Positions 1 to 64,000 of a stretch of 64,000 bases of DNA are shown one piece after another. The first letter of the stretch is position 1. Every line of letters begins with the position of its first letter. Position numbers and translations under genes: made by a program. A model generated the notes under the pieces. The model saw only the letters and a list, made by a program, of their open reading frames with translations, had not been told where the DNA came from and did no database searches. This stretch comes from Umboniibacter marinipuniceus (lineage in GTDB: Bacteria; Pseudomonadota; Gammaproteobacteria; Pseudomonadales; DSM-25080): assembly GCF_003688415.1 (NCBI RefSeq), contig NZ_REFJ01000005.1, forward strand, positions 179,890 through 243,889, read 5' to 3'.

Positions 1-1386
1 GGCATCCCGCCAGTCCGGTTGATTGACAATATGGTTCGCAGGGTTGTAGCCAGCCCCCTGGTTGGCTGCGCCTAATCCATGGGACTCGATATTTGCTTCG
101 TCTACTAAGTAGAGGCCTACTTCGTCAGCAAGTTGGTACCAATATGGATCATTCGGGTAGTGCGCCAGACGAACCGAGTTGATGTTATTTTCCTTCATTA
201 AGCGCGCATCCAGTTCCATTGATTCACGCGAGACAACATGGCCGGTTACGGGATCATGCTCGTGACGGTTTACGCCTTTGAAGAGTACTGGCTGACCATT
301 AATAAGGAATTGTCCATTGCGGAGTTCGCTGCTGCGGAAGCCAATTCGGTTACTGACATACTCAATGGCTTGGTCGTCGGCCAGTAGTGTTAGGTCCAAC
401 TGATAGAGTTTCGGGCGTTCAGCGCTCCATGCCTCAATGTCCGCTAGAGTTAACTGCCAGTTGATGGTTTGTTCGGAGTCACTGCTTAAGGAGCCCATTG
501 TGAGGAGCTCTTCGGCAAGTGTCTCGCCGTTATCGGATACCGATACCTTCAAGGCTAGGTCACGATGAGTGCCGCTGTCGACGTTGGCGATACGGGTGGA
601 TAAGTTGAGTATGCCGTCCTCAAAGTCGGCACTTAGTGTTGCTTCGCTATGATAGTCCGCGATATGTACCTTAGGGGTGGCAAATAGGTAAACGTCACGT
701 TCAATGCCGCTGAGTCGCCACATATCCTGACACTCGAAATAGGAGCCGTCGGAGTAGCGATAGACCTCTAAGGCTAGCGTGTTGTCACCAGCTTTGAGAT
801 AGTCAGTAATATCGAACTCTGCCTGAGTTTTCGAATCCTCTGAATAGCCAACACGCTGACCGTTAACGTAGACATAAAATGCCGACTTCACTGCCCCGAA
901 GTGGGCCACTACCCGTTCATTCTGCCAGGTATCGGGAAGCGTAAATTGTTTTCGATACTGACCTACGGGGTTGTAGGTTTGCGGCAGTTCGGGTGGCGTG
1001 ACATTTGGCGCGAAACAGTTGTGGCTATGATAGTAGGGAATGCCATAGCCGTTAATTTCCCAGTTTGCTGGAACCGGGATGGTGTCCCACTGAGAGTCGT
1101 CAAAATCATTGTGCTCGAAGCCCTCGATTTTGGACTGCGGGTTTTCTACCCAGTTAAACTGCCATTCACCGTTTAAAAGTAAGTGATTACTACTTTGAAA
1201 AGGGTTGGTGGTATTAACTTCTTCAGCAGAGCGATAACTATAGAAAAAGCTTCTCGACGGGAGCTTATTAATCCTGAAGACCGTTGGATCTTGCCAAGCA
1301 GGTAGCGCGGATTCAGTCTGTGGCGTTGCCAGCGATTGGGATGCTAGTAGAGCAGTAGCGAGCAAGAGGCCGCGTTGAATATTCAT
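1..1386 (-). CDS. Exported GH2 beta-galactosidase, N-terminal part (gene continues beyond window start)
   Basis: The reading frame on the minus strand is open from an ATG at 1386 to base 1 (462 codons) with no stop, so the 3' part lies outside the window. The translation matches the LacZ architecture of glycoside hydrolase family 2: a sugar-binding jelly-roll domain (LNGEWQF near residue 75, VPANWE near 105, GYSEDS near 165), an immunoglobulin-like domain, then the start of the TIM barrel (FKGVNRHEHDP near 380). VDEANIESHG near residue 430 includes the Glu that binds Mg2+ in E. coli LacZ. The NESG acid/base and nucleophile regions fall off the window, so activity cannot be confirmed. Unlike E. 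coli LacZ it begins with a hydrophobic signal-like segment (LLLATALLASQSLA), suggesting export to the periplasm. Expected role: hydrolysis of beta-galactosides. Family assignment is firm; substrate is inferred. Confidence 0.9.
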   Translation of the reverse strand, partial: MNIQRGLLLATALLASQSLATPQTESALPAWQDPTVFRINKLPSRSFFYSYRSAEEVNTTNPFQSSNHLLLNGEWQFNWVENPQSKIEGFEHNDFDDSQWDTIPVPANWEINGYGIPYYHSHNCFAPNVTPPELPQTYNPVGQYRKQFTLPDTWQNERVVAHFGAVKSAFYVYVNGQRVGYSEDSKTQAEFDITDYLKAGDNTLALEVYRYSDGSYFECQDMWRLSGIERDVYLFATPKVHIADYHSEATLSADFEDGILNLSTRIANVDSGTHRDLALKVSVSDNGETLAEELLTMGSLSSDSEQTINWQLTLADIEAWSAERPKLYQLDLTLLADDQAIEYVSNRIGFRSSELRNGQFLINGQPVLFKGVNRHEHDPVTGHVVSRESMELDARLMKENNINSVRLAHYPNDPYWYQLADEVGLYLVDEANIESHGLGAANQGAGYNPANHIVNQPDWRDA

Positions 1387-1557
1387 GCAGTCACACACCT
1401 TTATTTGTGATTATCGTTCTAGGTGCGAAAAGTATAGATGAATTGGCTTAGATAGTTGGCTGATCAATATTCACCTTCGGGTGAAATTGCTTGAACTATC
1501 TACCGGCTAAGCAAGCGTCTTTAGCTTTGGTACTGCGTTCTGAATTGGTGCGGACGA

Positions 1558-1731
1558 TTAATTCTGTTGTCGAGCCTTATGCGCTTGGCCAAGCAGCTTA
1601 TTCTTGGCTTGTTGAAGTAGTTGGTAGGCAGTAAGAATGGTCCAGGGGATGGTATAAGATACCAGTGCAATAAAGATATAGGACTTCCCGGCAAAGCGGG
1701 CTGCCGTATTAGAAAGGTTAGTGAGTTTCAC
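1558..1731 (-). CDS. Small single-helix membrane protein, 57 aa, GTG start
   Basis: A 58-codon frame starts at GTG (1731-1729) directly after a very strong Shine-Dalgarno, AAAGGAGG, 6 nt upstream, and ends at TAA (1560-1558). The predicted protein has a hydrophobic stretch at about residues 17-41 (SYIFIALVSYTIPWTIL and following) and then a basic, glutamine- and lysine-rich tail (QQAKNKLLGQAHKARQQN). It is probably a one-helix inner-membrane protein. I do not recognise the family. It lies 171 bp upstream of the beta-galactosidase start, same strand, so they may share a transcript. The strong ribosome-binding site is the main argument that it is real; conservation was not tested. Confidence 0.6.
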   Translation of the reverse strand: MKLTNLSNTAARFAGKSYIFIALVSYTIPWTILTAYQLLQQAKNKLLGQAHKARQQN

Positions 1732-2089
1732 TTGAGTTCCTCCTTTTAGGTGTATTGGAAATTGCTAATTAATTAGTTGGGTTAGAGTACTAATAATTAG
1801 AGTTCGAATTAATTGTACGCCTTTTATGTCCTTTAAATCAATTTTTTTGCAGATTACTTGGGTTTGAGTTGATGTTAACTACTTTATTTTTCTTTTTAAA
1901 TTCTGAGTTATTTAATTCAATTCTAACTAATATTGTAACGTGGAGAATGGCTGTTACGCGCTGGGTTGTAGTTATTCAGGGGGCTAGCAGTAAATTTAGG
2001 GAGCTAAAGAAAGCAAATCGATGTTGGCGAGCATGATGATATTTGTTAACGTGTCGGCAACTAAAGATCATGACTAGAGAGTTGAGCAT
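1732..2089. other. AT-rich intergenic region, no gene seen
   Basis: About 360 bases separate the small minus-strand gene from the marR gene. The segment 1755-1935 is strikingly AT-rich with several T and A runs. It must hold the divergent promoters for the flanking genes, but no -35/-10 pair stands out clearly enough to name. No ORF with a ribosome-binding site was found. Confidence 0.4.
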
Positions 2090-2578
2090 ATGCAGCGATA
2101 CGAAGAGCTATTAGTGTCCATCCGACAAGTAATTCGGGCAATCGACTTGTATTCGAAGAAGTTGAACAAAGAGACTGGGCTAACGAGTTCTCAGCTGTTG
2201 GTACTACAGGATATCGGCCAGCATGAAGGTACGATGGTCAAAGATATTGCTAATCGAATCACGCTAAGTTCGGCCACGGTCACCAGTATCTTGGATCGAC
2301 TTGAAGCCAGAGGGCTCGTTGTTCGTCAGCGTTCAGAGAACGATCGACGTCGAGTGGGGCTCTTCCTGACGGAGACGGGAAGCGCTGCCATTAAGGACTC
2401 GCCAACGTTGTTGCAAGAGCACTTTATCAATCGCTTTGAGTCAATGGAGCAATGGGAGCAGTCTCAGATGGTTGCCACCATGCAACGTATTGCTTCCATG
2501 ATGGATGCAGAGCGAATTGATGCATCACCCGTGCTTGAAGTGGGGCAGCTTCGCGTTGACCCTGATGCGCCCAAATAA
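2090..2578 (+). CDS. MarR-family transcriptional regulator
   Basis: This 162-residue protein is a winged-helix DNA-binding regulator. Residues about 30-100 hold the wHTH core: TSSQLLVLQDIGQHEG, then the recognition helix region LSSATVTSILDRLEARGLV, then the wing with the MarR signature NDRRRVGLFLTETG. N- and C-terminal helices form the dimer interface in this family. Most MarR proteins repress nearby genes and release DNA on binding a small phenolic ligand or on oxidation. Only 12 nt separate its stop from the downstream lipoprotein start, so the two are likely cotranscribed. The ribosome-binding site is weak (AGAG). The ligand and targets cannot be read from the sequence. Confidence 0.9.
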   Translation: MQRYEELLVSIRQVIRAIDLYSKKLNKETGLTSSQLLVLQDIGQHEGTMVKDIANRITLSSATVTSILDRLEARGLVVRQRSENDRRRVGLFLTETGSAAIKDSPTLLQEHFINRFESMEQWEQSQMVATMQRIASMMDAERIDASPVLEVGQLRVDPDAPK

Positions 2579-2590
2579 GAGGAGTTGGTA

Positions 2591-3133
2591 ATGCGAATTG
2601 TGCTGCTATCGCTACTTAGCCTGGCCTTTTTATCTGGGTGCGCTACCAACGCGCCAACTCCCTCAGCCGTAGCACCATCAGAGAGTGAGACAGAACTCGG
2701 AGCGATACTTCGGGTAGGGCGTCTTAATCAGGTCGAAACCGGCGTTTTCGCAGGTGGCCAACCTACTGTGAGTGAAATTGAGTACCTCGCCCAACAGGGT
2801 GTCTTACATGTAATCAATCTTCGCCCAATTGAAGAGCAGCCCTTTGCAGAGCAAGCCGTGGTTGAGGGGGCGGGCATGCGCTATTACTCCATTCCGGTTG
2901 CGAGTGCGGCAGATCTCACCGTTGATAATGCGCTACAGCTAGCGGCATTACTCGATGAATTCGGTCACGAGGGTGTTGCCGTGCACTGTGCAAGTGGTAA
3001 TAGAGTGGGCGCGTTAGTCGCCATTGCTGCTGCGGAAATGGGTGCCAGCGAAGATGACGCCATCGAGAAAGGAAAAGAATGGGGTTTAACGCGCTTAGAA
3101 ACCAAGGCCCGAGAAGTCATCGAGGTAGAGTAG
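2591..3133 (+). CDS. DUF442/BLH phosphatase-like lipoprotein
   Basis: A 180-residue lipoprotein. The start at 2591 is chosen because GAGGAG at 2579-2584 is well spaced from it, unlike the upstream TTG at 2585. The N-terminus is a type II signal peptide with lipobox LSGC, so the mature protein would be lipid-anchored. The mature part matches the phosphatase-like domain called DUF442 or beta-lactamase-hydrolase-like: VFAGGQPTVSEIEYLAQQG, INLRP, and the P-loop HCASGNRVG, in which Cys and Arg are separated by four residues as is usual in this family. It probably acts on a phosphorylated or related substrate in the periplasm, but no substrate is established. Its gene follows marR closely. Confidence 0.8.
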   Translation: MRIVLLSLLSLAFLSGCATNAPTPSAVAPSESETELGAILRVGRLNQVETGVFAGGQPTVSEIEYLAQQGVLHVINLRPIEEQPFAEQAVVEGAGMRYYSIPVASAADLTVDNALQLAALLDEFGHEGVAVHCASGNRVGALVAIAAAEMGASEDDAIEKGKEWGLTRLETKAREVIEVE

Positions 3134-3267
3134 TGCGTCAAAATGAGCGGATCTGCTGGTGATATGGTTACTGGAAGTGTGCGGAGTGAGCTTATTTTGA
3201 TATTGGGCGCTAGAAACGTGACTGATCAGTCGCTACAATCTGCCGCACTGTACTCGAGGATGATTTA

Positions 3268-3741
3268 ATGACCACTTTAGTAAACTACACCTACGATGAG
3301 CTTGAAATAGGCCAGTCCGCAAGCTACGTTCGCACCGTTTCCGAACAAGACATTCTGCTATTTGCTGCCGTGTCTGGCGATACCAATCCCGTTCACCTTG
3401 ATGCAGAGTATGCCGCTACTACGCAGTTCGGTGAGCGAATTGCTCACGGTATGCTGACTGGCGCGTTAGTCTCAGCAGCTTTGGCGCTTAATTTGCCGGG
3501 CCCCGGTTCAGTTTATCTGGGGCAAAATTTGAAGTTTCGAGCTCCTGTGCTCATTGGTGACACGCTCACCATCGAGTTGGAGGTTGCGGAAAAGAATGAT
3601 CGTCGCAAGCAGGTGACAATTCAATGTAAGGTGCTGAATCAGCATGGAAAGCGCGTTGCAACGGGCGAGGCGCTGGCGATGCCACCAACCGAAAAATTGC
3701 AGATTGAGAAGCCTGCAGAACCAAAAGTAACAATAGGATAA
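3268..3741 (+). CDS. MaoC-like enoyl-CoA hydratase (PhaJ type)
   Basis: The 157-residue product has the single hotdog fold of (R)-specific enoyl-CoA hydratases. The hydratase signature is clear at residues about 30-55: FAAVSGDTNPVHLDAEYA, followed by FGERIAHGMLTGALVS, giving the catalytic Asp and His of the family. Length is typical of PhaJ-like enzymes, which hydrate trans-2-enoyl-CoA to (R)-3-hydroxyacyl-CoA. GAGG sits 8 nt before the ATG. It is followed after 5 nt by a cupin gene and then a small membrane protein, probably one transcript. No polyhydroxyalkanoate synthase is near, so a fatty-acid or acyl-CoA housekeeping role is as likely as PHA supply. Confidence 0.85.
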   Translation: MTTLVNYTYDELEIGQSASYVRTVSEQDILLFAAVSGDTNPVHLDAEYAATTQFGERIAHGMLTGALVSAALALNLPGPGSVYLGQNLKFRAPVLIGDTLTIELEVAEKNDRRKQVTIQCKVLNQHGKRVATGEALAMPPTEKLQIEKPAEPKVTIG

Positions 3742-3746
3742 TAACA

Positions 3747-4088
3747 ATGAAGTTTTTACGATTTGACCCATCAACTGTAGCGGTTGAAATTGAAAAACCA
3801 GCTGCTGAAAAACTACTGGCTGGTGACCCTGAGTTTCGTACTTGGAACTATGAAGAAGTAGACGGCACTCGCTTTGCTGGTGTTTGGGAGTCTACTCCAG
3901 GTAAGTGGACCGTGAGCTACGATGAGTGGGAATTCTGTCATATTCTGAAGGGTGTCTCTATCTTGACCAGTGAAGACGGTGAGGTGGAAACTCTCAAAAC
4001 GGGCGATAGCTTTGTTATTCGCCCAGGTTTCAAAGGTACTTGGGAAGTAGTAGAAACCACGGCTAAAGAGTATGTAATTCAACTTTAA
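3747..4088 (+). CDS. Small cupin-domain protein (DUF861-like)
   Basis: The protein has 113 residues and a single conserved beta-barrel. EWEFCHILKGVSILTSEDGEVETLKTG followed by FVIRPGFKGTWEVVE fits the DUF861/EutQ-like cupin group, which typically carries YCYVLEG..L and PG.KGTWEV motifs. These proteins have a shortened metal site and many have no assigned function. AGGA lies 8 nt upstream of the ATG, and the gene is packed between maoC (5 nt) and a membrane-protein gene (12 nt). Role is unknown. Confidence 0.75.
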   Translation: MKFLRFDPSTVAVEIEKPAAEKLLAGDPEFRTWNYEEVDGTRFAGVWESTPGKWTVSYDEWEFCHILKGVSILTSEDGEVETLKTGDSFVIRPGFKGTWEVVETTAKEYVIQL

Positions 4089-4100
4089 GGAGGAAGGGCG

Positions 4101-4481
4101 GTGTTGACTGAAGCGCTTCTGTTTGACGAAGAGCAAAAACTTGAGCGAAAGCTAGCTGAGCTGACCGAGGCCCAGCGGAGTTTTGTTGAAACCGCGGCGT
4201 CTGAAGTGGTTCGTGATCCTCAGGAGTTTACCAAAAGGCAGGTACTCTTCTTCTTTGGTTGGCACCACTTCTATGCAAATAATTGGCTGCGCGGTTCTCT
4301 GTTGCTCGCCCTCTTTCTTTACTTGCCTTTCGCTTATATTGATGGCGTACTTTGGCCCATAGCACTCCTGCTATTGGTATGGGCTACGGAGATTCCGTTG
4401 ATGATCAATGGTAGGCGATACATTCGAGATCGTAATGCCACGGCGCTGCGCTCAGCGCTTGGGAAGCTAAAGAAGCGCTGA
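4101..4481 (+). CDS. Small two-helix membrane protein, function unknown
   Basis: A 126-residue protein starting at GTG with AAGGAGG 7 nt upstream. The first 55 residues are charged and helical (ELTEAQRSFVETAASEVV). Two hydrophobic segments follow at about 64-85 (GSLLLALFLYLPFAYI) and 87-102 (LWPIALLLLVWATEIPL), then a basic tail. This layout resembles TM2-like or 2TM-domain proteins but I do not recognise a named family. It appears to be the last gene of a maoC-cupin transcript and ends 43 bp from the convergent tesA. Confidence 0.6.
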   Translation: MLTEALLFDEEQKLERKLAELTEAQRSFVETAASEVVRDPQEFTKRQVLFFFGWHHFYANNWLRGSLLLALFLYLPFAYIDGVLWPIALLLLVWATEIPLMINGRRYIRDRNATALRSALGKLKKR

Positions 4482-4524
4482 GCGCTGCGGCGGGCCGTAG
4501 TTCACTTACATTGGCCCAATATGG

Positions 4525-5154
4525 CTATTCTCCTGCCCGTTCCTCGGGCAATAACAGTGCGGTTTCTATTGCTGGCCAGATATTGCGAAGTAATTCGCTC
4601 TGGGCTTCTGCCTTAGGGTGAATGCCATCGCTTTGCATTAACTCCGGATCCGTGGCAACCGTTTCCAAAAAGATTTCTACCTGGATAAGTTCATGAGTTT
4701 CGTTGAGTTGGTCGTACACGGCTCTGAATTGGCGAGTGTAGCGAGGGCCATAATTTGGCGGAATTTGCATGCTGACGAGAATGACTTTTGTGCCTTCCGC
4801 CTGAGCAAGTTCAATCATGTTGTTGAGGTTGTCTCGGATGCTGTTGATAGGATAGCCACGTAGGCCATCGTTTCCGCCGAGTTCAATAATTATCCAGTCA
4901 GCGGGCTTTTGGCTTAACAGATTGGGAAGTCTAGCCAGTGCACCACCGGTTGTTTCTCCGCTGATACTGGCGTTAATCACCTCGTGCTCACCATTTTCCT
5001 TTAATCGCTCTCGTAACAGATTTACCCAGCCCTGTTCCAGTTCAAAGCCGTAACCGGCACTAATACTGTCGCCCAGAACAAGCCAGCGCTCAGCATGACC
5101 GATAGGAGCTTGGAAAGCTGTGAATAGCACAATTAGGCTGACGAGTTGTCGCAT
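4525..5154 (-). CDS. tesA: Arylesterase / acyl-CoA thioesterase I
   Basis: A 209-residue SGNH hydrolase. A signal peptide (LIVLFTAFQAPIGHA) is followed at once by block I, LVLGDSISAGYG, with the nucleophilic Ser. Block III is ELGGNDGLRG and block V is SDGIHPKAEAQ with the catalytic Asp and His. Length and order match periplasmic TesA, which hydrolyses acyl-CoA and ester substrates. A GAGGA motif lies just upstream of the start. The gene is divergent from ybbA-ybbP, the same arrangement as in many proteobacteria, with about 165 bp between. Assignment is secure; the physiological substrate is unsettled even in model organisms. Confidence 0.93.
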   Translation of the reverse strand: MRQLVSLIVLFTAFQAPIGHAERWLVLGDSISAGYGFELEQGWVNLLRERLKENGEHEVINASISGETTGGALARLPNLLSQKPADWIIIELGGNDGLRGYPINSIRDNLNNMIELAQAEGTKVILVSMQIPPNYGPRYTRQFRAVYDQLNETHELIQVEIFLETVATDPELMQSDGIHPKAEAQSELLRNIWPAIETALLLPEERAGE

Positions 5155-5320
5155 CTTACAATCCTCGAAGGTAATAGCAGTATGCTAATCAAAGCTTCTC
5201 GAGCTTACCATGTGGTTTATCCTAAGACGCAATCCACGGAAAGCACCGTAGAATGTTCATTAAATTACTACTACTGCTTAACTTCGGCTTCACAAAGTGG
5301 CTGATTAACAAGGTGAGTCC

Positions 5321-5995
5321 ATGATTCTGCAACTCGAAAATGTTTCTAAAGTTGTCCCTTCGGCGGACGGTGAGCTGGTTTTGCTTGACCATCTGTCATT
5401 CTCTATCGACAAGGGTGAGTCAATTGCCATCGTTGGTCGCTCCGGCTCAGGTAAGTCTACGCTGTTGGGCTTGATGGCGGGGCTAGATCACGCTTCGTCA
5501 GGCTCCATCAATTTTGCTGGTCAACGCTTGGAGAGTCTCGATGAAGAGGCGCTAGCGCTCTTACGTGCTAAACACGTTGGCTTTGTTTTTCAGAGCTTCC
5601 AGTTATTACAGAGTCTTACGGCGTTAGAGAATGTGATGCTGCCATTAGAACTAGCGGGTGGCTCCAACGCCGAAAATCAGGCGAAACAGTGGTTGGAGAA
5701 GGTCGGCCTTGGGCATCGTATTGAACACTATCCAAGTAAGCTGTCAGGCGGTGAACAACAGCGCGTGGCAGTTGCTAGAGCATTTGCCGCTAAGCCAGCG
5801 GTACTGTTTGCTGATGAGCCCACCGGTTCCTTAGATGCGGCCACGGGTGAACAAGTTGCTGACTTACTCTTCGATCTGAACCGAGAAGTGGGTACAACCC
5901 TGGTGCTAGTTACCCACGATCAGCAACTCGCTGATCGCTGTGGGCGACAAATTCGTATTGAGGCTGGGAAAATCGTCACGGAGGCAACTGCGTGA
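5321..5995 (+). CDS. ybbA: ABC transporter ATPase YbbA
   Basis: A 224-residue LolD/MacB-type ATPase. Walker A is GRSGSGKSTLL near residue 40, the Q-loop is FVFQSFQL, the ABC signature is LSGGEQQRVAVARA near 142, and Walker B is VLFADEPTGSLD followed by the H-loop VTHD. It pairs with the large permease encoded next, whose GTG start overlaps this stop (GTGA), so translation is coupled. In this family the pair acts in the inner membrane as a mechanotransmitter rather than a classic importer. The link with tesA suggests envelope lipid or ester metabolism, which is inference. Confidence 0.94.
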   Translation: MILQLENVSKVVPSADGELVLLDHLSFSIDKGESIAIVGRSGSGKSTLLGLMAGLDHASSGSINFAGQRLESLDEEALALLRAKHVGFVFQSFQLLQSLTALENVMLPLELAGGSNAENQAKQWLEKVGLGHRIEHYPSKLSGGEQQRVAVARAFAAKPAVLFADEPTGSLDAATGEQVADLLFDLNREVGTTLVLVTHDQQLADRCGRQIRIEAGKIVTEATA

Positions 5996-8475
5996 ACGGT
6001 TGGCAATGGTTGCGCCGAGAGTGGCGCGGTGGTCGTTCTGGTGATCTCAGTATCCTAGCGGTTGCGTTGGCGATGTCGGTAGCCATTGTGGCTGGTATCG
6101 GCTTGTTCGCGGAGCGCCTTGAGCGAGCGCTAGATGCGCAAGCTGCTACTTACTTGGCTGGTGATTTAGCGGTTAATTCTGGGAAGTCGCTCCCCGATAA
6201 CCTCATTTCCGTGGCTCAAAGTCGCGGTTTGAAGACTTCTCAAACCATTCAGTTTCCCACCATGGCTTATCCGGTCAGTGACGATACTAACGGTATCTTG
6301 GTCTCTATCAAGGCTGTGTCCAGTGATTATCCCCTTCGCGGTGCGCTTGAATACAAAGCCGGATTCGAGCCGCCTGCCACCAATCTAGGCCTTCTTTCAT
6401 CGGGCACCGCGTTGGTAGATCAAAGCTATTTGGACCGTGCTCAACTCGCGGTAGGTGATTCAATTTACGTTGGCGAATTGGTGGTTCAGATTGTAGGGGT
6501 TATCGAGCGCGAACCCGATGGCGGTTTCAGTTTGTTTTCGCTCGGACCGCGAGTAATGATTTCCATGGTGGATGTATACTCAACCATGGCGCTCAGGCCC
6601 GGAAGTAGACTCAGTTACGCGCAGCAGTACGCGGGTGATGAGCAAGCAATTACTGATTTCGCCACGTGGTTAGAGGCGGAAGTAAATACTGACGATGTGT
6701 CGATTCGGACCTTAGAGCAAGGGCAGCCACAGCTGGCTCGAACCTTGTCGCGCGCGAAACAATTTCTGTTGCTTTGTGGAGCGCTGGGCGTTGCCATGGC
6801 AGGGGTTGCACTCGCTTTGGCTGGAAGACGTTATAGTCGCTACCTACTTGATGCGGTAGCGGTCAAGAAGACCTTGGGCGCTACCCCGAAACGAATTACT
6901 CGGCTTCTGGTGGAAAAGTTAGCAGCACTTTGGTTGCTTTCAACCGCAGTCGGGTTGCTTATCGCGCTAGTAGTTCAGGCTGCTATCGCTGCATTAATTA
7001 GCGCTTGGCTAGAAACAGAATTACCTGCGCCTACCTTACTTGGCGCTTGGCTGGGCATACTTACTTCGCTTATTAGTATGGTCGCATTTTTAGGGCCACC
7101 TATTTATCAGTTGCGCGCCGTTCCGCCATTGCGAGTTATTCGTCGGGAGTTAGGCGGTACAGGGTCACTGCTAAGCGCGTCAGCGATTGGCTTAAGTGCA
7201 TTTAGCTTATTGTTAGTGCTCTACACCCAGACGCCGTGGGTGATTGTTGGATTGTTGGGTGCTCTAGTACTGGGCGGTGGCGTAGCTTGGCTGCTCGCGA
7301 TCATCCTTTTTAGCGGCAAGCGCAGGCTGGTTCAGGCCTCGTCGCCTTGGCGATTAGCGATGAGCTCACTAGCGCGTCATCGCTGGCTAACCGTAGGGCA
7401 GATCGTCGCATTTGCGCTAACTTTGTCGCTGTTAGCATCGGCGGTATTGGTTCGCAGTTCGCTTATTGGTGACTGGCAAGCGTCAATTCCCGAGGATGCA
7501 CCCAATCACTTCTTCACCAACATAGCGCCATATCAGGTAGATAATATTAATCACACCTTCGATCACGAGAATATAGATGACTCGGGGCTTTATGCCATGG
7601 TTCGGGGGCGAATTTCGCTCATTAACGGTGAAGACGCTAAGGCTCGTGCTGAGAAAAACGGTTACCGGCATATCTCACGAGAGCTCAATTTGAGTTATGC
7701 GTCAGAGCTGCCAAGGGATAATGAGCTGGTGGTGGGTTCCTGGTGGGAGCCCGATACGGATCAGTTGCTGGTTTCAGTGGAGGAATCGGTCGCTACGCGA
7801 ATGAACCTGAAACTGGCTGATACCATTACATTTGATATTGGTGGTACTCAGGTGAAAGTCATGGTTGCAAACATTCGCACACTGGATTGGGATGACCTCC
7901 GACCTGCATTCTTCATGCTGCTATCGCCACCCGCCCTGGAGAATTTTGGCGCAAGCTGGATGACAAGTGCCTACGTTCCCGATGATCGAAGTGATTTCAT
8001 TCCTTCATTTCTGCGCGAATTCGCCACGGTGACAGTGATTGATGTGGGCTACATCATTGAGCAAGTTCGCCAAGTTATTAACCAGGTAAGTAGGGCCGTT
8101 GAGTTGGTGCTTGGTTTGGTCGCTGTTTCGGCCATTCTAGTTCTCCTGGCAACAGTCCGTTCAAGTCAGGATTGGCGGCTTAGAGAGAGTGCCGTACTTC
8201 GTGCGTTAGGTGCGTCTAAAAATCGTCTACTTGGTGCTTTGCTTATTGAGTTTGGCTTCCTAGGTTTTGCCGCCGGTATTCTTGGTGCAGCCATGGCTGA
8301 AGGCGCGGCGGCGGTCATTCAAACGCAGCAATTTGATCTACCCATGGCGTGGCATTGGCCTATGTGGATTATTCTTCCAGTAGGTTCTGCGCTGGTGGTA
8401 GCGCTGTTTGGGCTACTCACCTCAAAACAGGTGGTGCAGGTTGCACCCAACGATATTCTCCGTGAAGTTAACTAA
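5992..8475 (+). CDS. ybbP: ABC transporter permease YbbP (FtsX/MacB type)
   Basis: An 827-residue membrane protein starting at GTG. It has an N-terminal helix (near 20-40), a large periplasmic MacB-like domain, two FtsX blocks of three or more helices (about 255-385 and 690-820) and a central pair of helices, the standard ten-helix YbbP plan. PPLRVIRRE near 375 and VLRALGASKNRLLGALLIEFG near 735 are coupling-helix type segments that contact the ATPase. It overlaps ybbA by 4 nt. Substrate is unknown. A hairpin terminator lies about 70 bp downstream. Confidence 0.92.
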   Translation: MNGWQWLRREWRGGRSGDLSILAVALAMSVAIVAGIGLFAERLERALDAQAATYLAGDLAVNSGKSLPDNLISVAQSRGLKTSQTIQFPTMAYPVSDDTNGILVSIKAVSSDYPLRGALEYKAGFEPPATNLGLLSSGTALVDQSYLDRAQLAVGDSIYVGELVVQIVGVIEREPDGGFSLFSLGPRVMISMVDVYSTMALRPGSRLSYAQQYAGDEQAITDFATWLEAEVNTDDVSIRTLEQGQPQLARTLSRAKQFLLLCGALGVAMAGVALALAGRRYSRYLLDAVAVKKTLGATPKRITRLLVEKLAALWLLSTAVGLLIALVVQAAIAALISAWLETELPAPTLLGAWLGILTSLISMVAFLGPPIYQLRAVPPLRVIRRELGGTGSLLSASAIGLSAFSLLLVLYTQTPWVIVGLLGALVLGGGVAWLLAIILFSGKRRLVQASSPWRLAMSSLARHRWLTVGQIVAFALTLSLLASAVLVRSSLIGDWQASIPEDAPNHFFTNIAPYQVDNINHTFDHENIDDSGLYAMVRGRISLINGEDAKARAEKNGYRHISRELNLSYASELPRDNELVVGSWWEPDTDQLLVSVEESVATRMNLKLADTITFDIGGTQVKVMVANIRTLDWDDLRPAFFMLLSPPALENFGASWMTSAYVPDDRSDFIPSFLREFATVTVIDVGYIIEQVRQVINQVSRAVELVLGLVAVSAILVLLATVRSSQDWRLRESAVLRALGASKNRLLGALLIEFGFLGFAAGILGAAMAEGAAAVIQTQQFDLPMAWHWPMWIILPVGSALVVALFGLLTSKQVVQVAPNDILREVN

Positions 8476-8542
8476 AGCACAACAAGGCAGCGTGGATTGC
8501 GAAGGCTACCTGTTGTAGTTGAAGTTGCCAGTATTGGTAAGA

Positions 8543-8571
8543 AAAACTACCGCTAGGGAAGCGGTAGTTTT
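8543..8571 (+). terminator. Hairpin terminator after ybbP
   Basis: A perfect 12-bp stem, AAAACTACCGCT paired with AGCGGTAGTTTT, around a 5-nt loop. The U tract is short because it is part of the stem. It closes the ybbA-ybbP transcript just before the ttcA promoter. Confidence 0.75.
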
Positions 8572-8576
8572 CACAG

Positions 8577-8582
8577 TATAAT
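8577..8582 (+). promoter_or_regulatory. -10 element upstream of ttcA
   Basis: TATAAT followed by GCGCCCG lies 34 bp before the ttcA ATG, directly after a terminator. I find no good -35 at 16-18 bp, as the terminator stem occupies that position. The call rests on the perfect -10 and its placement. Confidence 0.5.
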
Positions 8583-8616
8583 GCGCCCGTTTTGACTACA
8601 TTTGCTGGGACTTTCC

Positions 8617-9459
8617 ATGACTATCGCCGATCCACGCCGCACTAAACATGAACTAGACAAACTACAGAAACGTATTCGTCGCCATGTGGGGCAAGCTATT
8701 GCTGACTTCAATATGATTGAAGAAGGCGACAAAATAATGGTCTGTCTGTCTGGGGGTAAAGACTCCTACGCCATGTTAGATGTATTGATGGGCTTGCAAA
8801 AAACCGCGCCCGTGAAGTTCGACCTGGTGGCCGTCAATCTGGATCAGAAGCAGCCAGGTTTTCCAGAGCATATACTGCCCGCTTACCTCGATACGCTAGG
8901 TGTTGAGTACCACATTCTTGAAAAAGACACCTATTCAATTGTTAAGTCTGTAGTGCCTGAAGGTAAAACCACTTGTGGATTGTGTTCGCGTCTGCGTCGA
9001 GGTTCGCTCTATGGCTTCGCAGAGGAAATTGGTGCGAACAAAATCGCACTTGGGCACCATCGTGACGATATTATTGAAACCTTATTCCTGAATATGTTTT
9101 ATGGCGGAACACTCAAGGCCATGCCGCCGAAGCTGTTATCCGATGACAAGCGAAATGTCGTAATTCGCCCCTTAGCCTACTGTCCAGAAGATGATCTAAT
9201 TGCCTTAGCTGAAGCCAAAGAATTTCCGATTATTCCATGTAACCTTTGCGGCTCTCAGGAAAACTTACAGCGGCAGAATATTAAGGCCATGTTAGCCGAC
9301 TGGAGTGCGAAGCATCCTGGACGAATTCAGAACATCTTCGGTGCGATCAGGAATGTTAAGCCTTCGCAACTGGCTGATGCCGATCTATTTGACTTCTCTA
9401 ATCTCGCGATTGATCGACAGTCTGGTCTAGAAATTATCAATGCGGTAAATGTTGGCTAG
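8617..9459 (+). CDS. ttcA: tRNA 2-thiocytidine(32) synthetase TtcA
   Basis: A 280-residue tRNA-modifying enzyme that thiolates cytidine 32 using ATP and a [4Fe-4S] cluster. The PP-loop [13 protein letters not shown] is near residue 50. The two CxxC motifs expected for the cluster are present: [10 protein letters not shown] near 120 and CNLCGS near 211. The ATG at 8617 is preferred over an upstream in-frame TTG at 8602 because GGGA precedes it and family proteins start close to this point. It stands alone with its own -10 element. A striking tandem repeat follows the stop codon. Confidence 0.95.
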
Positions 9460-9460
9460 C

Positions 9461-9510
9461 TCAGCTCTCGTTAGCTCTCGTTAGCTCTCGTTAGCTCTCG
9501 TTAGCTCTCG
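9461..9510. repeat. Tandem repeat, five 10-bp units
   Basis: The unit TTAGCTCTCG occurs four times exactly at 9471-9510, with one variant copy (TCAGCTCTCG) at 9461-9470. It starts one base after the ttcA stop and runs straight into a second array of different period that shares the first six bases, TTAGCT. Confidence 0.9.
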
Positions 9511-9561
9511 TTAGCTATTGGGCGCCGTTAGCTATTGGGCGCCGTTAGCTATTGGGCGCGG
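9511..9561. repeat. Tandem repeat, three 17-bp units
   Basis: The unit TTAGCTATTGGGCGCCG is present at 9511-9527 and 9528-9544, with a one-base variant at 9545-9561. It adjoins the 10-bp array with no spacer. The shared TTAGCT head suggests one array grew out of the other by replication slippage. Confidence 0.9.
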
Positions 9562-9840
9562 TTGAGCGGGTCATGCCGTTCGGTGCTGTTAACGGCTTAG
9601 CGAGCAATAGAGCAGGCAGTTAGGGCCAACAGCTTGCGCTATTTATCACTTCGTAGATTCCACGGTTGCCAAAATCTATCATTTTGGCGATAAAAGACTA
9701 TTAACTTCGACACTTTCTTGATTCAGCCTGCGCAGCCAATAATAGTTAGAAAATTGCGGCGCGAGCTTTAACGGAACAAGAATCCTGCTAACCTAAATGA
9801 CACCGTGGGTTTCCCGCTTTGTTAATAAGATGCGAGTACT
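9562..9840. other. Intergenic region upstream of the M3 peptidase gene
   Basis: No ORF with a plausible ribosome-binding site is seen here. It should carry the promoter for the peptidase gene, but no convincing -35/-10 pair can be named. Together with the repeat arrays it forms a 381-bp gene-free gap after ttcA. Confidence 0.35.
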
Positions 9841-12003
9841 ATGATTAAACATACTTTAAAACCGTTAGCTATTGCTGTTGCAATGGGCTCAATGATTGCC
9901 TGTTCCCCATCTAATGATTCGGCTATGGATGAGCCAAGCGCCGCCGTGGCAGAGATGAATAACCCGCTGATTGCACAGTGGGAAGGTCCCTATGGCGGCG
10001 TGCCATCCTTTGATCAGATGTCGTTGGACTATTTGAAGCCAGCGCTAGAAGAAGGAATGCGCCTAAACCTTATCGAGGTAGAGCGAATCGCCAACCAGGA
10101 AGCTGCTCCAACGTTCGAAAATACCATTGTTGCACTTGAGGCTACAGGTAATGATCTTGGTCGCGTTTTCACGTATTACGGCATTTGGTCTTCAAACATG
10201 TCATCGCCAGAGTTTCGTGCAATTCAGCAGGAGATGGCGCCGAAGATGAGCGCCTTTTTCTCGCAGGTTAACCAAAATGAAGCGCTTTTTAATCGTGTTA
10301 AAGCGGTCTATGAAGGTGAAGAAATGAGCGCCCTGCGTCCTGATCAGCAACGCTTGGTAACCTTGACCTATAACGGTTTTGCACGTAACGGCGCCACCCT
10401 TGAAGGTGAGGCCAAACAGCGCTATGCGGCCATTCAACAGCGTTTAGCGGAGCTACATACAAAATTTGGAAACAACGTACTCGCTGACGAAGAAGGCTAT
10501 GTTGTGTACCTTGATGACAGTCAGCTTGGTGGTTTACCCGCCTCGTTTGTGAGTGCTTCAGCGGCGGCTGCCGAAGCGCGTGGTGAGGCAGGTAAGTATG
10601 CGATTACCAACACTCGCTCTTCAATGTCTCCATTCCTTACTTACTCGGATAATCGTGAATTACGAGAGCAGGTTTGGAGCAATTATTATAGCCGCGGCGA
10701 TAATGGCGGCGAATTTGATAATAATGCAATCATCGCTGAGATCCTGCAGCTACGTCACGAGCGCGTAAATCTTTTGGGCTACCCAAATTATGCGTCATGG
10801 CGCTTGGAAGACCGTATGGCCAAGAACCCTGAGAATGCCATGGCGTTGATGGAAGCCGTATGGCCCGCAGCAATTGGTAGAGTGGCCGAAGAAGTTGCAG
10901 ATATGCAGGCAATTGCCGATGCAGAAGGCGCAGATATCACTATCGCACCATGGGATTATCGTTACTACGCAGAGAAAGTGCGTAAGGCAAAGTATGACCT
11001 TGATTCGGACGAAGTGAAGCAATATCTCCAGTTGGATAAACTTACTCAAGCTATGTTCTACGTGGCGGGTGAGCTGTTTAACTTCGAGTTTACTCCAGTT
11101 GCCGAAGGTTCTGTTCCAGTTTTCCATCCAGACGTAAACGTTTGGGAGGTCACTGATAAGACCTCGGGAGAAAATATCGGTTTATGGTATCTCGATCCAT
11201 TCGCACGCCAAGGTAAGCGCTCAGGTGCTTGGGCAACCTCCTATCGTTCGCATACTACCTTCCAAGGGCCTACTAACGTCCTGAGTTCTAATAACTCAAA
11301 TTTCGTTAAAGCCTCACCAGGTGAGCCTGTGTTGGTTTCGTGGGACGACGCTACCACCTTCTTCCATGAGTTCGGGCACGCGCTTCACTCACTGTCTTCG
11401 AATGTTGAGTACCCATCATTAAACGGTGGTGTTCGCGACTATACAGAGTTCCAAAGCCAGCTACTTGAACGTTGGTTGAGCACACCAGAGGTGATCAATA
11501 ATTACTTAGTTCACGCTGAAACCGGTGAGCCCATGCCGGCGGAATTGTTTGAGAAAATTCAAGCGGCCTCTACCTTTAACCAGGGTTTCTCCACCACCGA
11601 ATATTTGGCAAGTGCGCTGGTTGATTTGAAGTTCCACACCGTGGATCCAACTGGCATTGACCCAGACGCATTTGAACGTGAAACCCTAGCGGCGCTTAAT
11701 ATGCCGAGCGAATTGGTGATGCGCCACCGTACACCGCACTTCGGCCATATCTTTTCGGGCGAAGGCTATTCAGCGGGCTATTACGGTTATATGTGGGCGG
11801 ATGTGCTTACTTCAGATGCCTCAGAAGCTTTCGCTGAAGCGCCGGGTGGCTTTTATGATGAGGATGTCGCAAAGCGCCTAGTGGACTACTTGTTTGCTCC
11901 GCGCAACTCAATGGACCCTGCGGAAGCCTATCGCTTATTCCGCGGTCGCGATGCTGGTATTGAACCGTTGATGCGTGATCGAGGTTTTCCGATTCCTGAA
12001 TAA
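9841..12003 (+). CDS. M3-family peptidyl-dipeptidase, predicted lipoprotein
   Basis: A 720-residue zinc metallopeptidase of the Dcp/oligopeptidase A family. The zinc motif is FFHEFGHALHS near residue 508, with the family's downstream Glu region DYTEFQSQLLERW and the C-terminal FGHIFSGEGYSAGYYGY substrate-binding segment. Dcp removes dipeptides from the C-terminus of oligopeptides. The protein begins with a lipoprotein signal and lipobox (GSMIAC, Cys at about 21), so it is probably anchored in the envelope rather than cytoplasmic like E. coli Dcp. It is monocistronic, ending in a strong terminator. Family is certain; dipeptidyl specificity is inferred. Confidence 0.92.
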   Translation: MIKHTLKPLAIAVAMGSMIACSPSNDSAMDEPSAAVAEMNNPLIAQWEGPYGGVPSFDQMSLDYLKPALEEGMRLNLIEVERIANQEAAPTFENTIVALEATGNDLGRVFTYYGIWSSNMSSPEFRAIQQEMAPKMSAFFSQVNQNEALFNRVKAVYEGEEMSALRPDQQRLVTLTYNGFARNGATLEGEAKQRYAAIQQRLAELHTKFGNNVLADEEGYVVYLDDSQLGGLPASFVSASAAAAEARGEAGKYAITNTRSSMSPFLTYSDNRELREQVWSNYYSRGDNGGEFDNNAIIAEILQLRHERVNLLGYPNYASWRLEDRMAKNPENAMALMEAVWPAAIGRVAEEVADMQAIADAEGADITIAPWDYRYYAEKVRKAKYDLDSDEVKQYLQLDKLTQAMFYVAGELFNFEFTPVAEGSVPVFHPDVNVWEVTDKTSGENIGLWYLDPFARQGKRSGAWATSYRSHTTFQGPTNVLSSNNSNFVKASPGEPVLVSWDDATTFFHEFGHALHSLSSNVEYPSLNGGVRDYTEFQSQLLERWLSTPEVINNYLVHAETGEPMPAELFEKIQAASTFNQGFSTTEYLASALVDLKFHTVDPTGIDPDAFERETLAALNMPSELVMRHRTPHFGHIFSGEGYSAGYYGYMWADVLTSDASEAFAEAPGGFYDEDVAKRLVDYLFAPRNSMDPAEAYRLFRGRDAGIEPLMRDRGFPIPE

Positions 12004-12027
12004 CGATTACTAGCATTGTTCACAGCG

Positions 12028-12065
12028 AAACGAGTTTGGTAGTTACTGCCAAGCTCGTTTTTTTT
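12028..12065 (+). terminator. Rho-independent terminator of the M3 peptidase gene
   Basis: AAACGAGTTTGG pairs with CCAAGCTCGTTT (12 bp with one G-U) around a 9-nt loop, followed by a T run to 12065. It lies 25 bp after the stop codon. Confidence 0.9.
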
Positions 12066-12193
12066 ACCTCGGAAAAGTTAAGCAGTTGGCATATCGGCGT
12101 GGGAGCGAAGCATAAGCGCCTTAGCTTTGGCAGTGCCGAATGCATCGGCAACGGATCTGTCGGGTGAGGCGATTAATGATTTCAATCGATCGG

Positions 12194-12233
12194 TCTGTCT
12201 GTCTGTATGTATGTATGTATGTATCTATGTCTG
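12194..12233. repeat. Tetranucleotide repeat (TCTG/TATG)
   Basis: Ten consecutive 4-bp units: three TCTG, four TATG, then TATC, TATG and TCTG. It sits in the 384-bp gap between the M3 peptidase terminator and the ald terminator. The only frame across it begins at a TTG without a ribosome-binding site and gives low-complexity Ser/Val/Cys/Tyr sequence, so I do not call a gene. Confidence 0.9.
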
Positions 12234-12332
12234 TATTACTAGTGAAGGCTATCAATACCCAGAAATTACCGAGGCCAAATCAACCAAGATAAAGTTTCAT
12301 TACCGGCTTGATGAGGTGGAATGAGGTTGCAT

Positions 12333-12364
12333 AAAAAAGCCGAGCTAAGTTGCTCGGCTTTTTT
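12333..12364 (-). terminator. Rho-independent terminator of ald
   Basis: A perfect 13-bp inverted repeat, AAAAAAGCCGAGC and its complement, with a 6-nt loop. It ends in six T on either strand, so it can work in both directions. It lies 23 bp beyond the ald stop on the minus strand. Confidence 0.92.
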
Positions 12365-12387
12365 GTATCACTTATTTGAACAGTGAC

Positions 12388-13503
12388 TTATGCAAGCGCT
12401 ACGCTTGGTGCAACGTAGTCATAACCTAGCGCAACGGAAACGGCTTCACAGGTTACCTTACCAGCGTGAATGTTAAGACCATTCGCGAGGTGCTTGTCAT
12501 CGGCGATAGCTTTAGCTGCGCCTTTGTTCGCCAACGCTACAGCGAATGGAAGCGTTGCATTGGTCAGTGCCATGGTAGATGTACGAGCAACACCACCTGG
12601 CATATTCGCTACACAGTAGTGAACAACGTCTTCAACAACGTAAGTAGGCTCTTGGTGAGTTGTAGCACGTGAAGTTTCGAAACAACCGCCTTGGTCAATG
12701 GCAACATCAACCACTACCGCGCCTTTCTTCATGGCCTTCAAGTGCTCTTTAGTGATTAGCTTCGGCGCTGCTGCGCCTGGAATCAATACGGCACCAATGA
12801 CTAAGTCTGCTTCTGAAGAGTATGCTTCGATTGCGTCAGCCGTTGAGTAGATAGTACGAAGGCGTCCATCAAACTCACTGTCTAGCTGCTTTAGACGAGT
12901 TAGTGAGCGATCAAGAATTGTTACATCAGCACCCATGCCTACTGCCATGCGAGCAGCCTGTGTACCTACTACGCCACCACCAATAATTAATACTTTGGCC
13001 GGTGCAACACCAGGAACACCGCCAAGTAGCACACCGCAACCGCCTTGCGCTTTTTCAAGGTGATGTGCACCAGCTTGGATAGACATGCGACCAGCCACTT
13101 CAGACATTGGCGCAAGCAGTGGCAGAGTGCCAGCATTATCGGTCACGGTCTCGTAAGCGATAGCCGTACAACCAGACTTGATTAGCAGTTCTGTTTGCTT
13201 TGGATCTGGAGCAAGGTGAAGGTAGGTGAAGAGCAACTGACCTGGGCGAAGCATTTCGCACTCAACCGGCTGAGGCTCTTTCACTTTGATGATCATATCG
13301 GCACGAGCAAAAATTTCGCTAGCGCTTTCTACGATTTCTGCGCCGGCAGCAACATACTGGTCGTTACCGAAACCGATGGCATCGCCGCCATTAAATTCAA
13401 CCATAACTTCATGGCCGTTAGCGATAAGTTCTTTAACACCGGCAGGTGTTAAACCAATACGGTATTCGTGGTTTTTTATTTCTTTAGGTACACCGATTAA
13501 CAT
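12388..13503 (-). CDS. ald: Alanine dehydrogenase
   Basis: A 371-residue NAD-dependent enzyme interconverting L-alanine and pyruvate plus ammonia. The N-terminus [20 protein letters not shown] is diagnostic, with the pyruvate-binding Arg at 15. The Rossmann motif is [17 protein letters not shown] near residue 170. [10 protein letters not shown]-type sequence near 75 and [19 protein letters not shown] near 133 match the family. Length is standard. AGAGGA precedes the ATG. It is divergent from an Lrp/AsnC regulator, the arrangement seen for AldR- or Lrp-controlled ald genes, so alanine-responsive control by that neighbour is likely. Confidence 0.96.
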
Positions 13504-13564
13504 GGCGAAAATCCTCTTATAAAAGCTAAATCGTGTTTAGGAATAGTTATTAGGAACTGGATTC

Positions 13565-13570
13565 ATTATA
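13565..13570 (-). promoter_or_regulatory. Candidate -10 element for ald
   Basis: The minus strand reads TATAAT here, 62 bp upstream of the ald ATG. No -35 is seen at the right distance because that position is an A/T run. Activator-dependent promoters often lack a -35, which would fit control by the divergent Lrp-type protein. Confidence 0.4.
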
Positions 13571-13674
13571 GAGGGCAATATTTGATTTTTTTTCTGATTA
13601 ACGGTTAATTTAAGGTGATTGTATTGGTAAATTAAATGTAAAATAGTGAAATCCACTGATTTTTGAGATTTTGT

Positions 13675-14157
13675 ATGAAAAGTGACATGAAGAATCTTAG
13701 TAAAATTGATAAAAATATTTTACGGCTGTTGCAGAAAAATGGACGAATTAGCTATGCCGAGCTATCGAGACAGGTTGGATTGTCCACTACGCCCTGTATG
13801 GAGCGCGTGAAGCGGCTTGAGAAGCAGGGGGTGATAAAAGGTTACACTGCGGTTATTGATCCCTCTTATCTGTCCGCTGGTTTAGTGGTTTTTGTGCAAA
13901 TCCGTTTGGCGCGAAAGGCGCAGGGTATTTTCTCTGAATTTCGCGAGGCGGCCATTAAGTTAGACGAAGTGCAGGAATGCTATCTAGTTTCAGGTAACTT
14001 TGATTATCTGATCAAAGCCCGTGTTGCCGATATGCCTGCGTACCGGCATTTTCTTGGTGAAACGCTCCTGACCTTACCGGATGTGCAGGAGTCAACCTCT
14101 TATGTTGTAATGGAAGAAGTTAAAGAAACACTATCGGTTCCTATTCCCTATGCCTGA
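13675..14157 (+). CDS. Lrp/AsnC-family transcriptional regulator
   Basis: The protein has about 160 residues. The N-terminal AsnC-type HTH includes LSKIDKNILRLLQKNGRISY and LSTTPCMERVKRLEKQGVI, very close to Lrp. A RAM domain follows (FVQIRLARK, VQECYLVSGNFDYLIKARV) that binds amino acids and forms octamers. The ATG at 13675 is taken; a second ATG at 13687 and an upstream TTG at 13663 are alternatives, none with a strong ribosome-binding site. Position and family argue that it regulates ald in response to alanine or leucine. The downstream acetyltransferase gene overlaps its end by 8 nt. Confidence 0.9.
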   Translation: MKSDMKNLSKIDKNILRLLQKNGRISYAELSRQVGLSTTPCMERVKRLEKQGVIKGYTAVIDPSYLSAGLVVFVQIRLARKAQGIFSEFREAAIKLDEVQECYLVSGNFDYLIKARVADMPAYRHFLGETLLTLPDVQESTSYVVMEEVKETLSVPIPYA

Positions 14158-14653
14158 AAATATCACCATTCGCTTACTAACTACCGAAGATATCCCCGCA
14201 GTTCAAACCATTGCTGAGGTAGCTTGGCGAGCGCACTATCCCGGTATTATCTCCTTGGAGCAGATTGATTACATGCTCAACTGGATGTATAGCACTGAAC
14301 AACTAGGTAGTGATATCCAGCGAGGCGTTAAATTCATAGGGTTATTTAGCCAGGGCGAGCTGAGTGGTTTCGCAGCGTGGGAGTTGCTAGATGCGTCCAT
14401 CGCTTACCTTCATAAGCTCTATTTGCGGCCAGAGGCTATGGGGGCGGGGCTAGGTTCCCAGCTGATCAGTTCGGTGTCCCTGCAGGCAAAAGCGGCGGGT
14501 GCGTCGATGTTAAAATTGGCGGTGAACAAAGAGAATGTGAAAGCCATAAAGGCCTATGAGCGAAATGGTTTTGTTCGGCTAGAATCCGTGTGTAACGATA
14601 TTGGCAATGGGTTCGTGATGGATGATTACGTCTATTCTATAGCGTTGAGTTAA
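14150..14653 (+). CDS. GNAT-family N-acetyltransferase
   Basis: A 167-residue acetyltransferase. ISLEQIDYMLNWMYS and the acetyl-CoA-binding segment LYLRPEAMGAGLGSQLIS at about 90-105 mark motif A of the GNAT fold. KLAVNKENVKAIKAYERNGFV is motif B with its typical NxxAxxxYxxxGF pattern. It overlaps the Lrp-type gene by 8 nt, so the two are translated together. The substrate (amine, amino acid or protein N-terminus) cannot be told from sequence. Confidence 0.88.
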   Translation: MPENITIRLLTTEDIPAVQTIAEVAWRAHYPGIISLEQIDYMLNWMYSTEQLGSDIQRGVKFIGLFSQGELSGFAAWELLDASIAYLHKLYLRPEAMGAGLGSQLISSVSLQAKAAGASMLKLAVNKENVKAIKAYERNGFVRLESVCNDIGNGFVMDDYVYSIALS

Positions 14654-14789
14654 ACAGTATTCATAGAAGTTATCTGAGTAATACCCGATTGTCACTAGCT
14701 GTTTGCGTGTGTCTGGTTATGATGAATCCATAGACTTGCCACTATGAGTTTGATTCATCTAGGGTGGCGCAACAAATGAGGTAGCTTTT

Positions 14790-16961
14790 ATGACACAGTA
14801 TCAATCTATCGGGACGCTTCAAGTAGCAGATGTTCTTGCTGATTTTATCAACCGAGATGTACTGCCTGGTTTGGCCATTGAATCCGCCGCGTTTTGGGCG
14901 GGTTTCGAGCATATTATTGAAGAGTTTGCCCCGCAGAATCGCGAGTTGCTAATCAAACGCGACGACCTGCAAGCGCGAATTAGCGAGTACCATCGCCATC
15001 ATCCAAAGCTTGAATTCCAGCCCTATAAAACCTTTCTTCAGGAAATTGGTTACTTAGAGCCAGTGGTTGACGATTTTACTATTACCACTGATCACGTTGA
15101 CGCGGAGCTTGCTGAACAGGCGGGTCCCCAGCTAGTTGTTCCCATCATGAATGCCCGATACGCCATCAATGCTGCCAATGCGCGTTGGGGAAGCCTTTAC
15201 GATGCACTTTATGGCACTGATGCCTTGATCTCTGAGCCCGCCGGAAAAGGCTACGATACGGTTCGCGGTGCCAAAGTTATTGCCTGGGCCAAGTCGTGGT
15301 TAGACGAGAATTTTCAGCTACAAAGCGGCTCGCATCAAGATGCAGTGAGCTACCGAGTTGAATCGGGCGAGCTAGTTATTGAACTCCTCAGTGGTGATTT
15401 GGTAAGACTGCGTGACAGTAGTGCTTGGAAGGGCTTCAGTGGAGAGCCTCAGAAACCGGAACGTATTTTACTTGAGCACAACCGTTTAAGCGTTGAGCTA
15501 CAGTTTAATGCCGACACCAATGTGGGCAAAGCGGATTCCGCTAATATGAGCGATATCCTCTTAGAGTCAGCCTTATCAACCATCATGGACTGCGAGGATT
15601 CTGTCGCAGCAGTCGACGCGGAAGACAAAGTCCTCTGCTATAAGAACTGGTTGGGCCTAATGCAGGGGAACTTGGTTGAGCAGGTTGAAAAGAATGGCCA
15701 GACTATTGAACGCAAGCTCAATGAAGACCGACGCTATATTGGTAGGGACGGGGAGACCATTGTACTCAAAGGGCGTAGCTTGCTATTTGTCCGCAATGTT
15801 GGCCACCTAATGACTAACGATGCAATTCTCGACGCCAGCGGCCGAGAAGTGCCCGAAGGTATTATCGACGGGGTAGTGACGAGTCTGATTTCGCTTTACG
15901 ATTTAAACCGTGGTGAAGAGGGTAATAGTCGTTGTGGAAGTATCTATATTGTGAAGCCTAAGATGCATGGGTCAGCGGAAGTCGCTTTCGCCGATGAGCT
16001 CTTCGCTGCAATTGAGAATCTCTACCAATTGCCGTCAGGTACGATCAAAATGGGCATCATGGATGAGGAGCGACGAACCTCTATTAACTTGAAGAATTGT
16101 ATCGCTGCAGCGTCGAGTAGGGTTGCCTTCATCAATACCGGTTTCCTAGACCGCACGGGTGATGAAATTCATACCTCAATGCTAGCGGGGGCGTTTCTTC
16201 CTAAGGCCGAAATTAAGCAGGCAGTTTGGTTGGGAGCCTACGAAAACTCCAATGTTGATATCGGTCTCAAGTGTGGCCTTCAAGGACGAGCTCAGATTGG
16301 TAAAGGAATGTGGCCCATTCCCGACCAAATGGCCGAAATGTTGAAACAAAAGATTGGTCACCCAAAAGCTGGGGCCAATACCGCTTGGGTCCCATCGCCT
16401 ACCGCTGCTACCTTGCATGCTTTGCATTACCATCAGCTAAGTGTTGCAGCGGTTCAGGATGAGCTGAAATCACGAGCGCCAGCAGCCGTTGATGACATTC
16501 TGCAAATCCCGCTTCAGACCGATATCTCGGAGCTTGATGAAAAGACCCGTTTACATGAGTTGGATAACAATGTTCAGGGTATCTTGGGCTACGTTGTTCG
16601 CTGGGTGGATTTGGGAGTCGGCTGCTCGAAAGTACCGGATATCAATGACGTGGGCTTGATGGAAGATAGAGCAACACTTCGTATCTCAAGTCAACACATC
16701 TGTAATTGGCTCACGCAAAGCCTGATCACTGCTGAGCAAGTTGATGCATCAATGATCAAAATGGCGGCGATTGTAGACCAGCAAAATGCGGGTGATCCAG
16801 CTTACCGACCGATGGCGACTAATCCATCGGAGAATTTGGCTTTCGCGGCAGCACGTGATTTAATTTTTCTCGGAGCTGAGCAGCCAAGTGGTTATACCGA
16901 ACCGCTGCTTCATGCGTATCGCCGGAAAGTTAAATCACTCGAGGGATCATGCAATCACTAA
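14790..16961 (+). CDS. glcB: Malate synthase G
   Basis: A 723-residue monomeric malate synthase that condenses glyoxylate with acetyl-CoA to malate. Full length for isoform G. Landmarks are YAINAANARWGSLYDALYGTD near residue 130, the active-site MDCEDSVAAVDAEDK near 265, RSLLFVRNVGHLM near 328, MHGSAEVAFADELF near 390, and GQPxxx-type TAWVPSPTAATLHALHYHQ near 528. GAGG precedes the ATG. Its last 13 nt overlap lrgA, placing malate synthase in one transcript with an LrgAB membrane pair. Isoform G is usually tied to glycolate or glyoxylate use rather than the acetate shunt, and no isocitrate lyase is adjacent. Confidence 0.97.
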   Translation: MTQYQSIGTLQVADVLADFINRDVLPGLAIESAAFWAGFEHIIEEFAPQNRELLIKRDDLQARISEYHRHHPKLEFQPYKTFLQEIGYLEPVVDDFTITTDHVDAELAEQAGPQLVVPIMNARYAINAANARWGSLYDALYGTDALISEPAGKGYDTVRGAKVIAWAKSWLDENFQLQSGSHQDAVSYRVESGELVIELLSGDLVRLRDSSAWKGFSGEPQKPERILLEHNRLSVELQFNADTNVGKADSANMSDILLESALSTIMDCEDSVAAVDAEDKVLCYKNWLGLMQGNLVEQVEKNGQTIERKLNEDRRYIGRDGETIVLKGRSLLFVRNVGHLMTNDAILDASGREVPEGIIDGVVTSLISLYDLNRGEEGNSRCGSIYIVKPKMHGSAEVAFADELFAAIENLYQLPSGTIKMGIMDEERRTSINLKNCIAAASSRVAFINTGFLDRTGDEIHTSMLAGAFLPKAEIKQAVWLGAYENSNVDIGLKCGLQGRAQIGKGMWPIPDQMAEMLKQKIGHPKAGANTAWVPSPTAATLHALHYHQLSVAAVQDELKSRAPAAVDDILQIPLQTDISELDEKTRLHELDNNVQGILGYVVRWVDLGVGCSKVPDINDVGLMEDRATLRISSQHICNWLTQSLITAEQVDASMIKMAAIVDQQNAGDPAYRPMATNPSENLAFAAARDLIFLGAEQPSGYTEPLLHAYRRKVKSLEGSCNH

Positions 16962-17320
16962 AGTGGCTTGCTAAAGCTCTAGCTATGGTAGTTTGCCTCA
17001 GCGTCTTTTTGGCTGTAGGCAAACTGCTTCAGACATCGCTGGCGCTGCCATTTCCGGGTGCCATTATTGGTATGCTGTTATTGGTGATAGCTCTCACTAC
17101 GCTTGGGCATATCCCGCCGTGGTTGGGCGAGCCCGTAGATAGACTCCTTCCTCACCTCAGTCTATTTTTCATTCCAGCTATCGTAGGCGTCACCCAGATA
17201 AATGTGTTGGATGCATTTGCTTGGTTGCTGTTAGTTGCCTACCTTTTTGTTAGCTGGCTGTTAAGTTTAATCGTTGTTGCATTGATACTACAGCGCGCAA
17301 CGAGGCACGCTAGGCGATGA
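16949..17320 (+). CDS. CidA/LrgA-family membrane protein
   Basis: A 123-residue protein with four predicted helices. LPFPGAIIGMLLLVIALTTLG near residues 31-50 and LFFIPAIVGVTQ near 71-82 are the signature segments of LrgA/CidA. It starts inside the last codons of glcB (13-nt overlap) and overlaps lrgB through ATGA. LrgAB/CidAB proteins were first described as holin-like, but related pairs carry small organic acids: B. subtilis PftAB takes up pyruvate and the plant fusion PLGG1 moves glycolate and glycerate. The glcB link favours a transport role here. Confidence 0.88.
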   Translation: MQSLKWLAKALAMVVCLSVFLAVGKLLQTSLALPFPGAIIGMLLLVIALTTLGHIPPWLGEPVDRLLPHLSLFFIPAIVGVTQINVLDAFAWLLLVAYLFVSWLLSLIVVALILQRATRHARR

Positions 17321-18021
17321 TGAGTTGGCTGCTAGCGGGGAGTACCATCCTAGCGCTTGTGGTGTGCTATCGCTTCACGCTTTGGGCCTATCGCCGTAGT
17401 GGCGCCATGCCGTTGCTTCACCCCGTGTTCTCGCTGAGCGCTATCGTCTTTGCAATACTAATTTTAACGCCATTGAGCTATGTTCAATTTATGGAGGGTG
17501 GGCAATATCTATTGCGCTGCTTAGAGCTTGCCATTGTGGCGCTGGCTTTACCCATCTATCGGAGCATTCGTCAACTGGCTTCGGGTTTCGCAAGATTAGC
17601 GGCAGGCTTGGCTCTGTGTTCAATATTGCTGGGTATGCTTGCCATAGGGCCCTTGCCCTGGATGGGAATAGACGAGGCAGTTTGGCTGAGTTTAGCCCCC
17701 AAGTCGGTCACAACCCCGGTGGCGTATACGTTGGCCGAAATGATGGGGGCGCTAGCGCCAATATCCGCCTTATCGGTATCAATCACTGGCGCGATGGGGG
17801 CATTTCTTGGTCCTTATGTGCTGGCGAAGCTGGCGGTGGAAGACCCGGTGGTGCGAGGGCTTTCGCAGGGGCTAACGGCCCATGCTTTTGCAACGGCTAA
17901 ATTATTGGAAAATAACCCCGTTGAGGCCGGATTTAGTGCTCTGGGTATGGGGCTAAACGCTATTATGACTGCTCTGTGGCTACCACTAGCCTTCGCGGCT
18001 TTCCGCGCTTTCTCGCTCTAA
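17317..18021 (+). CDS. LrgB-family membrane protein
   Basis: A 234-residue polytopic protein. The hallmark LAPKSVTTPVAYTLAEMMGA near residue 125 and GLTAHAFATAKLLENNPVEAG near 188 identify LrgB/CidB. It is the second half of the putative carboxylate transporter. Its start overlaps the lrgA stop by 4 nt and its 3' end overlaps the convergent DUF2721 gene by 36 bp. Substrate not shown by sequence. Confidence 0.9.
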   Translation: MMSWLLAGSTILALVVCYRFTLWAYRRSGAMPLLHPVFSLSAIVFAILILTPLSYVQFMEGGQYLLRCLELAIVALALPIYRSIRQLASGFARLAAGLALCSILLGMLAIGPLPWMGIDEAVWLSLAPKSVTTPVAYTLAEMMGALAPISALSVSITGAMGAFLGPYVLAKLAVEDPVVRGLSQGLTAHAFATAKLLENNPVEAGFSALGMGLNAIMTALWLPLAFAAFRAFSL

Positions 18022-18408
18022 TCCCTCAAGTTCCAAATTAATAGCGACCATTGAGATGTGGATTTCCCACATCGAGAAGATAAGCGAACCGCAGAGGGTA
18101 ATGAGACTGCCGAGAAAGAGCAGACTTGCTACGCCTGCTGCAGACAGATAGAGGGCGAGCATGGTTGCAGTACAGAGCAGAAAGGCGGCAACACCGAGGA
18201 ATTGCATCCAACGAATGAGAAGGACCCTAAAACGCAGGTTTTTAACCTGCTGAGCACCGCTGAAATGAGAGAAGTCGATACTCTGTCGACGAACCTGTCG
18301 GAGCAATTGAGCCAGCGTTAAAAAGCGATTGGTGTAGGCTAACAGCAGCAGAGAAATCGCAGGAAAAAGGAGTGCTGGAGTGGTTAGGTCTAGTTGATGC
18401 TCAATCAT
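17986..18408 (-). CDS. DUF2721-family membrane protein
   Basis: A 140-residue protein with an N-terminal helix (PALLFPAISLLLLAYTNRFLTLAQLLR, about residues 11-37), a basic loop, and a long hydrophobic pair at about 63-115. TNRFLTLAQLLRQVR and the final EIHISMVAINLELEGLE agree with DUF2721, a family of unknown function. It converges on lrgB and shares 36 bp with it. Confidence 0.75.
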   Translation of the reverse strand: MIEHQLDLTTPALLFPAISLLLLAYTNRFLTLAQLLRQVRRQSIDFSHFSGAQQVKNLRFRVLLIRWMQFLGVAAFLLCTATMLALYLSAAGVASLLFLGSLITLCGSLIFSMWEIHISMVAINLELEGLERESAESREG

Positions 18409-18423
18409 AATGTTGCCAACTTA

Positions 18424-18828
18424 CTATTTACCATCGAAGTTGATGGTGTCAGCCCACTGCATCACATGCTCGTCGGCAAACAACATCTCAACCGTATCCG
18501 TGGCCCAGTCTTCGGGGATTTGTCTCACTAGCCATATTGAGAGAGCTTGGATGGCAGGAGTTTCGGACCATACAGATTGAGCTAGGCACCGCCAGTGATT
18601 GTGATCTCTGCGCTTCGGGCTACGGAGTTGATCGTCACAGCTATCACAAATAAAAACGCAGTAGTTGAAATCAGGTTCCTTGGGCGCCGGTTCCACTTCA
18701 ACCACTTTGAGCGCTACGCCTGAGGCTTCGCATAACTCACATTTTCGACCTGACCGGCGCGCCAAGTCTTTGCCAAATAGTGAGAGCTCGTTCAATCGCG
18801 CTTGATGTTTTTCACGGCCTTTCGACAT
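18424..18828 (-). CDS. PhnA-like zinc-ribbon protein
   Basis: A 134-residue soluble protein. The ATG at 18828 has GAGGTG about 6 nt upstream and is preferred to the GTG at 18837. MSKGREKHQARLNELSLFGK then RRSGRKCELCEASG and FICDSCDDQL supply two CxxC pairs forming a zinc ribbon as in PhnA-domain proteins. DHNHWRCLAQSVWSE is also typical of this group. Despite the name the family is not shown to act on phosphonates, and no phn genes are near. It follows the DUF2721 gene on the minus strand by about 15 bp. Confidence 0.75.
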   Translation of the reverse strand: MSKGREKHQARLNELSLFGKDLARRSGRKCELCEASGVALKVVEVEPAPKEPDFNYCVFICDSCDDQLRSPKRRDHNHWRCLAQSVWSETPAIQALSIWLVRQIPEDWATDTVEMLFADEHVMQWADTINFDGK

Positions 18829-18945
18829 TGCAGTCACCTCATAATATTTCCCCCTAGTTTACGCTTAAATTGGGAACTAGTGAAACCATTGCGCTAACGC
18901 GATACACTCCTTTCATAATAATTACCTACCAACGGATAGCTAATC

Positions 18946-20151
18946 ATGAGTGGACCACTTGCAGGATTAAAAGTAGTAGATTTAAGTCGCATTTTGGCCG
19001 GGCCATGGGCAGGCCAAGTGCTGGCTGATTTTGGCGCGGAGGTGATCAAAATTGAGAGTCTTCAAGGGGATGATACGCGGAAGTGGGGACCTCCTTGGAT
19101 AGATGGATCAGACGATGCGGCCTATTTTAGTTGTGCGAATCGTGGGAAGCGATCGCTTTGCATTGATTTTCGTACCGAAGCAGGGCAAAAACTGATTCGC
19201 CAGCTTATTGGCGATGCCGATGTTGTGATTGAAAACTATAAGGTCGGCGGTCTCAAAAAATATAATTTGGACTATCAAAGCGTAAAGATTCTGAATCCAG
19301 AGATAGTCTATTGCTCTATTACAGGCTTTGGTCAAACTGGGCCTAAAGCGAAGCAAGCCGGCTACGATGCCATGATTCAAGCCTCCGGTGGGCTGATGAG
19401 TATTACCGGCCCTAGAGACGATGAAAGTGACGCTGGGCCGCAAAAAGTTGGTGTGGCGGTTGCAGACTTGATGACCGGAATGTATGCCGTAGCGGCGATT
19501 CAAGCAGCGTTGATTGAGCGCGAGAAATCCGGCGAAGGGCAGTATATTGATTTAGCGTTGCTAGATACTCAGGTTGCCTGGTTGGCGAATCAGTCAGCGA
19601 ATTACCTAGTGGGCGGGGTAGTGCCTCAGCGCGAAGGTACGGCACACCCCAATATTTGTCCTTATCAAGCATTTCCTGCCACTGATGGTTACTTCATGTT
19701 AGCAGTAGGAAATGACAAGCAATTTGCCCTGTTATGTCAGCAACTTGGACAATCGCAGTGGTCGAGTGATGAACGCTTTTCAACCAATCCTAGTAGGGTT
19801 AAACACCGCCTTCAGCTGGTGCCTATGATCGCTGAAATTACCAGCACCAAACCCATGGCAGAGTGGCTGCAGGAATTGTCTGTGGTAGGTGTCCCCGTAG
19901 GGCCCATCAATACACTTGACCAGGTCTTTGAGGATGAGCAGATTAAGCATCGCGAAATGGTGTTAGCGCAAGAGCGCAGCGATGGAGTATTAATAAAGAC
20001 TGTTGCGAATCCGGTGAAGTTTTCTCGAACACCACTAAGCTACGACCGAGCACCGCCGGCGGCGGGAGAGGATAGTGAAACCCTGCTTAAGGAGATGGGA
20101 TTATCTGACGCGGAAATAGCCAAGCTCCGAAGTGCTGGGGTAGTGAATTGA
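18946..20151 (+). CDS. Family III CoA-transferase (CaiB/BaiF type)
   Basis: A 401-residue acyl-CoA transferase. GLKVVDLSRILAGPWAGQVLADFGAEVIK at the N-terminus, NRGKRSLCIDF near 65, the family GYDAMIQASGGLMSITGP near 140 with preceding FGQTGP, and the catalytic Asp region VAVADLMTGMYA near 172 are all present. It moves CoA between carboxylic acids such as formate/oxalate, succinate or carnitine derivatives. It is monocistronic with a strong bidirectional terminator downstream. The specific acids are unknown; no oxalyl-CoA decarboxylase or carnitine genes adjoin it. Confidence 0.9.
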   Translation: MSGPLAGLKVVDLSRILAGPWAGQVLADFGAEVIKIESLQGDDTRKWGPPWIDGSDDAAYFSCANRGKRSLCIDFRTEAGQKLIRQLIGDADVVIENYKVGGLKKYNLDYQSVKILNPEIVYCSITGFGQTGPKAKQAGYDAMIQASGGLMSITGPRDDESDAGPQKVGVAVADLMTGMYAVAAIQAALIEREKSGEGQYIDLALLDTQVAWLANQSANYLVGGVVPQREGTAHPNICPYQAFPATDGYFMLAVGNDKQFALLCQQLGQSQWSSDERFSTNPSRVKHRLQLVPMIAEITSTKPMAEWLQELSVVGVPVGPINTLDQVFEDEQIKHREMVLAQERSDGVLIKTVANPVKFSRTPLSYDRAPPAAGEDSETLLKEMGLSDAEIAKLRSAGVVN

Positions 20152-20227
20152 TTCGCTGATCGTTATTAGCAATGTGCACCCTCTGATCCAATTGCTGGGA
20201 TTAGGTGCAAGAGCAAAGTACTGAAAA

Positions 20228-20265
20228 AAAGAAGGGGATTACTATGGTTAGTAATCCCCTTCTTT
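20228..20265 (+). terminator. Bidirectional terminator between CoA-transferase and purine permease genes
   Basis: A perfect 16-bp stem, AAAGAAGGGGATTACT and its complement, encloses a 6-nt loop. A and T runs flank it, so it can end both convergent genes. Confidence 0.93.
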
Positions 20266-20295
20266 AGGTTTGTACTAGCGATTCGGCTGGGCGAT

Positions 20296-21609
20296 TTAGA
20301 AAGCGCCAGTAGCGAGAACGTATACGTAAACCAGTGAAACAATCACAAGTGCTGGGTTAAGGTCCTTGTAGCGACCGCTAAATAGCTTAATTAGCGTATA
20401 GCTTAGGAAACCCATGCCGATACCGTGAGAGATTGAGAAGAATAGCGGCATGCCGATAGCTGCGATCCAGGCCGGTGTTGCCTCAGTCAGATCGTGCCAA
20501 TCTATATTCTTCATGTCTGAAGTCATCAGTACACCAACGAAAAGAAGCGCTGGGGCTGTGGCGTAGGCAGGAACAAAGTCAATAATGCCTACGAGCGGTA
20601 GGGCGAGTAAGAACAGAATGCCTGCAACCACTGCAGTAAGACCGGTACGGCCGCCGGCGGCGATACCTGAAGCCGACTCAACGTAAGTGGTCACTGATGG
20701 CACACCGATAACAGCACCAACGGTTGTGGCGGTTGAATCAGCCATCATTGCTTTACCCATTCCTGGGAAGTTACCTTTTTCATCCGCAAGACCAGCTTGA
20801 GAAGCTGTTGCCATAAGCGTGCCTGAGGTATCGAAGAGGTCAACGAATACGAAAGCGAAAATGACGGCCAGCATGCCTGAAGTCAGAATGTTTTCGAAGG
20901 TCATTGCGCCAGCAATCTGCATTAGCGATTCAGTCATGGTGAGTGACTCGGCAGCGGCATCTACTGGAGCACCACCGGTCAGGCCAAGTGCGTAGGCGAT
21001 AATAGAGACGCCCAAAATGCCCCACAGCACGCTACCTGTCACCTTGCGAGACTCCATTGCGATAATCGCGAGGAAGCCAAGCGAGGCAAGGATAGGCCCT
21101 GCCTTAGTGAAGTCGCCCAAGGCGACTAAGGTTGCAGGGCTAGCCACAACGACTTCTGCTTGTTTGAAAGCAATGATGGTAAGGAATAAACCAATACCAA
21201 CGGTGATGCCGTGACGAAGGTTCTTCGGAATGGAGGTGATGATCCACTCACGAATCTTAAACGCTGAGAGCAGGAAGAAGATAATACCTGATACGAACAC
21301 TGCGCCCAGTGCTTCCTGCCAGCTGTAACCCATGCCACCGACAACGGCGAAAGCGAAAAAGGCGTTCAAACCCATTCCTGGTGCTAGGGCAGCGGGGAAA
21401 TTAGCCCAAAGCCCCATGAGTAGACAGCCTAATGCCGCGGCAAGCGCTGTTGCGATGAATACAGCATCGGCGGGCATGCCGGCTGCTGCCATCATACCTG
21501 GGGTGGCGAATAGCACATAGGCCATGGTTAGGAAGGTGGTTAAACCAGCGATAAATTCTGTTTTTACCGAAGACTGATGTTCAGTAATTTTAAATAGCTT
21601 CTCGAGCAT
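20296..21609 (-). CDS. NCS2-family purine permease (AzgA/GhxP type)
   Basis: A 437-residue transporter with about 12-14 helices. The ATG at 21609 (MLEKLFKITEH) is chosen because family members start this way; an upstream in-frame ATG at 21636 would add nine residues. TEFIAGLTTFLTMAYVLFATP, GMGLNAFFAFAVV near 80, and VDLFDTSGTLMATASQAGL near 258 are AzgA-branch signatures. This branch imports hypoxanthine, guanine or adenine by proton symport. It stands alone, with no purine-salvage gene beside it, and I see no riboswitch-like fold upstream. Confidence 0.92.
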   Translation of the reverse strand: MLEKLFKITEHQSSVKTEFIAGLTTFLTMAYVLFATPGMMAAAGMPADAVFIATALAAALGCLLMGLWANFPAALAPGMGLNAFFAFAVVGGMGYSWQEALGAVFVSGIIFFLLSAFKIREWIITSIPKNLRHGITVGIGLFLTIIAFKQAEVVVASPATLVALGDFTKAGPILASLGFLAIIAMESRKVTGSVLWGILGVSIIAYALGLTGGAPVDAAAESLTMTESLMQIAGAMTFENILTSGMLAVIFAFVFVDLFDTSGTLMATASQAGLADEKGNFPGMGKAMMADSTATTVGAVIGVPSVTTYVESASGIAAGGRTGLTAVVAGILFLLALPLVGIIDFVPAYATAPALLFVGVLMTSDMKNIDWHDLTEATPAWIAAIGMPLFFSISHGIGMGFLSYTLIKLFSGRYKDLNPALVIVSLVYVYVLATGAF

Positions 21610-21792
21610 GTTTAGTACCTGAGCCTCATAGGGCATCTAAATTGAAAATCCGCGCAATATTAGCAGCTCTGTCCGCGGGCGATAATAACTGTAAATATTC
21701 CCTAGGCTAGTTGAAGAAGCAATTATTGCGCAACAATTTACTCTCTGATTTGGCAATTTCTGATTGGGCTAGTCCTAAGCGCATCCGTCACC

Positions 21793-21798
21793 TATAAT
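21793..21798 (+). promoter_or_regulatory. -10 element upstream of the DUF2788 gene
   Basis: TATAAT followed by GGGGCC lies 27 bp before the ATG of the small downstream gene. No good -35 was found at standard spacing. Confidence 0.5.
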
Positions 21799-21825
21799 GG
21801 GGCCTATCATCGAACGGAGCATGAA

Positions 21826-22023
21826 ATGAGCGAAGCTGAATTTGCAGACTGGGCAACCAAAATACTGGTAACGGGTCTGATTCTCTACATGGGCTATATC
21901 ATGTACAAATTAACCAAAGAGTCCAAGGCTGGTAAGTTTGGTGGGGCAATCATTTTTTTAGTGCTTGGTTTCGGTGTGGCAGGTTTTGTCTTCAAAGAAG
22001 TGCTTATAGGCATTATGAGTTAA
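21826..22023 (+). CDS. DUF2788-family small membrane protein
   Basis: A 65-residue protein with two helices (about 13-29 and 40-61). The segment YKLTKESKAGKFGGAIIFLVLG is characteristic of DUF2788, found across gammaproteobacteria and without known function. A GGAG motif precedes the start and a perfect -10 lies upstream. Monocistronic. Confidence 0.85.
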   Translation: MSEAEFADWATKILVTGLILYMGYIMYKLTKESKAGKFGGAIIFLVLGFGVAGFVFKEVLIGIMS

Positions 22024-22064
22024 CTTACTCCTTCCAGTGATATTTTAGTTACCAAGCGGTTTGA

Positions 22065-22113
22065 TTAGTTAGCTAACTAACTAACTAACAAACTAACAAA
22101 CTAACAAACTAAC
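22065..22113. repeat. CTAA/CTAACAAA tandem repeat with a 16-bp palindrome
   Basis: The stretch opens with the palindrome TTAGTTAGCTAACTAA (22065-22080), continues with CTAA units, then with CTAACAAA repeated three times before the final CTAACATT. It lies between the convergent DUF2788 and endonuclease-fold genes, ending next to the latter's stop codon. It lacks a T-rich tail of the usual sort but may still form a hairpin in RNA. Confidence 0.85.
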
Positions 22114-22116
22114 ATT

Positions 22117-22932
22117 CTAGTCTTCGGCAGCGGTGGTCACGATAATCCCCGTTGCTAAAATGGGGTTGTGGTCACTCAGCTCGGCGTTCGGAGCACTCAC
22201 CTCTGTCCAATTAATTCCCCTCGATAGTATCCAGTCTAAAGGATAGCCAAAGGGCGCGGTTCGGTTATCCTCAACATAGGCGGGCTGCGCTAAGCCAAGT
22301 TCTTCGGCCACTTGTTTGATAAATCGTGAGCGTTCATAGCGCCAAGTATTCAGGTCCCCTGCCAAAATGATGGGCCCCTTGTGACTCTTTGCTAATAGAG
22401 CAGCCGTCCGTATTTGCCTTTTCCATGTTCCCAGTAGCCAGCTGAAGTTAACACCATGGAGGTTGATAACCAGCAATTCATCCTCGCTCCCTGCGATGGG
22501 GAAACTTGCCGCAATCGCCGCCTTCGGCGTCAACATAATTGGCTCAAAACTTTGCCAATGGCAAACTTTGGAAGGAGAGACCCTACTTTCAAGTGCAACA
22601 CCCGTTGTTTCCAGGGCACGATGGCCAGGGCTAAACAAAAAACCTTCATCAACGGCTGACTCCTGCAGCACGAGTAAATTGACGCTTGTGTTATGGAGAG
22701 CTTCCCGTACTTTTGCTAACGGCTCCTTGGCGATATTCCAATTAACAACTTGAAGTTCTTGGGGCAGTTGGCCGCTGGTGTTGAAGAATTCGCAGCTAAC
22801 TGGCGAAGTGGGCTGGTTTGATGGCAGGTCGGGATCAATCATCGAGAGCGTCATCGTAAGGGCAAAGCTTATGAATAGCAGTAGCGCCAAATCGATGAGG
22901 CGAAATCTGTCTGAAACATGGAGCCGGTTCAT
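22117..22932 (-). CDS. Endonuclease/exonuclease/phosphatase-family protein, membrane anchored
   Basis: The 271-residue product starts at ATG 22932, which overlaps the stop of the upstream pseudouridine synthase gene (ATGA); a longer open frame upstream is coding sequence of that gene in another frame. It has an N-terminal helix (LIDLALLLFISFALTMTL), then an EEP fold: VVNWNIAKE, LLVLQESAVDEG with the metal-binding Glu, VINLHGVNF, ILAGDLNTWRYERS with the Asp-x-Asn motif, and the final LSDHNPILATG with catalytic Asp-His. It resembles YafD. Substrate unknown: nucleic acid or phosphoester. Confidence 0.85.
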   Translation of the reverse strand: MNRLHVSDRFRLIDLALLLFISFALTMTLSMIDPDLPSNQPTSPVSCEFFNTSGQLPQELQVVNWNIAKEPLAKVREALHNTSVNLLVLQESAVDEGFLFSPGHRALETTGVALESRVSPSKVCHWQSFEPIMLTPKAAIAASFPIAGSEDELLVINLHGVNFSWLLGTWKRQIRTAALLAKSHKGPIILAGDLNTWRYERSRFIKQVAEELGLAQPAYVEDNRTAPFGYPLDWILSRGINWTEVSAPNAELSDHNPILATGIIVTTAAED

Positions 22933-23741
22933 TTTGGTGTCTGCTCCCAGTGAAGCTGACTGGCCAGCTGGGTGAATGCGTCGGGCTCGGGCGCGTCTAA
23001 GGTTATGGCTTCGTTGGTGACAGGGTGTGTAAAGCTCATGCTTTGGCAATGTAGCATCAGTCGATTGATGTTGAGTTCGGCGGCAAGAAAGCGATTCAGG
23101 GCTCCTTTGCCGTATTTCGGGTCGCCGATGATTGGGTGTGAGATATGCTTTAGATGGCGACGAATTTGGTGGCGCCGACCTGTCTGAGGCTTAAGCGAAA
23201 CCTGAGCCAAGCGAATCTCTGGGTACCGATCAAAGGCGATAGGAAGCGTTGCCGTGGCGGTAAGTTCTACTGCCGTCTGAGCGCTCTGAATTTCGATGGC
23301 GCGATCAGTTTTTCCCTTAAGGTCGTCCAAGCTTAGCTTCAGTGGATGATCAATAGACTGGCTGACGGGCCAGCCTCGAACCACTGCCTGGTAGTGCTTG
23401 GCAATAAGGTTCTCTGCGAACTGGTCGGCAAGTGCTTTGGCGGCTGATGAGGATAGGGCGAAAAGTAATAAGCCGCTGGTGGGTTTATCTAGGCGATGCA
23501 CGGGGTAAACGTATTGCTTGAGTGTGTCTCGCGCCTGCTGCAGAGCGAATTCGGTTTCATGCCTGTCTATTGGGGAGCGATGAACCAGCAAGCCCGATGG
23601 CTTGCTGAATGCCGCAAGGTAGTCGTCGCGATAGGTTAAGGCTAATTTCCCGTCCAGCAAAATGCTTACCAACTTTGTGGTTATGTAGTCCGTTATTCTA
23701 GAACAAACTGATGCAGAGATATAACAAATTCTAATTGCCAA
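22929..23741 (-). CDS. truC: RluA-family pseudouridine synthase, TruC-like
   Basis: This enzyme isomerises uridine to pseudouridine in RNA. The catalytic motif VHRLDKPTSGLLLFAL contains the essential Asp, preceded by AAFSKPSGLLVHRS and followed by LAQVSLKPQTGRRHQIRRHLK. The order and lack of an S4 domain match TruC, which modifies U65 of tRNA. The frame opens at TTG 23741, but TruC proteins normally begin near residue 25 here (ILLDGKLALTYRDD). TTG codons at 23672 or 23660 are likelier starts, and no ATG is available. It is coupled to the downstream EEP gene by a 4-nt overlap. Confidence 0.85.
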   Translation of the reverse strand: MAIRICYISASVCSRITDYITTKLVSILLDGKLALTYRDDYLAAFSKPSGLLVHRSPIDRHETEFALQQARDTLKQYVYPVHRLDKPTSGLLLFALSSSAAKALADQFAENLIAKHYQAVVRGWPVSQSIDHPLKLSLDDLKGKTDRAIEIQSAQTAVELTATATLPIAFDRYPEIRLAQVSLKPQTGRRHQIRRHLKHISHPIIGDPKYGKGALNRFLAAELNINRLMLHCQSMSFTHPVTNEAITLDAPEPDAFTQLASQLHWEQTPK

Positions 23742-23933
23742 TTTCGCGATAGTATCACTTGTTACTACCTGAAAAGTTAGTTATTGTACGTAAGTGATAT
23801 CTCACATATGAAGCGACAATTATATCAAAAATGCTTCGAATTTTAGCTGCTTGCGTATTGCTCTTACTACCAACAAGGTAGTTGGTATAACGGTGATGCT
23901 GAGCTGTCGTACTAATAGAGATTAGGGGGAAAC

Positions 23934-26900
23934 ATGACAATCTCTTCGTTATTTAAGGCGCGCCCACTCGCAGTTGCGGTGTCGATGGCGTCTGTTGCTA
24001 CGTTTGCTAACGTAGCGTATGCCCAGGAAGAAACAACTGCCGAGACGGTTGAGTCTTCGGAAGTTGTAGAGCAACAACAGCAAACGGAAGAAGTTGTTGT
24101 GACGGGCTCACGACTTCGTCGCGACTCATTCTCGTCAATTTCACCGCTAACGGTCATTGATGCAGATGTTGAGCGTAGTCTCGGTAATTTCGATGCAGCG
24201 TCGGTACTTCAGTCAAGTACTGCTGCAAGCGGTCAGCAAATTGATACCACCTTCTCGGGCTTCGTACTCGACAATGGTCCAGGCGCTTCTACCCTGAGTC
24301 TTCGTGGTTTAGGTGCTGATCGTTCACTTGTTCTCTTGAACGGTCGTCGCTTAGCGCCCGCGGGTGTTGAAGGTGCGCCAAGTTCGCCGGATCTTAACCT
24401 ACTGCCGTCTGGCATGGTTAAAACCTACGAAATTCTTCTCGATGGGGCCTCGGCCGTTTACGGTTCTGATGCCATTGCGGGTGTAGCTAACGTTATTACT
24501 CGTAAAGATTTCGATGGTTTTGAAATCATTGCAAACGCTTCAGTGCCCAGTCAGTCGGGTGGCGAAGCGAGTAATCTGAACTTGACTTGGGGTACTTCTA
24601 GCGACCGAGGTTTCTTCGGTATGGGTTTGGAGTATTACAAGGCGGAGTCAGTGAGCTTTGACGATCGAAGCTGGACCGCACAGTGTGATAAGAACTACGA
24701 AGAAGGCCTCGACGGGAAATTCTACAGCGAAGACGTTTACTATGCACTAACTCGGGGAATGGAAGTTGATGGTTGTAAACCTTCATCATTAGCGGGTCGA
24801 GCATTTGTAGGCGGCGGAAGCCGCGCGGGTTCTGTTTATTACACACCGGGCATGACGAACGGTGGCTGGCCAGGATTCTCTGAATCAGAGCAATTCGGCA
24901 TTGGTATCGATAGTGACGGCGATGGCGTTGCGGATGTGAGCTATAAAGACTACTCACTGAATGGTAAGACTGGGTTCGCTCATCTCTACCCTGAAGTAGA
25001 GCGTATTAGCTTCTTAGCAAACGGTGAGTACACCTTTGATGGTGAGTCGAACACCACAGTCTTTGGTGAATTTTTGTACTCTCAGCGTGAGAACTACACC
25101 GATTCGGGAGCGTATCAGCTGTTCCCAGACGTCCCGGCTAATAACCCATTTAACTTCTGTAATCCAAATGGTGTGAATGGCATTGACTGTGGTCTAGCCT
25201 TTGACCAGTTAATGGATAATATGAACATGAATCCAGGATGGGTTTCGCAGTTTGATGCGCTCTATGGCCCGGGTGCATGGAATTTCTACCACTCTAACGG
25301 CATTCTGAAAGACGGCGCGCTAGGTGCGGTTGAGACAACCCCTATTGTTAACGTTCGCGGTGACCGTACTACCAGTGACACGAAAGTCGCTCAGGCGCGA
25401 TTCGTGGGTGGAGTTCGAGGTGATCTTCCGTTCATGAACTTCGGTTCATTTAGTGATTGGGCTTATGAGGCGTCGATCTCATCAAGCATGTCTGAGGGTA
25501 AGTCAAGCCGTTACGGTATCCGTGGTGACCGCCTAGATCTATCTCTTGCAACAACAATTGAAGATCCAAACAACCCAGGTAACTTTATCTGTGGTGTGGA
25601 TAATGACGGTGATGGCGTACCTGATGGTACCGACGGCTGTGTACCGGTAAATATGTATGACCCAGCGCTCTATGCTGGTGTTATTGGTGACTTCGGTACT
25701 GCAGCAGAGCGTAACTATCTTTTCGACTCGCGTGATTTTGATACCAAGTACTATCAGCATGTTTTCAACGCTTTCATGTCTGGTACGCTCTACGAACTCC
25801 CGGCAGGTGAATTGGCTGGTGCAATTGGTGTGGAATACCGCCACGATGAGATTGAGTCTATTCCCGATGACGTAGCTAGAGATGGCTTGTTCTTCGGCTT
25901 CTTCTCAGATGGAGGCGCAACGGGCAGCAAGGGTACTTCAGAAGTATTTGCAGAAGTTTCCATCCCAGTATTAGCTAACGTTCCACTCGTTACTGAGTTG
26001 ACCGTTGACTTGTCTACTCGTTACACCAAAGACGAATTCTACGGTGGTGCATGGACAGGTGGTGCAAAGGTTGGTTACCGTCCGGTTGATTCGCTATTGC
26101 TTCGTGCAACTTACGGCACATCTTATCGTGCGCCTAACCTCCGTGAAAACTTCTTGGCCGATCAGTCGGGCTTTGGCTCGGTATTTGACCCATGTGGTAT
26201 TCCGGATAATGCACTGGATTTAGCGGGTAACTACGATCCTACTATGGATCAGCGTGCTCCTGAAGTACTTGCAAACTGTGCGGCCAACGGCATTGATCCA
26301 ACGGATGTGAACCAGGCGGGTTTCGGCGGGTTTAACTCCTATTCAGTCGAGGTTTATTCCGGTGGTACTCAAGATATTGAAGAAGAAACTTCAGAGTCAT
26401 TGACCGTCGGTTTTTCCTTTGATCAGCCGTTCTGGAATGAGTTTGATATGTCGCTAGGCTTCAGCTACTACGATATTAAAGTTGAGAACTCAATCATTGA
26501 GCCTTCTGCTTCATATATCACCAACAGCTGTTTCTACGCCTTGCCAAGTAGTCCGTCATCGTTCTGTGGCAGCATTAGCCGTGGTACGGATTATCGTATT
26601 GATCGCATCGATGCGTTCTTCACCAACCGTGACCAAGAGCGCGCTCGAGGAATGGACTATACTTTCGATTACCGTCATGACATCACCGTTGCTGATCTTC
26701 CATTCAGTCTCTACGCAGGCATTACCGCCACGCGTGTCCTAGAGTCTTCTGAGACGTATTCTGACGACAGTGGTAATTCGTTGTATTACGATTCAGTTGG
26801 CCGCTTTGGTTACGCAGAATGGACCGGTAATGGCCGATTCCAGCTAAGCTACGAAGATTGGTCACTCACCTGGGGTATTAACTTTATTGGTGCGGTATCT

Positions 26901-27224
26901 CAAGATCCAACCGGTGTTGATCCGTACTCGGATGTATTCGACACCAATGGTACTGGCGTATTCTCGGATTCATGTGTAGGTATCGCTAACGGCGGCACTG
27001 ACTGTCGTGACGTTGGTTACGCAGATGAGTACATGCTTCATAGTGCTGGTTTGAGCTATAACGTTGAATCTTGGGGCGTAAGTCTTACCGCTTCAAACGT
27101 ATTCGACGAAGCGCCACCGCGTATTGATACCGCTCAGGTATTCGGTCGTAATAACACGCCACTTGGCGCAGGTTATGATCTAATGGGTCGTGTTATCTCT
27201 CTCGAGGTTGGTGTTAAGTTCTAA
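23934..27224 (+). CDS. TonB-dependent outer-membrane receptor
   Basis: A 1096-residue receptor preceded by AGGGGGAAAC. The signal peptide ends near VAYAQ (residue 31). A TonB-box-like EEVVVTGSRLRRDSFSS leads into the plug (SPLTVIDADVE, LSLRGLGADRSLVLLNGRR, DGASAVYGSDAIAGVANVIT). The 22-strand barrel follows and ends in Phe (VISLEVGVKF). This subgroup is common in marine and Caulobacter-like bacteria for peptides, glycans or other nutrients. Two calcium-motif-like loops occur, SDGDGVADV near 326 and NDGDGVPDGTDG near 555. A terminator and a signal-bearing S9 peptidase gene follow, hinting at peptide uptake, which is inference. Confidence 0.94.
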   Translation: MTISSLFKARPLAVAVSMASVATFANVAYAQEETTAETVESSEVVEQQQQTEEVVVTGSRLRRDSFSSISPLTVIDADVERSLGNFDAASVLQSSTAASGQQIDTTFSGFVLDNGPGASTLSLRGLGADRSLVLLNGRRLAPAGVEGAPSSPDLNLLPSGMVKTYEILLDGASAVYGSDAIAGVANVITRKDFDGFEIIANASVPSQSGGEASNLNLTWGTSSDRGFFGMGLEYYKAESVSFDDRSWTAQCDKNYEEGLDGKFYSEDVYYALTRGMEVDGCKPSSLAGRAFVGGGSRAGSVYYTPGMTNGGWPGFSESEQFGIGIDSDGDGVADVSYKDYSLNGKTGFAHLYPEVERISFLANGEYTFDGESNTTVFGEFLYSQRENYTDSGAYQLFPDVPANNPFNFCNPNGVNGIDCGLAFDQLMDNMNMNPGWVSQFDALYGPGAWNFYHSNGILKDGALGAVETTPIVNVRGDRTTSDTKVAQARFVGGVRGDLPFMNFGSFSDWAYEASISSSMSEGKSSRYGIRGDRLDLSLATTIEDPNNPGNFICGVDNDGDGVPDGTDGCVPVNMYDPALYAGVIGDFGTAAERNYLFDSRDFDTKYYQHVFNAFMSGTLYELPAGELAGAIGVEYRHDEIESIPDDVARDGLFFGFFSDGGATGSKGTSEVFAEVSIPVLANVPLVTELTVDLSTRYTKDEFYGGAWTGGAKVGYRPVDSLLLRATYGTSYRAPNLRENFLADQSGFGSVFDPCGIPDNALDLAGNYDPTMDQRAPEVLANCAANGIDPTDVNQAGFGGFNSYSVEVYSGGTQDIEEETSESLTVGFSFDQPFWNEFDMSLGFSYYDIKVENSIIEPSASYITNSCFYALPSSPSSFCGSISRGTDYRIDRIDAFFTNRDQERARGMDYTFDYRHDITVADLPFSLYAGITATRVLESSETYSDDSGNSLYYDSVGRFGYAEWTGNGRFQLSYEDWSLTWGINFIGAVSQDPTGVDPYSDVFDTNGTGVFSDSCVGIANGGTDCRDVGYADEYMLHSAGLSYNVESWGVSLTASNVFDEAPPRIDTAQVFGRNNTPLGAGYDLMGRVISLEVGVKF

Positions 27225-27239
27225 CACTAAGCTAGCGAT

Positions 27240-27267
27240 AAGGCCCCCTAACAGGGGCCTTTTTTTT
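27240..27267 (+). terminator. Rho-independent terminator after the TonB receptor gene
   Basis: AAGGCCCC pairs with GGGGCCTT around a 6-nt loop, followed by a T run to 27267. It sits between the receptor and peptidase genes, so the second gene may depend on readthrough or its own promoter. Confidence 0.92.
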
Positions 27268-27288
27268 GAAGTATGCGAGGTTAATATT

Positions 27289-29244
27289 ATGTTCAAACAA
27301 CTCCGCGTTATATTAGCGGGTATCTGTTTAGCGTTCAGTTCAATGCTTAGCAACGCTGAAGTGCTTCCGCCAGAGTATTTTGCACTAAGATCAGTGATCA
27401 GTGATGTACAACTGTCTCCGGATGGTAAATATTTAGCATTATTAAAGATCGCCAACCGTGATGCGAATCCGGTGATTGAGGTCTACCAAACAGACGATCT
27501 AGAGGCGCAGCCCTATCGGGTTAATGCCGATCCCATGGAAATTCAGAGTTTCTCATGGGTCACGAGCAAAGATATTGTTTTGACCTTACGACAGCAAGTT
27601 CGTGACGATATTAATGGCTTTAACCAAGGTGTTTTCGAGTACTCAATTGCACGACTAGACGTTGAAAGAGAACGTATAAAAGAGCTTCGAGAGCCCGGGG
27701 CATCGATCGTCAGCTTACTGCCAGGTAAACCTGATTCAGTATTGTTGTCTTTTTATCCTGAGGACAGTGGTAGTCGTACTACTGGCTCCGTGGCGGGCGG
27801 TTATCGCGCACAGTCATTCTACGAGTACAACTTACGCAGAGGTTCTAAGCGTCTGATTATGCGTGGAAATGATGCTATGGGTAGCTTTCGCTTTACCGGC
27901 GACGGTAGGCCTTGGTATGCATTAAGCCGAGACGGTATCAACGCTGAAACACTCTACATGAGTCGAGTTGACGACGAGTGGATTGAAGTTCATAGGGTTA
28001 GCGACGACTCGCATGAGAGTTTCCGGGTTGTGGGCTTTGATGAAGCAGCGCCGCATCTATGGTTTGTAGTCGCCGAGAACGGCGAAGATAAGGCCTCGCT
28101 GTGGGAGTACAATACGGAAACCAAGCGATTTGGCGAGAAGATATACGGCCGCAATGATGTCGATATTGGCGGTGTTCGCTATCACTCTAATCGTTGGAAT
28201 AATCCTGACACTATAACGGGAATTAGATTTTATAAAGATAAGTTTCACTTTGTCTACTTTGATGGTGAAGAAGAAGCACTTTACAGCCAACTACAGCAGT
28301 TGGTTCCCGATGCGGGATTAGTTTCTATTGCCTCAAGAAGCAGTGATGGCGCAACACTGATTGTACGTAATACTTCGCCGCGGGACCCAGGTACCTACTA
28401 TCTGATCCGAAACGGCCGCTTGAGTACTGTTGGCGAGCAGCAGCCATTACTTAAGTCTGAAAACCTGGCTGATGTTCGATATATTCAATACGAATCACGT
28501 GATGGTCGAACTATTCCTGCATTTATTACCGTTCCTAATGGAGAAGGTCCATTTCCACTCGTAGTGATGCCTCACGGCGGACCGTTTGTTGGGGAAACCG
28601 TCGTTTTTGATCGCTGGGCGCAACTTCTTGCTAACAGTGGCTACATGGTGTTGCAGCCACAGTATCGAGGTTCGATGAACTACGGCATGGATCACTACAT
28701 GTCAGCCTTTATCAACGGTGGTAAAGGTGGCTACGAAATGCAGGACGACAAGGACGATGGTGCTTTGTATTTGGTGGAGCAGGGCTTAGTTGATCCGGAT
28801 CGTATGGCCATGTTCGGTTGGTCCTATGGTGGCTATGCCGCCTTGGTAGCAGCGTCACGTGAAGACCAGATCTACCAGTGCGCTATTGCTGGTGCAGCGG
28901 TTGCCGATAATGTACTGCAGCTCAACTACTACGTTAGTCGTTTATCGGGCTCCTCGCGGATTCAGCAGGAGCGCTTCTGGCGCGACAGTATCTCGCCTAT
29001 CGACGAAGTTGCTAAGGTCAACATCCCATTATTTGTGGTGCATGGTAGTGTTGATCAGCGCGTTCCTCTCGAACACGCCAAGCGCTATCTAGCGGCCCTT
29101 GATGAGAATGCAATTCCCTACGAATACATGGAATTAGAAGGGGCGGATCATTTTTCGAATACGCTGACCTTTGATCATCAGAAAATGTTCTACACGCGGA
29201 TGCTCAGCTATTTCGCAGAGGATTGTGGGCCAGGCGGCTTGTAA
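27289..29244 (+). CDS. S9-family prolyl oligopeptidase-like peptidase, exported
   Basis: A 651-residue serine peptidase. The ATG at 27289 has GAGG 8 nt upstream; a longer frame back to 27190 would run through the terminator and is rejected. The signal peptide is about residues 1-23 (ILAGICLAFSSMLSNA). A beta-propeller of about 370 residues precedes an alpha/beta hydrolase domain with the nucleophile in FGWSYGGYAAL near 515, the Asp in VVHGSVDQRVP near 584 and the His in GADHFS near 619. It resembles the acylaminoacyl-peptidase/DPP-IV group that trims peptides in the periplasm. Its position after a TonB receptor suggests joint peptide use. Confidence 0.9.
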   Translation: MFKQLRVILAGICLAFSSMLSNAEVLPPEYFALRSVISDVQLSPDGKYLALLKIANRDANPVIEVYQTDDLEAQPYRVNADPMEIQSFSWVTSKDIVLTLRQQVRDDINGFNQGVFEYSIARLDVERERIKELREPGASIVSLLPGKPDSVLLSFYPEDSGSRTTGSVAGGYRAQSFYEYNLRRGSKRLIMRGNDAMGSFRFTGDGRPWYALSRDGINAETLYMSRVDDEWIEVHRVSDDSHESFRVVGFDEAAPHLWFVVAENGEDKASLWEYNTETKRFGEKIYGRNDVDIGGVRYHSNRWNNPDTITGIRFYKDKFHFVYFDGEEEALYSQLQQLVPDAGLVSIASRSSDGATLIVRNTSPRDPGTYYLIRNGRLSTVGEQQPLLKSENLADVRYIQYESRDGRTIPAFITVPNGEGPFPLVVMPHGGPFVGETVVFDRWAQLLANSGYMVLQPQYRGSMNYGMDHYMSAFINGGKGGYEMQDDKDDGALYLVEQGLVDPDRMAMFGWSYGGYAALVAASREDQIYQCAIAGAAVADNVLQLNYYVSRLSGSSRIQQERFWRDSISPIDEVAKVNIPLFVVHGSVDQRVPLEHAKRYLAALDENAIPYEYMELEGADHFSNTLTFDHQKMFYTRMLSYFAEDCGPGGL

Positions 29245-29270
29245 ACCTTGTAGTTGATGAAGATATCGTC

Positions 29271-29303
29271 ACGGCGAAGCTTTCGGGCTTCGCCGTTTTT
29301 TTT
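29271..29303 (+). terminator. Rho-independent terminator after the S9 peptidase gene
   Basis: A perfect 10-bp stem, ACGGCGAAGC with its complement, a 6-nt loop and eight T. It lies 26 bp beyond the stop codon. Confidence 0.93.
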
Positions 29304-29383
29304 GAGCTGTTAGACACACCGCGACGGTACTTCGATTTCCATTGTGGCTAGGTTTCAGGTCCTATCTTCGCTACACTCTCGTC

Positions 29384-29995
29384 ATGGCAGATCATTACTT
29401 CAATATTCCAAGTGCACCAAACATCAAGGCGCCACGATCAACTCACCCGGCTGTGAGGCGGCTAAAACGGGCTGCGACAGCTCGGTCAGCGCATGGCAAC
29501 AAAGTTTGGGCGTCTACACAGGTGCTCATTGATTTTATTCAGTCCAATCCAATTGCTAGTAACCTTCGTATCTTAGAGCTTGGTGCAGGCTGGGGAGTAC
29601 TTTCTGCCTACTTAGCGCTTACCTTCAATGCCAAGGTTGTTGCGCTGGATATTGACCCGGACGTGGTGCCTTACAGCGAACTTGTTGCGTGTCTGAATAA
29701 AACCCAGTTCGATACCGTTACCATGGATTTTGACCAGCTGACCGCGGCCCAGTTAGCAAACTTTGACCTAGTCATCGCCGCGGACATCTGTTTCTGGGAT
29801 CATATGCCGGAAGTATTATCTGAACTGTTATTGCGCTGCGAAGAGGCGGGGGTCTCTAGAGTCATTTTAGCGGATCCCGGCAGGCCGCCGTTTTATGAGC
29901 TAGCGAGGTGGTGTCAAACTGAGTATGATGCTGCGGTATATCCTTGGCATGTTAACCAGTCGGCGTCCCGTGGTTATATTTTAGATATTGATTAG
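29384..29995 (+). CDS. Class I SAM-dependent methyltransferase
   Basis: A 203-residue Rossmann-fold methyltransferase. Motif I is ILELGAGWGVLSAYLA near residue 64, the acidic end of strand 2 is VVALDIDPDVV, and a strand 4 motif IAADICFWD follows. The N-terminus contains STHPAVRRLKR and the GNKVWASTQVLIDFI segment. This set resembles the ETFB lysine / nicotinamide N-methyltransferase-like group (METTL20-like), so protein methylation is possible. The ATG at 29384 is preferred over an in-frame start 42 nt upstream. The msrA start lies 10 nt after its stop. Confidence 0.82.
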   Translation: MADHYFNIPSAPNIKAPRSTHPAVRRLKRAATARSAHGNKVWASTQVLIDFIQSNPIASNLRILELGAGWGVLSAYLALTFNAKVVALDIDPDVVPYSELVACLNKTQFDTVTMDFDQLTAAQLANFDLVIAADICFWDHMPEVLSELLLRCEEAGVSRVILADPGRPPFYELARWCQTEYDAAVYPWHVNQSASRGYILDID

Positions 29996-30005
29996 AGGCT
30001 ACAAA

Positions 30006-30626
30006 ATGCGTTCTACAGTAATGATCAGTGCCGATGAGGCGCTAAGCGGTCGAAGCGAAGCAATTGTCATTAACCCAATTAATGCTGTATTAGGTACTTC
30101 AATGTTAGAGGCGCCAACGGGAGCAAGGGTTGTTTATTTGGGAATGGGCTGCTTTTGGGGCGCTGAGCGTGTTTTTTGGCAGCAAGCTGGCGTTATTAGC
30201 ACGGCTGTTGGTTATGGTGGCGGCTATACGCCGAACCCAAGTTACGAAGAAGTTTGTACCAGTAATACCGGTCACACTGAATTAGTGAAAGTGATCTATG
30301 ATCCTACCCAAGTCACCCTTGAGGCACTACTTGCCTTATTCTGGGAGAAGCATGATCCCACTCAGGCGATGCGCCAAGGTAATGATATAGGGACTCAATA
30401 CCGCTCTGCTATTTTTCTAGAGAGCGATGCTGATGCCGTCTTAGCCAATGGCACCAAATCAGCTTATCAGCAGGCCTTAAACGCCAAGGGCTTAGGTGCA
30501 ATCGCTACAGAAATTGCCGTCCAGGTGCCATTTTACTTCGCCGAGGACTATCACCAGCAGTACTTGCATAAGAACCCGGCCGGCTACTGTGGTATCGGTG
30601 GAACCGGTGTTGTTTGTCCAATCTAG
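30006..30626 (+). CDS. msrA: Peptide methionine (S)-S-oxide reductase
   Basis: A 206-residue repair enzyme that reduces the S epimer of methionine sulfoxide. The active site MGCFWGAERVFW is near residue 47. GYGGG, YEEVCTSNTGHTE and the C-terminal AEDYHQQYL and GYCGIGG (resolving Cys) are all present. The ATG at 30006 has GAGG upstream and is preferred to a TTG at 29988. Roughly 40 residues precede the core, as in the longer E. coli-type MsrA. It sits between the methyltransferase and an LpxL-type acyltransferase with gaps of 10 and 9 nt, so the three are likely one operon. Confidence 0.96.
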   Translation: MRSTVMISADEALSGRSEAIVINPINAVLGTSMLEAPTGARVVYLGMGCFWGAERVFWQQAGVISTAVGYGGGYTPNPSYEEVCTSNTGHTELVKVIYDPTQVTLEALLALFWEKHDPTQAMRQGNDIGTQYRSAIFLESDADAVLANGTKSAYQQALNAKGLGAIATEIAVQVPFYFAEDYHQQYLHKNPAGYCGIGGTGVVCPI

Positions 30627-30635
30627 GGAGTTCGC

Positions 30636-31517
30636 ATGGGTGTTTTTATCGTAAAATTACTAAGCCGGATTCCACTTGCTGTATCCTACCGGGTACTCGC
30701 GCCGTTATTGAGTTTTCTCCTGTTCCGGGTGTTTAAATACCGGGTTAAGATCGCTCGCCAGAATTTAGCTCGAGTCTATCCGGCTAAAACGGAAGCGGAG
30801 CGGGAGTTAATTCTCAAAGATTATTACCAGTTTTTAGGTGATATGTTTGTAGAGGTACTGCGTTCACCTCATTTGAGTGATGAGGATTTCTTAAGCAGGG
30901 TGAAGTGGGAGAATCCAGAGCTCATCAACGACCTGTGGGCGGATGGGCAGTCCATTGTCTTGATGGCGCTCCATCAATGTAACTGGGAGTGGCTGCTACA
31001 CTCGGCTACGCTAACATTAGATCCGCCATTAGAAGTTATCTATAAGCCATTGCATAACAAGGCTTTCGATGGGTATTTCCGCGAGACCCGAGCCCGCTTT
31101 GGCTCCATCTTGGTGCCGCACAAGCAGGCGGTGCAACTTTTCAATCATCGCAAGGATCCCTTTTTTCTAGTGCTACTTTCGGATCAAGCACCGCTAAAAA
31201 AGCGTAAAAAGGTTTGGTCAATGATGCTGGGACAGGACACCGCTTTTCCCTTGGGTGCGGAGTTATTCGCGAAGAATAATAATGCGGTTGTGGTGTACGG
31301 CTGGCCACGTCGAGTTGCTCGTGGCTACTATGAAATTCGCCTAGAAATTCTAGCAGAACCCCCTTATCAGCAAGAGGGTAATGAAATATTAGACGCGTAT
31401 GCGAAGCGAGGAGGCGAAGCGATCGTTGCTCAGCCAGAAACATGGCTTTGGAGTAATCGGCGCTGGAGCTACACCAAGGCTGAAGATCCGACTTTGTCGG
31501 CCTCCGATGACCATTAA
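30636..31517 (+). CDS. LpxL/HtrB-type lipid A late acyltransferase
   Basis: A 293-residue inner-membrane acyltransferase. A hydrophobic anchor (residues about 14-32) precedes the family core. The catalytic H-x4-E motif is LMALHQCNWEWLL near 110. YKPLHNKAFDGYFRETRARFG near 140 and LLSDQAPLKK near 178 are the substrate-binding blocks. GGGAG precedes the ATG. It transfers an acyl chain from acyl-ACP to Kdo2-lipid IVA or a related lipid; whether it is the lauroyl (LpxL) or myristoyl (LpxM) enzyme, or acts on ornithine lipid, is not clear. Confidence 0.87.
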   Translation: MGVFIVKLLSRIPLAVSYRVLAPLLSFLLFRVFKYRVKIARQNLARVYPAKTEAERELILKDYYQFLGDMFVEVLRSPHLSDEDFLSRVKWENPELINDLWADGQSIVLMALHQCNWEWLLHSATLTLDPPLEVIYKPLHNKAFDGYFRETRARFGSILVPHKQAVQLFNHRKDPFFLVLLSDQAPLKKRKKVWSMMLGQDTAFPLGAELFAKNNNAVVVYGWPRRVARGYYEIRLEILAEPPYQQEGNEILDAYAKRGGEAIVAQPETWLWSNRRWSYTKAEDPTLSASDDH

Positions 31518-31528
31518 GGTTTAAGCGG

Positions 31529-31981
31529 TTAACCTAAAAGTTGATCTCGAGCTTCATTGATTTGTGCAGCTAAAAATTCGTTGCCACCACGATCTGGGTG
31601 ATATTTTGCCATCAATTCACGGTGAGCGGACTTAATTTCCTCAGGGGTTGCACCGTCATTCAAACCCAAAATTTTAAGTGCTTGAGACCGAGTCATCGTA
31701 GAAGTTGATGCTTGGCTCCGTTGCTTTGAGTCATCAGTGGCTTTATTCAGCGGGTTAAAACGAGTGTACAACTGCCAGGCGATAGGGATTAATGGCGAGG
31801 TCAGCGCTCCCATAACATGAAGGCGACCGGTAGCGGCGGCGATTACACACAGCCCTACCAGGGCCCACAGCACTCTAACGGTTAACCAGCGTGTCCGTGT
31901 GTCAACGGGTTGCTTATAATAGCTAGCGCGAAGAAAGTAGCCAACGAAGGCTAGAAAAACAAGGATAATAATTGCAGGCAT
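31529..31981 (-). CDS. Membrane-anchored J-domain protein
   Basis: About 150 residues. Two hydrophobic segments (MPAIIILVFLAFVGYFLRA and VLWALVGLCVIAA) anchor it; a C-terminal J domain follows with SQALKILGLNDGATPEEIK and the essential HPD in AKYHPDRGGNEFL. The start at 31981 has GGA 6 nt upstream; an ATG at 32020 would add 13 residues. J domains stimulate DnaK ATPase, so this would recruit Hsp70 to the inner membrane. It converges on the acyltransferase gene and diverges from the next small gene. Confidence 0.82.
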   Translation of the reverse strand: MPAIIILVFLAFVGYFLRASYYKQPVDTRTRWLTVRVLWALVGLCVIAAATGRLHVMGALTSPLIPIAWQLYTRFNPLNKATDDSKQRSQASTSTMTRSQALKILGLNDGATPEEIKSAHRELMAKYHPDRGGNEFLAAQINEARDQLLG

Positions 31982-32038
31982 AATCAATCCATCAATAGTT
32001 GATCCTGTAAGTATACGCATCTCGAAGGAGAGTACCCC

Positions 32039-32212
32039 ATGAATTTATTGATTATTTTAGTTGTACTATTTGCCTCGCTTGCGCTGTTGGTAACCATTAC
32101 CAAAGGAACAAAACCGCCCAGTGACCAGTTTATTGCCAAGGTACGACCTTGGTTGTTCCCGTTGATCATGCTGGCACTCGTTATTGCACTAATTAGCCAT
32201 TGGATGAAGTAA
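32039..32212 (+). CDS. Small two-helix membrane protein, 57 aa
   Basis: A 58-codon frame begins at an ATG with AAGGAG 8 nt upstream and ends TAA at 32210-32212. The protein has two hydrophobic helices (LLIILVVLFASLALLVTI and WLFPLIMLALVIALIS) linked by a short polar loop (TKGTKPPSDQFIAKVRP). Its stop overlaps the next ATG by one base (TAATG), coupling it to the HTH gene. I do not recognise the family. The ribosome-binding site and operon packing support a real gene. Confidence 0.7.
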   Translation: MNLLIILVVLFASLALLVTITKGTKPPSDQFIAKVRPWLFPLIMLALVIALISHWMK

Positions 32213-32556
32213 TGGAACATCAAGTTCAAGTCATAAAACAGGAAGATAAGCCCGCCTTTGCAGTATTAAGCTGGGATGACTATCAGCGCTTGCTTACGCT
32301 GGCGGGAATCAGTGCACCACAGTCGTCGCAACAGTCAGTGCCGGTAAAGGCGGCGATTAGCTCGGAAACCTTACGGGCAATTCGCGAGTCTAAAGGCTTA
32401 AGTGTTGCTACACTTGCCAGAGAGGCTGGGATTAGCCCAAGTTATTATGAAATGATCGAAGACGGTAGACGGCTGGCGTCAGAAGCGAATCGCAGGGCGA
32501 TTGCGCGCGGCCTCCAATGTTCGGTCGACGATATTATCTTTAGTGAAACAACCTGA
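32212..32556 (+). CDS. XRE-family HTH protein with an N-terminal extension
   Basis: A 114-residue protein with two parts. The first 30 residues (VQVIKQEDKPAFAVLSWDDYQRLL) resemble the start of Phd-like antitoxins or related DNA-binding modules. After a Gln/Ser-rich linker comes a Cro/CI-type HTH, LRAIRESKGLSVATLAREAG then SYYEMIEDGRRLAS. It overlaps the stop of the small membrane protein and is followed after 13 nt by an AAA ATPase. No toxin-like gene adjoins it, so a role as a local regulator is likelier than an antitoxin. Confidence 0.78.
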   Translation: MEHQVQVIKQEDKPAFAVLSWDDYQRLLTLAGISAPQSSQQSVPVKAAISSETLRAIRESKGLSVATLAREAGISPSYYEMIEDGRRLASEANRRAIARGLQCSVDDIIFSETT

Positions 32557-32569
32557 GGAAGACGCTGTC

Positions 32570-33139
32570 ATGAAGATTGTCTTAACCGGCGCACCGGGAA
32601 GCGGCAAAACAACGTTAATCGATGCGCTTCGAGATCTTGGCGAGCAAACCGTCCCAGAGGCGGCTATCGATGTCATTCAAGCCTTGGTTCGCGAGCTTGG
32701 ACTTGCCGAGCAGGACGAATGGCGTCGCGGAGATCCGTTGGGTTTTCAGCAGCGAATCTACCGTCACCAAACCGAGCTAGAAGCCGTTTTGGATCCTTCT
32801 CGCCGTAGCTTCTTGGACCGAGGGACATTAGACGGCTTGGCATATCTCACGATGTTTAATACTCAGGCGCCAGAGAGTTTCAAGGTTGAGCTAGCGGCGC
32901 ATCACTACGACCATATCTTTTTTGTCGAGCCGTTGGTGCTTGATGAGTTAGATCTTCGGCAAGCATCTGGTCGAAATGACTCGGAGGAAGAGGCCGCTAA
33001 GCTGGTTGAGCTATTACAAGCGGTCTACCGTGACAACGGTTACCGTATTCATCGCATTCCACCACTACCCATTGCTGAACGTATTCAGTTTGTCCTTGAT
33101 CTGGCAAATCGTTTGGAGCTTGAAACAGCGCCGCGATGA
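32570..33139 (+). CDS. AAA_28-type P-loop ATPase/kinase-like protein
   Basis: A 189-residue single-domain NTPase. The Walker A motif is LTGAPGSGKTTLIDAL at residues 4-19. FLDRGTLDGLAYL near 84 holds a nucleoside-kinase-like Asp-Arg pair, and DHIFFVEPL near 118 is the next strand. This layout matches AAA_28 proteins, which look like small-molecule kinases but are mostly uncharacterised. GAGGAAG lies 8 nt upstream. It probably shares a transcript with the HTH gene. Confidence 0.82.
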   Translation: MKIVLTGAPGSGKTTLIDALRDLGEQTVPEAAIDVIQALVRELGLAEQDEWRRGDPLGFQQRIYRHQTELEAVLDPSRRSFLDRGTLDGLAYLTMFNTQAPESFKVELAAHHYDHIFFVEPLVLDELDLRQASGRNDSEEEAAKLVELLQAVYRDNGYRIHRIPPLPIAERIQFVLDLANRLELETAPR

Positions 33140-33201
33140 CGCTGTTTCCAAGCAGCTTCAGCTAAGCGCTTTCGAGCTAGCGTTAACTAAACTTAGCTCC
33201 G

Positions 33202-34026
33202 CTAGGCTGGGTAGTGAAGTGGTTGATGGCTGCACCAGTCGGACCAACTCCCTGCATAGAGTGCATCACCCTCATGGCCAATTTGTGCCAATACCAAAAG
33301 ATTGACGCAAGCGGTCACACCTGAACCGCAGTAGTGTGTTCGCTGGGGGTGTTTGGTAACGATCGGCTGCCAAATCTGCTTCAAAGCGGCTACCGATTTG
33401 AGTTTCCCGCCTTCGAAATTATTGCTAAAAGGAAGGTTGATAGCCCCAGGGATATGGCCGGCGATAGGGTCAAGCGGTTCAACCTCACCCAGGTAGCGCT
33501 CGTTGGCGCGGGCATCGATTAGTGTTCCGCTTGCGGCTAACTGCGTATAGCTATAAGCGGCAAAGTTCGGCGGTTGAGTGAGGTCCGATGGCGGGTAGTT
33601 GACGATCCTAGTGCTTAATTCACCTCCCTCGTTCTGCCATGCCTGCAGCCCGCCATCTAGCACATAGGCGTTGAATCCTGATTGGCGGAGCATCCAGCAA
33701 GCGCGGGCTGCAAAGGCGGCATTGTGATCGTCATAGCAGACAATCGTATCGTCTACGCTTATCCCCCAGCTAGAGAGCGTTCCCCACCAGGTGCTAATTG
33801 GCGGCAGCGGATGTCGGCCAAGCGGATGACGCCCTTCGCGATTCGTCATAATGGGGCCAGAGAGGTCATGGTTGAGGTGAGCGTAAACTGCACCTGGAAT
33901 ATGACCTGCTAGAAAGGCGTGATGACCGGCTGAATCATCCTTAGCGAGCAGCTCGAAGCGACAGTCGATAAAACGAGCATTCTGCGGCAGCTCGGAAGGG
34001 GGTAAAAATGGGCGAGTTTTGATCAT
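33202..34026 (-). CDS. sseA: 3-mercaptopyruvate / thiosulfate sulfurtransferase
   Basis: A 274-residue two-domain rhodanese. The inactive N-terminal domain holds IPGAVYAHLNHDLSGP and HPLPP; the C-terminal domain holds IDARANERYLGEVEPLDPIAGHIPGAINLPF and the active-site loop HYCGSGVTACVNLL. The CGSGVTA loop is typical of mercaptopyruvate sulfurtransferases (SseA), which carry CG[ST]G rather than the CRKG of thiosulfate enzymes. It would transfer sulfane sulfur to cyanide or thiols in the cytoplasm. Transcribed away from the ffs gene. Confidence 0.92.
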   Translation of the reverse strand: MIKTRPFLPPSELPQNARFIDCRFELLAKDDSAGHHAFLAGHIPGAVYAHLNHDLSGPIMTNREGRHPLGRHPLPPISTWWGTLSSWGISVDDTIVCYDDHNAAFAARACWMLRQSGFNAYVLDGGLQAWQNEGGELSTRIVNYPPSDLTQPPNFAAYSYTQLAASGTLIDARANERYLGEVEPLDPIAGHIPGAINLPFSNNFEGGKLKSVAALKQIWQPIVTKHPQRTHYCGSGVTACVNLLVLAQIGHEGDALYAGSWSDWCSHQPLHYPA

Positions 34027-34072
34027 TCGTATTGCTCCTGACTAATGAATCTAAATTAATTCTTCTAAGCTA

Positions 34073-34100
34073 TTGAAGCAACGGGAATTTCTCGTATAAT
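34073..34100 (+). promoter_or_regulatory. Sigma70 promoter of the 4.5S RNA gene
   Basis: TTGAAG (34073-34078), a 16-bp spacer and TATAAT (34095-34100). A start about 7-14 bases later matches the first paired base of the 4.5S RNA near 34114. Confidence 0.75.
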
Positions 34101-34113
34101 GGCGCCCTTGTTA

Positions 34114-34222
<109 letters not shown>

Positions 34223-34276
34223 AATATTCTTCCCTATGTCGGCAAAAAATTAGTCGCTCAATCTGATTCATCGGTA

Positions 34277-34304
34277 TTCAGACTACCCTTTTGGTGGTTA
34301 TAAT
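34277..34304 (+). promoter_or_regulatory. Probable promoter of dnaX operon
   Basis: TTCAGA (34277-34282), a 16-bp spacer and a perfect TATAAT (34299-34304) lie 33 bp before the dnaX ATG. The -35 matches consensus at four of six bases. Confidence 0.6.
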
Positions 34305-34336
34305 GGATTGATTCGTCAGTTCGTTCAGGAAGGCCC

Positions 34337-36490
34337 ATGTCATACCAAGTTCTCGCGCGAAAATACCGCCCAGCTAATTTCCATGAAACCGTGGGACAAG
34401 AGCATGTGTTGCGGGCGTTAATTAACGCGCTCGATAATAACCGTTTGCATCATGCGTATCTCTTTACGGGCACTCGCGGTGTCGGCAAAACCACCATCGC
34501 GAGAATTCTTGCGAAATGCCTTAACTGCGAACGTGGCGTGAGCTCCAAACCATGTGGCGAGTGTAATGCCTGTTTAGACATTGCCGCGGGCCGATTCATT
34601 GATCTGATCGAAGTGGATGCGGCGAGCAGAACCAAGGTGGAAGATACCCGCGAGTTACTCGACAATATTCAGTACGCACCTACCGCGGGCCGCTTTAAAG
34701 TGTATTTGATTGATGAGGTCCACATGCTCTCTAATCATAGTTTCAATGCACTATTGAAAACACTTGAGGAGCCGCCTCCGCACGTAAAGTTTCTCTTGGC
34801 TACTACTGACCCTCAGAAGTTACCGATTACCGTTCTGTCACGTTGCCTACAGCTTTCGCTCAAGAATATGATCCCCGAGCGAATCGTGAGTCATTTGGAA
34901 ACGGTGTTGAGCAGCGAAGCCTTGAGTTATGAAGAAGAGGCTTTGTGGTCAATTGCTCAAGCGGCCGATGGGAGTATGCGTGACGCGCTTTCATTAACGG
35001 ATCAGGCTATTGCATTTGGTGATGGCAGCGTACAGAGCGTAGACGTGAATGCCATGCTGGGTACTATTGATCGGGGTGTTATTCAGCAGCTGCTACAGTT
35101 ACTCATTGATGGTGAGCGCAAAGCGCTCATGAGTTTCGTTGCACAACTTTCTCAGCAAGCTCCCGACTTTTCCCGACTTCTCAGCGATTTAACCCTCGCT
35201 TTGCATAAGCTCGCCATGTTACAGGTGGTACCAGATTACCCATTACCGGTTGCAATGGACGCCAAGGCATTTGCTGAATTAGCTCAGCGAGTGACCGCGG
35301 AAGATGTACAGCTGTTCTATCAGATAGGCGTTCAGTCGCTCGCTGAGCTTCGGCGCTCCCCTGACGAAATGGTCGGCTTTGAAATGGTTTTGCTGAGAAT
35401 GCTAGCGTTCCGGCCGCAGGGGGTGATCGATATCGAGCATGCTCCAGATGAGCTTCCGGAAGTGCCAACAAAAAAGACGCTACCCCAGTCGGATGAAGTA
35501 GCATCGACTGGGGCCCAAGTCGAAAAAGCTGACATTGAGGTTGCGCATCTATCCAGTAAAGCCGCTAAGCCGCTGGATGAGCGTAGTGAATCGGCTGCTG
35601 ACGATCAGCCTCCCTGGGACGTGGATGGACTACCTGCATCAGCCTCTACGGCGTCCAAAGAGGTGTCCACAAACAATGCAGTGATAGAGCCTTCATCCTC
35701 GCTAGCGGAAGTAACAGCCACCGAAACCGTGCCCACAAACAATGCAGTGATTGATCCTGCGTCCTCGCTAGTGGAAGCAACGGCCACCGAAGCCGGGTCC
35801 ATAAACAATGCAGTGATTGAGCCAGCGTCCTCGTTAGTGGAAGCAACGGCCACCGAAGCCGGGTCCACAAGTATTGAAGTGCCAGAAGCGGTATCAGAAG
35901 CAATTACCGAGTCGGTGCATGATTTCGCACAGGGGGTTAATGAGCCACCCATCGATCATAAAGCGACTATGCCATCAACGGCGGGAACCGACGTTGCCGC
36001 GGCAGCGCTCATAGATTCTGCGATTCCCGCTGATAGCCCTAAACCGACCGAAACAACAGTGGGTCACGTGGCGCGAGGGTTTAGCTTAGACTCGTTAACT
36101 CAGGCGAATTTTCCCGAGTTCGCGTTGCGACTCAGAATGATTGGACCTGCAGGGAGTGCGCTGCATCAGATGTCGCTGCAGAGTGTTGAGGGGAATCAGC
36201 TAAACTTAGTCATGGATAGCGCGCAATCCATGCTGCTAAAAGCGCGTCAGCACGAGCAACTGACCGAGGCTTTTTCGGTTGCACTGGGTGAGACCGTAAT
36301 ACTGAATATTGTAGAGGGTGATCCAGGGTTACTCACTGCATCGTTACGTAGACTGGAGATTGATACTCGACGCAGAGAGCAGGCGATAGCCGAGCTTAAT
36401 AGTGATCCGGTCATCCAGTTTTTGAATCATGAAATGGGTGCCAAGGTTTTACCACACACGGTTGTTTCCCTGGCTCCAGAGGAGTTTTAA
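34337..36490 (+). CDS. dnaX: DNA polymerase III tau/gamma subunit
   Basis: The 717-residue clamp-loader ATPase. Walker A is FTGTRGVGKTTIARILAK near residue 45, the zinc module is CLNCERG..CGECNAC, Walker B is VYLIDEVHMLS near 126, then LLKTLEEPP and sensor-1 TTDPQKLP. Domains I-III end near residue 370; a low-complexity linker (380-590) and the tau-specific C-terminal domain follow. A slippery A AAA AAG at 35470-35476 with a downstream hairpin predicts -1 frameshifting to a 386-residue gamma form. The linker contains three 22-residue repeats. AGGAAGG precedes the ATG. It starts an operon with ybaB and recR; ybaB begins directly after its stop. Confidence 0.97.
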   Translation: MSYQVLARKYRPANFHETVGQEHVLRALINALDNNRLHHAYLFTGTRGVGKTTIARILAKCLNCERGVSSKPCGECNACLDIAAGRFIDLIEVDAASRTKVEDTRELLDNIQYAPTAGRFKVYLIDEVHMLSNHSFNALLKTLEEPPPHVKFLLATTDPQKLPITVLSRCLQLSLKNMIPERIVSHLETVLSSEALSYEEEALWSIAQAADGSMRDALSLTDQAIAFGDGSVQSVDVNAMLGTIDRGVIQQLLQLLIDGERKALMSFVAQLSQQAPDFSRLLSDLTLALHKLAMLQVVPDYPLPVAMDAKAFAELAQRVTAEDVQLFYQIGVQSLAELRRSPDEMVGFEMVLLRMLAFRPQGVIDIEHAPDELPEVPTKKTLPQSDEVASTGAQVEKADIEVAHLSSKAAKPLDERSESAADDQPPWDVDGLPASASTASKEVSTNNAVIEPSSSLAEVTATETVPTNNAVIDPASSLVEATATEAGSINNAVIEPASSLVEATATEAGSTSIEVPEAVSEAITESVHDFAQGVNEPPIDHKATMPSTAGTDVAAAALIDSAIPADSPKPTETTVGHVARGFSLDSLTQANFPEFALRLRMIGPAGSALHQMSLQSVEGNQLNLVMDSAQSMLLKARQHEQLTEAFSVALGETVILNIVEGDPGLLTASLRRLEIDTRRREQAIAELNSDPVIQFLNHEMGAKVLPHTVVSLAPEEF
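35458..35513 (+). promoter_or_regulatory. Programmed -1 ribosomal frameshift signal in dnaX
   Basis: The heptamer A AAA AAG (35470-35476) is in the correct frame (codons ACA AAA AAG, residues 378-380). A 6-nt spacer leads to a perfect 9-bp stem, CCCCAGTCG (35483-35491) with CGACTGGGG (35505-35513), loop 13 nt. A Shine-Dalgarno-like GGAAG sits 7 nt upstream. The -1 frame reads six codons (DATPVG) to TGA at 35494-35496. This is the same slippery heptamer and layout as E. coli dnaX. Confidence 0.9.
35669..35866 (+). repeat. Three in-frame 66-bp repeats in the tau linker
   Basis: Three tandem units start at 35669, 35735 and 35801 and encode 22-residue blocks beginning [TI]NNAVI[ED]P and ending in TATE followed by two to three small residues. 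Units 2 and 3 are nearly identical; a remnant (TSIEVPE) follows. They lie after the frameshift site, so only tau carries them. Confidence 0.88.
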
Positions 36491-36817
36491 ATGAGTTTTG
36501 GTGATATGGGCAGCCTGATGAAACAGGCAAAAGAAATGCAAAAGAAAATGGCTGATATGCAGGAACAAGCTGCCAATGCCAAAGTCGTCGGTGAAGCCGG
36601 TGCGGGTATGGTTAAGGTCACGATGACGGGTCGCCATGATGTTAGTGATGTTGAAATCGATCCATCGCTCCTAACCGAAGATAAAGAACTTTTGGAAGAT
36701 TTACTTGCCGCAGCGGTCAATGATGCCGTTCGACGTGTTGAGACCGCGAATCAAGAAGCTATGAAGTCGCTGACGGGTGGTATGCCACTTCCCGACGGTT
36801 TCAAAATGCCCTTTTGA
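36491..36817 (+). CDS. ybaB: YbaB/EbfC nucleoid-associated protein
   Basis: A 108-residue DNA-binding protein. [23 protein letters not shown] forms the N-terminal helix, and [21 protein letters not shown] the central sheet, followed by a helical end rich in Glu/Ala and the tail [12 protein letters not shown]. It dimerises as a tweezer-shaped nucleoid protein. GAGGAG near the end of dnaX serves as ribosome-binding site, and the ATG follows the dnaX stop without a gap. Typical dnaX-ybaB-recR order. Confidence 0.95.
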
Positions 36818-36831
36818 GGTGAGCTGCATCT

Positions 36832-37434
36832 ATGAACTTTAGCCCACTGATCAGTCAGTTAATTGACAGTCTCAAAGTACTCCCTGGAGTTGGCCCCAAG
36901 ACGGCACAGCGCATGGCTTTGCACTTATTGGAACGAAACCCCGAAGGCGCTAAGCGATTGGCTGATTCGGTTGAACTGGCGATAGAGAAGGTGGGGCGCT
37001 GCCCGCGCTGCCGTAACTTGACTGAGGAAGAGCTATGCGGTATCTGTCGGAGCTCGCGCCGAGACGCGAGTGTTCTGTGTGTAGTTGAATCACCCAGTGA
37101 TGTGATGGCAATTGAGATGTCCGGTGGTTATTCAGGGCGTTACTTCGTGCTGATGGGGCATCTATCACCAATTGATGGCATCGGTCCTCAGGATATCGGT
37201 ATTGATGAGTTAGAAGCGTTATTAGCTGAAGGTGAAGTCAAGGAGCTTATTCTAGCCACTAACCCCACGGTGGAAGGTGAGGCGACGGCGCATTATGTTG
37301 CCGAGAAAGCCAAGCAGTATGACGTCATCACCAGTCGCATCGCGCATGGTGTCCCGTTGGGTGGAGAATTAGAATTTGTTGATGGTGGAACGCTCACACA
37401 CGCCTTTAGTGGGCGTAAGGTAATGAATGAATGA
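36832..37434 (+). CDS. recR: Recombination protein RecR
   Basis: A 200-residue RecFOR-pathway protein. The HhH region [17 protein letters not shown] comes first, then the zinc finger [16 protein letters not shown] at about 57-72, the Toprim core [24 protein letters not shown], and the Walker-B-like [14 protein letters not shown]. It forms tetrameric rings with RecO that load RecA at gaps. GAGGTGAG precedes the ATG. Its stop overlaps the rnd start (ATGA). Confidence 0.97.
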
Positions 37435-38537
37435 AAACCGCTAATTGGATTGAAACAAATGATGAACTCAGGCAGCTTTGTGAGCATCTCTCAACGCATG
37501 ATTGGCTGGTTTTAGATACCGAATTTGAGCGAAGAACGACCTTTTATCCCAAGGCGGGCTTAATACAGCTTGGCACCCCCGAGAAAGTTTGGCTGATTGA
37601 TGCGCTAGCCGTGAATGACTGGCTCCCGTTGGTAAAGTTGATGGAAGCCACCGCAATCGTAATGCATTCATGTAGCGAGGATCTAGAGGTACTCAGGCAT
37701 CTTTGTGGCGCTATTCCTCAGCGTATTTTTGATACGCAGGTAGCGGCATCATTATGTGGGCTTCGCTCTGGAATTGGTTTTGCGGAACTTGCGGAACATC
37801 TCTTCAATGTGCAGCTCGATAAGGGTGAAACGAGGAGTAATTGGCTGCAGCGACCGTTGCGTGAATCACAGTTGCGCTATGCGGAGGATGATGTGGTATG
37901 GCTGGCTAAGGCCTTTCCAGCGCTAATGCTTCGCTTAGAGGAACGGGTAGATTGGGTTTGGGAAGAGGGCGATTTTACTATTGCTAATTCCAACGCCAAT
38001 GATCACTTGGGCTATTACTTCGAGCGTCTTAGCAAAGTGGCGGATCGTGACCCGGTTACGCAACACGTGGCGAAAGCACTTAGCGATTGGCGAGAGCAGC
38101 AGGCTCGCGATCGGGATATGCCAAGAAATAGAGTGCTAGCGGAAGCATCATTGGTGCAGCTTGCTGTTCAGAAACCTCAGCATGTGTCAGCGATGACCGA
38201 GGTTGTCGATCTCTCCCCTGGGCAGATAAAACGATATGCTGAAACGTGGATTAGTCTTATTGCCGATGTTTTGGCTAGCGAGCCAACGGAGGCGCTAATG
38301 CCTCGTCTGCTGACTAAGTCGCAAACCAAGCAATATAAAGTATTTATGAAGATGGTTGATAATGTGGCGCACTCCTTGGAAATACCGCGCGAAATGTTGG
38401 CGTCTAAGAAGATTGGTCAAGCTTTCATTCGCACCAATAGCTTCCAACAGTCGCCGGCGCTTCCAACGTGGAGAACCCCCTATTTAGAACGCGCTGAAAA
38501 GCGCTTCCATGAAAAGACAGTAGAGTCAGAAGTATGA
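37431..38537 (+). CDS. rnd: Ribonuclease D
   Basis: A 368-residue 3'-5' exoribonuclease that trims tRNA precursors. The DEDD motifs are visible: [22 protein letters not shown] (Exo I), [17 protein letters not shown] (Exo II) and [15 protein letters not shown] (Exo III). Two HRDC-type helical domains follow from about 205 ([21 protein letters not shown]). It overlaps recR and ycgL by ATGA at both ends, so translation is coupled through four genes. Confidence 0.95.
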
Positions 38538-38827
38538 AACAGCCTTGTATTGTATCCGTGTATCGCTCCGCTAAAGAGGACGGTATGTATTTGATTGTGG
38601 AAAAGTCTCAGGGTTTAAAGAAAGTGCCTGAAGCGCTGCTTAAACGTTTCGGACCTGCTAAAGAGAGCATGGCATTTTTGTTGACGGAAACAAAAAAATT
38701 GGCACGATTTGATGCCAAGCAAGTACTTGATGCGATTCGAGACAATGGCTTCTTCCTTCAATTGCCACCTCCTCGTGACGAAGAGATGGCAGATATTGCA
38801 CTGAAGAATTCAAAACTTCAGCGATGA
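38534..38827 (+). CDS. YcgL-domain protein
   Basis: A 97-residue protein. VYRSAKEDGMYLIVEKSQ and LLKRFGPAKESMAFLLTETKKLAR then LDAIRDNGFFLQLPPP match the YcgL family (DUF709), found mainly in gammaproteobacteria downstream of rnd. Function is not established. Both ends overlap neighbours by ATGA. Confidence 0.9.
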   Translation: MKQPCIVSVYRSAKEDGMYLIVEKSQGLKKVPEALLKRFGPAKESMAFLLTETKKLARFDAKQVLDAIRDNGFFLQLPPPRDEEMADIALKNSKLQR

Positions 38828-39273
38828 GTGCGTTAAATAGAGCGTTTTGGGAAACCACGCCACTCACTGAAATGACGAAAGAGCAGTGGGAATCACTCTG
38901 TGATGGCTGCGGTAAGTGTTGCCTACAGAAGTTTATCGATGATGAAACCGACGAATTGGTTTATACCGATATTGCGTGCCAGTTACTTGACCGTTCTAGC
39001 TGCCGATGCTCTGATTACTCGCAGCGAAAGCAACGCGTTCCCGATTGCACTCAGCTTACGGTAGACGATATTGATCAGTTTGATTGGTTACCCGTGAGTT
39101 GTAGTTATCGACTTGTGGCAATGGGGCTGCCATTACCGGAATGGCATCATTTACTGACGGGTGATCGAACGTCGATCATCGCAGCGGGTATGTCAGTAGC
39201 TCACCGCTGTGTATCGGAACTCGATGTAAGCGACGATGAAATCGAAGCACATATTGTGCAATGGGTTAATTGA
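38824..39273 (+). CDS. YcgN/YkgJ-type cysteine cluster protein
   Basis: A 149-residue protein with the UPF0260 pattern: CDGCGKCCLQKFIDDETDELVYTDIACQLLD, then CRCSDYSQRKQRVPDC, and a final AHRCV. The cysteines probably hold a metal or Fe-S cluster. LPVSCSYRLVAMGLPLPEWHHLL is also family-typical. Function unknown. It is the fourth gene coupled to recR-rnd-ycgL by overlapping start/stop codons. Confidence 0.9.
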   Translation: MSALNRAFWETTPLTEMTKEQWESLCDGCGKCCLQKFIDDETDELVYTDIACQLLDRSSCRCSDYSQRKQRVPDCTQLTVDDIDQFDWLPVSCSYRLVAMGLPLPEWHHLLTGDRTSIIAAGMSVAHRCVSELDVSDDEIEAHIVQWVN

Positions 39274-39274
39274 G

Positions 39275-39616
39275 ATGATTGATAGTTATTTATTTGCGTG
39301 GGGTGCATGGCTTGTTGGCGGCGCAATCTGTTTAATTGTATGGGCGCGGATATTAAATAGCCTGCCTGAATGGATTTTTTACATTGTCTGGTGGGCAACC
39401 CTAGGCATAATTTTGGCTCCGGCAGCGGAGTCTGCTGGCTCAGAGCTCTGGGCGCCCGCTGTTTTGGCCACCGCCTTTGACCTGCTTAACGGCGTGGAGG
39501 GTGGTTTCATGCGAGCCGGCCAGTCACTGTTGGGCGGCGCTATTATTGGTGCAATACTAGGCGTAGTGATGTCAATTCTGCGAACTCGAAAGCGACTCAA
39601 TAACGTTGGTAACTAG
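39275..39616 (+). CDS. Small polytopic membrane protein, function unknown
   Basis: A 113-residue protein with about four hydrophobic segments: LFAWGAWLVGGAICLIVWARIL, WIFYIVWWATLGIILAPA, a weaker central one, and GGAIIGAILGVVMSIL. The ATG at 39275 lies one base past the ycgN stop; the longer frame to 39236 would overlap ycgN. I do not recognise a named family. It is likely part of the same transcript and precedes a GltS-like gene by 5 nt. Confidence 0.65.
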   Translation: MIDSYLFAWGAWLVGGAICLIVWARILNSLPEWIFYIVWWATLGIILAPAAESAGSELWAPAVLATAFDLLNGVEGGFMRAGQSLLGGAIIGAILGVVMSILRTRKRLNNVGN

Positions 39617-39621
39617 CGGCG

Positions 39622-40812
39622 ATGGTCGTTAGTTTCGCAACGAGCGGGGTGATTGTCTTTGCCATTGCTGTACTATGGTTAGGGCACCAGGCCATTACCC
39701 GCATTGAGTCGTTAGCGCGTTGGCAAATTCCACCTGCAGTGGTTGGTGGTATAGTCTTTAGCGCTTTACTAACGTTGGTTTCGGCCTTTAGCGAGCTTGA
39801 GTTTCATTTCGATCTAAGCGCACGAGAATCATTGCTTCTAGTGTTCTTCGCTAGTGTAGGTTTGAGCGCTAAGCTTAGTGATGTTTTTCGAGGTGGTCCC
39901 TTACTACTAAAGTTGGCGTTGGCCACCATTGCCTTACTGTTTCTTCAGAATTTGTTGGCCGTCCTGCTGGCTTCGCAATTTGACCTTGAGCCAATATACG
40001 GCCTAATGGCGGGTAGTATTTCGCTGGCCGGCGGGCATGGAACGGCAATCTCTTGGGGCGAGTATTTCACGGAACAGGGGTTCTCGGGAACCGCTGATCT
40101 AGGCCTTGCTTATGCCACAATGGGCCTAATCGCTGGTGGTCTAGTAGGCGGCCCATTAGGACAGTTTCTTATTCGTTTTGCTCGTAACAGTACAGCGAAT
40201 GACGAAACCATCGAGCGGCTTCCTACTCATTCACCCTTAGCCATTGAGATGACCACCTCTGGCGTAATTAATGCGGTGCTTTTCTTCGCAATCTGTACTG
40301 GCCTCGGTGGTGTTCTTAATGAGCTTATGTCCGCCAGAGGGCTCCTCTTACCCGGTTTCGTAACGGCAATGTTAGTGGGTGTTGCTATCGCTAACTATGC
40401 TCGTAGTCGACGTTACCAGGTAAGTTTTGGAATAATTTCGGTGATTGGCGATGTCTGTCTGAATTTATTTTTGGCAATGAGCCTCATGACCATGGATCTT
40501 ATGGGCCTTTGGGCGCAAATAGGTCAGCTCGCGGTGATGATGACTGGACAAATTATTCTAGTTGTGGGTATTGCCGTGCTGGTGGTCTTTCCCTTAGCAG
40601 GAAAGAACTATGATGCCGCTGTTTGTAGTGCTGGCTTCGCTGGGATTGGATTAGGCGCCACGCCGGTAGGGGTGGCCAATATGCACTCGATCACTGCACG
40701 TTACGGTCCGTCAACTCGTGCTTTTATTGTTATCCCGCTTATTGGCGCTGGCCTACTGGATCTGGCCAATGCCTCGGTGATACAGCTTTGGTTGTTATGG
40801 CTGGGACACTAA
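39622..40812 (+). CDS. GltS-like sodium/glutamate symporter
   Basis: A 396-residue carrier with about ten helices and two inverted halves. The repeat-half signatures are SISLAGGHGTAISWGEYF near residue 133 and VCSAGFAGIGLGATPVGVANMHSIT near 335, which form the re-entrant loops of the ESS/GltS family. FFASVGLSAKLSDVFRGG near 74 is also typical. Predicted role: Na+-coupled uptake of glutamate or a related dicarboxylate. Its end overlaps the DTW gene by 16 nt. Confidence 0.88.
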   Translation: MVVSFATSGVIVFAIAVLWLGHQAITRIESLARWQIPPAVVGGIVFSALLTLVSAFSELEFHFDLSARESLLLVFFASVGLSAKLSDVFRGGPLLLKLALATIALLFLQNLLAVLLASQFDLEPIYGLMAGSISLAGGHGTAISWGEYFTEQGFSGTADLGLAYATMGLIAGGLVGGPLGQFLIRFARNSTANDETIERLPTHSPLAIEMTTSGVINAVLFFAICTGLGGVLNELMSARGLLLPGFVTAMLVGVAIANYARSRRYQVSFGIISVIGDVCLNLFLAMSLMTMDLMGLWAQIGQLAVMMTGQIILVVGIAVLVVFPLAGKNYDAAVCSAGFAGIGLGATPVGVANMHSITARYGPSTRAFIVIPLIGAGLLDLANASVIQLWLLWLGH

Positions 40813-41378
40813 TTGATCGGGCCGGTATGCCACGTTGCCGGCGCTGTAAACTGCGTGAAGTAGCGTGTTTCTGTGAATCAGTACAGTCCCTAAATCTGCC
40901 ATTTGAGGTGCATATTTTACTGCATCCGCTTGAGCTTAAACGGCCATCATCTAGCGTGTTTTTTCTTCAGCTAGATTCTCAAGTTAATGTCCATCTCTAC
41001 CAACGAACAGAACTCATAACGCCTCAACCCGGCGACGCGCTGCTCTATCCCGAGTCCGTCGAGACTAGCTCAGTCCATTTAGATTCTCTGACTACAGCTT
41101 CGCTAAGGATTAAGCGTCTATGGTTACTAGAGGGAACCTGGCAAGAGGCGGCGAAGATGCTAGCTAAACAACCGTTAATTGCTTCGTTACCGAGAATTAG
41201 CGTGAGTGACCAAGAAAGCCGATACCCTTTTCGGAAGAACCAACGAGGCGATGGCTTGAGTACGGCGGAAGCGCTGTTGGCGAGTATTGATGACGAGTAT
41301 CGTCAAGACAGGAACCGCTACTATGATTGTTATTTACGTCACGCGGTGGCAAGTATGAATGGACACGCGCCATGTTGA
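40797..41378 (+). CDS. DTW-domain tRNA-uridine aminocarboxypropyltransferase
   Basis: About 193 residues; ATG 40797 is taken, TTG 40788 is possible. CRRCKLREVACFCESV gives the N-terminal zinc-binding cysteines. HPLELKRPSSSVFFLQ, the motif LLEGTWQEAAKML and RYPFRKNQRGDGLSTAEALL complete the DTW domain. The family uses SAM to make acp3U in tRNA. The usual DxTW reads EGTW here, a conservative Asp-to-Glu change. It starts inside the gltS-like gene and overlaps the next acetyltransferase by 7 nt. Confidence 0.85.
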   Translation: MAGTLIDRAGMPRCRRCKLREVACFCESVQSLNLPFEVHILLHPLELKRPSSSVFFLQLDSQVNVHLYQRTELITPQPGDALLYPESVETSSVHLDSLTTASLRIKRLWLLEGTWQEAAKMLAKQPLIASLPRISVSDQESRYPFRKNQRGDGLSTAEALLASIDDEYRQDRNRYYDCYLRHAVASMNGHAPC

Positions 41379-41788
41379 AAAAGATAGATCCGATTAGCTA
41401 TCCGCTAGTGAAGCAGTTCTACAAAATGACTCGATATGGCGGTGCGCCGGGACGTCAGGAAACGGTGTGGGGCTGGTATGAGGGCAGCCAATTGATAGCT
41501 TGTGTTCGAATTGAACCCAAAGGCGAAGCGCATTTTCTACGCGCGATGGTGGTTCATCCTGACTATCGTGGCCGAGGTATCGGCGCTAAATTTTTAGCCG
41601 AGGTGATGGCCCAATATGAGCATCACGCTATCTATTGTTTTCCGTTTAGTCACCTTGTGACGTTCTATACTGAGGGCGGTTTTAGTCTGTGTACAGACGA
41701 AGGGCCGCAGTGGTTTCTGCAACAATACCGCCGCTTAAGCCGGCAGCGAGATGTCGTGGCGATGGCCCGAATCACCTCAAAAGACTAA
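41372..41788 (+). CDS. GNAT-family acetyltransferase
   Basis: A 138-residue protein. The start MLKKIDPIS at 41372 overlaps the DTW stop by 7 nt. The acetyl-CoA motif is FLRAMVVHPDYRGRGIGAKFL near residue 65, followed by a strand and FYTEGGFSLC, typical of motif B. It is similar to GNAT proteins often encoded beside DTW genes. Substrate unknown. Confidence 0.83.
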   Translation: MLKKIDPISYPLVKQFYKMTRYGGAPGRQETVWGWYEGSQLIACVRIEPKGEAHFLRAMVVHPDYRGRGIGAKFLAEVMAQYEHHAIYCFPFSHLVTFYTEGGFSLCTDEGPQWFLQQYRRLSRQRDVVAMARITSKD

Positions 41789-41880
41789 AAGCTGTCGCCT
41801 GCGGACACAGCATAGTGAACCGTAGGGCGTAAACTAACGAAAGCGATATTTATAAACCTGTTGTGTGTAGGAGAGAATTT

Positions 41881-42726
41881 GTGAAATTTACTGGTACCGA
41901 TCGATATGTTTCAACGAGTGAGCTGAGTCTAGCCGTTAATGCCGCCGTTACGCTTCAGCGTCCGCTGCTAATTAAGGGCGAACCAGGTACCGGCAAAACC
42001 ATGTTGGCCGAAGAAGTAGCCGAATCCATGGGGCTGAGACTTATCCAGTGGCACATCAAGTCAACCACCAAAGCTCAGCAGGGCCTCTATGAATATGATG
42101 CGGTTTCTCGCTTGAGAGATTCGCAGCTTGGCGACGATCGAGTTCACGATATCAAGAACTACATCAAGAAAGGAAAGCTTTGGGAGGCATTTGAGAGCGA
42201 CGAAACCGTGGTGCTGCTGATTGATGAGGTGGATAAAGCCGATATTGAGTTCCCCAACGACTTGCTGGTAGAAATTGATAAGATGGAGTTCTTCGTTTAC
42301 GAAACTGGTGAGACAATTAAAGCGAAGCAACGCCCTATTGTTATCATCACTTCGAACAATGAAAAAGAACTCCCCGATGCTTTCCTTCGTCGTTGTTTCT
42401 TTCACTTCATCAACTTCCCAACCCCAGAAACCATGCAGCAAATCGTAGACGTACACTTTCCTGAAGTTAAGAAAACATTGGTCAATGAAGCCTTAGAGGC
42501 GTTCTTTGATCTGCGTAACGTACCAGGATTAAAGAAGAAGCCGTCGACGTCAGAGCTCATTGACTGGCTGAAGTTGCTCTTAGCAGATGATGTTTCTGCC
42601 GATGCGCTGATTAATAAACAGGGTAGTTCGGCAATTCCTCCGTTACACGGGGCCCTGGTTAAGAATGAACAGGACGTTCAACTTCTGGAACGTTTGGCCT
42701 TCATGGCGCGTCGTGAGCGCCTGTAA
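41881..42726 (+). CDS. MoxR-family AAA+ ATPase
   Basis: A 281-residue AAA+ protein. GTG 41881 with AGGAGAG just upstream is the start; the GTG at 41863 would place the ribosome-binding site inside the gene. Walker A is LIKGEPGTGKTMLAEEVA, Walker B is VLLIDEVDKADIEFPNDLL, sensor 1 is IITSNNEKELPDAFLRRC. MoxR ATPases act as chaperones for cofactor or complex assembly with a von Willebrand A partner, and such a gene follows without a gap. The target of this pair is unknown. Confidence 0.92.
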   Translation: MKFTGTDRYVSTSELSLAVNAAVTLQRPLLIKGEPGTGKTMLAEEVAESMGLRLIQWHIKSTTKAQQGLYEYDAVSRLRDSQLGDDRVHDIKNYIKKGKLWEAFESDETVVLLIDEVDKADIEFPNDLLVEIDKMEFFVYETGETIKAKQRPIVIITSNNEKELPDAFLRRCFFHFINFPTPETMQQIVDVHFPEVKKTLVNEALEAFFDLRNVPGLKKKPSTSELIDWLKLLLADDVSADALINKQGSSAIPPLHGALVKNEQDVQLLERLAFMARRERL

Positions 42727-43902
42727 ATGCTGCTTAAGTTTTTCTACACCCTTCGCAAGGTAGGCGTTCCGGTTACGCCCAAGGAGCACCTCGTATTGTT
42801 GGAGGCGATGTCCCAAAACCTTGTCTTTGCAAATATTGAAGAGTTCTACCAGTTGGCACGCCTGTGCTTGGTCAAGGACGAAAAGTACTATGATAAATTC
42901 GATCGCGCCTTTGGGGTCCACTTTGAAGAGCTTGAGTCGTTGGATGACTTCATCGAAGCATTGATACCGGATGATTGGCTTCGTCAAGAATTCATGAAAA
43001 GCCTGAGCGAAGAAGAGAAGGCCGCCATTGAAAGCCTAGGGGGGCTCGAAGAGCTCATTGAGGCTTTTAAGAAGCGCCTAGAAGAGCAAAAAGAGCGTCA
43101 TGCCGGCGGTAATAAATGGGTTGGAACGGGCGGTACCTCCCCGTTTGGACACGGCGGCTTCCATCCAGAGGGCATCCGTGTTGGCGGCCAAGGTGGCCAG
43201 CGTAAAGCGGTGAAGGTTTGGGATCAGCGGCAATATCGCAATTATGACGATGATGTTCAGCTCGGTACGCGAAATATCAAGGTGGCGCTAAAGCGATTAC
43301 GTAAGTTTGCGAGAACGGGCGCAGCAGATCAGCTGGATATTGACGATACTATTCGCAAGACAGCCAACAATGCCGGCTACCTGGATATCACTATGGTTCC
43401 GGAAAAGCATAATGCCGTGAAGGTTCTGCTTTTCTTGGATGTCGGTGGTTCTATGGACTCCTATGTGCGAACGGTAGAGGAGCTGTTCTCGGCGGCGAAA
43501 ACTGAGTTTAAACACCTCGAGTATTTCTACTTTCACAACTTTATTTACGATCACGTCTGGAAGAATAACCTCCGTCGTGCCGAACAGAGTCAGCCGTTGA
43601 GCGAGGTCCTCAATAAATACGGTTCGGACTACAAGGTAATTTTCGTGGGTGATGCGGCGATGGCGCCCTACGAGATTGTCTCGCCGGGAGGAAGTGTTGA
43701 GTATTGGAATCAAGAGTCAGGTGAGGCCTGGATGCGACGGGTTAAAGCGGCCTTTCCAAAGCTTGTTTGGCTGAACCCAACGCCTGAAAAATACTGGGTC
43801 CATACGCAATCCATTTCCATGGTCAGAGAGTTAGTAGAGGACAATATGTACCCGCTGACTATTGACGGCTTGGCAAGGGCGATGCAAGACCTGGTTAAAT
43901 AG
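42727..43902 (+). CDS. VWA-domain protein, CoxE-like partner of MoxR
   Basis: A 391-residue protein beginning right after the moxR stop. The N-terminal part is helical and acidic (residues 1-125), followed by a Gly-rich stretch (GGNKWVGTGGTSPFGHGGF). The C-terminal VWA domain holds the MIDAS motif FLDVGGSMDSYVRTVEELF near 240 with the DxGxS form usual in this group. VFVGDAAMAPYEI and WLNPTPEKYW are later motifs. Together with MoxR it should form a metal-dependent chaperone module. Confidence 0.9.
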   Translation: MLLKFFYTLRKVGVPVTPKEHLVLLEAMSQNLVFANIEEFYQLARLCLVKDEKYYDKFDRAFGVHFEELESLDDFIEALIPDDWLRQEFMKSLSEEEKAAIESLGGLEELIEAFKKRLEEQKERHAGGNKWVGTGGTSPFGHGGFHPEGIRVGGQGGQRKAVKVWDQRQYRNYDDDVQLGTRNIKVALKRLRKFARTGAADQLDIDDTIRKTANNAGYLDITMVPEKHNAVKVLLFLDVGGSMDSYVRTVEELFSAAKTEFKHLEYFYFHNFIYDHVWKNNLRRAEQSQPLSEVLNKYGSDYKVIFVGDAAMAPYEIVSPGGSVEYWNQESGEAWMRRVKAAFPKLVWLNPTPEKYWVHTQSISMVRELVEDNMYPLTIDGLARAMQDLVK

Positions 43903-44031
43903 GCATAAAAGTTAAGTTTCTCATGCAGTGTTGGTAACTATGAAGTTAGTGCTAAACTCTGTACACTTTGTTGACGTTACTGTGATAAAACGTTGCTTTA
44001 GCAACAATTAAACTAAAAATAGGTAATTTTC

Positions 44032-45711
44032 ATGACAGATGTAGGACGCCAGGGACGATTAAATCACGGCTTACCGGCCGAGGTTGATGTAGCAGCTTTC
44101 GAGAATATTAATACGGTATATCGTGAAGCAGTTTCAAAATATGGTAGCAACACAGCCTTTTCTTCAATGGGGCGTGAGGTTTCATACGCGGAGTTGGATC
44201 AATTGTCAGGCGCATTTGCCTCGTGGATTCAAAACCATACCAATCTTCAGCCAGGCGATCGTATCGCACTGCAGCTACCTAATATTCTTCAATACCCAAT
44301 TGCGATGTTTGGTGCTATTCGCGCCGGGCTAGTTGTCGTGAACACTAATCCGCTTTATACCGCCCGCGAAATGAAGCATCAGTTTACTGACTCGAACGCC
44401 AAGGCAATCGTTATTCTAGCGAATATGGCTTCACTTTTAGATGAAGTGATTCCGGATACCAACATCGAGCATGTGATTGTCACAGAGATTGGCGACATGT
44501 TGTCACCGGTTAAGCGGGTGTTAGTGAATTCCGTGGTCAAGTACGTGAAGAAAATGGTTCCTGCTTACCAGCTACCAACCGCGCTGAAATTCCGCGATGT
44601 ATTAGCTAAGGGTGCTCAGAAGCCACTTCAGGAGCAGGCTCCTACTCGCGAAGATATTGCGGTACTTCAGTATACCGGTGGTACTACTGGCGTAGCGAAA
44701 GGTGCGATGTTAACGCATGGCAATATTGTTGCGAATATGATGCAAACCGCGCCGCAGATGGATGCGACCGGAATGGTGCCAGGTAAAGAGATTCTTATCG
44801 CGCCGCTTCCGCTTTACCATATCTACGCGTTTACGATTCATTGCATGGTAGGCTTCCAGCGTGGTTTCCACACCGTTCTTATCGCTAACCCTCGCGATAT
44901 CCCAGGGTTTGTGAAGGAGCTCAAGACTCATAAGTTTTCGACCTTTATTGGTTTGAATACGCTATTTATTGGTTTGATGAATAACCCAGACTTCGCTAAG
45001 TTGGACTTCTCGCCGCTTAAATTGACAATGTCTGGCGGCATGGCCTTGTCTCGCTCGGTTGCTGAAGCCTGGGAGAAAATGACCGGTTGTACGGTTTCTG
45101 AAGGTTATGGCATGACTGAAACTTCACCCGTTGCCTGTGCCAACCCGCCTAAGGCGGAACAGCTTGGTACCGTAGGCTTACCGGTACCTAATACCGAAGT
45201 AAAGACCATTGATGAAGACGGCAATGATCTTCCTATTGGTGAAGTTGGCGAATTATGTATCAAAGGGCCGCAGGTGATGAAGGGCTACTGGCAGCGCGAA
45301 GACGCTACTGCCGAGGTACTTGATGCAGAGGGCTGGTTGCGTACCGGCGATATGGCCGTTATTCAAGAAGATGGCTTCGTTAAGTTGGTGGATCGTAAGA
45401 AGGATATGATTATCGTTTCCGGCTTCAATGTGTTCCCTAACGAACTAGAAGATGTGTTGATGGCACATGACAAGGTCGTAGAGTGTGCTGCGGTTGGCCT
45501 TCCCGATGAAACGAGTGGGGAAGTGATTAAGATCTTTGTGGTGTCTAATGACTCGTCACTTACTTCCGATGATGTTCGTCAGTTCATGCGCAAGAACCTT
45601 ACCGCCTACAAAGTGCCAAAGTTTGTTGAGTTCCGCGATGAACTACCGAAGACAAACGTAGGTAAAGTCCTCCGCAGAGAGCTTCGTGACGAAGCGCTCG
45701 GAGAAAAATAG
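44032..45711 (+). CDS. fadD: Long-chain fatty acid-CoA ligase
   Basis: A 559-residue adenylate-forming enzyme that activates fatty acids. The AMP-binding P-loop is LQYTGGTTGVAKGAMLTHGN near residue 213. GYGMTETSPVAC near 360 and GWLRTGDMAVIQEDGFVKLVDRKKDMIIVSGFNVFPNELE near 440-480 are the adenylation core and hinge. The C-terminal catalytic Lys lies in PKTNVGKVLRREL. Length matches FadD. Monocistronic with a terminator. I saw no clear FadR operator upstream. Confidence 0.94.
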   Translation: MTDVGRQGRLNHGLPAEVDVAAFENINTVYREAVSKYGSNTAFSSMGREVSYAELDQLSGAFASWIQNHTNLQPGDRIALQLPNILQYPIAMFGAIRAGLVVVNTNPLYTAREMKHQFTDSNAKAIVILANMASLLDEVIPDTNIEHVIVTEIGDMLSPVKRVLVNSVVKYVKKMVPAYQLPTALKFRDVLAKGAQKPLQEQAPTREDIAVLQYTGGTTGVAKGAMLTHGNIVANMMQTAPQMDATGMVPGKEILIAPLPLYHIYAFTIHCMVGFQRGFHTVLIANPRDIPGFVKELKTHKFSTFIGLNTLFIGLMNNPDFAKLDFSPLKLTMSGGMALSRSVAEAWEKMTGCTVSEGYGMTETSPVACANPPKAEQLGTVGLPVPNTEVKTIDEDGNDLPIGEVGELCIKGPQVMKGYWQREDATAEVLDAEGWLRTGDMAVIQEDGFVKLVDRKKDMIIVSGFNVFPNELEDVLMAHDKVVECAAVGLPDETSGEVIKIFVVSNDSSLTSDDVRQFMRKNLTAYKVPKFVEFRDELPKTNVGKVLRRELRDEALGEK

Positions 45712-45749
45712 CGCTACGGTTGAATTAGGAATAGCCTAATTATTCTAGG

Positions 45750-45778
45750 AGGCGTCACTTGGTAGTGGCGCCTTTTTT
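45750..45778 (+). terminator. Rho-independent terminator after fadD
   Basis: AGGCGTCACT pairs with AGTGGCGCCT (one U-G) around a 4-nt loop, followed by six T. It lies 38 bp past the stop. Confidence 0.9.
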
Positions 45779-45904
45779 ATTGCGTACTCATTAACCGTGG
45801 CACCAGAATATCCTGCCTACTCAACGCCGACTCATTTCCTTGTGATCATACAGCCCCGCGCTGAGAATTTTGCTATGATAGCGCCATCTATTGAGAGTAA
45901 TTGC

Positions 45905-48900
45905 ATGCAAGACTTTTCCCAGTGGCTGCGCGTAGATGTAGCCAAGTTTCGTTCGCTAACGAACAAAATTAAGAATCTTCAACGTCAGAAGAAGCCGGTT
46001 GAACGGTTGTCAGCTGAGCGTGATGAACTGGTAATTTCGGCGCCAACCCGCTTGCAGGAAAAGCTGAATCAGCTACCTAAGCCACGGTTTGACGATGCCC
46101 TACCAATTAGTGAGAAACGCGAACAGATTGCCGCGCTGATTCGTGACAATCAGGTGGTAGTGGTCGCCGGCGAAACGGGCTCAGGAAAGACGACCCAGCT
46201 GCCGAAAATTTGTCTTAGTTTAGGGCTTGGCGCTCGCGGGCTTATCGGCCATACGCAGCCGCGACGTTTAGCGGCAAGCTCCGTCGCCAGTCGAATTGCC
46301 GAGGAGCTTGGGCAAACACTTGGCGATAGCGTAGGCTATCAGGTTCGATTCAATGATCAGAGCGGTCCCAATACCGCTATTAAGCTGATGACCGATGGTA
46401 TTCTGTTGGCGGAGATGGCGCGAGACCGGTGGCTTTCTCGCTACGATGTCATCATTATCGACGAGGCTCACGAACGAAGCCTCAATATCGACTTTCTACT
46501 TGGCTACCTTAAACAGTTGCTGCCGAAACGTCCTGACCTAAAAGTGGTGATTACCTCAGCAACGATTGACGTTGAACGTTTTAGTGAGCATTTCGGGGGG
46601 GCTCCTGTTATCGAAGTATCGGGGCGAAGTTTCCCGGTGGACATTGAGTACCGCCCACTCATTGCCGATGAGAGTGAGGCTGACCTCAGTCTCTATGAAG
46701 GCATCTGCGAAGCGGTAGAACATCTGATCAACCTGGAAAAGCGTGGCGATTCACCGGCTAAGGGTGATGTATTGGTGTTCTTGCCGGGTGAGCGGGAAAT
46801 TCGCGAAACGCATAAGCAACTTAAGGCTAGGCAATTCGCTCATACGGAGGTTCTACCGTTATATGCGCGGCTCTCTAGTGCCGAGCAAAACAAAGTCTTC
46901 GCGCCTCATCGTGGTAGACGAATTGTCCTAGCGACTAACGTAGCCGAGACGTCGTTAACCGTGCCAGGTATTGGCTATGTGATTGATCCAGGCCTTGCTC
47001 GTCTCAGTCGGTACAGTTATCGCTCGAAGGTCCAGCGCTTGCCGGTAGAGGCTATCTCCCAGGCTAGCGCTAATCAGCGGGCCGGTCGCTGTGGGCGACT
47101 CGCGCATGGATTGTGTATTCGCCTCTACAGTGAAGAAGATTTCACTAGCCGAGTAGCGTTCACTGAACCTGAGATTATGCGCAGCAACCTCTCCGCCGTT
47201 ATTCTGCAAATGCTCAACCTGAAGCTTGGTGATATCAAGCACTTTCCCTTCGTTAATGCGCCGGATAGCCGCTTTATCAATGACGGTTTCAAGCGCTTAG
47301 AGGAGATCGCAGCGGTCAGTTCAGCAGGCGAGCTAACCGCACTGGGTAGGAAACTGTCGAAACTACCCATTGATCCGCACCTGGCGAGGATGCTATTCAC
47401 CGCACAGGAAAAGAACGCGTTGAGGGAAGTGCTGATTATTGTCAGCGCTATTGCGGCCCAAGACCCGCGTGAACGACCTGCGGATAAGAAGGCGCAGGCC
47501 GATCAGAAACACGCTCAGTGGCATCATGATAACTCCGATTTCATGGCGTACGTTAATCTTTGGGATGGCTACCATGAGTGGTCAGAGGAGTTGAGTCAGG
47601 GGCAGCTGCGAAAGCGGTGTAAGCAGGAGTATCTCTCATATATTCGCATGCGTGAATGGCGCGACCTCTATACTCAGATCCAAGGCGTCTGCAAGGAAAT
47701 AGGCTGGAAGAAAAATCATGAACCAGCGAATTACCAGGATATTCACGTCGCGTTAGCGTCGGGCCTACTGGGGCAAGTTGCCATGCGCGACGGCAAGGAT
47801 GAATACCTTGGGGCACGACAACGACGCTTCGTTATCTTTCCCGGCTCCTCAATGCGAAAGAAGAAACCGAACTGGATCTTGAGCGGACAGCTGCTCGAGA
47901 CCTCGCAGGTGTTCGCTCATCAGGTTGCGATGATTGAGCCGGAATGGCTACTTCCTGTGGCGAAGCATTTGGTCAAATATCATTACTCAGAGCCCTACTA
48001 TTCTGCAAAGCAGGGGAGGGTAATGGCATTCGAACGAATCTCGCTCTACGGTTTAAATCTGATAGACAAAAACCGCGTGGGCTTCGGCGATAAAGATCCT
48101 GTGGTGGCCCGTGAACTCTTTATTCGCGGCTGCCTAGTTGATGGTGAGTATCGATCAAAAGCGAAGTTTTATCAGCATAATTCAGCGCTTCGAAAACAGA
48201 TTGAAACGGCGGAGGAAAAGACCCGTCGCCGTGATTTACTCGTGGATGAAGAAGCCATTTTTAATTTTTACCACGAACGTATTCCCGCGGAGATTTGTGA
48301 TTTAGTCAGCTTTGAAACGTGGCGAAAAACGGTTGAAGTAGAACATCCAAAACGGTTGTTTATGAGCCAAGCGCATCTTGCTCAGCGTGATGTTGTGGTG
48401 GATGGCGCGCAATTTCCTACGCAGATAAAGCTGGCCGGCGCGGAGTTCAAATTACGCTATCGCTTTGAGCCAGGACATGCTGCGGATGGCGTTAGCGTAG
48501 TCATTCCGCTGCAATTTCTTGAGCGAGTTCAAACATCAGAGCTTGAGTGGTTGGTTCCAGGGCTGTTAAGGGATAAGTGCATTGCACTTGTTAAAGCTCT
48601 CCCTAAGGCGAAGCGTAAAGCGTTTGTGCCGGTCCCCGATTTCGTAGACCGCGTCATGCCTCGACTTCGAAATGGTGATCGCTCTCTCACTCAAGCGCTA
48701 TCCGACGAGCTCTCTTACGTCAGTAATGTCCGCTTCGAGCCGGCTGACTGGCAAGAGGCTACTCTGGATGACTTCTATCGGCTCAATATTGTGGTAGTGG
48801 ACGAGCGCAAGAAACGATTGGCAATGGGGCGCGATCTGAATGAACTTCGTCAGCAGCTGAAGGCGAAGATTCAAGCAGCCTTGGCAGCGGTACAAAGTGA

Positions 48901-49780
48901 CGAGGTTGATACCGTTGAGTCGATTGTTGAATGGAACTTCGGTGATCTGCCAAGAGAGCGAATGATTGCCAAGTCTGGTGTTAAGATTACCGCCTACCCG
49001 GCGCTTGTGGATGAGGGAGAGTCAACCTCATTGCAGCTCTTTGACCGCCGCGAAGAAGCGCAACTCCGAGGCGTGCGGGGATTGGCAAGGCTAGCACTTC
49101 TCCAGCTGCCTACTCAGGCACGTGATATTCGTAAAGAAGTATTCCGAGACAATAAGATCAAGTTGGCGCTGGCGGCTATTTGCCCGCGTGATCAACTCAT
49201 TGAAGATTTGCTCATGGTGGCCGCAAGAGAAGTCTTTCAATTGCGAGACTGGCCCACTAGTCAAGAGGGCTTCAACCAGCGAATTAACGCCCATCGGAAA
49301 GAATTTTTACTTTATTGTCGTGAGCTGGCTAACTTTTTGACCGAGTTGTTGACCGAGTATGCAGCACTCCGAGGAGTATTGCGGAAAACCAATAGTTTAG
49401 CCCTTACCTTCGCCATTAGTGACATTAAGAATCAATGGGCTGAACTATTTGGCCCCGGTTTCTTATGGCGCACCCCAAGAAGTTGGCTGGAACAGTATCC
49501 GCGGTACCTGCAAGCCAGTTTTAAACGGCTTGACCAAGTTCAGGGGAAGGTGCAGAAAGATCGACTGGCGATGGCGATGGTAGATGAATATTTACCTGAC
49601 GTAATTCGCAAATTGAGTGCCGAGGAAGGGCTTATGTGGGAATCCGAAGCTGCAATGGTTGATTTTCGTTTTATGATGGAGGAATGGCGTATTCAGCTCT
49701 ATGCTCAACCGATGAAGACAATTGTGTCGGTTTCGGAGAAGCGTGTTAAGCAAGCTTGGAGTGCGCTTAGTCAACAATAA
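45905..49780 (+). CDS. hrpA: ATP-dependent RNA helicase HrpA
   Basis: A 1291-residue DEAH helicase. The ATG at 45905 (MQDFSQWLRVDVAK) gives the family N-terminus; the longer frame to 45797 runs back through a -10-like TATGAT at 45874. Motif I is VVAGETGSGKTTQLPK, motif II IIIDEAHERSLN, motif III ITSATID, motif VI SQASANQRAGRCGRL. The helicase-associated and OB-fold regions follow, then the long HrpA-specific C-terminus (DUF3418), ending in AWSALSQQ. HrpA resolves stalled or collided ribosomes and takes part in mRNA processing. The RiPP operon starts 62 bp downstream. Confidence 0.96.
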   Translation: MQDFSQWLRVDVAKFRSLTNKIKNLQRQKKPVERLSAERDELVISAPTRLQEKLNQLPKPRFDDALPISEKREQIAALIRDNQVVVVAGETGSGKTTQLPKICLSLGLGARGLIGHTQPRRLAASSVASRIAEELGQTLGDSVGYQVRFNDQSGPNTAIKLMTDGILLAEMARDRWLSRYDVIIIDEAHERSLNIDFLLGYLKQLLPKRPDLKVVITSATIDVERFSEHFGGAPVIEVSGRSFPVDIEYRPLIADESEADLSLYEGICEAVEHLINLEKRGDSPAKGDVLVFLPGEREIRETHKQLKARQFAHTEVLPLYARLSSAEQNKVFAPHRGRRIVLATNVAETSLTVPGIGYVIDPGLARLSRYSYRSKVQRLPVEAISQASANQRAGRCGRLAHGLCIRLYSEEDFTSRVAFTEPEIMRSNLSAVILQMLNLKLGDIKHFPFVNAPDSRFINDGFKRLEEIAAVSSAGELTALGRKLSKLPIDPHLARMLFTAQEKNALREVLIIVSAIAAQDPRERPADKKAQADQKHAQWHHDNSDFMAYVNLWDGYHEWSEELSQGQLRKRCKQEYLSYIRMREWRDLYTQIQGVCKEIGWKKNHEPANYQDIHVALASGLLGQVAMRDGKDEYLGARQRRFVIFPGSSMRKKKPNWILSGQLLETSQVFAHQVAMIEPEWLLPVAKHLVKYHYSEPYYSAKQGRVMAFERISLYGLNLIDKNRVGFGDKDPVVARELFIRGCLVDGEYRSKAKFYQHNSALRKQIETAEEKTRRRDLLVDEEAIFNFYHERIPAEICDLVSFETWRKTVEVEHPKRLFMSQAHLAQRDVVVDGAQFPTQIKLAGAEFKLRYRFEPGHAADGVSVVIPLQFLERVQTSELEWLVPGLLRDKCIALVKALPKAKRKAFVPVPDFVDRVMPRLRNGDRSLTQALSDELSYVSNVRFEPADWQEATLDDFYRLNIVVVDERKKRLAMGRDLNELRQQLKAKIQAALAAVQSDEVDTVESIVEWNFGDLPRERMIAKSGVKITAYPALVDEGESTSLQLFDRREEAQLRGVRGLARLALLQLPTQARDIRKEVFRDNKIKLALAAICPRDQLIEDLLMVAAREVFQLRDWPTSQEGFNQRINAHRKEFLLYCRELANFLTELLTEYAALRGVLRKTNSLALTFAISDIKNQWAELFGPGFLWRTPRSWLEQYPRYLQASFKRLDQVQGKVQKDRLAMAMVDEYLPDVIRKLSAEEGLMWESEAAMVDFRFMMEEWRIQLYAQPMKTIVSVSEKRVKQAWSALSQQ

Positions 49781-49842
49781 CAACCGGTGCGCAGCTGCTT
49801 GCCTGGGTTGGCGCTTCATTACTAATTTTGGGAGTAAACCAA

Positions 49843-50265
49843 ATGTCTAATAAAATTTTACCCGCTGTTGCGGCATTGAGCGCAGCCTTGGCTGCTGTAT
49901 CTTCTGCAGACCTTGAAGCTACACCTTTTTCAGCAGAGAACCTGGATAATGGTTATTTTGTCAACTTCGCTGAAGGTAGTTGTGGTGAAGGTAAGTGTGG
50001 CGGCGAAGGTGCTGATGATTCAGAGGGAAGCTGTGGCGAAGGCAACTGCGGCGGTGAAGGCGCTGATGATTCAGAGGGTAGCTGTGGCGAAGGTAAGTGC
50101 GGCGGCGAAGGCGCTGATGATTCAGAAGGTAGCTGTGGCGAAGGTAAGTGCGGCGGCGAAGGCGCTGATGATTCAGAAGGTAGCTGCGGCGAAGGCAAGT
50201 GTGGCGGCGAAGGCGCTGATGATTCAGAAGGTAGTTGCGGCGAAGGCAAGTGTGGCGGTGCCTAA
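49843..50265 (+). CDS. HvfA-like cysteine-repeat RiPP precursor
   Basis: A 140-residue precursor. ATG 49843 has GGGAG upstream. Residues 1-22 form a signal peptide (ILPAVAALSAALAAVSSA). PFSAENLDNGYFVNFA follows, the conserved N-terminal element of HvfA-type proteins. From residue 44 there are five 17-residue repeats, EGSCGEGKCGGEGADDS, and a final EGSCGEGKCGGA; repeat 2 has EGNCG. Twelve cysteines in all, six in EG[KN]CG motifs. In Haemophilus HvfA, Cys in EGKCG motifs are converted to copper-binding oxazolone/thioamide pairs by the MNIO HvfB with HvfC, and homologues of both are encoded next. Modification here is inferred. Confidence 0.9.
   Translation: MSNKILPAVAALSAALAAVSSADLEATPFSAENLDNGYFVNFAEGSCGEGKCGGEGADDSEGSCGEGNCGGEGADDSEGSCGEGKCGGEGADDSEGSCGEGKCGGEGADDSEGSCGEGKCGGEGADDSEGSCGEGKCGGA
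49972..50262 (+). repeat. 51-bp tandem repeats in the RiPP precursor gene
   Basis: Five 51-bp units from 49972 to 50226, then a 36-bp partial unit to 50262. Units differ mainly at synonymous third positions (AGC/AGT, TGT/TGC, GGC/GGT) and one Lys-to-Asn change in unit 2. Such near-identity allows gain or loss of whole modules by slippage or recombination without breaking the frame. Confidence 0.92.
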
Positions 50266-50268
50266 GCA

Positions 50269-51108
50269 TTGACCAAGTTTGCTCAAGTGGATGGTGTAGG
50301 CCTTGGTCTGCGCCGTTCACTGATAACCCAGTTGCAGGCTCCGGGAGGCTGTGACGGCATTGATTTTTTCGAGTTAGCGCCGGAAAATTGGATTAATTTG
50401 GGTGGCCGCTACGCCGATAAACTTCGGTGGTTCAGTGATCGTTTCCCTTTTGTCTGCCATGGGTTGTCTTTGAACCTAGGGGGGCAAGACCCTTTGGATT
50501 TCAAACTGCTAGCTGATATAAAGGCATTTTTGCGTACCCATAACGTGAAGTGTTACTCAGAGCACCTCAGTTTTTGTGGTCACCAAGGCCTCCTGTATGA
50601 TTTGCTCCCAATTCCTTTTACTCAAGAAGCCGTTGTTCACGTTGCCGAGCGTATTCGCGTGGTTCAGGATTATTTAGAACAGCCAATTGCGGTGGAGAAT
50701 ATCTCTTACTATTTGGCACCCAGCCAAGAGCTGTCTGAGCTAGCATTTATTAACGCGGTGTTACAGGAAGCTAATTGCCAACTCATGCTAGATATCAACA
50801 ATGTCTATGTGAATAGTGTGAATCATTGCTATGACGCAATTGATTTCTTGGCGCAAATACCTGGTGAGCGGATTGCCTATGCTCATATTGCCGGTCATGC
50901 TGACGAGGCTGAAGATCTTAAGGTAGATACCCACGGAGCGCCGTTGATTGAACCAGTGCTCAATTTGGCACAGCACTGTTATGGTCAATTCGGATCAATT
51001 CCCACAGTGCTTGAACGCGATTTCAATTTCCCTCCGCTTGCCGAGTTAAAGTTGGAAATAAGCGCCGTAAGGCGTATTCAGGAGAAGGCGCTTGTCGAAC
51101 TTTCGTGA
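50269..51108 (+). CDS. MNIO (DUF692) RiPP-modifying enzyme, HvfB-like
   Basis: A 279-residue multinuclear non-heme iron-dependent oxidative enzyme. [10 protein letters not shown] and [17 protein letters not shown] open the TIM barrel. Candidate iron ligands sit in conserved motifs: H64 ([10 protein letters not shown]), H99 (YSEHLSF), E143 (VENISYYL), D175 ([13 protein letters not shown]), H206 (AHIAGH), D220/H222 (DTHG) and E249 (LERDFN). In HvfB and MbnB these bind two or three irons that oxidise cysteine. No ATG is available; TTG 50269, three bases past the precursor stop, is taken as start, which should hold enzyme levels well below precursor levels. Confidence 0.92.
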
Positions 51109-51814
51109 ACTTCAGGAAGCGCTGGCGGCCAGTGTTAGATTCAAGGTCACTCATGAGGATCTTGATGTTGAACCACGCCGATTGGCAATCTATCAACGGT
51201 TGGTGTTCAACAATCTATTTGGCTTACTAAGTGGTGGCTATAAGAAACTTCGTCGCGCTATGGGCGATGAAGCGTTTCGTCAGCTAGTTCGGTCATTTCT
51301 GGAGTCTGGTGTATCGAAGACACCATACTTTGCTGAAATTTCCGGGGAATTTCTGGAATGGTTTCTAGCGCGTGAGGCGCCTAAATGGCAGCATGAACTC
51401 GCCGAATACGAGCGGGCTGGTATTGTGATTGACGTTGACACCATGGACTGGCCTACCGCTGAAGAGATGGAGAGCCGCCCTCAGGGCGTTCATTTTTCGC
51501 CCGCGATTGCATTATTTTCCTTCGAGTACGCCATTTACGAGGCGGATGATGGCTTAGCTCCACCTAAGCAACCAACCTATATTCTACTCTACCGAAACCC
51601 CCATAATAAGTTGCGATACAAACTACTAAATGCCGCTAGCTTCAGCCTTATGGCACTGCTACTACAGGAGCAAGATCTCAACTCGGCGCTAGCAACCCTG
51701 GCATTAACCATGTCTACCGATATTTCGCATATCCAGTCGCCAGCGCTAAGTCTGTTAGCAGCGTTACAAAGAGAAGGCGCGGTGGTCTCCTTTCCTAACA
51801 TCTCTGCGTTGTGA
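51092..51814 (+). CDS. DUF2063 RiPP partner protein, HvfC-like
   Basis: A 240-residue protein beginning at TTG 51092 with AGGAGAAGG about 7 nt upstream; it overlaps the MNIO gene by 17 nt. The N-terminal half is the DUF2063 DNA-binding-like domain, a helical bundle with [42 protein letters not shown] and [14 protein letters not shown]. The C-terminal half holds [19 protein letters not shown]. In RiPP systems this family binds the precursor and is needed by the MNIO. No hvfD-like DoxX gene follows. Confidence 0.9.
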
Positions 51815-51851
51815 ATGACGCTTTAGCCTTTATTTTCATCCAATTCGATTT

Positions 51852-51869
51852 TTGTAACATAGTTGTAAT
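51852..51869 (+). promoter_or_regulatory. PhoB-box-like direct repeat upstream of the porin gene
   Basis: TTGTAAC (51852-51858) and TTGTAAT (51863-51869) are separated by 4 bp, giving the 11-bp period of PhoB boxes (7-bp half-sites with A/T-rich spacers). The porin ATG is 60 bp downstream. It could instead be chance in AT-rich DNA or a site for another regulator. Confidence 0.35.
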
Positions 51870-51929
51870 AAACCCTCGTAATACTAACGTTATTGAAATT
51901 TAACAAAACTTTAATGCAAGGGTAAAACT

Positions 51930-52913
51930 ATGAACAAAAAGCTTCTATCAGCAGCAGTTTCTGCAGCGATGTTCGCACCAATGGCGATGGCCGAGACAAC
52001 CGGCCCTACTTGGTACGGAAAAGCCAACCTAGCAGGCATCAATGTCGACGATGGTAGCGATGCAAACTGGGACCTAGTTTCCAACGCTTCACGAATTGGT
52101 ATTCGCGGCACCGTTGATTTAGGTGATGGCCTTGAAGCTATCTACCAGCTTGAATATGAAGCGTCTGTTGATGACGATGATGCTGTATTCAAGCAGCGTA
52201 ATACTTTTGCTGGTTTCCGCGGTGATTTCGGTACCGCTTACGCAGGTCGTCGTGACTCAGCACTTAAGTATGCGGGTGGTAAGGTAGATTATTCTAATGA
52301 TTTGGCCGGTGCTGATATCAAGCAAATCATGTTGGGTGAAGAGCGCTTTGATGATGTGGTTGGCTATATCTCTCCAACGTTTTCTGGCTTTGAAATTCAT
52401 GCTCAGACCTTTTTGGATCAGGGCGTAGATAACGATAACGCCTTTGCGCACAACTCGTTGTCACTAACCTTCAAAGAAAATGGTCTGATGGCAGCTGTTG
52501 CCTACGATATGGAAACTAAGTCCGATGCTGGTTTCGCGAATATTCTTCGTGGTACCGCTCAGTACACCATGGGTGATCTTCAGTTTGGCGGTATCGTACA
52601 GACCGCTGAATCCGCAGAAGGTGCTGATTTGGGCGACGCATTCACTGCTTCAGCGAGCTATAAGTTTGGTAAAATTAAGGCGTGGGGTCAGTACGGTGAA
52701 GGTTACCAGCCAGTAGGTCTAGCGGATGGTTGGGTTGATGCCAATGGCGATACAGCGGTTGATTCATCGTCAATGCTGGTGATTGGTGCTGATTACAAGT
52801 TGAGCAGTGCGGCGAAGCTTTACGCCTACTTCTCAGATCTCGAAGCGACAGACTTAGCAGGAATGACAGCTGAAGAGAGCACACTTGGTCTAGGCTTTGA
52901 GATTAAGTTTTAA
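51930..52913 (+). CDS. General bacterial porin
   Basis: A 327-residue outer-membrane protein. The signal peptide MNKKLLSAAVSAAMFAPMAMA is followed by the porin start TWYGKANLAGINVDDG, then SRIGIRGTVDLGDGLEAIYQLEYEA and NTFAGFRGDFGTAYAGRRDSA, the eyelet-loop region. It ends with the C-terminal Phe of a beta-barrel (LGLGFEIKF). This is the Porin_4-type 16-strand trimeric family. Negative charge dominates, fitting many marine porins. AAGGG precedes the ATG; a terminator follows. Confidence 0.93.
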   Translation: MNKKLLSAAVSAAMFAPMAMAETTGPTWYGKANLAGINVDDGSDANWDLVSNASRIGIRGTVDLGDGLEAIYQLEYEASVDDDDAVFKQRNTFAGFRGDFGTAYAGRRDSALKYAGGKVDYSNDLAGADIKQIMLGEERFDDVVGYISPTFSGFEIHAQTFLDQGVDNDNAFAHNSLSLTFKENGLMAAVAYDMETKSDAGFANILRGTAQYTMGDLQFGGIVQTAESAEGADLGDAFTASASYKFGKIKAWGQYGEGYQPVGLADGWVDANGDTAVDSSSMLVIGADYKLSSAAKLYAYFSDLEATDLAGMTAEESTLGLGFEIKF

Positions 52914-52968
52914 GTACTAGCTAAGCGCTAACCGGATCTTTGATTCGTTTGGTGTGTTAGATACTCTG

Positions 52969-52996
52969 AAAAACCCAGCTCGAAGGCTGGGTTTTT
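52969..52996 (+). terminator. Rho-independent terminator after the porin gene
   Basis: A perfect 11-bp stem, AAAAACCCAGC with its complement, around a 6-nt loop, ending in five T. Confidence 0.93.
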
Positions 52997-53066
52997 CGGT
53001 AATTACACCTATCAAACACTAATGCCAAGACGATTGTTTATGCTAACCTAAACAAAATCTTGGCTT

Positions 53067-54161
53067 ATGGAAAGATCTTTGGATAGTCGTTTAGTTATTG
53101 TGAGTGCTTTGCTAGCACTGACCATGAGTGCCGTTACAAGCGCACAAGACTCCGAAATAGAGTCATCTGCCGTTGCTGCTCAGTCAGAGTCTACTACTGA
53201 GACTGAAGCGGAACTCCCTGCCGTCACCTACGAAAGCTATGGTAGTGATGTTGGTTTTGTTCAAACTCAACCAGTCCCCTACGACGGTGATCCCTTTGAG
53301 GACTTGAATCGTGCCATGTTGACATTCAATGATGTGGCTGACCGATACCTCCTGTTACCCATTGTTACTGGATACAAATACATTACCCCGGACCCCGTAG
53401 AGCGTAGCGTCGATAACATTTTTGCTAACTTAGACGATATCGGTAGTGCGGCGAACTCAATTCTGCAGCTGAAGATTGGTGATGCGGGGGTTTACGCGGG
53501 CAGATTTTTAACCAACACCACAATTGGTGTTTTAGGAATCTGGGATGTTGCCAGTGAATTAGGCATGCGCCGTTTAGAGGGCGAGGACTTTGGTCAGACT
53601 CTGGGCTATTACGGAGTACCAGAAGGACCGTACCTGATGCTGCCATTCTATGGGCCGAGCACACTTCGCGACGCCCCAGCTCGCTATGTTGATAGTTTCG
53701 TGGACTACACAAGTTATGTTGATCACGTGCCTACCCGTAATTCGTTGATGGGCGTTGAAGCCGTAAATGTCCGAAGTCAGCTTATTCAGGCTGAAGCATT
53801 TATCACCGGTGATCGCTATACCTTTATCCGTGATGCCTATCTGCAGCGTCGGCAGTACCTAGTTCTTGATGGGCAGATGCCCGATGACGAAGAATTTGAT
53901 GAGTTTGGTGGCTTCGGTTCAGCTGGTGAAAGCTATGGTGGTGAAAGCTATGGTGGTGAAAGCTATGGTGGTGAAAGCTATGGTGGTGAAAGCTATGGTG
54001 GTGAAAGCTATGGTGGTGAAAGCTACGGTGGTGACGAGGATAGCGATCCCAATCGCGACAATCTATCAGGCAGTGCCGACGATCAGATTGATCCGCCGTT
54101 GAATGAGACGGATGGCCGTTCTGATAACGATGACAAGCTACCCCAAGATAGTGAGTTCTAA
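53067..54161 (+). CDS. mlaA: MlaA (VacJ) family outer-membrane phospholipid-transport protein
   Basis: A 364-residue protein. GDPFEDLNRAMLTFNDVADRY near residue 73, then a helical core and MLPFYGPSTLRDAPARYVDSF near 190, identify MlaA, which removes mislocalised phospholipid from the outer leaflet. The signal sequence (ALLALTMSAVTSA) ends without a lipobox Cys, so this copy seems not to be a lipoprotein. A poorly ordered acidic stretch precedes the core. After the core, seven GESYG repeats (53925-54029) and an acidic Asp/Asn-rich tail extend the protein. No mlaBCDEF genes adjoin it. An in-frame TTG at 53079 is an alternative start. Confidence 0.88.
   Translation: MERSLDSRLVIVSALLALTMSAVTSAQDSEIESSAVAAQSESTTETEAELPAVTYESYGSDVGFVQTQPVPYDGDPFEDLNRAMLTFNDVADRYLLLPIVTGYKYITPDPVERSVDNIFANLDDIGSAANSILQLKIGDAGVYAGRFLTNTTIGVLGIWDVASELGMRRLEGEDFGQTLGYYGVPEGPYLMLPFYGPSTLRDAPARYVDSFVDYTSYVDHVPTRNSLMGVEAVNVRSQLIQAEAFITGDRYTFIRDAYLQRRQYLVLDGQMPDDEEFDEFGGFGSAGESYGGESYGGESYGGESYGGESYGGESYGGESYGGDEDSDPNRDNLSGSADDQIDPPLNETDGRSDNDDKLPQDSEF
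53925..54029 (+). repeat. Seven 15-bp repeats encoding GESYG
   Basis: GGTGAAAGCTATGGT is repeated six times exactly, and a seventh copy has TAC for TAT. The copies stay in frame within the C-terminal extension of mlaA and are recent by their identity. Confidence 0.93.
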
Positions 54162-54229
54162 TAGCGCTAACGAAGCATTTTGGTGGCTGCTTCAATGGTT
54201 CTAAGGTTTGTAGATTTGAAGGATAAGCA

Positions 54230-55426
54230 ATGACCAACGTTGACACTCAGCCAAATCGATACACGTTACTCATCATTGAAGATGATGATATCGTTCGTGA
54301 CAGTCTATCGCTCTATTTTTCGGACTGTGGCTACAACGTGGTTGAAGCTGAAGATGGTGAAATCGGTTTAGCACGCTTTGCCACGCATTCACCGGATGTT
54401 GTCATTAGTGACCTTAAGATGCCGTACTTAGACGGCCTCTCGGTGCTCGAAGCGATTTCAGAGCAAGGGCGAGAGGTGCCGTTTATTGTGGTTTCTGGGG
54501 CGGGAAAGATGCACGAGGCTGTCAGGGCGTTACGCCTTGGCGCACATGACTACTTTGTTAAGCCCATTGCGGACATGGAAATCCTGGAGCTATCTATTGA
54601 AAGAGCGATAGAACAACGCTCTCTCAAGGCTCAAAATCTTCGCTACCGATCGGAACTTGAAAGTGCGAACGAAGAGCTTAACCGCAGCTTAACGACACTG
54701 CGTCAAGACCATAAAGCAGCGTTACAGATTCAGCGGGCAATGCTGCCCGAGCAGAACCTCCGCATTGGCGAAGGCTCGATCAGTCATTTCTGGCGGCCTT
54801 CGTTATTTGTTAGTGGCGATTTTCTCGATTGCTTTGATGTTGAGAATCGATTCACCGTATTCTATCTCACGGATGTTTCAGGCCACGGCGCACCGGCAGC
54901 GTTTGTGACGGTTTTTCTCAAACATCTGTCGACCACATTATTAAAGGCACATCGCACTCACAAGGGACAAAGGCGGCGTTTTAATACACCCAATGATATT
55001 CTTGAGGAAATCAACCGCCAACTGATTTCGGCGAAGCTAGACCGCCATGCTACGATGTTCTTTGGGATTCTGGATAGGCGTAGAAGCACACTTCACTATG
55101 CCGTGGCGGGGCATCTGCCACTGCCAATTCTCTGTCGTGCGGGCAAAGCTGTGTATTTGCAAGGTAACGGCATGCCACTTGGCTTATTGGATGATAATGA
55201 GTGGCGAAACTACAGTGTGAAGCTCCAACAGGGTGATCAAATAGTAGTCTGTTCCGACGGTGTGTTTGAACTGATGAAAAATGGTGAATTGGTTGAAAAT
55301 GAATTGCAATTACTCAAAGTTGTAGAAAAATCACAATCAGTAGATGAAATTGTGGAAAATTTAGGCTTAAATGAAACCAATGATGTACCGGATGACATCG
55401 CTATTTTGTTGTTTCAATTAGGCTAA
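54230..55426 (+). CDS. Response regulator with PP2C/SpoIIE phosphatase output
   Basis: A 398-residue two-domain regulator. The receiver (residues about 10-125) has IIEDDD, the phospho-acceptor Asp in VVISDLKMPYLDGL, and the Lys in DYFVKPIADME. A coiled-coil linker (ELESANEELNRSLTTLRQD) leads to a PP2C domain with FLDCFDVENRFTVFYLTDVSGHGAPAAFVTVFL and VVCSDGVFEL and a final NDVPDDIAILLF. It would dephosphorylate an anti-anti-sigma protein. A STAS-domain gene follows by 4 nt, matching HsbR-HsbA of Pseudomonas. Confidence 0.9.
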   Translation: MTNVDTQPNRYTLLIIEDDDIVRDSLSLYFSDCGYNVVEAEDGEIGLARFATHSPDVVISDLKMPYLDGLSVLEAISEQGREVPFIVVSGAGKMHEAVRALRLGAHDYFVKPIADMEILELSIERAIEQRSLKAQNLRYRSELESANEELNRSLTTLRQDHKAALQIQRAMLPEQNLRIGEGSISHFWRPSLFVSGDFLDCFDVENRFTVFYLTDVSGHGAPAAFVTVFLKHLSTTLLKAHRTHKGQRRRFNTPNDILEEINRQLISAKLDRHATMFFGILDRRRSTLHYAVAGHLPLPILCRAGKAVYLQGNGMPLGLLDDNEWRNYSVKLQQGDQIVVCSDGVFELMKNGELVENELQLLKVVEKSQSVDEIVENLGLNETNDVPDDIAILLFQLG

Positions 55427-55430
55427 TCGA

Positions 55431-55919
55431 ATGAATACAGGCAAACTGCTATCCGCCAACACCAATGACTCGTACGTAGTTAAATTGGTCGGCGATGTCC
55501 GAGTTCCACTATGTAAAACTATTGATGAATGCGTTGAGACGATTTGCGCAGAACCTTTTAAACATCTCACCATTGACTTTAGCGAAGCAGAAAACGCTGA
55601 TTCAACCACGTTAGGCTTAATGGCAAAACTTTGTATTCGGGCAAAATCTCTTTGTGGCGTGATGCCGGTTATCTACACCCCTCACGACGATATGACCCGA
55701 CTTCTCCACTCTATGGGTTTTGAGAATATTTGCATCCTGAGTGGCTCACAACCCACTGACTCCGCTAGTTTGTCCCCCATAGAATGGGAAAGCGAGTGCT
55801 GCGATGACGAGACTGCCAAGAATCACGTACTGGAAGCACACAGAACTCTGATGACCCTCTGCGAGGGTAATGAAAGTCAGTTTTCTGATTTAGTAAAACA
55901 TCTTGAAGCAGAGCTATAG
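55431..55919 (+). CDS. STAS-domain anti-sigma factor antagonist, HsbA-like
   Basis: A 162-residue protein. The STAS fold spans about 12-100, with VVKLVGDVRVPLCKTIDECV and the conserved phospho-site loop IDFSEAENADSTTLGLMAKL (Ser/Thr near residue 57-59). A C-terminal helical region of 50 residues is extra compared with SpoIIAA. The upstream gene encodes a PP2C phosphatase, so this is its likely substrate in a partner switch controlling motility or biofilm sigma activity. No anti-sigma kinase gene is near. Confidence 0.85.
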   Translation: MNTGKLLSANTNDSYVVKLVGDVRVPLCKTIDECVETICAEPFKHLTIDFSEAENADSTTLGLMAKLCIRAKSLCGVMPVIYTPHDDMTRLLHSMGFENICILSGSQPTDSASLSPIEWESECCDDETAKNHVLEAHRTLMTLCEGNESQFSDLVKHLEAEL

Positions 55920-56004
55920 TATTTGAATGTTAGGAATCCGGACCACCGACTTTTCGTTTAGGTGTGGGTTTAGCGTTGCTGCTCAACAGTCAATCGCCAC
56001 GTTG

Positions 56005-56445
56005 TTATTGGTCGCGAACTGAATTTCGAGTCTGAATGAAATCCTGATGGCTGACGTACATTAGGTCACAAACTCGACGAATGAGATGTTCTTCGTACTT
56101 GTCAATTACCCCATCGGCATAGGCTACTTCCCACATCCCACGAACAACCTTAACTCTGTCTTCGTAAACCAGTACTTTGTTGAGTTGTTGGCTGAACTCG
56201 TAGATGGAGGTGGCGGAGGTAGCGGCTTGCTCAGCTTCGCTAATTAGCATGTTCAATTCAGCATCGTCTAACTCGCTTCGCTCCTTGATTAGCTTCACCA
56301 CCATCTGGCGCTCGCGGTCATCGAAGTGGCTGTCAGCAATGGCTAACATAATCATCAATGCCGCACTGGCACTCTCAACATCACGAGAAGTTGGTGTAGG
56401 CTGGGTCTCGGTAGGCTCAAGCAGAGCTTTCAGCGCTTTAAACAT
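56005..56445 (-). CDS. TerB-family protein
   Basis: A 146-residue helical protein. [28 protein letters not shown] and [29 protein letters not shown] hold the two acidic D-x2-x-E motifs of the tellurite-resistance TerB fold, which may bind metal. Many such proteins, including this one, are not in a ter cluster. Its start overlaps the end of the transaldolase gene by 8 bp, so they are cotranscribed on the minus strand. Confidence 0.85.
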
Positions 56446-57382
56446 TCGCTTCCTTTAACAACAATGCTTCGAGTTTGATTTGATCGCCCACGAAGTTACG
56501 GATACCTTCAGCAAGTTTTTCAGTTGCCATTGCATCTTGGCCACAGCCAAAACGGAACTCCGCTTCGCTGAGGCGTGCTGGTCGCTGATCGGCTGAGCCG
56601 CCCTGGTCGAAGAGTTTTTGCGGCAATTCACCAAGATCATTGTCCAACTCTTCCAACAGAGCAGGGCCAATTGTTAGTTGGTCACATCCAGCAAGCTCTT
56701 CAATCTCTCCGGTGTTACGGAACGAGGCGCCCATTACGATAGTAGGATAGGCATGCTGCTTGTAATATTCATAGATGCGTTTAACTGAAACAACGCCAGG
56801 GTCTTTATGGGAAGCATAGCTATCCACGCCTTCAGCTTTCTTATACCAATCTAAGATACGTCCAACGAAGGGGGAAATAAGGAATACGCCTGCTTCCGCA
56901 CAGGCAACGGCCTGTTCGAAACTAAACAGCAAAGTTAGATTAGTATTGATACCATCCTGCTCAAGGCGCTCGGCTGCACGGATACCTTCCCAGGTAGAGG
57001 CGAGTTTGATTAATACTCGATCCCGACTGACTCCAGCGGCCTCGTAACGTTTGATTAAACTGTGCGCTTTTTGATACGAAGCCTCTTGATCATAACTTAA
57101 GCGAGCATCAACTTCGGTAGATATACGGCCCGGGATGATGCCAAGAATTTCCTTACCTATGTTAACAGCAAGCTGATCAACCGCTTCGGCAACACTGTCA
57201 CGACGAGTTGTCTCAATGGCCTCGTCGAAAAAATGACGATAACGCTCAAGCTGAGCAGCCTTCAGGAGCAGTGAAGGGTTGGTGGTGGCATCCACAGGCG
57301 TGAACTTTGCTATCGCATCAATATCACCGGTATCGGCGACTACCACAGTTTGTGCTTTGAGTTGATCGAGCTTCGAAGCCAT
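56438..57382 (-). CDS. tal: Transaldolase
   Basis: A 314-residue TalB-type enzyme of the pentose phosphate pathway. [15 protein letters not shown] near the N-terminus, the Schiff-base Lys in [16 protein letters not shown] near 132, [30 protein letters not shown] near 157, and [27 protein letters not shown] near 225 are all present. It moves a dihydroxyacetone unit between sugar phosphates. AAGGAAG precedes the ATG. Followed by terB with an 8-bp overlap. Confidence 0.97.
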
Positions 57383-57498
57383 TTTTTTTGCTTCCTTAGG
57401 AATTTCTGTTATTGATTAGTCTAGTGAGTCTACCACGTTGATGTGATGGTACCATGACAATAAAAATGATCGCTAACAACCATCTGTTATAGCCTAGT

Positions 57499-58470
57499 TC
57501 ACTCGGGTACTAACGCCATGGCATCTTCAAGTACTGCTAATCCTGCGCCATCTTTGTAGGCATTCTCAGAAACATAGCGACGGAATTGCTTGCCGCCTGG
57601 CTGAGCGTTGAATAGTCCCATTAAATGTCGTGTCATGTAATGTAGTTTCGCGCCAACAGCCAATTGCGATTCAATGTAGGGGAAGTAAGCACGCAAGGCC
57701 TCATGGCGGGTGGCAACAGGGTCTGATTGCGCACCAAAGAAGCGGCGATCTACCGAGGCGAGAATCCATGGGTTTTGGTAGGCGGCTCGACCGAGCATTA
57801 CTCCATCGACATGCTGCAAATGTTCATCTGCTTCATCCAGGGTGTTAATTCCGCCGTTGATGGCGATTTCTAGTTGTGGGCGCTCCGCCTTTAATTGGTG
57901 GACCAAGTCATAGCGCAATGGCGGGATTTCTCTATTCTCTTTTGGCGATAGACCGTTCAACCAAGCTTTTCGGGCGTGGACGATGAAGTGATTGACGCCA
58001 CTAGCAGAAACCGTGTCAATAAAATTGAGTAGGCTGGGATAGTCCTCTTGATCATCAATGCCGATACGATTCTTAACCGTTGCTTTAATTGGCGCGGCTT
58101 CGATAACCGCTTCCATGCTGCGCGCAACAGTTTCAGGTTCGGCCATTAAGCAGGCGCCAAAAAAGCCGGACTTGACTCTGTCTGACGGGCAGCCGCAGTT
58201 TAGGTTCACCTCGTCGTAACCGTAGTCGGCGGCTATTTTGGCTGCTTCTCCAAGTTGCGCCGGGTCGCTGCCGCCGAGCTGCAGAGCAATAGGATGCTCA
58301 ACGTCATTGTAACCAATGAGGTAGTCACGGTTACCATGAATCACTGCATTGGCGGTGACCATCTCGGTATACATCAAACTGTGTTTAGTTAGCACACGCC
58401 AAAAAGCGCGGCAGTGACGATCAGACCACTCCATCATAGGTGCGGTTGAAAGCGTGTAGTTAGGGCGCAT
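57499..58470 (-). CDS. dusA: tRNA-dihydrouridine(20/20a) synthase
   Basis: A 323-residue flavoenzyme that reduces U20 and U20a in tRNA. STAPMMEWSDRHCRAFWRVL at the start is the DusA signature (MMEWTDRHCR in others). The catalytic Cys lies in NLNCGCPSDRVKSGFFGACLM near residue 98; VKNRIGIDDQEDY, FIVHARKAWLNGLSPKENREIPPLRY and INGGINTLDE follow. Monocistronic on the minus strand, divergent from gltX. Confidence 0.96.
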   Translation of the reverse strand: MRPNYTLSTAPMMEWSDRHCRAFWRVLTKHSLMYTEMVTANAVIHGNRDYLIGYNDVEHPIALQLGGSDPAQLGEAAKIAADYGYDEVNLNCGCPSDRVKSGFFGACLMAEPETVARSMEAVIEAAPIKATVKNRIGIDDQEDYPSLLNFIDTVSASGVNHFIVHARKAWLNGLSPKENREIPPLRYDLVHQLKAERPQLEIAINGGINTLDEADEHLQHVDGVMLGRAAYQNPWILASVDRRFFGAQSDPVATRHEALRAYFPYIESQLAVGAKLHYMTRHLMGLFNAQPGGKQFRRYVSENAYKDGAGLAVLEDAMALVPE

Positions 58471-58703
58471 TACTCTGCCGTTTCCTCATTCAATTAGCCT
58501 CTAGTATAACCTGTTAAACCGGAAATCTGAGTTAGAAAATGTACTTAAGAGTAGGGTGATCAGTGCAATGAAGAACACTGAGCCAGCCACCGGTTTATTG
58601 GGCTAATTGTTGGTAGCGGGGCAGGTTTGTCGTGTATACTTCAGGCAAATTTTATGGCTGGTAAGTATTATCGCCATCGCACCTCAATATTGGAATAGAT
58701 TAC

Positions 58704-60182
58704 ATGACAGTTCGCACTCGTATCGCGCCATCCCCAACGGGTGATCCGCACGTTGGTACCGCCTATATCGCTCTTTTCAACATGGTATTTGCCAAACAGC
58801 ACGGTGGGCAGTTTCTGCTGCGTATTGAAGATACAGACCAAACACGTTCAACCGGTGAGTCAGAGCAGGCTATTTTAGACTCGCTTCGTTGGTTAGGTCT
58901 TGATTGGGATGAGGGACCAGATGTCGGCGGACCCCATGGCCCCTATCGTCAATCGGAACGCATGGATATTTATGCGGGATATTGTCAGGAGCTCATTGAC
59001 AAGGGACATGCATTCTATTGTTTTGCCAGCTCAGAAGAGCTTGATGAGATGCGTAAGGAGCAAATGGCGAACGGTCAGACGCCTCGTTACGATGGTCGCG
59101 GCTTATTATTGAGTGATGACGAAGTTAAAGCCAAGCTTGCAGCGGGTGAGCCCTATGTTGTTCGGATGAAAATACCAGCCGAGGGCGCGTGTGTGTTTAA
59201 TGACATGCTGCGCGGCGAAATCAGCATTGATTACGCTCAGGTTGATATGCAGGTACTGTTGAAGGCAGACGGTATGCCTACTTATCACTTGGCTAACGTG
59301 GTAGATGATCACCTTATGCAGATCACTCACGTGATGCGTGGTGAAGAATGGATCAACTCGGCGCCAAAACATATTTTGCTCTATCAGTACTTTGGTTGGG
59401 ATGTACCCGTCCTTTGTCACCTTCCGTTACTACGTAACCCTGACAAGTCAAAGCTATCGAAGCGAAAGAATCCAACCTCGATTAATTTCTATCAACGTAT
59501 GGGTTATCTTCCAGAGGCGGTCCTGAATTACTTAGCGCGGATGGGCTGGTCAATGCCTAACGAAGAAGAGAAATTCTCGCTGGCACAGATGCAGGAAAAT
59601 TTTGATATTCATAAAGTATCGCTAGGGGGGCCAGTCTTTGATGTCGAAAAGCTGGATTGGCTAAATGGGCGCTGGATTCGTGAGGACCTCTCTGAGGACC
59701 AACTTGCAGGGCGCATTGCAACTTGGGCGCTGAACGAGGACTACCTCAAGGCCATTTTACCGTTAGTGGGCTCTCGTTTAGAAAAGCTAAGTGACATTGG
59801 GCCGCTAACACAAATGTTCTTTATGGGCTTACCCGCCATTGAGCCGGAGCAGTTTGTATTTAAGAAGTTGAGCGAAGACCAAGTGAAGCAGATCTTGCAG
59901 TTTGTGGCCTGGCGCTTAGACGCGGTCCGCGATTGGAATAAGGATGCGCTCTACAATGAATTGAATACCTTGGCAGAGCAAATGGAGCTTAAGCTTCGCG
60001 ATTTAATGCAACCGCTGTTTATCGCTTTAAGCGGTCAAACTACCACTCCGCCGCTCTTTGATGCCATGGCGGTATTGGGTGCAGACCTTACTCGAGCTCG
60101 CGTTCGTCATGCGGTGAACGTCCTTGGTGCCCCTGGCAAGAAGGCGCTCAAGAAGCTAGAGAAAGCCTATCAGGCTCTTTAG
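58704..60182 (+). CDS. gltX: Glutamate-tRNA ligase
   Basis: A 492-residue class I aminoacyl-tRNA synthetase. The HIGH-like motif is in [21 protein letters not shown] at the start, the KMSKS-like motif in [13 protein letters not shown] near 250. [18 protein letters not shown] is a further GluRS block. The C-terminal anticodon-binding domain runs from about 330. ATG 58704 has a weak GGAAT upstream. A TATACT at 58635 may be its -10, without a clear -35. A terminator hairpin and a repeat array follow. Confidence 0.96.
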
Positions 60183-60197
60183 CGTTAAACGATGACT

Positions 60198-60230
60198 GGG
60201 TAGCGATGACGATGGTCATCGTTACCCTTT
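60198..60230 (+). terminator. Terminator-like hairpin after gltX
   Basis: GGGTAGCGATGAC pairs with GTCATCGTTACCC (13 bp, one G-U) around a 4-nt loop. Only three T follow, so it may be weak or act with another factor. Confidence 0.65.
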
Positions 60231-60335
60231 CGCAGACCGCAGACCGCAGACCGCAGACCGCAGACCGCAGACTGCAGACCTCAGACCTCAGACCTCAGAC
60301 CTCAGACCTCAGACCTCAGACCTCAGACCTCAGAT
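60231..60335. repeat. Heptamer tandem array (CGCAGAC / CTCAGAC), 15 units
   Basis: Six CGCAGAC units, one TGCAGAC, seven CTCAGAC and a final CTCAGAT make 105 bp of 7-bp repeats. It begins right after the gltX terminator and runs into the 3' end of recD: the recD stop codon at 60323-60325 and its last codons are array bases. Confidence 0.95.
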
Positions 60336-62032
60336 CGAATTAGCCTAGAGGCCAAGCCGGAGAAACGCTGTGTAGAGGTGGTGACGCCGTCCAGCAAGGT
60401 CACTTCGCTACCCATCAACTTGAAGGCTTTCTTGGCTCGAGTGATAGCGGTATAGATTAACTCCCTCGATATCGTCTCTCGGCGCGCGCGTTCTGGCAGT
60501 ACCAACGCACACTCATTAAACTCGGAACCCTGGCTCTTGTGGACGGTCATTGCAAACGCCTTCTCCACATGCGGTAAACGGGCGGCCAGCAAACTTTTCA
60601 TAGTGCCATCTTCGGCTTCGAAGAACGCCCGAAGCTCGCCGTCAACTTCTAGTATTAGGCCGATATCTCCGTTGAACAACTCCTGCAAGTAATCGTTTTG
60701 TGTGATCATTACTGGCAAGCCACTGTAAAAACGGCTTTCGATGTCGAGGTTAAACTTAGCGGCTAACGCTATCTCGATGAGAGCATTAAGCCCCGAGAGG
60801 CCGAACTCGCCCTCGCGTACCGCGCAGAGGACTCGCCATTCGTTATAGTAGGCGTAGATTTGTTCCGGCGCGGCACCATCTTCGATGGCTGCCAAGTATT
60901 TATAGTAGGGCTGGCTAAGCGCCTCAGAATCAAGGGTTTCAGACCAAGTTAACTCGTCTGAGAAGGTGTCAAAGATACGTGCGATATCAGCGGTATTACC
61001 CAAGTTAATCGCGCTTGCCAAGGCGCCGATGCCACTATCTTGGTTGAAGCGGTAACTATGAGTAAGCTTGGTGTACCCGGAGTGAAGTAACGAACTAGGA
61101 TCCTTGGCCGCTAATTCAAGATCCGATAGGACCGACCCTGCCTCAACGGACGCTAGCTGATGGGCGTCTCCAAGTAGCAATAACTGACAGTGTTTTGGCA
61201 CCGCCTCGACTAGCCCGAGCATTAACCGGGTATCAATCATCGAGGCTTCATCTACCACGATGAGATCAGCGACTAAGGGGTTACGTGCATTTCTGGAGAA
61301 GCTGCCACCGCGCCATTCAAGCGCGCGATGGAGCGTTTTGGCCGAGGATGGAATCGCGGCGCGAATCGCCTCACTAACATCTAAGCCATTGCGCTGCGCC
61401 TTAATAGATTGCCCCAAGCGAGCCGCGGCCTTTCCGGTTGGGGCCAGCAAAAGAATATTGTAAAGCGGTTTAAGCGCAAGGGCCTGCTCAAGGATTACCG
61501 CGAGCAGCTTCACTACGGTGGTCGTTTTGCCCGTTCCAGGGCCGCCTAGAATCATTGCTAGGGGGTTTGAGGCCGCTGCTAATGCGGCCTGTCGCTGACC
61601 CAATGTGCCTGTGTCAGAACCCTGGAATAGCCTGTCTAAGGCGGACTCTAGATCTCGCTCGGCGTAAAGTCTGGAGCCATTGGCATGTTGGATTAGCCGC
61701 TTCGATATCTGATCTTCAGCGTGGTCATCGCGCTGAAAGTAGAGTTTTCCGTCTCGGTATTGGAGTGGCTGAGAGCCGCTACCTGTCCCAACGAGGTTGG
61801 GTTCAGAGTCAAGTAGTAGTCGCCATTGTTCTCGCCAGTTCTCGATGAGTTCAAGCTCAAAAGCCCCGGCAACTTCATCCAGCACGCTAAGTGGCAGACA
61901 GCTATGGCCCTGCGAGCGGACTGCCGATAAGAGCATGCCAATTTGCTGCAGAAGTCTTTGATGTGGCGCTGCCGCAAACTGACCAAGGTAGCGACCCAAT
62001 TTCTTGTCTAAATAACTAATAGGCTTAGGCAT
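60323..62032 (-). CDS. recD: Exodeoxyribonuclease V alpha subunit
   Basis: A 569-residue 5'-3' helicase of RecBCD. The Walker A motif is MILGGPGTGKTTTVVKLL near residue 165, motif II VDEASMIDTRLML, motif III LLLGDAHQLASVEAGSVL, and motif VI near the C-terminus MTVHKSQGSEFNECALVLP and ELIYTAITRAKKAF. Slightly shorter than E. coli RecD (608). Its ATG overlaps the recB stop by one base (TAATG), coupling the two. The last residues and stop codon lie inside a heptamer repeat. Confidence 0.95.
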   Translation of the reverse strand: MPKPISYLDKKLGRYLGQFAAAPHQRLLQQIGMLLSAVRSQGHSCLPLSVLDEVAGAFELELIENWREQWRLLLDSEPNLVGTGSGSQPLQYRDGKLYFQRDDHAEDQISKRLIQHANGSRLYAERDLESALDRLFQGSDTGTLGQRQAALAAASNPLAMILGGPGTGKTTTVVKLLAVILEQALALKPLYNILLLAPTGKAAARLGQSIKAQRNGLDVSEAIRAAIPSSAKTLHRALEWRGGSFSRNARNPLVADLIVVDEASMIDTRLMLGLVEAVPKHCQLLLLGDAHQLASVEAGSVLSDLELAAKDPSSLLHSGYTKLTHSYRFNQDSGIGALASAINLGNTADIARIFDTFSDELTWSETLDSEALSQPYYKYLAAIEDGAAPEQIYAYYNEWRVLCAVREGEFGLSGLNALIEIALAAKFNLDIESRFYSGLPVMITQNDYLQELFNGDIGLILEVDGELRAFFEAEDGTMKSLLAARLPHVEKAFAMTVHKSQGSEFNECALVLPERARRETISRELIYTAITRAKKAFKLMGSEVTLLDGVTTSTQRFSGLASRLIRSEV

Positions 62033-64000
62033 TAGCGCGGCTCCTGAGCAAATAAGGTATCGAGTTGATTAACTAAGTCCAGTGGTGGGCGATCAAAATA
62101 GATACCGCTCGTGCCCTGTTCTGGATGCATACCGCGCAAATACAGGTAATAAACACCACCAAAGTGAGTATCATATTGATAATCAGCTAAGTGATGGCGA
62201 AGATGGCGGTGAAGAGCCACTACATAGATTAGGTACTGTAGGGTATAGCCACTCTTTCTGACTGCATTATGCAGTCCATCGCGGTGGTAGTCTGCAAAGC
62301 TGTCGCCTAAGAAATTCGACTTGTAATCGGCAACGTAGTACTTCCCATCAAGGCGCAAAATTAAGTCAATGAATCCCTTTAGATGACCGCTGACGGGTGC
62401 AAACTGCAACGGCATATCAAGGTGTTCGGCAACGATTGGATTGAGGTACTCGGGCGTTAAGGTCTCGTTTAGCGGCAAAAAGAACTCCATCTCAGCCAAA
62501 CGATCCTGCTCAGAAACGTCCTTGAGGCAGCGTGTATCAAGAAATGGCGTGTTAATCACCTCGCTCAACCACTCACGGTAGCGAACAATCAACGCTAGAT
62601 CGTCAAAGCCTGGCACGCCGTAGCGAAGCATTAGTTCAGCCAATTCGGCGTCGTGTTCGCCAGTTTCTAGCGCGTCCCAGTTGAGAGTCTCTAAGGCGTC
62701 GTGAAGAAAGTTTCCCACGTGAGCGCCTTTAGCTAAATCAAAACGAGAAGGCTCATTCCTGAGGTGGTCATCAATGTCCTTAGCGGAGATGTGACTATCC
62801 GCCGGCGTAGTTGCAGCAGGGCCATGCTTCAGCGCTTTGGCTAGGGCCGAGTAGCTACTGATCCCACGAGTGACGTCAATCGTGGAACTGAAAGTCCTTG
62901 CCTTCAATTCCACCTTGGTTTGCGAAGAGTTTGGATTGGTCTTTTCGAGTTCAAATTCTTGCATAAGGGTTGGCAAGGCATGAATTGACGAACGCGGAAA
63001 AGCGGAGGTGATTGCCTGTTGGACGTTATCACTGCTTAAGACACCGCTGAGGTGAGCGATGGCGGATTTATTAGCGTCCTTGAACTCACAGGTACCGATG
63101 TAGATATAGTTAATAGCGCGAGTTAATGCTACATAGAGAAGCCGAATAGACTCCTCCTTGTATTCTTTAGTCAGCATCGCGGAGACGCGAGTTCTGAGCG
63201 AGATCAAACGTTGCTGGTCAGTCTGCACTACGGCGATAGATTGTTTGGTGCTAGGTATCTTCGGCGCCCAAGCAAAGGGGATGAAAACCGCGGCGTATTG
63301 CAAGCCTTTGGACTTATGAATGGTGCTGATCGTGACCACATTATCATCGGACTCTAATTGAATTTCGTTGAGCTCCGTCGATTTCAGCTCTGTTCTACTG
63401 AATTGGAACCATTCCACTTGGCCAGCAATGCCTCCCGACTTAGCGGCATAATTTTGGAGCAGCTCACCTAGCTGAAGCCAGTTACTGAGTCTCCGGTTGG
63501 CTTGATTGTCGCGCAACAAGCGTGCATACAGGCCCCATTCGTGACCAACGTGTTCAATGGCGGCAAGCGGCCCCCTCTGATGCCATAGCGCGAGTGCCTG
63601 CGTTAAGGTGCTGGTCCATAGTTGCCAGTTATTTTCATCGTCAAAGTGCCGCTGCAGCTCAACCGCAGAGTAGCCTAGGCAGGGATCGGCAATAAAACGG
63701 CGGATAAGTCGCTCATTGTTGGGTTCAAGCATACACAGCAACAACGAATGATAGGCCGCGGCTTCTGGGCTGGCAAAGACCGATTTCTTCAGGGCAGCAT
63801 TGGTGCTGATACCTAGGTCTGCGAGCGCCTTCTGCATTACCGAGGCCTGGTTCTTATCATCTACCAGAACGGCGATATCACGGGCTTGAATTGAGTCGCC
63901 GTCCAGCGAGGCACCATTTTCAGATGATAGAAATTCAGCAATTCGACGAGCGGCGGCCTGAGCGGTTGCGCGTAGACAGATCGCTTTGATCGGTTTTTCT
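62032..64000 (-). CDS. recB: Exodeoxyribonuclease V beta subunit, C-terminal part (gene continues beyond window end)
   Basis: The frame is open from the stop at 62032-62034 to the window edge (655 codons) with no need of the internal ATG at 63837. It covers the later helicase motifs: TISTIHKSKGLQYAAVFIPF (motif V), RLLYVALTRAINYIYIG (motif VI), then the nuclease domain with GFIDLILRLDGKYYVADYKSN, which holds the Mg2+-binding Asp, Asp and Lys. The early part (ARDIAVLVDDKNQASVMQKAL) precedes motif IV. The Walker A lies off the window. RecB is the 3'-5' helicase-nuclease that processes double-strand breaks with RecC and RecD. Confidence 0.96.
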   Translation of the reverse strand, partial: EKPIKAICLRATAQAAARRIAEFLSSENGASLDGDSIQARDIAVLVDDKNQASVMQKALADLGISTNAALKKSVFASPEAAAYHSLLLCMLEPNNERLIRRFIADPCLGYSAVELQRHFDDENNWQLWTSTLTQALALWHQRGPLAAIEHVGHEWGLYARLLRDNQANRRLSNWLQLGELLQNYAAKSGGIAGQVEWFQFSRTELKSTELNEIQLESDDNVVTISTIHKSKGLQYAAVFIPFAWAPKIPSTKQSIAVVQTDQQRLISLRTRVSAMLTKEYKEESIRLLYVALTRAINYIYIGTCEFKDANKSAIAHLSGVLSSDNVQQAITSAFPRSSIHALPTLMQEFELEKTNPNSSQTKVELKARTFSSTIDVTRGISSYSALAKALKHGPAATTPADSHISAKDIDDHLRNEPSRFDLAKGAHVGNFLHDALETLNWDALETGEHDAELAELMLRYGVPGFDDLALIVRYREWLSEVINTPFLDTRCLKDVSEQDRLAEMEFFLPLNETLTPEYLNPIVAEHLDMPLQFAPVSGHLKGFIDLILRLDGKYYVADYKSNFLGDSFADYHRDGLHNAVRKSGYTLQYLIYVVALHRHLRHHLADYQYDTHFGGVYYLYLRGMHPEQGTSGIYFDRPPLDLVNQLDTLFAQEPR

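Follow-up and report, generated by a model that had tools for sequence, protein, structure and literature searches.

An HvfABC-type RiPP operon with a lysine-poor, acidic precursor core behind hrpA in Umboniibacter marinipuniceus

Gene content and class of the operon

Within the 64,000-nucleotide stretch of the Umboniibacter marinipuniceus genome analysed here (hereafter the window), we identified three adjoining genes on the forward strand: an hvfA-type precursor (49843..50265; 140 aa, ATG start, 12 Cys), an hvfB-type MNIO (DUF692, MbnB_TglH_ChrH; 50269..51108; 279 aa, TTG start), and an hvfC-type partner comprising DUF2063 and an NGO1945 C-terminal domain (51092..51814; 240 aa, TTG start). 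The open frames bear out the three gene positions given in a preliminary description of this DNA, together with the 3-nt spacing between hvfA and hvfB and the overlap of hvfB with hvfC, which amounts to 17 nt. In the alignment with the congener G001, the TTG of hvfB falls at an ATG start. Upstream on the same strand lies hrpA (45797..49780), encoding a long DEAH-box RNA helicase with DUF3418 (Pfam, 596 bits), Helicase_C, OB_NTP_bind and HA2 domains; the intervening gap (49781..49842, forward strand; 62 nt) carries a ribosome-binding site, GGGAG. The operon is also present in two congeners, in one of which the contig ends inside hvfB, and was found in 3 out of 3 genomes of the family. A genome-wide search returned one MNIO and one precursor, both at this locus.

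All three products exceed curated NCBI cut-offs, namely NF050137 for the precursor (NCBIfam, HvfA-repeat; 80.2 bits, cut-off 19.5), NF003818 for the MNIO (HvfB family; 405.6 bits, cut-off 360) and NF050145 for the partner (HvfC family; 165.2 bits, cut-off 142), which places the genes in the EGKCG oxazolin/captophorin RiPP class and argues against a chance identification. The precursor passes this broader domain model and scores below the narrow HvfA equivalog NF050188 (66.3 bits, cut-off 95). The MNIO was likewise below the equivalog models for BufB (240.6 bits, cut-off 310) and for MbnB, the methanobactin enzyme (TIGR04159; 34.7 bits, cut-off 325). Bufferins Buf1 and Buf2 resemble the present system in their MNIO, DUF2063 partner, Sec signal and thiooxazole (the last two predicted here), but differ in both the BufB model and the DUF2282 precursor (PF10048), for which no match was found anywhere in the Umboniibacter genome.

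The structural affinities of the enzymes point the same way. The MNIO matches PF05114 (320.7 bits) and has 3BWW as its nearest solved structure (E=8.8e-73), while hvfC matches PF09836 and PF22106, both above cut-off, with 3DEE as its nearest structure (E=1.2e-9); these are the two structures named for the EGKCG captophorin class (PMC13097082). Relatives were collected with an alignment query, which returned 80; a genome-contig scan with a single MNIO query returned none. Among 57 MNIOs from the order, residues R15, R16, D251 and F252 of the window MNIO are invariant and correspond by motif to Arg15, Arg16, Asp249 (the catalytic base) and Phe250 of Fontimonas FonB. Also invariant are D220, H222, N177/N178 and other conserved H, E and D residues; with numbering transferred by alignment through 3BWW, D220, H222 and N177 or N178 probably represent the site-3 residues D242, H244 and N175 of HvfB. 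The ligand residues, whose divergence the preliminary description had held would count against its reading, are thus conserved. Taken together with the leader motif and the related loci described below, these observations uphold the assignment to an HvfABC-type RiPP operon, and we consider it very probable that the locus directs production of a copper-binding RiPP of the EGKCG class (oxazolin/captophorin).

Several further features were identified elsewhere in the window. Downstream of the operon are a gene for an MlaA-type lipoprotein (53067-54161; PF04333, 234 bits), whose C-terminal tail consists of about seven GGESY repeats encoded by a 15-bp unit with 98% matches (53924-54034), and a response regulator/SpoIIE phosphatase gene followed by a STAS-domain gene (54230-55919), likely a partner-switching pair. 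Tandem repeats were also found at 9463-9563 (AGCTCTCGTT, 5.4 copies, adjoining a 17-bp unit in 3.2 copies), at 35665-35870 (a 66-bp unit in 3.1 copies within a 717-aa frame) and at 60233-60334 (the heptamer CAGACCT, 14.6 copies, 96% matches, lying largely in the space between two convergent open frames). A bacterial small SRP RNA lies at 34120-34216 (RF00169, 72.6 bits).

The precursor and its lysine-poor core

The hvfA product begins with an N-terminus that is Sec-like by sequence, followed by the leader motif TPFSAENLDNGY and the repeat core. This leader is an instance of a shared motif, PFxAxxLxxGY, observed in 60 of 64 loci of the order. The core (49972..50258, forward strand) comprises a 51-bp tandem unit in 5.6 copies with 92% matches (Tandem Repeats Finder, score 455), corresponding to a 17-residue unit, EGSCG-EG[K/N]CG-GEGADDS, with six Cys pairs. 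All 12 Cys fall within EGxCG pentamers (6 EGSCG, 5 EGKCG, 1 EGNCG). The six EG[KN]CG motifs counted previously are therefore present, five with Lys and one with Asn, but the EGSCG pentamer before each had been left out of a total of 12 candidate sites. Nor do the paired cysteines (SCGEGKCG) mark a departure from known layouts, as had been proposed, given that the published 17-residue unit of Buf_EGKCG/oxazolin type 1 precursors (PMC12452194) also possesses two EGxCG pentamers; those systems likewise have a PME-type 1 partner and a signal peptide, the latter putative in the window precursor. A beta-helix has been proposed for such 17-residue repeats (PMC12452194); an AlphaFold model of the window precursor alone (mean pLDDT 42.5, pTM 0.15) is too poor to judge this fold.

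The composition of the core, rather than its architecture, sets the genus apart. Position 3 of the pentamer in the window precursor is always Ser in the first pentamer of each repeat and Lys or Asn in the second, such that Lys is absent from 7 of 12 sites; in congener G001, Ser, Asn and Ala occur there in either pentamer. Across the three Umboniibacter precursors Lys precedes Cys at 11 of 35 sites (the others being 17 Ser, 6 Asn and 1 Ala), compared with 518 of 551 across 64 other loci from the order. The Umboniibacter cores, with a pI of 4.05, are also the three lowest of 67 (median 7.68). Lys occupied 77% of sites in 61 further precursors taken from named genome records, among which EGSCG recurs in Alcanivorax/Alloalcanivorax, Lysobacter and a gammaproteobacterial MAG. 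We accordingly rejected the possibility that EGSCG is unique to Umboniibacter: L062 repeats EGSCGEGKCG, and L093, L120 and L124-L126 carry several EGSCG. The MAG precursor, L124, is an extreme Ser-Cys case, with 12 EGSCG among its 16 pentamers. The recurrence of EGSCG in these genera makes the Umboniibacter precursor a variation within a known kind; as judged from the sequences, the Ser variant is recurrent, and what is particular to the genus is a fully acidic, lysine-depleted core.

The closest characterised system is mmrABC of Microbulbifer (bulbicupramide; PMC12538549), which likewise consists of precursor, MNIO and DUF2063 genes only, has no DoxX and encodes paired EGKCG repeats, and whose MNIO is the best named match (62% identical). 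Its operon also lies behind hrpA in the genomes examined. Microbulbifer cores, however, are Lys-rich with EGKCG throughout (pI 8.75 at L073), as opposed to the EGSCG/EGKCG pentamers and acidic linkers of the window precursor. The oxazolin operon hvfABC(X) of Haemophilus influenzae (PMC13419390) shares an HvfA with EGKCG pairs and a signal region (putative in the window precursor), as well as HvfB and HvfC that pass the same enzyme models, but includes a DoxX-like gene and possesses three AEGKCGEGKCG motifs, whereas the window operon lacks DoxX and its precursor has 12 pentamers, six of them with Ser ahead of Cys. Fontimonas fonABC (fontiphorin, a captophorin; PMC13097082) is a minimal three-gene cluster of the same 5-thiooxazole class, differing in a Lys-Cys core of seven sites.

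The hrpA neighbourhood and doxX

The operon had been described as free-standing, which is not quite the case, since hvfA starts 62 nt beyond the end of hrpA in the same orientation, and this linkage recurs at many related loci. Of 128 related precursor loci, 44 have a co-oriented hrpA no more than 1.5 kb upstream (38 of them no more than 500 nt); these span about ten families and include Microbulbifer, Cellvibrio, Porticoccus, Exilibacterium, Alloalcanivorax and several other families of the order (for example L053, L073, L076, L106 and L118). Mapped onto a quick MNIO tree, the hrpA label changes 4 times versus a shuffled mean of 22.9, so the arrangement has mostly been passed on by descent. 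The linkage can also be loosened, as indicated by seven loci with an HrpA match not counted as close upstream. Neither PMC12452194 nor PMC12538549 uses the words hrpA or helicase in its main text. The promoter and terminator scan was at chance level, with no promoter above chance in the 62-nt gap. Our guess is that transcription probably reads through, at least in part, from hrpA into the operon. A functional tie between hrpA and the operon is possible; shared ancestry is the simpler reading.

Loci linked to hrpA hardly ever carry doxX as well. Among 119 judgeable loci, 41 have hrpA only, 46 DoxX only, 31 neither and 1 both, so that doxX occurs at only one of the 42 judgeable hrpA-linked loci (Fisher p 4.5e-11, a statistic that ignores relatedness). 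The preliminary description correctly noted the lack of an adjacent DoxX gene, the only one of the genome being on another contig, but this scarcely constitutes a difference: a doxX match lies close to the precursor match in only about 25 of 62 genomes of the order, and mmrABC and fonABC are minimal too. As absence is this common, we rejected the idea that the missing doxX reflects a loss of function. At a separate group of loci (L027, L049, L061, L063, L067 and L070-L072) an EGKCG precursor adjoins doxX and no MNIO gene was found; some of the genomes concerned (G123, G252, G291) carry the MNIO at another locus.

Predicted modification and role of the peptide

The preliminary description had assumed an oxazolone/thioamide product, which has been superseded, since two groups have reassigned the oxazolin modification to 5-thiooxazole. 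Alkylation-assisted HMBC revealed 5-thiooxazoles in oxazolin, fontiphorin and gonophorin (PMC13097082), and the original oxazolin group accepted the reassignment, showing also that HvfC is required for the active mixed-valent diiron state (PMC13419390). By analogy with these characterised relatives, HvfC would bind both HvfB and the HvfA signal/leader region, and HvfB, through a mixed-valent diiron centre and O2, would oxidise EGxCG cysteines to 5-thiooxazoles with loss of 4 H per site (a maximum of 48 H over the 12 sites). Once modified, the peptide would be exported by Sec, lose its signal peptide and bind Cu(I) in the periplasm. Both cysteine modification and copper binding in Umboniibacter are plausible predictions from homology.

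Which cysteines are modified depends on the tolerance of the enzyme at position 3. In FonBC substrates the Lys preceding Cys can be exchanged for Ala, Arg or Thr, though not for Phe or Glu, and the residue after Cys must be small (PMC13097082), making Ser and Asn plausible at position 3; as that study's text reports neither of these two, modification of EGSCG is a prediction, and our guess is that EGKCG and EGSCG cysteines are both modified. Alternatively, only the 6 EGKCG/EGNCG cysteines might be converted and those of EGSCG stay thiols, so that each repeat forms a mixed thiol/thiooxazole site. The strict placement of Ser in the first pentamer and Lys or Asn in the second would allow the two to be treated differently, and the published class is defined by Lys-Cys (PMC13097082); nevertheless, the substitutions tolerated by FonBC, the frequency of EGSCG in other genera, including its 12 sites in L124, and the presence of Ser, Asn and Ala in either pentamer of G001 render this arrangement unlikely. 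Two wider readings are equally tentative. In the first, the enzyme would handle the EGSCG and EGKCG sites differently, so that thiol ligands alternate with thiooxazole ones along an acidic scaffold. In the second, the hrpA-hvfABC linkage, conserved in many families of the order, would stem from co-expression of helicase and peptide or from a functional tie between them.

The peptide might also serve mainly against another stress, such as other metals or oxidants, instead of copper. Roles beyond copper have been argued for the family (PMC12452194), and the study of Microbulbifer was hesitant to assign its peptide a role in copper protection (PMC12538549). Neither a copper-responsive promoter nor a neighbouring copper gene was found in the window, the copper ATPase of the genome being on another contig, and the acidic core (pI 4.05) could conceivably also bind divalent cations. 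Against this, the 5-thiooxazole peptides of the class tested in the studies cited here bind copper (PMC13097082, PMC12538549), and we regard a principal role outside copper as doubtful.

A methanobactin-like oxazolone/thioamide peptide is highly improbable: this structure was the original 2024 assignment for oxazolin and persists in NCBIfam names, but it conflicts with the reassignment accepted by its own authors (PMC13097082, PMC13419390) and with the wide separation of HvfB and MbnB scores for the enzyme. Compared with congener G002, hvfA retains 97% protein identity and 12 of 12 Cys at a pS of 0.645, with a dN/dS of 0.022 that denotes strong purifying selection, although repeat homogenisation may lower this value somewhat. 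Such constraint, along with the lack of stops and the presence of the operon in all three family genomes, leaves next to no room for the most remote of the alternatives, a decayed or disused operon, despite the failure to detect the mmr product in laboratory cultures of Microbulbifer (PMC12538549).

Apart from its precursor and its hrpA neighbourhood, the system is one among thousands. It is conserved and belongs to a known class of copper-binding RiPPs, its genus-specific part being the lysine-poor, acidic core. The locus draws attention to a conserved hrpA neighbourhood that the two main texts do not mention. It also offers a natural substrate in which most sites have another residue in place of the Lys before Cys, with the enzyme residues unchanged. 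This provides a ready-made means of gauging the stringency of HvfB-type enzymes, for which the L124 precursor may perhaps prove the better substrate.

Follow-up and report, generated by a model that had tools for sequence, protein, structure and literature searches.

A twelve-cysteine repeat gene of Umboniibacter marinipuniceus as a probable captophorin precursor with variable residues before cysteine

In the window, the 64,000-nucleotide stretch of Umboniibacter marinipuniceus DNA analysed here, a repeat-rich gene very probably codes for a captophorin precursor (captophorins being oxazolin-like, EGKCG-type copper peptides), in which the adjoining HvfB would turn the cysteines of EGSCG, EGKCG and probably EGNCG motifs into 5-thiooxazoles. 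By analogy with characterised relatives, all 12 cysteines most likely become copper-binding 5-thiooxazoles, and the Ser and Asn sites most likely do not form a class of their own but represent ordinary variation processed by the same enzyme.

RESULTS

Precursor gene, repeat array and cluster

The N-terminus of the precursor is hydrophobic, has a Sec-type look and ends in AAVSSA, as read by eye (Table 1). The core consists of a full 51-bp unit in five copies (EGSCGEGKCGGEGADDS), each of 17 residues, and a last unit of 36 bp or 12 residues that ends at the stop codon (EGSCGEGKCGGA); Tandem Repeats Finder returns the core array with a score of 455, a period of 51, 5.6 copies and 92% matches, and the 51-bp array far exceeds chance. 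The core cysteines fall into six EGSCG, five EGKCG and one EGNCG motif, EGSCG preceding EGKCG in every unit but unit 2, where AAC replaces AAG and the second motif reads EGNCG. The translation thus agrees with the first-pass annotation, made from the letters alone, on a RiPP-type precursor with two cysteine contexts per unit, 12 cysteines and an EGNCG in unit 2, while its unit length of 17 residues holds for five units and not for the sixth. Units 1 and 2 differ at nine positions, one of which alters an amino acid (Lys/Asn), and every difference between the full units 1, 3, 4 and 5 is a silent third-position change. Scans for promoters (four found, against a mean of 2.2) and for terminators (three found, against a mean of 2.6) stayed near the shuffle expectation.

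Table 1. Features of the precursor locus in window coordinates
Feature	Coordinates	Strand	Basis
Precursor gene, hvfA-like, 140 aa	49843..50265	+	ORF and translation; NCBIfam NF050137
Likely signal peptide MSNKILPAVAALSAALAAVSSA, hydrophobic	49843..49908	+	Translation; cleavage site placed by eye
Repeat core, 12 Cys: five 51-bp units and one 36-bp unit	49972..50262	+	TRF, translation
Unit 2 with EGNCG, AAC codon	50023..50073	+	Translation; EGNCG also in sister loci L006, L007
HvfB-family MNIO (multinuclear non-heme iron oxidase), TTG start assumed	50269..51108	+	PF05114, NF003818
HvfC-family partner (DUF2063 + NGO1945_C), TTG start assumed	51092..51814	+	PF09836, PF22106, NF050145

Three bases separate the precursor stop from the start of hvfB, and hvfC overlaps the end of hvfB by 17 bases. 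HvfB matches PF05114 (E 8e-96) and NF003818 (405.6 bits, cut-off 360) and has a solved relative in PDB 3bww (E 9e-73); HvfC matches PF09836 and PF22106, scores 165.2 bits against NF050145 (cut-off 142) and has a solved relative in PDB 3dee (E 1e-9). The precursor itself scores 80.2 bits in five stretches against NF050137 (KCGExKCG_twice, cut-off 19.5), and this match, together with the adjoining HvfB-type MNIO and HvfC-type partner, places it among the HvfA-family precursors. It scores below the HvfA equivalog, the oxazolin precursor proper (NF050188, 66.3 bits, cut-off 95), and is set apart from Bufferin Buf1 by having neither DUF2282 nor any Pfam family at E<=0.1; the enzyme likewise scores below the Bufferin maturase BufB (NF050167, 240.6 bits, cut-off 310) and methanobactin MbnB (TIGR04159, 34.7 bits, cut-off 325), and lies far under the MbnB, ChrH and ApyH cut-offs. 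These profile matches mark the gene as the precursor component of a cluster of the HvfABC ("EGKCG"/oxazolin/captophorin) type.

Within the genome (2.69 Mb, 16 contigs), the window HvfB is the single PF05114 match and the sole MNIO found, and NF050137 matches are confined to the window locus. Upstream of the precursor lies an ORF that we take, from its sequence, to be an HrpA-like helicase, and porin and MlaA genes follow downstream of the cluster. Other repeats occur elsewhere in the window: a C-terminal extension of the MlaA-family gene (53067-54161) contains about seven 15-bp repeats of the GGESY type at 53924-54034; three 66-bp repeats at 35665-35870 lie in the middle to C-terminal part of ORF 34337-36490, presumably DnaX-like by its sequence; and a 7-bp unit, CAGACCT, repeated 14.6 times at 60233-60334, is flanked by ORFs that we take from their sequences to be GltX-like and RecD-like, and it reaches slightly into the 3' end of the RecD-like one.

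Relation to known systems

The cluster resembles that of Haemophilus influenzae (HvfA-HvfB-HvfC, oxazolin) in what looks like a Sec-type N-terminus, in cysteines paired five residues apart and in the order of the MNIO and its DUF2063 partner. Unlike HvfA, which has three AEGKCGEGKCG motifs (PMC13419390), the window precursor consists of six units in which Ser precedes the first Cys, its linkers are acidic and free of Lys, and no DoxX gene is adjacent; DoxX is frequent in such clusters (PMC12452194), and the single match in this genome sits on another contig. A 17-residue unit with two motifs, as found here, has already been published for the Buf_EGKCG proteins, which are 31-506 residues long and whose EGKCG family is described as Sec-exported; both of their motifs are EGKCG, whereas the first motif of the window unit is EGSCG (PMC12452194). 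A beta-helix model has been published for such proteins (PMC12452194), which our AlphaFold2 run on the precursor and seven relatives neither supports nor refutes (mean pLDDT 42.9, pTM 0.18; no usable fold). C-terminal segments of EF-hand type have also been described for EGKCG precursors (PMC12452194), and three surveyed loci (L155, L171 and L176) encode EGKCG precursors whose C-terminal segments resemble EF-hand loops by eye.

The window enzyme shares with the Fontiphorin system, FonABC, an MNIO of the Lys-Cys group with Arg15, Arg16 and an Asp-Phe pair (D251-F252 in the window enzyme), while the published FonA stretches compared here, unlike the window precursor, have Lys before each Cys (PMC12668002, PMC13097082). 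Two-Cys cassettes are also found in Bulbicupramide MmrABC of Microbulbifer, there described as EGKCG units, the cassettes being preceded by three Lys, in contrast to the Ser-first units and Lys-free linkers of the window; Cys number in the Microbulbifer precursors varies from five to eight, and both Cys of a cassette undergo conversion, which in cassette 1 either of them still does after mutation of its partner (PMC12538549).

The residue preceding cysteine

Among 390 genomes of the order, 176 carry an HvfB over the cut-off; the 150 of these 176 matches that were listed, with the window and two sister species, give 153 loci, of which 143 have a precursor recognised upstream (10 dropped). A survey of named records, with alignment A1 as the query, gave 80 named loci, 62 of them with a precursor (18 dropped); the single window HvfB as a query against the genome contigs gave 22 pattern matches and no relatives. 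The two surveys overlap, several contigs being of equal length in both, and are not independent. Since frames were read from stop to stop, a few of the counted Cys precede the true start codon.

Among the matches listed in the order survey, the 1108 Cys-Gly cysteines of the 143 precursors are preceded by Lys in 952 cases, Ser in 89, Ala in 14, Asn in 13, Arg in 9, Thr in 9, Gln in 8, Glu in 4 and other residues in 10, so that Ser is the commonest non-Lys residue (89/156). It is again the commonest in the named records, standing before 59 of 450 Cys and accounting for 59 of the 122 non-Lys cases (62 precursors). Precursors in which at least half of the cysteines lack Lys number 21 of 143, corresponding to at least 10 state changes on an HvfB tree (FastTree), among the matches listed. 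Ser-first, Lys-second pairs fill L175 (G219), L195 (G023, as ASCG) and the first part of L217 (G013); EGSCG occurs in named records of Alcanivorax, Alloalcanivorax, Lysobacter and methanotrophs, and L272 (MAG Gammaproteobacteria OFTM78) has 12 consecutive EGSCG with Lys-Lys pairs flanking both ends. L210 has four EGACG with an intact enzyme alongside, EGECG stands first in L142 and L132, and outside the genus EGNCG is found in L017, L025 and L288. The precursor of L273 (MAG Gammaproteobacteria bin55) is an EGECG precursor with only Glu before Cys. The Arg-Arg pocket of the enzyme is kept in 143 of 143 loci, and the Phe after ERD in all 142 readable enzymes, the 143rd (L007) being cut off, among the matches listed. 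On these counts the residue before Cys is loosely constrained, with Lys usual and Ser, Ala, Asn, Thr, Arg and Gln recurring, and the window precursor is, by the same sequence comparison, a further member of a known copper-peptide family across which such variation is tolerated and recurrent.

The comparison within the genus and family comprises two other genomes, G001 (locus L007) and G002 (locus L006), both with an upstream ORF whose C-terminal end is like that of the window's presumed helicase ORF and with a B gene downstream, which is cut short in G001. G002 carries an array of six units, of which units 2 and 4 contain EGNCG and unit 2 is two residues shorter. In G001, 11 Cys are preceded by S K N A S N S S N S K, giving three EGNCG, and both EGSCG and EGNCG are found at first and at second pair positions. 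Because the sister loci vary here, Ser, Asn, Lys and Ala appear to swap freely before Cys within the genus; the Asn codons AAC/AAT lie a single base away from both Lys AAG and Ser AGC/AGT. The EGNCG of unit 2, which had been put forward as a natural test of motif specificity, is thus not alone.

Evolution of the repeat units

Between the window species (G000) and G002, hvfB differs by 142 bases of silent codon changes and 60 others, of 837, and with about 188 silent sites the silent positions are, on this estimate, near saturation. Over the 30 bases of the double-Cys block, the between-species average is 4.7 differences for same-position units and 4.5 for other pairings, while within species the units differ by 3.8 in G000 and 5.4 in G002. 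Because silent divergence between units is about that between species, the units are probably mostly old, and their high protein identity points to constraint more than recent expansion. The DNA identity of the units had been read as a sign of copy-number change between strains; it does not mainly reflect recent copying, as the silent differences are at about the between-species level except in pairs 3/4 and 5/6. Units 3/4 and 5/6 of G000 and 5/6 of G002 differ by one base only in the double-Cys block, which suggests local duplication or conversion, and unit 4 of G000 is identical there to unit 5 of G002. One-to-one orthology between the units of G000 and G002 was considered and rejected: 460 of 720 permuted orders, the true one included, fit equally well or better, and the units are therefore unmatchable one to one. 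The EGNCG common to unit 2 of both species may be inherited or recurrent. As for the change in repeat number expected between related genomes, copy number varies in 25 of the 27 genera with at least two members, but G000 and G002 both keep six units.

Position within the pair and charge

In pairs five residues apart, among the matches listed, 40 of 402 first Cys and 10 of 402 second Cys have a residue other than Lys before them; by genus, eight have more non-Lys at the first and two at the second, of 57 with pairs (among the same listed matches). The asymmetry is much weaker in the named-record set (11 first and 8 second, of 132 pairs). A functional rule distinguishing first from second Cys was rejected on the split of 8 against 2 genera and on its hardly repeating in the named set, and the asymmetry is a suggestive hint only. 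In the window's genus, a non-Lys residue precedes the first Cys in 17 of 17 pairs and the second in 6 of 17.

The window core holds 5 Lys and 27 Asp/Glu. Its net charge of -0.22 per residue is the sixth lowest of 143 (median +0.02), those of the sisters rank second and fourth lowest, and its pI is about 4.05 against a median of 7.7, all among the matches listed. Acidic charge is the genus's clearest real peculiarity, shared by L142, L132 and L210.

DISCUSSION

By analogy with published relatives, HvfC would recruit the precursor and the HvfB iron oxidase would move along the chain in the cytoplasm, converting all or nearly all Cys, each to a 5-thiooxazole with loss of four H; Sec would then export the modified product, which may chelate or buffer copper in the periplasm. 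In those relatives, 5-thiooxazole has been assigned, with four H lost per Cys, and copper binding shown (PMC12668002, PMC13097082). A mixed-valent di-iron cofactor has been reported for HvfB (PMC13419390).

Conversion of all 12 Cys is favoured because FonBC processed substrates in which Ala, Arg or Thr stood before Cys in both repeats (PMC12668002, PMC13097082), because the ring takes the backbone oxygen of the preceding residue and not its side chain (PMC12668002), and because Ser recurs before Cys while the pocket residues of the enzyme are kept. The premise that only EGKCG fits the modification motif finds no support in the same FonBC substrates (PMC12668002) or in the order-wide recurrence of EGSCG beside enzymes with the same pocket residues; a different fate for the EGSCG cysteines becomes a weak inference when Ser is the commonest non-Lys residue and the pocket is conserved. 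The position is not free, since Phe or Glu before Cys severely impaired processing by FonBC, and Pro was tolerated at no site (PMC12668002, PMC13097082). Against conversion of every Cys, FonBC is a different enzyme and enzyme-specific preferences exist, and the stronger retention of Lys at the second Cys could mark a functional difference. The term 'EGSCG' is absent from the literature searched in one collection, thiooxazole papers included, and the FonBC variants named in the available text of PMC12668002 include neither Ser nor Asn before Cys.

It is quite improbable that only the Lys-Cys sites are oxidised while Ser-Cys and Asn-Cys stay thiols, forming disulfides or binding metal in a mixed thiol/thiooxazole peptide. 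The uniform lack of Lys at the first Cys in the window's genus (17/17, against 6/17 at the second) would fit this, as would the order survey, where Lys is kept at 392 of 402 second Cys and 362 of 402 first Cys among the matches listed; however, FonBC acts on substrates carrying Ala, Arg or Thr before Cys (PMC12668002), precursors with few or no Lys-Cys sites stand beside intact enzymes (L210 and L272), and in G001 neither EGSCG nor EGNCG keeps to one position. Although the MNIO superfamily catalyses many reactions (PMC12452194), a different modification of the Ser-Cys sites by the same enzyme, for example through the Ser side chain, is highly improbable: all characterised MNIO-PME1 products carry 5-thiooxazole (PMC12668002), HvfB is over the cut-off of its own family and far under those of MbnB, ChrH and ApyH, and its pocket residues are unchanged. 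Since the genome holds one MNIO, there is no sign of another oxidase that could carry out a second chemistry.

The rarity of Asn before Cys (13 of 1108, among the matches listed) and its absence from the FonBC variants named in PMC12668002 would be in keeping with a dead site at the EGNCG of unit 2, with this Cys unmodified and conversion at the 11 others. We consider this unlikely, as the presence of EGNCG in both sisters and in L017, L025 and L288 argues that it is tolerated by selection, and because Asn is a one-base step between Lys and Ser codons, drift is expected to pass through it. Conversion of Ser, Lys and Asn sites alike by a single HvfB is the reading we prefer.

Rather improbably, the genus could represent an acidic, Lys-poor captophorin branch in which Lys has been lost before the first Cys of every pair and mostly kept at the second, the second Cys serving as the docking or entry point of the oxidase with the first as follow-on, or the two rings holding copper differently. 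If so, Ser-, Ala- or Glu-first, Lys-second pairs in unrelated genera would reflect selection and not drift. As natural tests of specificity, the EGECG precursors of L273, L142 and L132 are sharper than the Ser and Asn of the window, Glu having impaired FonBC in vitro. In the window precursor, one chain places Ser, Lys and Asn before Cys under one MNIO and would give an internal readout of position specificity; its importance is modest, as the expected answer is that every site converts.
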